Origin: Chloroflexota bacterium
Lineage (GTDB): Bacteria > Chloroflexota > Dehalococcoidia > SM23-28-2 > RBG-16-64-32
Direction: 5' to 3'
NCBI GenBank assembly: GCA_016190405.1
Contig: JACPQO010000264.1
Coordinates: 1 to 18,513 of the forward strand
DNA: 18,513 nucleotides
Below the pieces are notes generated by a model, which saw nothing but the letters and a program-made list of their open reading frames with translations, was not told where the DNA came from and did not search any database. How positions within the stretch are numbered: position 1 is the stretch's first letter; every line of letters starts with the position of its first letter. Below, in pieces: positions 1 to 18,513 of this stretch. The translations under genes were made by a program, and so were the position numbers.

Positions 1-1
1 C

Positions 2-124
2 TGGAACCACCGCTACGAATCCCGCCGCCCCCACCAGGCCCTCGGTTACCTCACACCCGACCAGTTCTACCAACAGTGGGCCGCAGACCACCAAAGAAAG
101 GAGGCGGTGTCCGATATGTCCTGA
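2..124 (+). CDS. Transposase, C-terminal fragment (IS3/IS481-like, cut by window edge)
   Basis: The open frame enters from the left edge and ends at TGA 122-124, leaving 40 residues. It contains the segment RRPHQALGYLTPDQFY, which is the hallmark of the end of the rve/DDE integrase core in IS3- and IS481-family transposases; a protein of this family cuts and joins DNA at the element's ends. The DDE residues themselves would lie outside the window, so activity cannot be judged. The right terminal repeat of the element must lie just after the stop. A possible end is the ACGGTTGACA around 135-144, but no left end is visible for comparison. It lies directly upstream of the riboswitch-controlled glycosyltransferase gene on the same strand. 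The family call is firm; IS3 versus IS481 is not resolved. Confidence 0.85.
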   Translation, partial: WNHRYESRRPHQALGYLTPDQFYQQWAADHQRKEAVSDMS

Positions 125-138
125 CCCCGCACACACGG

Positions 139-167
139 TTGACACTGGCGGGCGTGTTTCCTATCAT
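139..167 (+). promoter_or_regulatory. Sigma70-type promoter of the riboswitch-glycosyltransferase transcript
   Basis: TTGACA at 139-144 is a perfect -35 box. It is followed by a 17-base spacer and TATCAT at 162-167 (5 of 6 matches to the -10 box). A start point near 174 would place the c-di-AMP riboswitch at the very 5' end of the transcript. The -35 box lies only 15 bases past the transposase stop codon, so it could be contributed by the end of the insertion element. Confidence 0.8.
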
Positions 168-180
168 CGCAGCGAACCAC

Positions 181-300
181 ATATCGGCGCGCCGAACCAT
201 CACGGGGCGGGGGAACCAGCCCAGGGGTGAAGTCGTCGTAGGCGACAGGGCTACTTTCCGGTCCTAACCCGTCAGCTAACCCCGCAGGCGTGGGAGAGGT
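181..300 (+). promoter_or_regulatory. Cyclic di-AMP riboswitch (ydaO/yuaA class)
   Basis: The conserved blocks of the ydaO/yuaA aptamer are present in order: GCCGAACC (191-198), GGGGCGGGGGAACCAG (204-219), GGGGTGAA (224-231), AGGGCTAC (247-254), CCGGTCCTAACCCGTCAGCT (258-277), then AACCCCGCAGGCG (278-290) and GGGAGAGG (292-299). P1 can form between CGCGCC 188-193 and GGCGTG 287-292, with one G-T wobble. A variable stem GTCG/CGAC sits at 232-235 and 243-246. The class binds two c-di-AMP molecules and normally turns expression off. It is followed directly by an intrinsic terminator and then by a glycosyltransferase gene on the same strand. Class assignment rests on motif recognition and not on a covariance-model search. 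Confidence 0.92.
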
Positions 301-330
301 CGATCCAATCACCGGGGTCGGCTTTTTCTT
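299..330 (+). terminator. Intrinsic terminator, expression platform of the riboswitch
   Basis: An eight-pair stem forms between GTCGATCC (299-306) and GGGTCGGC (315-322), including two G-T pairs, with loop 307-314. It is followed by TTTTTCTTT (323-331). The 5' arm begins right at the last bases of the riboswitch (GAGAGGT), so aptamer folding could influence stem formation. This fits c-di-AMP control by transcription termination upstream of the glycosyltransferase gene. Confidence 0.75.
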
Positions 331-471
331 TGCCTGCGCGGTGCCAGGCTGAGGACCAGGAGGAGAGCCATCGAGCCAGAGGGCCCGTTCGCTGCCGGTA
401 GCCCCTTCATAGACAGTCCTTTCCCAGGCGCCGAGAGAGGCGCCGCCGCCGCCACCCTCTCCATCTCGACC

Positions 472-2049
472 GTGGAGGCCACGGCCCTGGCCCCCGCCGT
501 CGACGCCGCTACCCTGGCCTTAGAGCCGCCGGCGGCGCCTCGCTCCGTCCGCAGACGGGAACGGCTCCTCCTCAAGCGGGCCCTGGAGACCCTCCCCTTC
601 CTGATCACGCTGGTCGTCATCACATCCCTGGTATGGGGCCCTCTGCTGGCCCCCATACCGTTCGTCATCGCCATCCTCGGTTTCCACGCCTACTGGACGT
701 GGCGGTCTCAGATGAACGGCGCTCACGCCCTGAAGGGCTACCTCTTGCTTCGCCGCCACCGGAAGACCGACTGGCGGCAGCGCTACGAACAGCACAGGGC
801 CGAAGGCAGACCGTGCCTGGATTGGGAGCAGGTCCGCCACATCGTCATCATCCCCAACTACACCGAGAGCGCCGAAAAGCTGCGCCCCGGCCTGGACTCC
901 CTGGCCAGCTCAGAGGCGGCCCCCCAGATCGTCGCCGTTCTGGCCATGGAGGAGCGGGAGGGAGAGGAAGGACAGCGAAGGGCGGCCCTGCTCCAGCGGG
1001 AGTATGAGGGCAGGATAGGCACGGTGTTCGCGACCTTCCACCCCTGGGGCCTGCCGGGCGAGGTCGCCGGCAAGTCCTCGAACGAGAACTGGGCGGCCCG
1101 TCGCGCCAAGGAGTACCTGGTCGATCGCTGCGGCCACGACATCGACCACGTGACGATCACCAGTTGTGACGCCGACACCGTTTTCGACCCCAAGTACTTC
1201 AGCTGCCTCACGTACATGTTCGCCACCGATCCCAACCGGTACCGCCGCTTCTGGCAGGCCCCTATCTTCTTCTACAACAACATCTGGGATGTGCCGGCGC
1301 CCCTGCGCATGGCCCACTGCCTCTCCGGCCTCAACCATATCGCCCGCCTCTCGCGCAGCTTCTTCCGCATGGTGTTCCCCCAGTCGACGTACAGCCTGAG
1401 CCTGCGCATGGCCCACGAGGTCGACTACTGGGACCCGGACACCATCCCCGAAGACTGGCACATGTTCCTGAAGTGCTACTACCAGTTGCGCGGCGAGGTC
1501 GAGGTGGAGTCGATGTACACCGTCCTGTACATGGATGGGGTCAGGTCCAAGAGCTACCTGGGCACCTTCCACAACTACTTCCAGCAGTCGGTGCGACACG
1601 CCTGGGGCTGCACTGACATCGCCTATGCCGCCCAGCAGCTGGCCGACCACCCCGAGATCCCCCTGGCCAGGCGGCTGCAGCGCTTCTGGGCGGTGAGCGA
1701 GAGTCATCTCCTGTGGTCCACCCAGTGGTTCCTCATCACCATGTCCAAGGTGATCCCGAACCTCGTGGGCTCCGTCTCCGGCGCCCAGGTCCCGGCCTGG
1801 TTTCCCTTCGTCTCCTACTGGGTCCTGTTGCCCTGCCTGGCCACCCTGCTCCTGCTCTTGTTCCTGGACTTCGTCATGCGCCCCAAGCGTCCCTCCGCGT
1901 TTCGCTGGTGGCACTTTCCGGTCCAGTACGGCCAGTACTTCTTCATGGCCTTCATCACCTTCTTCAGCTCGGCCCTGCCGGCGCTGGCCGCTCAAGCCAG
2001 GCTGGCGCTCAACAGGCGCCTGGAGTACCGGGTCACCGAGAAGGCTTAG
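472..2049 (+). CDS. Membrane-anchored family 2 glycosyltransferase under c-di-AMP riboswitch control
   Basis: The product transfers sugar from an activated donor at the cytoplasmic membrane; acceptor and donor are unknown, and an envelope or extracellular polysaccharide is the likeliest product. Counting from GTG 472 (525 residues): two membrane segments at about 41-75, a GT-A domain starting at VRHIVIIPNYTES (121-133), GKSSNENWA (200-208), the metal-binding D-A-D at 233-235 (SCDADTVFD), a catalytic-base candidate ED at 327-328 (IPEDWHMF), QQSVRHAWG at 371-379 in place of the processive QxxRW motif, and C-terminal membrane segments at about 414-430, 446-466 and 485-505. The start is uncertain. 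GTG 472 has no Shine-Dalgarno, whereas a strong AGGAGG lies at 358-363 and the frame stays open from there. The gene is convergent with the FtsX-type permease, 36 bases away. Confidence 0.85.
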   Translation: MEATALAPAVDAATLALEPPAAPRSVRRRERLLLKRALETLPFLITLVVITSLVWGPLLAPIPFVIAILGFHAYWTWRSQMNGAHALKGYLLLRRHRKTDWRQRYEQHRAEGRPCLDWEQVRHIVIIPNYTESAEKLRPGLDSLASSEAAPQIVAVLAMEEREGEEGQRRAALLQREYEGRIGTVFATFHPWGLPGEVAGKSSNENWAARRAKEYLVDRCGHDIDHVTITSCDADTVFDPKYFSCLTYMFATDPNRYRRFWQAPIFFYNNIWDVPAPLRMAHCLSGLNHIARLSRSFFRMVFPQSTYSLSLRMAHEVDYWDPDTIPEDWHMFLKCYYQLRGEVEVESMYTVLYMDGVRSKSYLGTFHNYFQQSVRHAWGCTDIAYAAQQLADHPEIPLARRLQRFWAVSESHLLWSTQWFLITMSKVIPNLVGSVSGAQVPAWFPFVSYWVLLPCLATLLLLLFLDFVMRPKRPSAFRWWHFPVQYGQYFFMAFITFFSSALPALAAQARLALNRRLEYRVTEKA

Positions 2050-2062
2050 GCCGTACTGTACC

Positions 2063-2086
2063 GGGCCCGCCTAGCGCAGGCGGCCC
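2063..2086. terminator. Hairpin between convergent genes (possible bidirectional terminator)
   Basis: GGGCCCGCCT (63-72 of this block, i.e. 2063-2072) can pair with AGGCGGCCC (2078-2086), with one bulged C and the loop AGCGC. It lies between the glycosyltransferase stop and the stop of the opposing permease gene. No T-run follows on either strand, so termination is only inferred from position and stem strength. Confidence 0.4.
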
Positions 2087-5000
2087 TACTCGTACCGCAG
2101 CGCCTCGGCCGTAGGGATGGTGGCCGCCTGGCGCGAGGGGATCCAGGTCATGAGCAGGGACGCGGCGTACGTGAAAACGGCGATGAAGGCTATCTGGAGC
2201 CAGGGCACGAAGTAGCCGCTGCCGCTGCCCGGAAACTCGTCGCTGGTCACCAGGAAATACGACAGCCACAGCCCCAGACCGATCCCGGACAGGATCCCCA
2301 GCAGGGTGACGAAGGATGACTCCATCAGGAAGCTCAGGGCCACCGTGCCCCGCTTGTAGCCGATGGCCCGCAGCATGCCGATCTGCTGGCGGCGCTCGAC
2401 CACCGTGCGGAAAGCGATAACTCCTACGGCGGCGATCCCCACGAACAGCCCCAGCCCCATGAACGCCTGCATCAGGTAGAGGAAGTTGCGCGACAGCGCC
2501 TGGTTGCGGTCCGCGATCTCTTTCAGCGAGTCTGCCTGCGCCCCCGCGGTCACCAGCGTAGACTCAATCTCCTTGGCGACCCGCTTTGAGTCGTGCGGGT
2601 CATTCAGGGCCACGTAGTGCAAGGAGAACTTGGGCTCGCCGAGCACCTCACGGAACACCGAGTCCCGCACAAAGACGCCCTGGAAGTTGCTGCTGGACGC
2701 GAAGGTTATGATGCCGACGATCTGTAGCTTCTCCGTGGCGCCGGAGACCGGGTTTCGCACCTCCAGGGGCACCGGGTCGAAGACGCTGTCTTTGATCTCG
2801 ACACCGGAGAGACTGAACTCGCGGGGCCCGAAGCCGGAGCGTACGGCAAAGTCATCGATGATCGCCGCATCGTCCCGCGTCCTTAGCGCCTGCCACACGG
2901 CCTCGTCGCTCTCGTAGCCCCGGGCGCGGGCTTCCAGGCGGATGTCGCCGCCGTCCACGAAGGCGTCGTCGACACCCTTCACCGGGTAATCCTGGAACTT
3001 GGCGTCCGGCGAACTGCGCACCTGGGTGGCGCTGAAGCCGCCGGCCAGGCCGATGCGGCCCACCGCGCGGAACTCATCGGGGGCAGCAGAGCCCGCCGCG
3101 TGGAGCGTCGAGGACAGGTCCTCTATCGGGTTGTTGGCGTTCTCCATCACCTGGACGTCCCACCCCCCGCGCGCTTCGTCGGTCAGGAACAGGCGGTCGA
3201 AGTTGAGATTCATGGTGGACATCATAGTGAGGGCAAAGACGACCAGCGAGATCATGGCCAGGGTCATGCCGGTGCGGAACTTACTGCTCAGGGGATAGGC
3301 GACAGCGGTCTTCAGGGCCGGCAAGATGGAGCCGAAGAAGCCGCCGGCCCAGGACAACACGCCGAGGACCACGTCCGAGTTGTAGATGACAACGAAGGTT
3401 GAGGCCGTGACCATGGCGATGCCGCTGAGAAAGAACATCTCGACGTCGCCCTCCAGCGGCCCGAACAGCCACTCCAGGCGCTGGCCAGCCACGAAGCCCC
3501 ACACTACCAGCAACAGGACACCCACGCTGGTGAAGACGGGGCGCTCCGGCAGCCCGGCGAAACGCAGCACGACGGCGGCGCCGGCCCCCATCAGGGAGAA
3601 CCCGAGGGCAAACGGAAAGGCCTGGTTGCTGCTCATCCCCGTGACGAATAGAAGCGCCCCGACAACAATCATCGAAGACCAGAAGGCGAGCCCTCGCCAG
3701 CCCATGCGGCGGCCCGAGGGCTCCGGGATATCGCGGATGGCACGGACTATGTTGAGCTTGGACACCCGCCAGGAGGCGAACGTCACGGTGATGAACGTCA
3801 GGACGACGCCCAGGCTGTACGAGATCACGAGCGTCCGCAGCGTGACGTAGGGCGTTATCGATATGCCAAACTGCGAGAAGATGGCCGCCATGGCGTAGGC
3901 CAGAGCGAAGGCCACCAGGATCCCCAGCAGCGCGCCCACCATGGCCGACAGGATGTTGTAGGCGGTGCCCTCGGACATGAACATCTGCACCAGATGGTCG
4001 CGCTTCATGCCCACAGCCCGCGCCATGCCCATCTCCGACTTCCGCTCCGCCGCCAGCATCACGAAGATCATCACGATAAGAAGCATGCCGGCGCCGATGG
4101 AGAACAGGCCCATGAGGAGGAAGAACGTGGTCATGAAGTTGCCGAACTGTTCCGCCAGCTTCACGGCATCGTTCTTGCTGTCGCCCATGGCCAGGTTGAG
4201 GCCGTTTTCACGGATGAGCCCCTTTAGTTGGTCCTCAACGCCGTCCGTCAGGTGCAGCGTGTCGCGCACGCCGCCGTTGAGCGACACGGCGATGAAGTCG
4301 ACCCGGTCGTGCCCCAACAGACCTTGGAGCGTGTCCAGCCGCGTCACCAGGCCCAGGCGGGACTCCGTGCTGTTGGCGCCGGTCAGCACCCGGTCCTCCA
4401 CCACGTCGACGACCGTAAAGGCCTGCGGCTCTAGGTTGATATAGACCTGTAGTTCCTGGCCGGGCTTCGCATCCAGCTCGCCGGCTGCTGACTTGTTGAT
4501 GTACAGCTCGTCCGGCCCGAGGGTCGATACGTCCAGCGGACGGCCGGTGGTGGCCGAAACGACATCGGGGAAGGCGGCCAGGCGCGCGGCGTCCAGGCCG
4601 GTCATGGAGATCGAGGGCTCGCTGAGATCGGTCGCCGGGTTGACGACGGGTACCTCTTCGTAGAGAACGCCGGCGTAGCCATCGACGTCCGGCAGCTTCG
4701 CCCGGTCGAGAGCGCCTGTGAACGCCTGATACTTGTCGCCGGGGACATCGCGGGAGGCAGCGACAACCGGGCTGCCAGCGTCGCCGTGTCCCGGCAGTAC
4801 GCCTGCGCCGGAGCTCTCGCTCTTCGCTTCCACGGTGATATCGACGTGGCCCAGGAGGCTGTACGCCTGGTCGCTGATGCTGTAGTCCACCGTATCGCCG
4901 GTGGTGAAGGCCGCCGAGATGATGAGGGTGCTCAACATCAGCCCCAGGACGATGAGCACGGTCTGGGCGACCCGCCGGGGCATGTTGCGCAGCCCCATCT

Positions 5001-5115
5001 TGAACACGATGGTGTGGCGCAGGGCGACGTACCCCACGGCAGTCAGCGAGATGGCCAGCAGGGCAAGCAGGGCCACCATGATGTAGTTCATGGGGACGCC
5101 GAACAGGCTGTCCAT
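2086..5115 (-). CDS. ABC transporter permease, FtsX/MacB type with two FtsX domains
   Basis: A 1009-residue membrane subunit, partner of the ATPase encoded just upstream. It has an N-terminal membrane segment (about 11-33) and a second at about 50-70. A MacB-type extracytoplasmic domain spans about 75-320. The first FtsX domain is about 328-455 (MARAVGMKRDHL, then four helices). Several more helices fill about 475-600, a second extracytoplasmic domain about 640-880, and the second FtsX domain the C-terminus, with MLRAIGYKRG and the typical ending PTAEALRYE. The start chosen is ATG 5115, two bases after the ATPase stop; a longer reading would run back into the ATPase gene. Such pairs drive mechanotransmission across the membrane, moving lipids, lipoproteins or peptides, or activating hydrolases, rather than acting as classic channels. 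The substrate is unknown. Confidence 0.9.
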   Translation of the reverse strand: MDSLFGVPMNYIMVALLALLAISLTAVGYVALRHTIVFKMGLRNMPRRVAQTVLIVLGLMLSTLIISAAFTTGDTVDYSISDQAYSLLGHVDITVEAKSESSGAGVLPGHGDAGSPVVAASRDVPGDKYQAFTGALDRAKLPDVDGYAGVLYEEVPVVNPATDLSEPSISMTGLDAARLAAFPDVVSATTGRPLDVSTLGPDELYINKSAAGELDAKPGQELQVYINLEPQAFTVVDVVEDRVLTGANSTESRLGLVTRLDTLQGLLGHDRVDFIAVSLNGGVRDTLHLTDGVEDQLKGLIRENGLNLAMGDSKNDAVKLAEQFGNFMTTFFLLMGLFSIGAGMLLIVMIFVMLAAERKSEMGMARAVGMKRDHLVQMFMSEGTAYNILSAMVGALLGILVAFALAYAMAAIFSQFGISITPYVTLRTLVISYSLGVVLTFITVTFASWRVSKLNIVRAIRDIPEPSGRRMGWRGLAFWSSMIVVGALLFVTGMSSNQAFPFALGFSLMGAGAAVVLRFAGLPERPVFTSVGVLLLVVWGFVAGQRLEWLFGPLEGDVEMFFLSGIAMVTASTFVVIYNSDVVLGVLSWAGGFFGSILPALKTAVAYPLSSKFRTGMTLAMISLVVFALTMMSTMNLNFDRLFLTDEARGGWDVQVMENANNPIEDLSSTLHAAGSAAPDEFRAVGRIGLAGGFSATQVRSSPDAKFQDYPVKGVDDAFVDGGDIRLEARARGYESDEAVWQALRTRDDAAIIDDFAVRSGFGPREFSLSGVEIKDSVFDPVPLEVRNPVSGATEKLQIVGIITFASSSNFQGVFVRDSVFREVLGEPKFSLHYVALNDPHDSKRVAKEIESTLVTAGAQADSLKEIADRNQALSRNFLYLMQAFMGLGLFVGIAAVGVIAFRTVVERRQQIGMLRAIGYKRGTVALSFLMESSFVTLLGILSGIGLGLWLSYFLVTSDEFPGSGSGYFVPWLQIAFIAVFTYAASLLMTWIPSRQAATIPTAEALRYE

Positions 5116-5117
5116 GG

Positions 5118-5903
5118 CTAGCCTGTGGGGGCGGCCGGCGTTTCCACGCCCGCTTCCCGGCCGGGCAGGCGCTCGTCGCTGATGATGTGGCCGTCCTGCA
5201 TGCGAACGATGCGCCCGGTGCGCTCGGCGACCTCGCGGGCGTGGGTGACCAGGACGAAGGTCTGGCCGTGCCGTTTGTTGAGGTCGCACAGGATGTCCAT
5301 GATCTCGCCGGCGTTGGTGCTGTCCAGGTCGCCGGTGGGCTCATCGCCCCAGACGATGGCCGGATCGTTCACCAGGGCACGGGCGATGGTTACCCGCTGG
5401 CGCTCGCCGCCGGACAGCTCGGCCGGCTTGTGCGGGGCCCACTCCCGCAGGTGGACGCGGTCCAGCGCCTCCAGGGCCCGCTGTCGGGCCTGCCGGGCCG
5501 GCACGCCCGAGACCAGCAGCGGCAGCTCCACGTTCTCCACCGCTGACAGGACCGGCAGCAGGTTATAGAACTGAAAGACGAAGCCCATGCGCCGGGCTCG
5601 ATAGTCGGTCTTCTGGTTGTCCGACATAGTGCTCAGGTCGACGCCGTCCACACGGATGCGGCCGCCGTCGACGACATCGAGGCCGGACAGGCAGTTGAGG
5701 AGGGTGGTCTTGCCGCAGCCGGAGGGGCCCATAATGGCCACCATCTCGCCGCGGCGGATGGTGAGGCTGACGCCGCGCAGGGCCTTCACCTGCACCTTAC
5801 CGGTGTCGTAGGTCTTGACGACGTCGACAGCTTCGATGATGACGCCGGGGTCGGCCGTCGCCGGTTCCGGCGGCGGGCTTGATTCGGGCTTAGTGATGGG
5901 CAA
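5118..5903 (-). CDS. ABC transporter ATP-binding protein, LolD/MacB family
   Basis: A 261-residue ATPase that powers the adjacent FtsX-type permease. Walker [10 protein letters not shown] is at 59-67, the Q-loop QFYNLLP at 111-117, the ABC signature LSGGERQR at 163-170, Walker B AIVWGDEP at 182-189 and the H-loop VTHA at 219-222. All catalytic positions are intact. The first 20 residues are a Pro-rich extension. The start is TTG 5903, with an AGAAGAGA-like ribosome site about 11 bases upstream. The stop lies two bases before the permease ATG, so the two are almost certainly co-translated. The pair follows lipB after a 55-base gap on the same strand and may share its transcript, though no functional link to lipoate is evident. 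Confidence 0.92.
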
Positions 5904-5958
5904 TGTCTGGATTCTCTTCTAGCTTGTGGCGGGGCGGTTTCGGGCCTGTCAGTCCATT

Positions 5959-6675
5959 CTAAGGGCTGGCGGGCAGCGCGGTAAAGATTTGTGACGGTTG
6001 GAACAATCGGCCCGACGATAGCCGCCGCTGAAGTACATCCGCGAGGCGAACGGCGAGGCGCTCGCCGGCCTCACGCGCGGTCGGGGCGCTGCCCAGCAGC
6101 GCCGCCATAGACGTCACCCCCCGGTCGGCGATGCCACAGGGGACGATGCGCTGGAACCAGGCTAGGTCCACATCCACGTTCAGGGCCAGGCCGTGGCTGG
6201 TCACCCAGCCGCCTTCGGTGCCCCGGGGCCGGCTGACTCGCACGCCGATGGCGGCGATCTTGTCGCCGCGGACCCAGACGCCGGTGAGGCCGGCCTCCCG
6301 GTGGGCGGCGATAGCATAGCCGGCGAGGGTGCGGATGACCGCCTCTTCCAGGGCACGTACGTAGCCAACGACGCTCAGATCCGCAGCGCGCAGGTCGATG
6401 ACGGGATAGGCGATGAGCTGGCCGGGGCCGTGGAACGTTATGTCACCGCCGCGGTCGCTGGCGATGACAGGCGCGCCCAGGGAAGCCTCGGGCAGCCGCA
6501 GGTGGACGCCGGCGCCACGGCGGCCGGTGGTATACACGGGTGGGTGCTCCAGGAGGAGCAGGGTGTCCGGGACCTCGCCGGCGGCGCGGCGGGCGGCGAT
6601 CTCGCGCTGAAGGCGCCAAGCCTCCTCGTATTCGACCCGGCCCAGCCAAGTGGCCTGGAGAGGGGCCCGCGCCAT
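5959..6675 (-). CDS. lipB: Octanoyl-ACP:protein N-octanoyltransferase LipB
   Basis: Transfers the octanoyl group from acyl carrier protein to the lipoyl-domain lysine of E2-type proteins, the first step of de novo lipoylation; LipA would then insert sulfur. The 238-residue protein has RGGDITFHGPGQLIAYP (75-91), the lysine of GDKIAAIGVR (K139), SHGLALNV (160-167) and the nucleophilic cysteine C180 in PCGI. The start chosen is ATG 6675, which overlaps the E2 stop codon by one base (TGATG), an arrangement typical of translational coupling; TTG 6678 just upstream is possible but less likely. Its position directly after E2 matches its role, since the E2 lipoyl domain is the expected substrate. No lipA is present in the window. 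Confidence 0.97.
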   Translation of the reverse strand: MARAPLQATWLGRVEYEEAWRLQREIAARRAAGEVPDTLLLLEHPPVYTTGRRGAGVHLRLPEASLGAPVIASDRGGDITFHGPGQLIAYPVIDLRAADLSVVGYVRALEEAVIRTLAGYAIAAHREAGLTGVWVRGDKIAAIGVRVSRPRGTEGGWVTSHGLALNVDVDLAWFQRIVPCGIADRGVTSMAALLGSAPTAREAGERLAVRLADVLQRRLSSGRLFQPSQIFTALPASP

Positions 6676-7922
6676 CAATCGATGCCCGTCTCGGGGCCGA
6701 AGGCCTCCAGACGCCGCTTGACCTCGCCCAGGAAGGCGCCGGCCTGGGCGCCGTCCAGGATGCGGTGGTCGAAGGAGAGACAGAGGGTGACCACGGACCG
6801 CACGGCTATGGCGTCGTCGGCCACGACGACCGGCCGTTTGCTGATCGCCTCCAGGCTGATGATGGCGGCCTGGCCCTGGTTGATGATGGGCATGGAGACG
6901 ATGGAGCCGAAGGCGCCCGTGTTGTCTACGGTGAACGTCCCGCCCTGCACGTCGTCCAGCTGCAGCTTGCCAGCCCGCGCGCGCTCCGAGAGGTCATGGA
7001 TGGCGCCGGCCAGGCCGGAGACGCTGAGCCGGTCGGCGTCACGTATGACGGGGACGATGAGTCCGCGCTCCGTAGCCACGGCGATGCCGATGCCGATGCG
7101 CTTCTTGAGCACGATGCGGTCCTCGGCCCAGGAGGCGTTCAGGTAGGGGTGCGCCGGCAGGGACTGGGCGACCGCGTGCACGGCGAACGGCAGGTACGTC
7201 AGGTCGAAGCCGTGCCGCTGGCGAAAGGCCTCCTTCAGAGCCTGCCGGAGCGCCACCAGGCCGGTGACGTCGGCGTCCATGGCCAGCCAGGCGTGGGGAG
7301 CGCTGAACTTGGAGGCCGCCATGCGCCGGGCGATGGTGCGGCGAATGGCGGTCAGGGCGACCGCTTCCTCTTCGCCGGGTGCCTCGGCCGGCGGGGCCTC
7401 GGGCCGGGCCGCGGCGGGCGCAGGCGCGATCTTGCCCCCGGCTGCCGCGCGGACGTCATCTTCGACGATGCGACCGCCCGGGCCGCTACCCGCGACCTGC
7501 GCCAGGTCCACGCCCAGCTCCTGGGCCAGACGCCGCACGCGGGGCGTGGCCCGCTGCCGCTCGGCCGGCGCACCGCGCCCGGCGGGGGCCGCCTTCGGCG
7601 GCTCCTTCGGGGCCTCAGCCGGCGCGGCCTCCGCAGGCTCTTCGCGGGGTACGGGTGGCGCCGCCTCGGCAGGCACCTCGCCAGCCACCTCCTCGATGAC
7701 GGCCAGCGCCTCGCCGACGACTACCGTGGCCCCCTCCTGGGCCAGGATCTCCTTCAGCGTGCCAGAGACGGGGGACGGCAGCTCCACGTTCACCTTGTCG
7801 GTGTTAATCTCGACGATCGGCTCGTACTTGTCGACGCGCTCGCCGGGCCGCTTGAGCCAGCGCTCGACGGTGCCCTCGGTGACCGTCTCGCCGACCTCCG
7901 GCATCTTCAGGGTAAAGGCCAT
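6675..7922 (-). CDS. 2-oxoacid dehydrogenase E2, dihydrolipoamide acyltransferase
   Basis: The core of a 2-oxoacid dehydrogenase complex: it carries the acyl group on a lipoyl arm and passes it to CoA. The 415-residue protein has one lipoyl domain (about 2-78; lipoylated K43 in INTDKVNVE), an Ala/Pro/Glu-rich flexible linker (about 80-120), a peripheral subunit-binding domain (about 123-160; ATPRVRRLAQELGVDL, GSGPGGRI), a second linker, and the catalytic domain (about 187-415) with the active-site motif DHRILDG (H386, D390). The ATG at 7922 has GGAGGCG 8 bases upstream. It is separated from the E1 genes by a repeat-filled gap and overlaps lipB by one base. Substrate range (branched-chain, pyruvate or other) cannot be read from E2 alone; the E1-alpha sequence favours branched-chain. 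Confidence 0.95.
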   Translation of the reverse strand: MAFTLKMPEVGETVTEGTVERWLKRPGERVDKYEPIVEINTDKVNVELPSPVSGTLKEILAQEGATVVVGEALAVIEEVAGEVPAEAAPPVPREEPAEAAPAEAPKEPPKAAPAGRGAPAERQRATPRVRRLAQELGVDLAQVAGSGPGGRIVEDDVRAAAGGKIAPAPAAARPEAPPAEAPGEEEAVALTAIRRTIARRMAASKFSAPHAWLAMDADVTGLVALRQALKEAFRQRHGFDLTYLPFAVHAVAQSLPAHPYLNASWAEDRIVLKKRIGIGIAVATERGLIVPVIRDADRLSVSGLAGAIHDLSERARAGKLQLDDVQGGTFTVDNTGAFGSIVSMPIINQGQAAIISLEAISKRPVVVADDAIAVRSVVTLCLSFDHRILDGAQAGAFLGEVKRRLEAFGPETGID

Positions 7923-7977
7923 GACACGCCTCCGATCAGCCTATCTCTTCGAAGGTGGTCGCCCAAAGGCGCTCCTT

Positions 7978-8036
7978 CCCGCTCGCCCTGAGGCCTGTCC
8001 TGAGCCCAGTCGAAGGGCCCTCGAAGGGCGAGCGGG
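7978..8036. repeat. Palindromic intergenic repeat, unit A
   Basis: The unit begins CCCGCTCGCCCT and ends AGGGCGAGCGGG, giving perfect 12-base complementary termini. Inside it carries GCCTGTCCTGAGCCCAGTCG. It resembles the CTGAGCCTGTCGAAGGG-type REP elements that are frequent between genes in Chloroflexota and other GC-rich genomes. It lies in the E1-beta/E2 gap, next to unit B in opposite orientation. Confidence 0.75.
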
Positions 8037-8044
8037 GCGAGAAC

Positions 8045-8107
8045 CTGCCGCTCATCCCTTCGACTCCGCCCAGGACAGGGCTTCGACAGGCTCTCAGCAC
8101 GAGCGGG
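8045..8107. repeat. Palindromic intergenic repeat, unit B (inverted relative to A)
   Basis: Read on the minus strand this unit starts CCCGCTCGTGCTGAGAGCCT and continues through GTCGAAGCCCTGTCCTGG to GAGTCGAAGGGATGAGCGG. It therefore shares its order of blocks with unit A in the opposite direction, with a small insertion. The two units lie 8 bases apart and could fold into one large cruciform or mRNA hairpin. Confidence 0.7.
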
Positions 8108-8179
8108 TCGGGAGGCCCCGTGACGGCGGAAACTTCCTGCGAGCAGTGTGCTTTCATGCTCCATAGTGCCGCTACGCTC

Positions 8180-8234
8180 CCCCGATGACTCGGGGCGGCC
8201 TCGATTATACCCCTAAGCCTCCCAAGCCCAGGCT
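8180..8234 (-). promoter_or_regulatory. Possible internal -10 element and hairpins upstream of E2
   Basis: Within the 343-base gap between E1-beta and E2 (7923-8265), the minus strand holds a perfect TATAAT at 8204-8209, but without a recognisable -35 box at 16-18 bases. It is flanked by a perfect six-pair hairpin CCCCGA/TCGGGG (8180-8195) and a weaker AAGCCT/AGGCTT stem (8214-8234). It could give E2-lipB separate expression from the E1 genes. Apart from these and repeats A and B, I see no gene in the gap. Confidence 0.35.
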
Positions 8235-8265
8235 TCATCCGGGACGGGTTACAGAGCAGCCGTGG

Positions 8266-9249
8266 CTAGTACGCCGCTAACTGCCTGATGACGGCGACGA
8301 TCTTCTGTGGGTTGGGCAGGATGTACTCCTCCAGGACGCTGGAGAAGGGGGAGATAGGCACATCCGGAGAGGCCACACGGGTCACCGGCCCGTCGAGGTA
8401 GTCGAACGCTTCCTGAGCGATGACGGCGGCCACCTCGGCGCCGAAGCCGCCGGTCAGGTTGTCCTCGTACACGATCAGCGCCTTGCCGGTCTTCTTGACG
8501 GACTCCAGGACGGTCTCCTTGTCCAGCGGCTTCACGGTGCGCAGGTCGATGACCTCCGCGCTCAAGCCGTCTTCCTTCGCCACGGTCTCGGCGGCGGCCA
8601 GCGAGTGGTGGAGCATCATCCCGTAGGTGATGAGGGTCATGTCCTTGCCTGGGCGCTTGACCTCCGCCTGGCCGATGGGGATAGTGTACTCCTCATCGGG
8701 GACCTCCTGGCGGTACAGCCGGTACGCCTTCTTGTGCTCCAGGAAGACAACGGGATTAGGGTCGCGGATGGCGGACTTCAGCAGGCCCTTGGCGTCGTAG
8801 GGGGTGGCCACGCAGACCACCTTGAGGCCGGGGACGTGGGCGTAGAAGGCCTCGATGCTCTGGGAGTGATAGGGGCCGCCGTGGATGCCGGCACCGTACG
8901 GCGTGCGCACGACGATGGGGCAGTTCCAGGCGCCGTTGGAGCGGTAGTGCAGCCGGGCCGCCTCGCTGACGATCTGGTCCAGGGCCGGGTGGCTGAAGTC
9001 GGCGAACTGGATCTCGGCGATGGGGATGATGCCGTTCAGGGAGGCGCCGATGGCCACCCCCACGATGGCGGACTCGGCCAGCGGCGTGTCGATGCAGCGG
9101 TCGGGCCCGAACTCATCGCGCAACCCCTGCGTAGCGCGGAAGACGCCGCCCTCGCCGACGTCCTCGCCCATGACGATGATCCGCTCGTCGCGCTTCATCT
9201 CTTCGGACATGGCGTCCCGTACGGCTTCGACCATAGTCTTCTCGGCCAT
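8266..9249 (-). CDS. 2-oxoacid dehydrogenase E1 component, beta subunit
   Basis: With E1-alpha it forms the thiamine-diphosphate-dependent decarboxylase that acylates the E2 lipoyl arm. The 327 residues match the normal family length. The N-terminal pyrimidine-binding domain contains VMGEDVGEGGVFRATQGL (with the cofactor-activating glutamate in the TPLAESAIVG segment), FADFSHPALDQIVSEAA and RTPYGAGIHGGPYHSQS. The C-terminal transketolase-like domain has ITYGMMLHHSLAAAE, EVIDLRTVKPLDKETV and YEDNLTGGFGAEVAA. The ATG at 9249 is preceded by a purine-rich ribosome site, and only two bases separate it from the E1-alpha stop. The region IHGGPYHSQSIEAFYAHVPG is typical of branched-chain and pyruvate enzymes of the heterotetrameric class. 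Confidence 0.95.
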   Translation of the reverse strand: MAEKTMVEAVRDAMSEEMKRDERIIVMGEDVGEGGVFRATQGLRDEFGPDRCIDTPLAESAIVGVAIGASLNGIIPIAEIQFADFSHPALDQIVSEAARLHYRSNGAWNCPIVVRTPYGAGIHGGPYHSQSIEAFYAHVPGLKVVCVATPYDAKGLLKSAIRDPNPVVFLEHKKAYRLYRQEVPDEEYTIPIGQAEVKRPGKDMTLITYGMMLHHSLAAAETVAKEDGLSAEVIDLRTVKPLDKETVLESVKKTGKALIVYEDNLTGGFGAEVAAVIAQEAFDYLDGPVTRVASPDVPISPFSSVLEEYILPNPQKIVAVIRQLAAY

Positions 9250-9251
9250 CG

Positions 9252-10262
9252 CTATCCCCCCCTCTCCTCGACGTAGACGTGCTCCAGGGCCGTCTCCGGG
9301 TCCGGCGAAGGCGCCTTCTCGGCGTATTCGGTGGCGTCATCGACCTCCTGGGCGGCGTTCTTCTGGAAATCCTCCAGTGCGCGGGCGTTGGCTACGTCGT
9401 GCCCCGTGAGCCAGGCCTCGAACCGCTTGATGGGGTCCTTCTTCGCCCACTCCTCCACCTCCTCGCGAGAGCGATACCGGCGGTCGTCGTCGTCGCTGGA
9501 GTGGGGCACCAGGCGGTAGGTCTTGGCCTCGATGAATGTGGGCCCCTCGCCTTTGCGGGCCCGCTCGTGGACCTCTTTGGCCGCCGCGTACACGGCCAGC
9601 AGGTCGTTGCCGTCCACGGTGACGCCAGGGAAGCCGTAGCCCTGGGCGCGCACGGCCACGTTCTCCACCGCCGCCTGCTTGCTCCAGGGCACGGAGATGG
9701 CGTACTGGTTGTTCTCGCAGACGAAGATCACGGGCAGCTTGTGGATGCCGGCGAAGTTCATCGCCTCGTGGCAGTCGCCGGTACTGGTGGCGCCGTCGCC
9801 GAAGTAGACCGCCGTCACCTCGTCGGTGCCCCGCAGCTTGGAGGCGAAGGCGATGCCGGCGGCGTGGGGAAGTTGGGTGGCCACCGGCGCCGAGCCGCTA
9901 ACGATGCGCAGCTTGGGGTCGCTGAAGTGGCTGGGCATGTTGCGACCGCCACCGCTGATGTCCTCTGCCCTGGCGAAGAAGGCCAGCAGCAGGTCGCGCG
10001 GCGTCTGCCCGATGGTCAGCGCGACGCCGATATCGCGGTAGTAGGGCACCACCCAGTCGAGTCCGGGCCGGAGGACAGAGGCCGTCCCCACCTGCGCCGC
10101 CTCGTGGCCCTCGCCGCTGATGGCGAAGGGGCCCTTCCCCATGCGGTTGAGCATGCGCTCCCGCTGGGCCACGGCCCGCGCCAGCAGCATTCTGTAGTAC
10201 ATGTCCAGTAGCTGATTCTTGGTCAGCCCCATGGCGCCGGAGATCTCCTTCACCGAAACCAA
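9252..10262 (-). CDS. 2-oxoacid dehydrogenase E1 component, alpha subunit (branched-chain type)
   Basis: Binds thiamine diphosphate and decarboxylates the 2-oxoacid. In 336 residues it shows GEGHEAAQVG (50-59), the substrate-loop segment VVPYYRDIGVALTIG (71-85), NMPSHFS (108-114), the cofactor motif running from GDG 155-157 to NN 184-185, and a loop YRLVPHSSDDDDRRYR (249-264) equivalent to the phosphorylated loop of mitochondrial branched-chain enzymes. YYRD and MPSHFS favour a branched-chain over a pyruvate enzyme; the true substrate is inferred. The start is TTG 10262, supported by GAGGAGGAGG ending 8 bases upstream. It follows lpdA after 16 bases and precedes E1-beta by two bases, so E3, E1-alpha and E1-beta form one operon. 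Confidence 0.93.
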   Translation of the reverse strand: MVSVKEISGAMGLTKNQLLDMYYRMLLARAVAQRERMLNRMGKGPFAISGEGHEAAQVGTASVLRPGLDWVVPYYRDIGVALTIGQTPRDLLLAFFARAEDISGGGRNMPSHFSDPKLRIVSGSAPVATQLPHAAGIAFASKLRGTDEVTAVYFGDGATSTGDCHEAMNFAGIHKLPVIFVCENNQYAISVPWSKQAAVENVAVRAQGYGFPGVTVDGNDLLAVYAAAKEVHERARKGEGPTFIEAKTYRLVPHSSDDDDRRYRSREEVEEWAKKDPIKRFEAWLTGHDVANARALEDFQKNAAQEVDDATEYAEKAPSPDPETALEHVYVEERGG

Positions 10263-10278
10263 GGTTATCGCCTCCTCC

Positions 10279-11661
10279 TCACCAGTAGATGCTGATTCCC
10301 GCCGAAAGCTGGGCCGCCTCGCCCAGCACCTCGCTCAGGGTCGGATGCGGATGGATGTTGCTTCCCACCTCCCACGCGGACGCTTCCAGAAAGCGGGCCA
10401 GAGACGCCTCCGAGATCAGCTCCGAGGCGTGGTGGCCGATGATGTGCGCCCCCAGCAGGTCGCCGGAGCCGGCGTCATAGACGAGCTTGGCGAACCCCTC
10501 CGGCTCGTCCTGGATCAGGGCCATAGCATTATAGCGGAACGAGAAGCGCTGGCTCTTGATGTTGCGCCCGGCCTTGCGGGCCTCCTGCTCGGTCAGCCCG
10601 ACGGCCGCCACCTGAGGGCGGCTGTAGGTCACGCGGGGCGCGCGGCCGTAGTCCAGCGGTTGGACCTCCTTCCCAGCGATCGACTCGGCGGCCAGGAACC
10701 CCTCGGCGGCGGCCACGTGGGCCAGCAGCAGCCCGCCGATGGCGTCGCCGACGGCATACACCGTTGGCTCCTCGGTGCGATATCTCTCGTCCACGGCGAT
10801 GAAGCCCCGGTCCAGCTTGACGCCGGTGTTCTCCAGCCCCAGGCCGTCGGTGACGGCTTCGCGGCCCACGGCTACGAGGACTGCGTGGCCCTGGATTGTC
10901 TTCTCCTGGCCTTCCTGCTGGACCGTGAGCTCCACCATGTTGTCGTACGTGCGCGTCCCTTCAGGTAAGACGCGGGCCGAGGTCATGATGTTGGCGCCAC
11001 GCGCGGCCAGCGCCTTGGCCAACGCCTTCCCCACGTCGGCGTCCTCCAGGGGAAGGATGGTGGGCATCATCTCGACCAGGCTGACCTGGGAACCGATATC
11101 CAGGTAGAAGGAGGCGAACTCGGCGCCGACAGCGCCCGCCCCCACGATGACGATGGACTGGGGTGGCTCCGGCAGCTCCAGCAGGTAGTCGGAGTTCAGC
11201 ACCCGGACGCCGTCGGTGGGGAGGCCCGGCAGCTCCTTGGGCCGGGAACCGGTGGCCAGGACGACGTGCCTGGCGTTGAGGGTTCGCCCGTTGGCCGAAA
11301 CCTGGGTGGGAGATAGAAGGCTGGCCTGCCCCTCTATGATCTCGATCTTGTGCTTCTGGATGACGGAGCGCAGGCTCTTGTGGAGGGTGTCGACGACGTG
11401 CCGCTTGCGGGCGGCGACGGCCGCGTAGTCCAGGGCGATGTTATCGGCGCGGACGCCGAAGGTGTTGCTCTTGCGGACCAGAGAGAGGGTCTCGGCGGTC
11501 TCCAGGAGGACCTTGGTGGGGATGCAACCCTTGTGCAGGCAAGTGCCGCCGACCTTGTCGCGCTCCACGATGGCGGCGGTGAGGCCCAATTGGGTGGCCC
11601 TAATGGCGGCCGTGTAGCCGCCGCTGCCGCCGCCGATCACTACAAGGTCGAAATCGTCCAC
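10279..11661 (-). CDS. lpdA: Dihydrolipoamide dehydrogenase (E3)
   Basis: A flavoprotein that re-oxidises the dihydrolipoyl arm of E2 and reduces NAD+. In 460 residues it has the N-terminal FAD fold VVIGGGSGGYTAAIRA (7-22), the redox pair C41/C46 in GGTCLHKGCIPTK, an NAD-binding fold at about 168-195 (IVIVGAGAVGAEFASFYLDI), the second FAD segment VYAVGDAIGG, and the C-terminal active-site NIHPHPTLSE with H439 and E444. All catalytic residues are present. The start is GTG 11661, with a purine-rich AGGAAGGCAGG upstream. It is the first gene after the strong promoter at 11747-11776; E3 more often sits last in such operons, so its leading position is slightly unusual and would suit supply to other lipoyl complexes too. 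Confidence 0.96.
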   Translation of the reverse strand: MDDFDLVVIGGGSGGYTAAIRATQLGLTAAIVERDKVGGTCLHKGCIPTKVLLETAETLSLVRKSNTFGVRADNIALDYAAVAARKRHVVDTLHKSLRSVIQKHKIEIIEGQASLLSPTQVSANGRTLNARHVVLATGSRPKELPGLPTDGVRVLNSDYLLELPEPPQSIVIVGAGAVGAEFASFYLDIGSQVSLVEMMPTILPLEDADVGKALAKALAARGANIMTSARVLPEGTRTYDNMVELTVQQEGQEKTIQGHAVLVAVGREAVTDGLGLENTGVKLDRGFIAVDERYRTEEPTVYAVGDAIGGLLLAHVAAAEGFLAAESIAGKEVQPLDYGRAPRVTYSRPQVAAVGLTEQEARKAGRNIKSQRFSFRYNAMALIQDEPEGFAKLVYDAGSGDLLGAHIIGHHASELISEASLARFLEASAWEVGSNIHPHPTLSEVLGEAAQLSAGISIYW

Positions 11662-11746
11662 AACCTGCCTTCCTGCCAGCGGCTCCGGCCGGGCCGATAG
11701 GCGATATCGACAACTTCAATTACAGAAATGCGAATCACCTATCGTC

Positions 11747-11776
11747 ATTATCCCAGCCCCCGCCTGAAGGTGTCAA
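11747..11776 (-). promoter_or_regulatory. Sigma70-type promoter of the lpdA-E1-E2-lipB operon
   Basis: On the minus strand, TTGACA (11776-11771) is followed by an 18-base spacer and GATAAT (11752-11747), preceded by TGG. The start point would be near 11740, giving a leader of about 80 bases before the lpdA GTG. No riboswitch or operator is recognisable in that leader. Confidence 0.72.
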
Positions 11777-11843
11777 CGGGCCAAAGGGCTCGTCAGTAGC
11801 GGGCCAGATGGGGTAGACTAGGCGCTGCCTGTCGAGCGCAGAT

Positions 11844-12998
11844 ATGAGTACAAGAGTCGCCATCGTCGGCATCGGCCACACGGCGTTCCGGGCTACGAGT
11901 CCCGGCGTCTCCTACAAGGAGATGATGTTCGAGGCCGCCACCAAGGCCTACGCCGACGCGGGGCTTGACGCCCGCAAGGAGATCGACTCGTTCCTGAGCT
12001 GCTCCGAGGACCTCAACGAGGGCACCAGCATCTTCGACGAGTACGTGCCCGACCAGATCGGCGGCGCCCAACGCCCCGTCTACACCGTGGGCGGCGACGC
12101 TATTCAGGGCATGGCCACGGCCTACATGCAGATCCTCAGCGGCGTGGCCGGCGTCGTTGCCGTCGAGGCGCACAGCAAGGCCTCCAACATCCTGACGCCG
12201 GAGCGGGTGCACGCCCTGGCCCTCGACCCCACCTTCGTGCGGCCCCTGGATGTGCACCCGGAGTTCGTGGCCGGCCTGGAGGCGGACGCCTACCTACGGG
12301 CCACGGGCTGCGGCCGTGAGCAGTGCGCCCACGTGGTGGCCAAAAACCACCGTAACGCCCTGTCGAACCCTTCGGCGGCCTACGGCGCCGCCATCGACCC
12401 GGAGGACGTGCTGGCCTCGCCGCCGGCCTTCGAGCCTCTGTCGCAGCTGGACGTCAGCAGCAGCGCCGACGGCGGCACGGTCATCGTCCTGGCCTCGCAG
12501 GAGCGGGCGAAGGCCCTGGGCGGGGCGGCGGTTTGGGTCCGCGGCATTGGCTGGAGCAATGGCAGCTTCTCCCTATCCAGTCGGGACTGGGCGCAGGCCG
12601 AATACGCGCGGCTGGCCGCCAAGATGGCCTACCGGATGGCGGGGATCAAGGAGCCGCGGCGCGAGGTGCAGTTCGCGGAGGTGGACGACACCTACTCCTA
12701 CAAGGAGCTCCAGCACCTGGAGGCGCTGGGCCTGTTCGAGCCCGGGAGAGCCGGTCCAGCAACCAAGGAGGGGCTGACGGGGCGCGACGGCCGGTTCCCG
12801 GTGAACGTCTCGGGCGGCAGCCTGGGCGTGGGACGGCTGCTGGAGGCCAGCGGCGCCCAGCGGGTCATCGAAGTCGTGCGGCAGCTGCGCGGCGAGGCCG
12901 GGCCCCGCCAGCTCCCGAACGTGCACGTGGGGCTGGCCCAGTCCTGGCGCGGTGTGCCCACGGCCAGCGGCGCGGTGGTGGTTCTGAGCAATGCGTAG
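11844..12998 (+). CDS. Thiolase-fold protein (SCP2-thiolase/lipid-transfer-like) lacking the canonical catalytic residues
   Basis: 384 residues with the thiolase fold: N-terminal VAIVGIGHTAF (5-15) and the C-terminal half ending QSWRGVPTASGAVVVLSN. In classical thiolases a nucleophilic Cys lies before the first long buried helix; here that segment reads VGGDAIQGMATAY (82-94), with no Cys. The HDCF-type motif is replaced by EVDDTYSYKEL (279-289), and the C-terminal GHP-type histidine by NVSGGSLGVGR (321-331). A normal Claisen thiolase reaction is therefore unlikely. A role as aldolase or as structural partner of the next gene's product is possible, because thiolase-fold proteins paired with DUF35 proteins include the steroid side-chain aldolase Ltp2. 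ATG 11844 lacks a clear ribosome site; a lone TAGACT (11814-11819) may be the -10. Confidence 0.85.
   Translation: MSTRVAIVGIGHTAFRATSPGVSYKEMMFEAATKAYADAGLDARKEIDSFLSCSEDLNEGTSIFDEYVPDQIGGAQRPVYTVGGDAIQGMATAYMQILSGVAGVVAVEAHSKASNILTPERVHALALDPTFVRPLDVHPEFVAGLEADAYLRATGCGREQCAHVVAKNHRNALSNPSAAYGAAIDPEDVLASPPAFEPLSQLDVSSSADGGTVIVLASQERAKALGGAAVWVRGIGWSNGSFSLSSRDWAQAEYARLAAKMAYRMAGIKEPRREVQFAEVDDTYSYKELQHLEALGLFEPGRAGPATKEGLTGRDGRFPVNVSGGSLGVGRLLEASGAQRVIEVVRQLRGEAGPRQLPNVHVGLAQSWRGVPTASGAVVVLSNA
12624..12658 (+). repeat. 35-base exact direct repeat, copy 1 (inside first thiolase-like gene)
   Basis: Identical base for base to 13889-13923 in the second thiolase-like gene. It encodes MAYRMAGIKEP, just before the position of the lost HDCF motif. 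The surrounding gene sequence is much more diverged, so this is either a recent conversion tract or strong constraint. Confidence 0.9.
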
Positions 12999-13005
12999 TA
13001 GGATG

Positions 13006-13071
13006 CTGGAGGTTAGAGGTTGGATGGTGGAGGCGGGGTCTAGCTTCCAACTTCCAACCTCCAATCTCCAG
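13006..13071. repeat. Imperfect long hairpin repeat between the thiolase-like genes
   Basis: CTGGAGGTTAGAGGTTGGA at the left end is nearly the reverse complement of the right end TTCCAACCTCCAATCTCCAG, leaving a loop of about 25-30 bases. The internal TTCCAACTTCCAACC shows short tandem repetition. This is the look of a mobile palindromic intergenic element inserted between two co-directional genes. It lies between the stop of the first and the TTG start of the second. Confidence 0.65.
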
Positions 13072-13096
13072 GCAGCGGTCTCCCGGAGGGGCGGTC

Positions 13097-14260
13097 TTGG
13101 CCTCCCGTAGGGTAGCCGTCGTCGGGGCGGGCATCACCAAGTTCATGCGGCGCGCCCTGGAGACTGGCCCGGAGCTGGCCTGGGAGGCGTCCAGCATGGC
13201 CCTGGCGTCCTGCGGCCTGGGCCTGAAGGACATCGACGGCGTGGTCATCGGCTCGGCGCCGGACGCCTTCGATGGCGTACACATGAAGGCGGAATTCCTG
13301 GCCGATGGCGCCGGCGGTTGGGGCCGGCCGGTCACCCGGCCCTACGCCGGCGGCGGCACCGGCGTCCTGCTGCCCGTCCACGGCTGGATGCACATCGCCT
13401 CGGGCCTGTTCGACACCTGTCTGGTGGTGGCCGAGGAGAAGATGTCCACGGCCCACCCGCACCCGCAGGGGGCCTTCATCACCATCTTCGACAATATCCT
13501 GGAGCGGCCTCTGGAGCCCAACCTGATCTGGATCTTCGCCCTGGAGATGCGGCGCTACATGGAGGCGTACGGCATCACCAAGGAGGAGATCGCCCTGGTT
13601 TCCGTCAAGAACAAACGCAACGCCATGGACCACCCGGCGGCGCAGGTGGCCGGCGACATCACGGTGCAGGACGTGCTGGAGTCCGAGCTGATGGTCTGGC
13701 CGGTGAACCGGCTGGACATTAGCCCGGTGAGCGACGGCGCCGTGGCCCTGGTCCTGGCCTCGGAGGAGAAGGCGCGCCGCATCACCGATAAGCCGGTGTG
13801 GATCGAGGGTGTGGGCTGGAACCTGGACACCACCTACTGGACCAACCGCGACCTGGCCTACCCCGAGTACGTCGAGCGCGCGGCTCGTATGGCCTACCGG
13901 ATGGCGGGGATCAAGGAGCCGCGCCAGGAGATCAACATCGCGGAGCCCTACGACCCGTTCTCGTACAAGGAGCTGCACCACCTGGAGGGGCTCATGCTGT
14001 GCGGCAAGGGCGAGGCGCCCAAGATCACCGCCGACGGCGTCACGCAGCGCAGCGGCGACCTGCCGGTCTGCCCCTCCGGCGGGCTGCTGGGCGTGGGCAA
14101 CCCCATCGCGGCGGCGGGTCTGATGAAGGTGTCCGAGATCTTCTGGCAGTTGCGGGGCGAGGCGGGCGCCCGCCAGGTGCCCGGCCAGCCCAAGAAGGGG
14201 CTGGCCCAGGCGTGGGGCGACCTGATGCAGGTAGGCACGGTCATAGTGATGGGGGTGTAG
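13097..14260 (+). CDS. Second thiolase-fold protein lacking canonical catalytic residues
   Basis: 387 residues from TTG 13097, chosen because GGAGGGG lies 7 bases upstream and because any earlier start would translate the intergenic hairpin or the preceding gene. The thiolase fold is seen from VAVVGAGITKF (6-16) to QAWGDLMQVGTVIVMG. The segment where the nucleophilic Cys is expected reads YAGGGTGVLLPVHG (83-96). The HDCF position is IAEPYDPFSYKEL (281-293), and the GHP position is CPSGGLLGVGNP (325-336). The YDPF motif is like that of lipid-transfer/Ltp2-type aldolases, whose catalysis depends on tyrosines, so this subunit is the better candidate for activity. It is a diverged tandem paralogue of the gene upstream; the two may form a heteromer with the DUF35 proteins that follow. 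Confidence 0.87.
   Translation: MASRRVAVVGAGITKFMRRALETGPELAWEASSMALASCGLGLKDIDGVVIGSAPDAFDGVHMKAEFLADGAGGWGRPVTRPYAGGGTGVLLPVHGWMHIASGLFDTCLVVAEEKMSTAHPHPQGAFITIFDNILERPLEPNLIWIFALEMRRYMEAYGITKEEIALVSVKNKRNAMDHPAAQVAGDITVQDVLESELMVWPVNRLDISPVSDGAVALVLASEEKARRITDKPVWIEGVGWNLDTTYWTNRDLAYPEYVERAARMAYRMAGIKEPRQEINIAEPYDPFSYKELHHLEGLMLCGKGEAPKITADGVTQRSGDLPVCPSGGLLGVGNPIAAAGLMKVSEIFWQLRGEAGARQVPGQPKKGLAQAWGDLMQVGTVIVMGV
13889..13923 (+). repeat. 35-base exact direct repeat, copy 2 (inside second thiolase-like gene)
   Basis: Matches 12624-12658 exactly and encodes the same MAYRMAGIKEP residues in the same frame. Flanking codons differ at once on both sides. Confidence 0.9.
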
Positions 14261-14283
14261 ATGCGTGCGTTAGGGATGCAACA

Positions 14284-14303
14284 CCGCAGGTTGAAACCTG
14301 CGG
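14284..14303. repeat. Palindromic repeat, copy 1
   Basis: ccgcaggttgaaacctgcgg is a near-perfect palindrome lying 24 bases after the second thiolase-like gene. Its reverse complement is exactly the copy at 14403-14422. Confidence 0.85.
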
Positions 14304-14321
14304 CATCGGCGGCGGATGAAG

Positions 14322-14341
14322 CCGCTGGTTTTAACCCGCGG
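14322..14341. repeat. Palindromic repeat, degenerate middle copy
   Basis: ccgctggttttaacccgcgg is a diverged version of the copies on either side, within the same 182-base gap. Confidence 0.65.
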
Positions 14342-14402
14342 TGGGGCTTCCAACATTGTTCGCACCGCACCGCCGGGGATGCGGGATCAATCCGGACTGA
14401 TG

Positions 14403-14422
14403 CCGCAGGTTTCAACCTGCGG
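14403..14422. repeat. Palindromic repeat, copy 2 (inverted)
   Basis: ccgcaggtttcaacctgcgg is the exact reverse complement of 14284-14303. The pair could close a large loop just upstream of the first DUF35 gene, or each could form its own hairpin. Confidence 0.85.
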
Positions 14423-14442
14423 TCGAGGGCCCCTGTCTTCCC

Positions 14443-14949
14443 ATGACACGCCTTTCGCGCGACCAACTGCCTGGCATGCCCCTGAGCGACGCCCAGGTGC
14501 GCCGCCGCGAGGTCCTCACCCACGAGCTGGAGCCGCAGGCGCGCTACGCCTGGGACACCGGCGTGGCCATCGGTCGCTTTCTGGAGGGACTCAAGGAGGG
14601 ACATCTGCTGGCCCGTCGCTGCCACAAATGTCAGCGCGTGCTGCTGCCGCCGCGCATGTTCTGCGAGCAGTGCTTTCGCCCCACCGACGAATGGGTGACC
14701 GTCCCCGACACCGGCAAAGTGAACACTTACTCCATCTCCCATATCCGCTGGGACGCCAGCCCTCTGGAGGAACCTATCGTCATCGGCGTTATCGAGATCG
14801 ACGGCACCAGCCACGGCGGCCTCCTCCACTACCTGGGCGGGATCGACGGCGACGACGTTCGCATCGGGATGAAGGTGCGGGCGGTCTGGAAGCCCGCGGC
14901 CGAGCGGGAGGGCTCCATCCTGGACATTCTCCACTTCCGGCCCGCCTAG
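14443..14949 (+). CDS. Zn-ribbon/OB-fold (DUF35) protein, first copy
   Basis: 168 residues. A rubredoxin-like zinc ribbon (C60, C63, C74, C77: RRCHKCQ and FCEQCF) is followed by an OB fold (about 85-165) ending AEREGSILDILHFRP, the normal DUF35 ending. Family members pair with thiolase-fold enzymes and shape the acyl-CoA binding site, as in archaeal thiolase/HMG-CoA synthase complexes, benzoylsuccinyl-CoA thiolase BbsAB and the aldolase Ltp2-ChsH2. Placement after two thiolase-like genes strongly supports the same role here. About 45 residues precede the zinc ribbon and include a helix that may contact the partner. The start is ATG 14443, with only a poor ribosome site. Its stop codon overlaps the ribosome site of the second DUF35 gene. 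Confidence 0.92.
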   Translation: MTRLSRDQLPGMPLSDAQVRRREVLTHELEPQARYAWDTGVAIGRFLEGLKEGHLLARRCHKCQRVLLPPRMFCEQCFRPTDEWVTVPDTGKVNTYSISHIRWDASPLEEPIVIGVIEIDGTSHGGLLHYLGGIDGDDVRIGMKVRAVWKPAAEREGSILDILHFRPA

Positions 14950-14957
14950 GAGTCGAT

Positions 14958-15419
14958 ATGGGTTCCCTGGAGCACATCGAGCGCGTCACCGACCTGAGGG
15001 CCTGGCCGGGCGACTTCCCGGTCAGCCACCTGTACACCATGGGGCTGGCCGGCGAGCGCTTCCTGCGCGAGATCAAGGAGAAGGGGCGCTTTCTGGGTGC
15101 CCGCTGCGAGCCGTGTGGCTACACCTACCTGCCGCCGTCCCTCTTCTGCCCCCGCTGCTTCCGCCGCCTGGAGGACTGGCGGGAGGTGGGCCCCGCCGGC
15201 GTGGTGCGGGCCCGCACAACCGTGCACATAGACCTGGACGGGCGGCGGCTGGGTCAGCCGCAGGGCGTGGCCTTGATTCAGCTGGACGGCGCCGATGGGC
15301 TGCTGGTCCACTTCGTCGAAGACGGGGTAGGGGTTGGCCGGCGGGTGACGGCGGTGTTCAAGGAGCCGGCGGCCCGCGAAGGCTCCATCCTGGACGTGGA
15401 GTGCTTCCGGGCGCTCTAG
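14958..15419 (+). CDS. Zn-ribbon/OB-fold (DUF35) protein, second copy
   Basis: 153 residues with zinc-ribbon cysteines C50, C53, C64 and C67 (RCEPCG and FCPRCF) and an OB fold ending AREGSILDVECF, parallel to the first copy. The start is ATG 14958: AGGAG at 14948-14952 overlaps the stop of the preceding gene and is 5 bases from the ATG, so the two are probably translationally coupled. Upstream the frame is open far back, but that reading crosses the palindromic gap and the first DUF35 gene and is not credible. The N-terminus differs from that of the first copy, which suggests each DUF35 protein is matched to a different thiolase-like partner. The OB-fold core GVALIQLDGADGLLVHFVE is well conserved. 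Confidence 0.92.
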   Translation: MGSLEHIERVTDLRAWPGDFPVSHLYTMGLAGERFLREIKEKGRFLGARCEPCGYTYLPPSLFCPRCFRRLEDWREVGPAGVVRARTTVHIDLDGRRLGQPQGVALIQLDGADGLLVHFVEDGVGVGRRVTAVFKEPAAREGSILDVECFRAL

Positions 15420-15434
15420 GGCGAACGCCGGGAC

Positions 15435-15462
15435 GCTACGCAGGCTGAAGGCCTGCGGCTAC
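15435..15462. repeat. Palindromic repeat, related fourth copy
   Basis: CGCAGGC (15439-15445) and GCCTGCG (15451-15457) form a perfect seven-pair stem with a five-base loop, flanked by GCTA and GCTAC. It resembles the CCGCAGG palindromes at 14284-14422 and lies just before the ribosome site of the acyl-CoA dehydrogenase gene. Confidence 0.75.
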
Positions 15463-15477
15463 TCTGGAAGGAAGAAG

Positions 15478-16644
15478 ATGGACTTCCGGTTCAGCGAATC
15501 CGAAGAGCGCCTCCGACGGGAGGCCTGCGACTTCCTGACCCAGGAGTTGCGAACCACCCACACGTCGGACCCGGCGCCCATGCCGCCCGGCTACATGCCG
15601 GCCCGCGATTTCGAGCGCAAGCTGGGCGAGCGGGGCTGGCTGGCCTTAAGCTGGCCACCCGATTACGGGGGTGGGGGCCGCCCCGTCATCGAGCAGTTCA
15701 TCGTGGAGGAGGAGGTGGCGCTGCACGGGGGCCCGGCCAGCGACGCCATCGCCCGGGTCATCGTGGCGCCCATCCTTCTGGCCTGCGGCAGCGAGGAGCA
15801 GAAGCGCGTCTATCTCCCCCGCCTGGCCCGCGGCGAGATCACCTTCTGCCTGGGCTACACGGAGCCGGAGTCGGGCTCCGACCTGGCGTCGCTCCAGACC
15901 AGGGCCGTCCGCGAGGGGGACGACTACGTCATCAACGGGCGCAAGGTGTTCACCAGCGGCGCCGAGTCCAGCGAGTACTGCTGGCTGGCGGCGCGCACCC
16001 ATCCTGACGCGCCCAAGCACGCCGGTCTGTCCGTGTTCATCGTGCCCATGGACTCGCCCGGCGTTGAGGTAAGGCCCCTGGTTAACCTGCTGGGCGAGGG
16101 CTGGTTCAACGAGGTGGTGTTCGAGAACGTGCGCGTGCCCGCCGCCGAGCGCGTCGGCGGCGAGAACGGCGGCTGGGAGGTCCTGACCTCGGCTCTGGGG
16201 GTCGAGCGGATCACCATCTACCGGACCTTCTTGCACCTGCGCGCGCTGTGGGCGCTGGCGCGCTACGCCCGGACGCCCGTCGATGGCGCCAGGCTGTGGG
16301 ACAACGCTGAGACCCGCCAGCGCCTGGCCCAGCTGCGCATCGACTTCGAGGTGGCCCGCCTCCTCCTGTACCGGGCCGTGCAGATGCACAGCGGGGGACA
16401 GGAGTTCCGGGCCCAGGCGGCGATGGTGAAGCTGTTCAACACGGAGCTGGTGCAGCGGCTGTACCAGACAGGGGTGGCCTTGCTTGGTCCCTACGGGGCG
16501 CTGATGGAGGGACCGCGGACTCTATGGAACGGCGCCATCGGCCACGCCTACCTGTCGGCGGTGCAGGAGACCATCGGCGCCGGTACGTCCGAGGTGCAGC
16601 GGGAGATCATCGCCCTGCGCGGCCTGGGCCTACCGCGCGGCTGA
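15478..16644 (+). CDS. Acyl-CoA dehydrogenase
   Basis: A flavoenzyme that introduces a 2,3 double bond into an acyl-CoA. 388 residues, a normal length. The N-terminal helical domain covers about 1-120. The middle beta domain has CLGYTEPESGSDLASLQTR (124-142) and YVINGRKVFTSGAE (150-163). The C-terminal helical domain ends with IGAGTSEVQREIIALRGLG (366-384). The usual MCAD-type catalytic Glu before GTS is absent (GAGTS). E243 in LGVERITIYR sits where isovaleryl-CoA dehydrogenase and LCAD carry theirs, so the protein is probably active with a branched or long substrate. ATG 15478 has GGAAGGAAG upstream. It is the last gene of the thiolase-like/DUF35 cluster and may form the substrate of that system. 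It is convergent with the SRPBCC gene, four bases away. Confidence 0.93.
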   Translation: MDFRFSESEERLRREACDFLTQELRTTHTSDPAPMPPGYMPARDFERKLGERGWLALSWPPDYGGGGRPVIEQFIVEEEVALHGGPASDAIARVIVAPILLACGSEEQKRVYLPRLARGEITFCLGYTEPESGSDLASLQTRAVREGDDYVINGRKVFTSGAESSEYCWLAARTHPDAPKHAGLSVFIVPMDSPGVEVRPLVNLLGEGWFNEVVFENVRVPAAERVGGENGGWEVLTSALGVERITIYRTFLHLRALWALARYARTPVDGARLWDNAETRQRLAQLRIDFEVARLLLYRAVQMHSGGQEFRAQAAMVKLFNTELVQRLYQTGVALLGPYGALMEGPRTLWNGAIGHAYLSAVQETIGAGTSEVQREIIALRGLGLPRG

Positions 16645-16648
16645 GGCG

Positions 16649-17086
16649 TCAGGTCTCCAGCGCCTCCTTCAGCTTTTCCAGAGAGGCCTCCAGTTCGTTC
16701 TGGAAGAAGCGGGCCATCATGAACCAGGCCATGAAGGCTCCCAGAACCCCGAACGGCGGCTTATAGTTCACCGTCCATTCCACGCGCGTACCGCCGTTGA
16801 TCGGGATGAAGGTCATCCTCTCGTCGGCTTCCAGATAGCCGGTGAAATGACGGGCAAAGGCCTCAGCGGGCTCATACTCGGTCCAGGTGCCCTCCAGCAG
16901 GCGCGCCTGGGGGCCCACTTTGAACTTCGTGCGGTCGGTCGTGCCGGCGCTCTTGCCGTCGCCGGAGGTGATGACGATCTCCTGGATCCAGGTGGTCCAT
17001 TCGGGCTGCTTTGAGACGTCCGCCGCCAGAGCGAAGACGTGCTCGCGCGGGACATCGATGTCGACGACCGCCTTAAGGCGCGGCAT
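16649..17086 (-). CDS. SRPBCC (START-like) family protein, ligand-binding fold
   Basis: 145 residues starting MPRLKAVVDIDVPREHVFAL, the typical first strand and helix of the SRPBCC fold (polyketide cyclase/dehydrase or CoxG-like). DVSKQPEWTTWIQEI matches the conserved DV..WP.W region. Later strands (GGTRVEWTVNYKPP, about residues 97-110) and a long C-terminal helix (FFQNELEASLEKLKEALE) complete a hydrophobic cavity. The ligand cannot be predicted. The start is ATG 17086, with a strong GAGAGGAGGT ending 6 bases upstream; a longer in-frame reading begins at 17179 but would cover the promoter. It has its own promoter at 17123-17152, back to back with that of the tRNA gene. Confidence 0.88.
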   Translation of the reverse strand: MPRLKAVVDIDVPREHVFALAADVSKQPEWTTWIQEIVITSGDGKSAGTTDRTKFKVGPQARLLEGTWTEYEPAEAFARHFTGYLEADERMTFIPINGGTRVEWTVNYKPPFGVLGAFMAWFMMARFFQNELEASLEKLKEALET

Positions 17087-17122
17087 ACGAGTACCTCCTC
17101 TCGGACTGTTACCGGCGGCACC

Positions 17123-17152
17123 AATATCGGTAAGGCGGGGGTGCCATGTCAA
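17123..17152 (-). promoter_or_regulatory. Sigma70-type promoter of the SRPBCC gene
   Basis: On the minus strand, a perfect TTGACA (17152-17147) is followed by an 18-base spacer and GATATT (17128-17123). Transcription would begin about 30 bases upstream of the ATG at 17086, leaving room only for the strong ribosome site. Confidence 0.65.
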
Positions 17153-17163
17153 GGCGAAGCGGG

Positions 17164-17191
17164 TTGCGCGGCTTGTCATGGGCGCTATAAT
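17164..17191 (+). promoter_or_regulatory. Promoter of tRNA-Gly
   Basis: A perfect TATAAT at 17186-17191 lies 12 bases before the tRNA. TTGCGC at 17164-17169 with a 16-base spacer is a partial -35 box. The first transcribed base would be only a few bases before the mature tRNA end. Confidence 0.65.
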
Positions 17192-17203
17192 TATAGGGCG
17201 AGA

Positions 17204-17278
<75 letters not shown>

Positions 17279-17302
17279 GTTTCTTTCTTACGGGCGAAAT
17301 GC

Positions 17303-18157
17303 CTAACCCTGCCGCTTCAGTTTGCCCGTCTTTTTGGCCCAGCGTTCCGCCACGGCGAACACGGCGATCCCTCCCGGCACCAGCAGGACGCCGAACAGCA
17401 GCAGGGTCCACAGCGTGCCCTGCATGTCGGCCACACCCTGGCCGTCGATGACGGCGCCGCGAATGCCGTCCAGGATGTAGGTGGCCGGGGAGATGTAAGC
17501 GAAGACCCGCAGCCAGGCCGGCAGCACGTCCACGCTGTAGTAGACCCCGGAGACCAGCAGCAGGGCCGCCTGGATCATGAACGACATCTGGGTCCCGCGC
17601 TCCGGGTACAGCAGGGGCAGCACGCCGGCCAGGATGCCCAGGCCGGCCACGCTGACGCTGCCGACCGCCAGGACGACGGCCGCGCTGAACCAGTCGGCCT
17701 GGCCCAGTTCGACGGTGAAGAAGGGCACGGCGATGGCGAAGATGAGCAGCGTGCGGACGATGGCGTGCAGGACGCCGAAGATGGCCATGCCGATGAGATG
17801 GAGGGCGCGCGGCACCGGCGCCATCAGCGTGTGCTCGATGGTGCCCTCCCAGCGCTCCCAGGTGATCACCAGGCTGATGTCGTCCAGCACCGCCGAAAGG
17901 TAGGCCCAGACCAGGGTCCCCAGCAGCAGGAACAGCACCAGGCTCGATACGTCTTCTCCGCCGGCGATGCCCTGGCTGGACACCTCCTCGGCGATGAAGG
18001 TGATGGCCAGGGTGTTGACCACGCCGTACACCAGCCAGACCAGCTCCCAGGCCCAGTACCGCTTCCACAGGTTCGTCTGGCGCTCCACGAAGGCCCAGGC
18101 CAGGTTCGCCCGGCCCGCTCGCTCCATCAGCTCGATGCGGCCCGCGATATTAGCCAC
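17303..18157 (-). CDS. ABC-2 type transporter permease
   Basis: 284 residues with six predicted membrane segments at about 36-56, 72-92, 118-146, 152-180, 188-208 and 250-272, the layout of ABC-2 exporters (drug, lipid or polysaccharide export). The segment ISPATYILDGIRGAVIDG before the last helix is characteristic of the family. The start is GTG 18157, which lies inside the end of the upstream ATPase gene (8-base overlap), so the two subunits are translationally coupled. The amphipathic N-terminal stretch before the first helix (WKRYWAWELVWLVYG) fits the coupling region. The substrate cannot be told from sequence. It is convergent with tRNA-Gly, 24 bases apart. Confidence 0.9.
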   Translation of the reverse strand: MANIAGRIELMERAGRANLAWAFVERQTNLWKRYWAWELVWLVYGVVNTLAITFIAEEVSSQGIAGGEDVSSLVLFLLLGTLVWAYLSAVLDDISLVITWERWEGTIEHTLMAPVPRALHLIGMAIFGVLHAIVRTLLIFAIAVPFFTVELGQADWFSAAVVLAVGSVSVAGLGILAGVLPLLYPERGTQMSFMIQAALLLVSGVYYSVDVLPAWLRVFAYISPATYILDGIRGAVIDGQGVADMQGTLWTLLLFGVLLVPGGIAVFAVAERWAKKTGKLKRQG

Positions 18158-18513
18158 CGACCCTCACCTCCTCCGGCGCCTCGTCTTCCTCGATGCTCTT
18201 GCCGGTCAGCTCCATAAACACCGTATCCATGTTGATCTCCTCCAGGGGCCTTCCTCTGGCGACGCGCTGGCGCAAGGCCACCGACGTCCCCTCGGCGACG
18301 ATGCGACCCCCGGCCAGGAAGGCGATGCGGTCGCACAGCAGCTCGGCCTCTTCCATGTCGTGCGTGGTCAGCAGGATCGTTGCGTCGTGCTCCCGCCGCA
18401 CCTCCTGGATGAACGTCTGCACGTCTCGCTTGCTGCGGGGGTCCAGCCCCGTGGTGGGCTCGTCCAGCAGCAACAGCACCGGCGAGGTCAGGAACGACCG
18501 CGCCACCGCTAAC
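18150..18513 (-). CDS. ABC-2 transporter ATP-binding protein, C-terminal part (cut by window edge)
   Basis: The frame runs off the right edge; about 120 residues are visible. It begins LAVARSFLTSP, just after where the ABC signature would lie, then gives Walker B VLLLLDEPTTGLDP with its D-loop and the H-loop LLTTHDMEEAE, and a C-terminal tail (GRIVAEGTSVALRQ...) typical of DrrA/CcmA-type ATPases. Walker A and the signature are outside the window. It powers the permease encoded downstream, whose start it overlaps by 8 bases. The acidic tail SIEEDEAPEEVRVGG follows the regulatory domain. Confidence 0.93.
   Translation of the reverse strand, partial: LAVARSFLTSPVLLLLDEPTTGLDPRSKRDVQTFIQEVRREHDATILLTTHDMEEAELLCDRIAFLAGGRIVAEGTSVALRQRVARGRPLEEINMDTVFMELTGKSIEEDEAPEEVRVGG

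What the first reader, a model, noticed from the sequence alone, without database searches (positions are those of the whole stretch)
11844..16644. Two thiolase-fold proteins without catalytic residues, two DUF35 partners and an acyl-CoA dehydrogenase: candidate new CoA-dependent system
Both thiolase-like proteins have lost the nucleophilic Cys (GGDAIQG; AGGGTGV), the HDCF-type motif (DDTY; PYDPF) and the GHP-type His (VGR; VGNP). Losing all three in both paralogues, while keeping the fold and a dedicated pair of DUF35 proteins, points to a different chemistry such as retro-aldol cleavage (as in Ltp2-ChsH2) or to a scaffold role. With the acyl-CoA dehydrogenase it could shorten a branched, cyclic or terpenoid/steroid-like side chain. 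No hydratase is present in the window.
Basis: partly seen in the sequence, partly recalled or inferred. Interest (0 to 1): 0.8.

Follow-up and report, generated by a model that had tools for sequence, protein, structure and literature searches.

The report
Conserved Cys-less double-thiolase/DUF35 complex
Four neighbouring genes encode what looks like one multi-part enzyme, found in the same order in archaea and bacteria, whose two thiolase-shaped subunits have lost the thiolase machinery; one carries a different, strictly conserved active site that resembles carbon-chain-cutting aldolases, so the common label 'acetyl-CoA acetyltransferase' is probably wrong.

Summary
T1 (11844-12998) and T2 (13097-14260) are thiolase-fold proteins without the Cys/His/His residues; D1 and D2 are zinc-ribbon/OB (DUF35) proteins. 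They form a conserved four-gene cassette: 58 of 63 distinct loci with room show T1-T2-D1-D2 in one order and strand; T2 passes its family cut-off in 98 of 1236 genomes of six phyla, seeds included. The lost residues are not decay. In 199 of 199 readable T2 sequences HDCF is YDPF and the GHP His is Asn; the Cys position is Gly in 200 of 200. T1 is more variable and faster evolving, so T2 is probably catalytic. Recurring neighbours are acyl-CoA dehydrogenases, acyl-CoA ligases, CoA-transferases and 2-oxoacid dehydrogenases; seven of 69 loci also hold a complete thiolase. Best reading: a heteromeric C-C lyase (probably retro-aldol) in branched acyl-CoA catabolism. Reaction and substrate are inferred. 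A D2 homologue has an orphan structure, SSO2064 (3irb).

The parts
11844..12998 (+). T1: thiolase-fold subunit without Cys/His/His; conserved D281-D282, E334, W368-R369
   Evidence: (best NF004722, 477 bits, below its 516 cut-off)
13097..14260 (+). T2: thiolase-fold subunit, probable catalytic subunit; G86 (Cys position), Y285-D-P-F (HDCF position), N335 (GHP His), H122, W373-G-D375-L-M-Q378
   Evidence: (NF004721, 671 bits, cut-off 455)
14443..14949 (+). D1: DUF35 (zinc ribbon CHKC...CEQC + OB fold) partner
14958..15419 (+). D2: second DUF35 partner (CEPC...CPRC); same cassette position as the SSO2064/3irb homologue of a Thermoproteota locus
15478..16644 (+). acyl-CoA dehydrogenase; MCAD-type Glu replaced (IGAGT), Glu in the GVER helix instead
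   Evidence: meaning of the two Glu positions recalled
10279..11661 (-). context: dihydrolipoyl dehydrogenase (E3), divergent from T1
9252..10262 (-). context: 2-oxoacid dehydrogenase E1 alpha
8266..9249 (-). context: 2-oxoacid dehydrogenase E1 beta
6675..7922 (-). context: 2-oxoacid dehydrogenase E2 (lipoyl acyltransferase)

Best explanation
T1, T2, D1 and D2 form one heteromeric enzyme. D1 and D2 bridge the thiolase-fold subunits and help to shape the CoA/acyl site, as DUF35 proteins do in Ltp2-ChsH2, Sal-Shy, thiolase/HMGCS and PhlABC. T2 is the catalytic subunit: with Gly where the nucleophilic Cys was, it cannot form an acyl-enzyme there; Tyr285 (YDPF) takes the role of catalytic base and cleaves the C-alpha/C-beta bond of a 3-hydroxyacyl-CoA by retro-aldol, giving an acyl-CoA and an aldehyde or ketone; another invariant residue (D375 or H122 are candidates) protonates the enolate. 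T1 is a diverged, probably non-thiolytic partner that completes the complex and tunes it. The enzyme ends a short pathway in which a 2-oxoacid dehydrogenase or oxidoreductase, an acyl-CoA ligase or a CoA-transferase makes a short, probably branched acyl-CoA and the ACAD desaturates it. Shown: cassette conservation, loss and replacement of the triad, gene context. Inferred: complex formation, retro-aldol chemistry, which subunit is active, the general acid, the substrate.
For: Order T1-T2-D1-D2 on one strand in 58 of 63 distinct loci with room. Invariant replacement residues in T2: G86 200/200; Y285, D286, P287, F288, N335 199/199; H122 199/200; D375 198/199. Y285 aligns with the HDCF His; Ltp2 uses Tyr294 of YDHF and Sal Tyr302 of YDCY there, and Sal has Gly at the nucleophile position. 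T2 Y285 and N335 are 50 residues apart, the same spacing as Ltp2 Tyr294/Tyr344 and Sal Tyr302/Gln352 (numbers); no residue alignment to Ltp2 was printed. T1 and T2 are two single-origin clades; T2 branches are mostly shorter and T1 residues vary more. Complete thiolases (Cys loop, HDxF, GHP) lie in the fetched stretch of 7 of 69 loci. ACAD in the same-strand run in 27 of 69, AMP ligase 14, CoA-transferase pair 5, E1 alpha/beta 3, 2-oxoacid:ferredoxin oxidoreductase 2; classical 3HCDH within about 10 kb on the same contig in 2 of 56 genomes, read by eye.
Against: The second catalytic residue of Ltp2 or Sal is missing in T2 (Asn335, Pro287). T2 is nearer to archaeal thiolases and BbsB than to Ltp2. 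A crotonase-type hydratase was labelled near the cassette in only 9 of 69 loci (MaoC types were not in the label set). In L012 the cassette follows a 3HCDH-ECH-ACAD-mutase set, which suggests a 3-oxo intermediate there; in G292 (L074) a 3HCDH/ECH gene lies about 4 kb away on the other strand. 42 of 69 loci have no ACAD in the same-strand run. The window's ACAD is nearest to 4x28 and 6wy8, recalled as steroid-pathway enzymes, which does not favour a short-chain substrate. No complex, ligand or activity could be tested; the E1 and mutase hits do not fix a substrate.
Confidence: 0.5

Rival explanations
1. An enzyme of other chemistry on a CoA thioester: T2 and/or T1 act as acyltransferase, decarboxylase, hydratase or isomerase without a Cys nucleophile (as TbSLP slowly decarboxylates malonyl-CoA). 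The complex is active but not an aldolase.
For: TbSLP also has YDCF and only a very low malonyl-CoA decarboxylase activity, so Tyr at this place does not prove retro-aldol chemistry. The second aldolase residue is absent in T2; T1 has its own conserved acidic set (D281/D282/E334). Crotonase-type hydratases are rare beside the cassette.
Against: Gly at Cys plus Tyr at the HDCF His is the combination reported for Sal. Recurring neighbours are those of catabolic acyl-CoA chains that end in C-C cleavage.
Confidence: 0.25
2. A thiolase of unusual mechanism: the complex cleaves a 3-oxoacyl-CoA, using a non-Cys route or a Cys that is not conserved in place.
For: Database names say acetyl-CoA acetyltransferase. 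In L012 the cassette stands where the thiolase of a 3HCDH-ECH-ACAD set would stand.
Against: No Cys conserved in either family; nucleophile, HDCF and GHP positions all replaced; complete thiolases coexist in the fetched stretch of 7 of 69 loci.
Confidence: 0.13
3. A non-catalytic CoA-binding scaffold: T1-T2-D1-D2 only tethers or channels acyl-CoA between ACAD and other enzymes.
For: Both triads are lost; T1 is variable; PhlA is a precedent of a thiolase-superfamily partner without the key residues, with Gly at the Cys position.
Against: T2 keeps a near-invariant polar set at the canonical catalytic positions over 199-200 sequences, more than a scaffold needs; PhlABC still has an active PhlC.
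Confidence: 0.12

Closest known systems
Ltp2-ChsH2(DUF35) and Sal-Shy(DUF35) steroid side-chain aldolases (6ok1, 9myr; PMC12329534, outline, abstract, section 9 and first part of section 11 read)
   Different: Second catalytic residue absent (Pro287/Asn335 in place of Sal Cys304 or Ltp2 Tyr344); two different thiolase-fold genes and two DUF35 genes; no MaoC hydratase in the window ORFs scanned and no steroid genes recognised; sequence nearer to archaeal thiolases.
PhlABC acyltransferase (5m3k; PMC6392133, passages read)
   Same: Two thiolase-superfamily subunits plus DUF35 protein; one subunit (PhlA) lacks the catalytic Cys and has Gly there.
   Different: PhlC keeps Cys88; PhlA is HMGCS/FabH-like; one DUF35 gene, not two; makes C-acyl bonds in an antibiotic pathway.
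Archaeal acetoacetyl-CoA thiolase/HMGCS/DUF35 complex (6esq) and benzoylsuccinyl-CoA thiolase BbsAB (7pyt, 7pxp)
   Different: Both keep Cys, HDxF and a His at the GHP position in the printed alignments.
SSO2064 (3irb), DUF35 of Sulfolobus solfataricus (PMC2954200, abstract, passages and section 3.4 read)
   Same: Matches the second DUF35 gene of a Thermoproteota cassette over its full length (274 bits).
   Different: Described in 2010 as a lone DUF35 protein with a predicted acyl-CoA role; section 3.4 does not discuss a neighbouring thiolase pair or its lost triad.

Membership tests
thiolase (thiolytic, Cys/His/His) | nucleophilic Cys in the N-terminal loop | tested here: not met
   T2 G86 in 200/200; T1 has a 3-residue deletion in the loop; no conserved Cys in either family
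thiolase (thiolytic, Cys/His/His) | HDxF His and GHP His | tested here: not met
   T2 Y285 and N335; T1 D281 and R331 (a variable position, H in 55 of 196 T1 rows)
thiolase superfamily (fold) | thiolase fold | tested here: met
   Pfam; models and structure matches
Ltp2/Sal thiolase-fold aldolase | catalytic Tyr at the HDCF His position (YDHF/YDCY) | tested here: met
   met in T2 (Y285, 199/199); not met in T1 (D281)
Ltp2/Sal thiolase-fold aldolase | second catalytic residue (Ltp2 Tyr344 or Sal Cys304) | tested here: not met
   T2 P287 at the Sal Cys304 place of the motif; N335 at the Tyr344 place by equal 50-residue spacing from the Tyr; no residue alignment to Ltp2 was printed
Ltp2/Sal thiolase-fold aldolase | DUF35 partner encoded next door | tested here: met
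   D1 and D2; two DUF35 segments downstream in 59 of 63 loci
Ltp2/Sal thiolase-fold aldolase | retro-aldol cleavage of a 3-hydroxyacyl-CoA | not testable with these tools
   needs an enzyme assay
PhlABC-type multicomponent acyltransferase | one of the two thiolase-fold subunits keeps the acyl-carrying Cys | tested here: not met
   both T1 and T2 lack it
NCBIfam NF004721 (PRK06065, thiolase domain-containing protein) | score over the curated cut-off of 455 bits | tested here: met
   T2 670.8 bits
NCBIfam NF004722 (PRK06066, thiolase domain-containing protein) | score over the curated cut-off of 516 bits | tested here: not met
   T1 477.4 bits; still its best family by far

The most novel reading that the evidence does not exclude
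The cassette is an unrecognised class of heteromeric C-C lyase, widespread in archaea and some bacteria, in which T2 does a Tyr-based retro-aldol cleavage of beta-branched 3-hydroxyacyl-CoAs that cannot be oxidised to a 3-oxo form and so cannot be thiolysed (for example 3-hydroxyisovaleryl-CoA to acetone and acetyl-CoA), while T1, with its own acidic site, has become a second enzyme such as the hydratase that feeds it.
Probability: 0.12. Interest if true: 0.85.

Novelty: new variant of a known kind. Interest (0 to 1): 0.62.

Why it matters
Genes of this kind are named acetyl-CoA acetyltransferase or thiolase in several sources, yet neither subunit can be an ordinary thiolase. If the complex is a C-C lyase, it would give archaea and some bacteria a way to break branched acyl-CoAs without the 3-oxo/thiolase step, and pathway reconstructions that count these genes as thiolases would be wrong. 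Sulfolobus acidocaldarius, described as genetically tractable, carries a T2 over the family cut-off (its T1, D1 and D2 were not looked at), so knock-outs and co-purification are possible, and the structure of a D2 homologue is already solved.

Tried and rejected
Whole genome of the window: none held. Thiolase with a hidden conserved Cys: rejected. Steroid side-chain degradation as the default role: not supported by neighbours, none recognised as steroid genes, though the window's ACAD is nearest to 4x28 and 6wy8 and the CoA-transferase has weak IpdA-type hits (that 6co6 is IpdA is recalled). Formaldehyde route (retro-aldol of 3-hydroxyisobutyryl-CoA): suggested by a Fae-HPS fusion next to the L005 cassette, seen in 1 of 69 loci under my label, so not relied on. 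Mutase link (methylmalonyl- versus isobutyryl-CoA mutase): NCBIfam cannot tell them apart. CoA-transferase pair: nearest to glutaconate CoA-transferase, then 5mzw and 6co6-type chains, undecided. Ltp2 correspondence by residue offset of the ranges: dropped on checking, because chain index and residue number may differ; replaced by the 50-residue spacing. Literature: no paper on the four-gene cassette in the listings; of 814 papers the 15 listed hold only 'ketothiolase', no Saci tag; the Ltp2 paper itself is not held, so Ltp2 residues come from PMC12329534. PMC6449355 does not name the genes searched in its main text.

Limits of the counts: one search used loci up to L106, T2 with at least 350 bits and T1 with at least 230 bits to the window proteins; 11 diverged T1-like rows are and would lower T1 conservation. 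One T2 row (L008, truncated) has gaps at the motif positions. The T2 alignment A1 behind holds 3 complete thiolases among 51 rows. The 69 loci are not phylogenetically independent; many contigs end within a few kb, so absence of a neighbour is weak evidence. The nonoverlap ORF picker hides some D1 or D2 genes in GC-rich loci; one search recounts the cassette by tblastn. The labels rest on BLAST to a hand-picked reference set without MaoC or 3HCDH, so unlabelled neighbours may include missed enzymes. A CxxC-CxxC regex found the zinc motif in 109 of 127 DUF35-labelled ORFs; the misses were not resolved. L006 (one of 84 loci) was dropped for lack of a T2 over 350 bits. L137 and L138 were fetched and not used.
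Full report
What is there. The region 11844-16644 holds five intact genes on the + strand: T1 (11844-12998), T2 (13097-14260, TTG start), D1 (14443-14949), D2 (14958-15419) and an acyl-CoA dehydrogenase, ACAD (15478-16644). T1 and T2 are 40% identical over 388 columns. D1 and D2 each carry a CxxC...CxxC zinc ribbon and an OB fold. Divergently upstream lies a complete lipoyl-dependent 2-oxoacid dehydrogenase (E3, E1 alpha, E1 beta, E2) followed by lipB. The window is probably from a Dehalococcoidia-like Chloroflexota: most near homologues are unnamed, and some close named ones carry that label.

Active sites. Against solved thiolases, T2 has G86 at the nucleophilic Cys, Y285 at the His of HDCF, P287 at its Cys and N335 at the GHP His. 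T1 has a three-residue deletion at the Cys loop, D281 at the HDCF His and R331 at the GHP His. In 200 T2 sequences (window, 79 distinct from loci, 120 from the protein database) the tallies are G86 200/200, Y285/D286/P287/F288 199/199, N335 199/199, W373 199/199, D375 198/199, H122 199/200. In 196 T1 sequences: D281 186 (E in 8), D282 191, E334 151 (D in 43), W368 192, R369 191, whereas the GHP-His position is variable (Q 59, H 55, N 28, R 15). Eleven further T1-like rows, ten of them from Thermoproteota searches, differ more (for example SEPF in place of DDTY and Tyr or Asn at the GHP-His position), while the T2 motif showed no exception among the readable T2 rows. No Cys is invariant or 90% conserved in the sampled alignments of either family.

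A conserved cassette. One scan of named genome contigs gave 25 loci from Bathyarchaeota, Archaeoglobi, Geothermarchaeota, Nitrososphaera, Chloroflexi and others. Phylum searches with NF004721 over its cut-off found 59 of 300 genomes around the Nitrososphaera seed, 7 of 301 around Chloroflexi, 4 of 199 around the Symbiobacterium-named seed, 16 of 196 around Archaeoglobus, 2 of 46 around the Bdellovibrio-named seed and 10 of 194 around the Euryarchaeota RBG_16_67_27 seed (seed genomes count among the hits, so each phylum was bound to show at least one). Of 14 control genomes only Sulfolobus acidocaldarius passed the cut-off. After merging near-identical loci, 69 distinct T2 loci remain; 63 have room for the whole cassette, and 58 of these have T1-T2-D1-D2 in the same order and strand. 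The exceptions are L075 and L080 (no DUF35 found beside T2), L008 (T2 truncated, no DUF35), L134 (rearranged) and L089 (no T1 detected directly upstream). In a 54-row tree T1, T2 and complete thiolases each form one group, and T2 branches are mostly shorter than those of T1.

A missing label in the literature. The second DUF35 gene of a Thermoproteota cassette (L026) matches SSO2064 (PDB 3irb) over its full length (274 bits). That structure was described as a lone acyl-CoA-linked DUF35 protein (PMC2954200, abstract, passages and section 3.4 read). SSO2061, a near neighbour by locus-tag number only, is listed as an acetyl-CoA acetyltransferase in one paper's table (PMC3518317, passages). Within my searches no listed paper is about the four-gene cassette.

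Context. In 69 distinct loci the same-strand run around T2 holds an ACAD in 27, an AMP-forming acyl-CoA ligase in 14, an ECH in 7, a CoA-transferase pair in 5, B12 mutase parts in 4, E1 alpha/beta in 3 and a 2-oxoacid:ferredoxin oxidoreductase in 2; within -6.5/+7.5 kb on either strand the counts are 34, 26, 9, 5, 6, 6 and 4. Three loci read E1 alpha-E1 beta-ACAD and then the cassette (L086, L103, L133; L133's T1 is labelled only); L013 and L081 have the oxidoreductase just before T1; L016 and L095 have a Peripla_BP_6 binding protein downstream (a family that I recall as including branched-chain amino acid binders). Complete thiolases (Cys loop, HDxF, GHP) occur in the fetched stretch of seven loci (L004, L005, L025, L077, L078, L106, L134); five of them (L004, L025, L077, L078, L134) show a second DUF35 gene beside the thiolase within the printed range. 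All 56 cassette genomes searched encode 3-hydroxyacyl-CoA dehydrogenase, but within about 10 kb of T2 on the same contig in only two (G008 and G292), read by eye; short contigs could hide others. In G008 (L012) it is part of a 3HCDH-ECH-ACAD-mutase-T1-T2-D1-D2 row, which speaks against a purely 3-oxo-free route there.

ACAD. The window's ACAD lacks the MCAD-type Glu (IGAGT instead of xEGT) and has a Glu in the GVER helix; the ACADs next to Archaeoglobi cassettes (NPER) and one Thermoproteota group (NVER) also have that Glu and lack the EGT motif, while others have IGEGT or IYEGT. That Glu in this helix is the base in isovaleryl-CoA and long-chain dehydrogenases is recalled, not tested. It is a weak hint at beta-branched substrates. 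In the other direction, the nearest solved relatives of the window's ACAD are 4x28 and 6wy8/6wy9, which I recall as steroid side-chain dehydrogenases of actinobacteria; the ACADs beside other cassettes are of several different subfamilies (27-37% to it where aligned).

How it probably works. Sal uses Tyr302 and Cys304, Ltp2 Tyr294 and Tyr344, and Sal has Gly at the nucleophile position (PMC12329534). T2 shares the Tyr and the Gly but not the second residue; an invariant loop residue (D375) or H122 may take the proton role. T2 Y285 and N335 are 50 residues apart, as are Ltp2 Tyr294/Tyr344 and Sal Tyr302/Gln352, so N335 probably takes the Tyr344 place. The likely reaction is retro-aldol cleavage of a 3-hydroxyacyl-CoA by T2, with T1 as partner and D1 and D2 as DUF35 bridges, as in PhlABC, where four PhlB copies mediate the binding of the PhlA and PhlC dimers (PMC6392133, passages). 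By homology T2 is nearer to archaeal thiolases and BbsB than to Ltp2, so an aldolase function would probably have arisen separately. Confidence is high that this is a conserved, non-thiolytic unit and moderate to low for the exact reaction and substrate.

Verdict. Not a thiolase, and not a member of the Ltp2/Sal aldolases by the tested features, though it may work like them. It is a new variant of the thiolase-fold/DUF35 complexes, with two thiolase-fold genes and two DUF35 genes and no nucleophilic Cys in either subunit.

Noticed in passing
window 14283-14423: A 141-bp element with perfect 25-nt terminal inverted repeats lies between T2 and D1: MITE-like, dividing the cassette in this genome.
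   Followed up: partly
window 13006-13071: An imperfect 29-nt inverted repeat (83%, 8-nt loop) lies in the gap between T1 and T2.
   Followed up: no
window 12624-12658 and 13889-13923: T1 and T2 share a 35-bp identical DNA run within a region of about 68% identity: possible gene conversion or constrained codons.
   Followed up: partly
L005 11540-12988: A formaldehyde-activating enzyme/hexulose-phosphate synthase fusion follows the cassette in a Bathyarchaeota genome.
   Followed up: partly
L082-L086, L102, L103, L131-L133: T1 in this Thermoproteota group has SEPF/TEFF-type motifs and Tyr or Asn at the GHP-His position instead of DDTY/R: T1 may have a different role there.
   Followed up: partly
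L012 2858-11367: In a Bdellovibrio-named MAG the order is 3HCDH-ECH-ACAD-B12 mutase large-B12 small-T1-T2-D1-D2.
   Followed up: partly
L100, L101, L122, L124, L092: A two-subunit CoA-transferase (nearest solved relative of the alpha subunit: glutaconate CoA-transferase, then 5mzw) sits beside the cassette in archaeal and bacterial loci.
   Followed up: partly
window 16649-17179: A polyketide-cyclase/SRPBCC-type protein is encoded convergently behind the ACAD.
   Followed up: no
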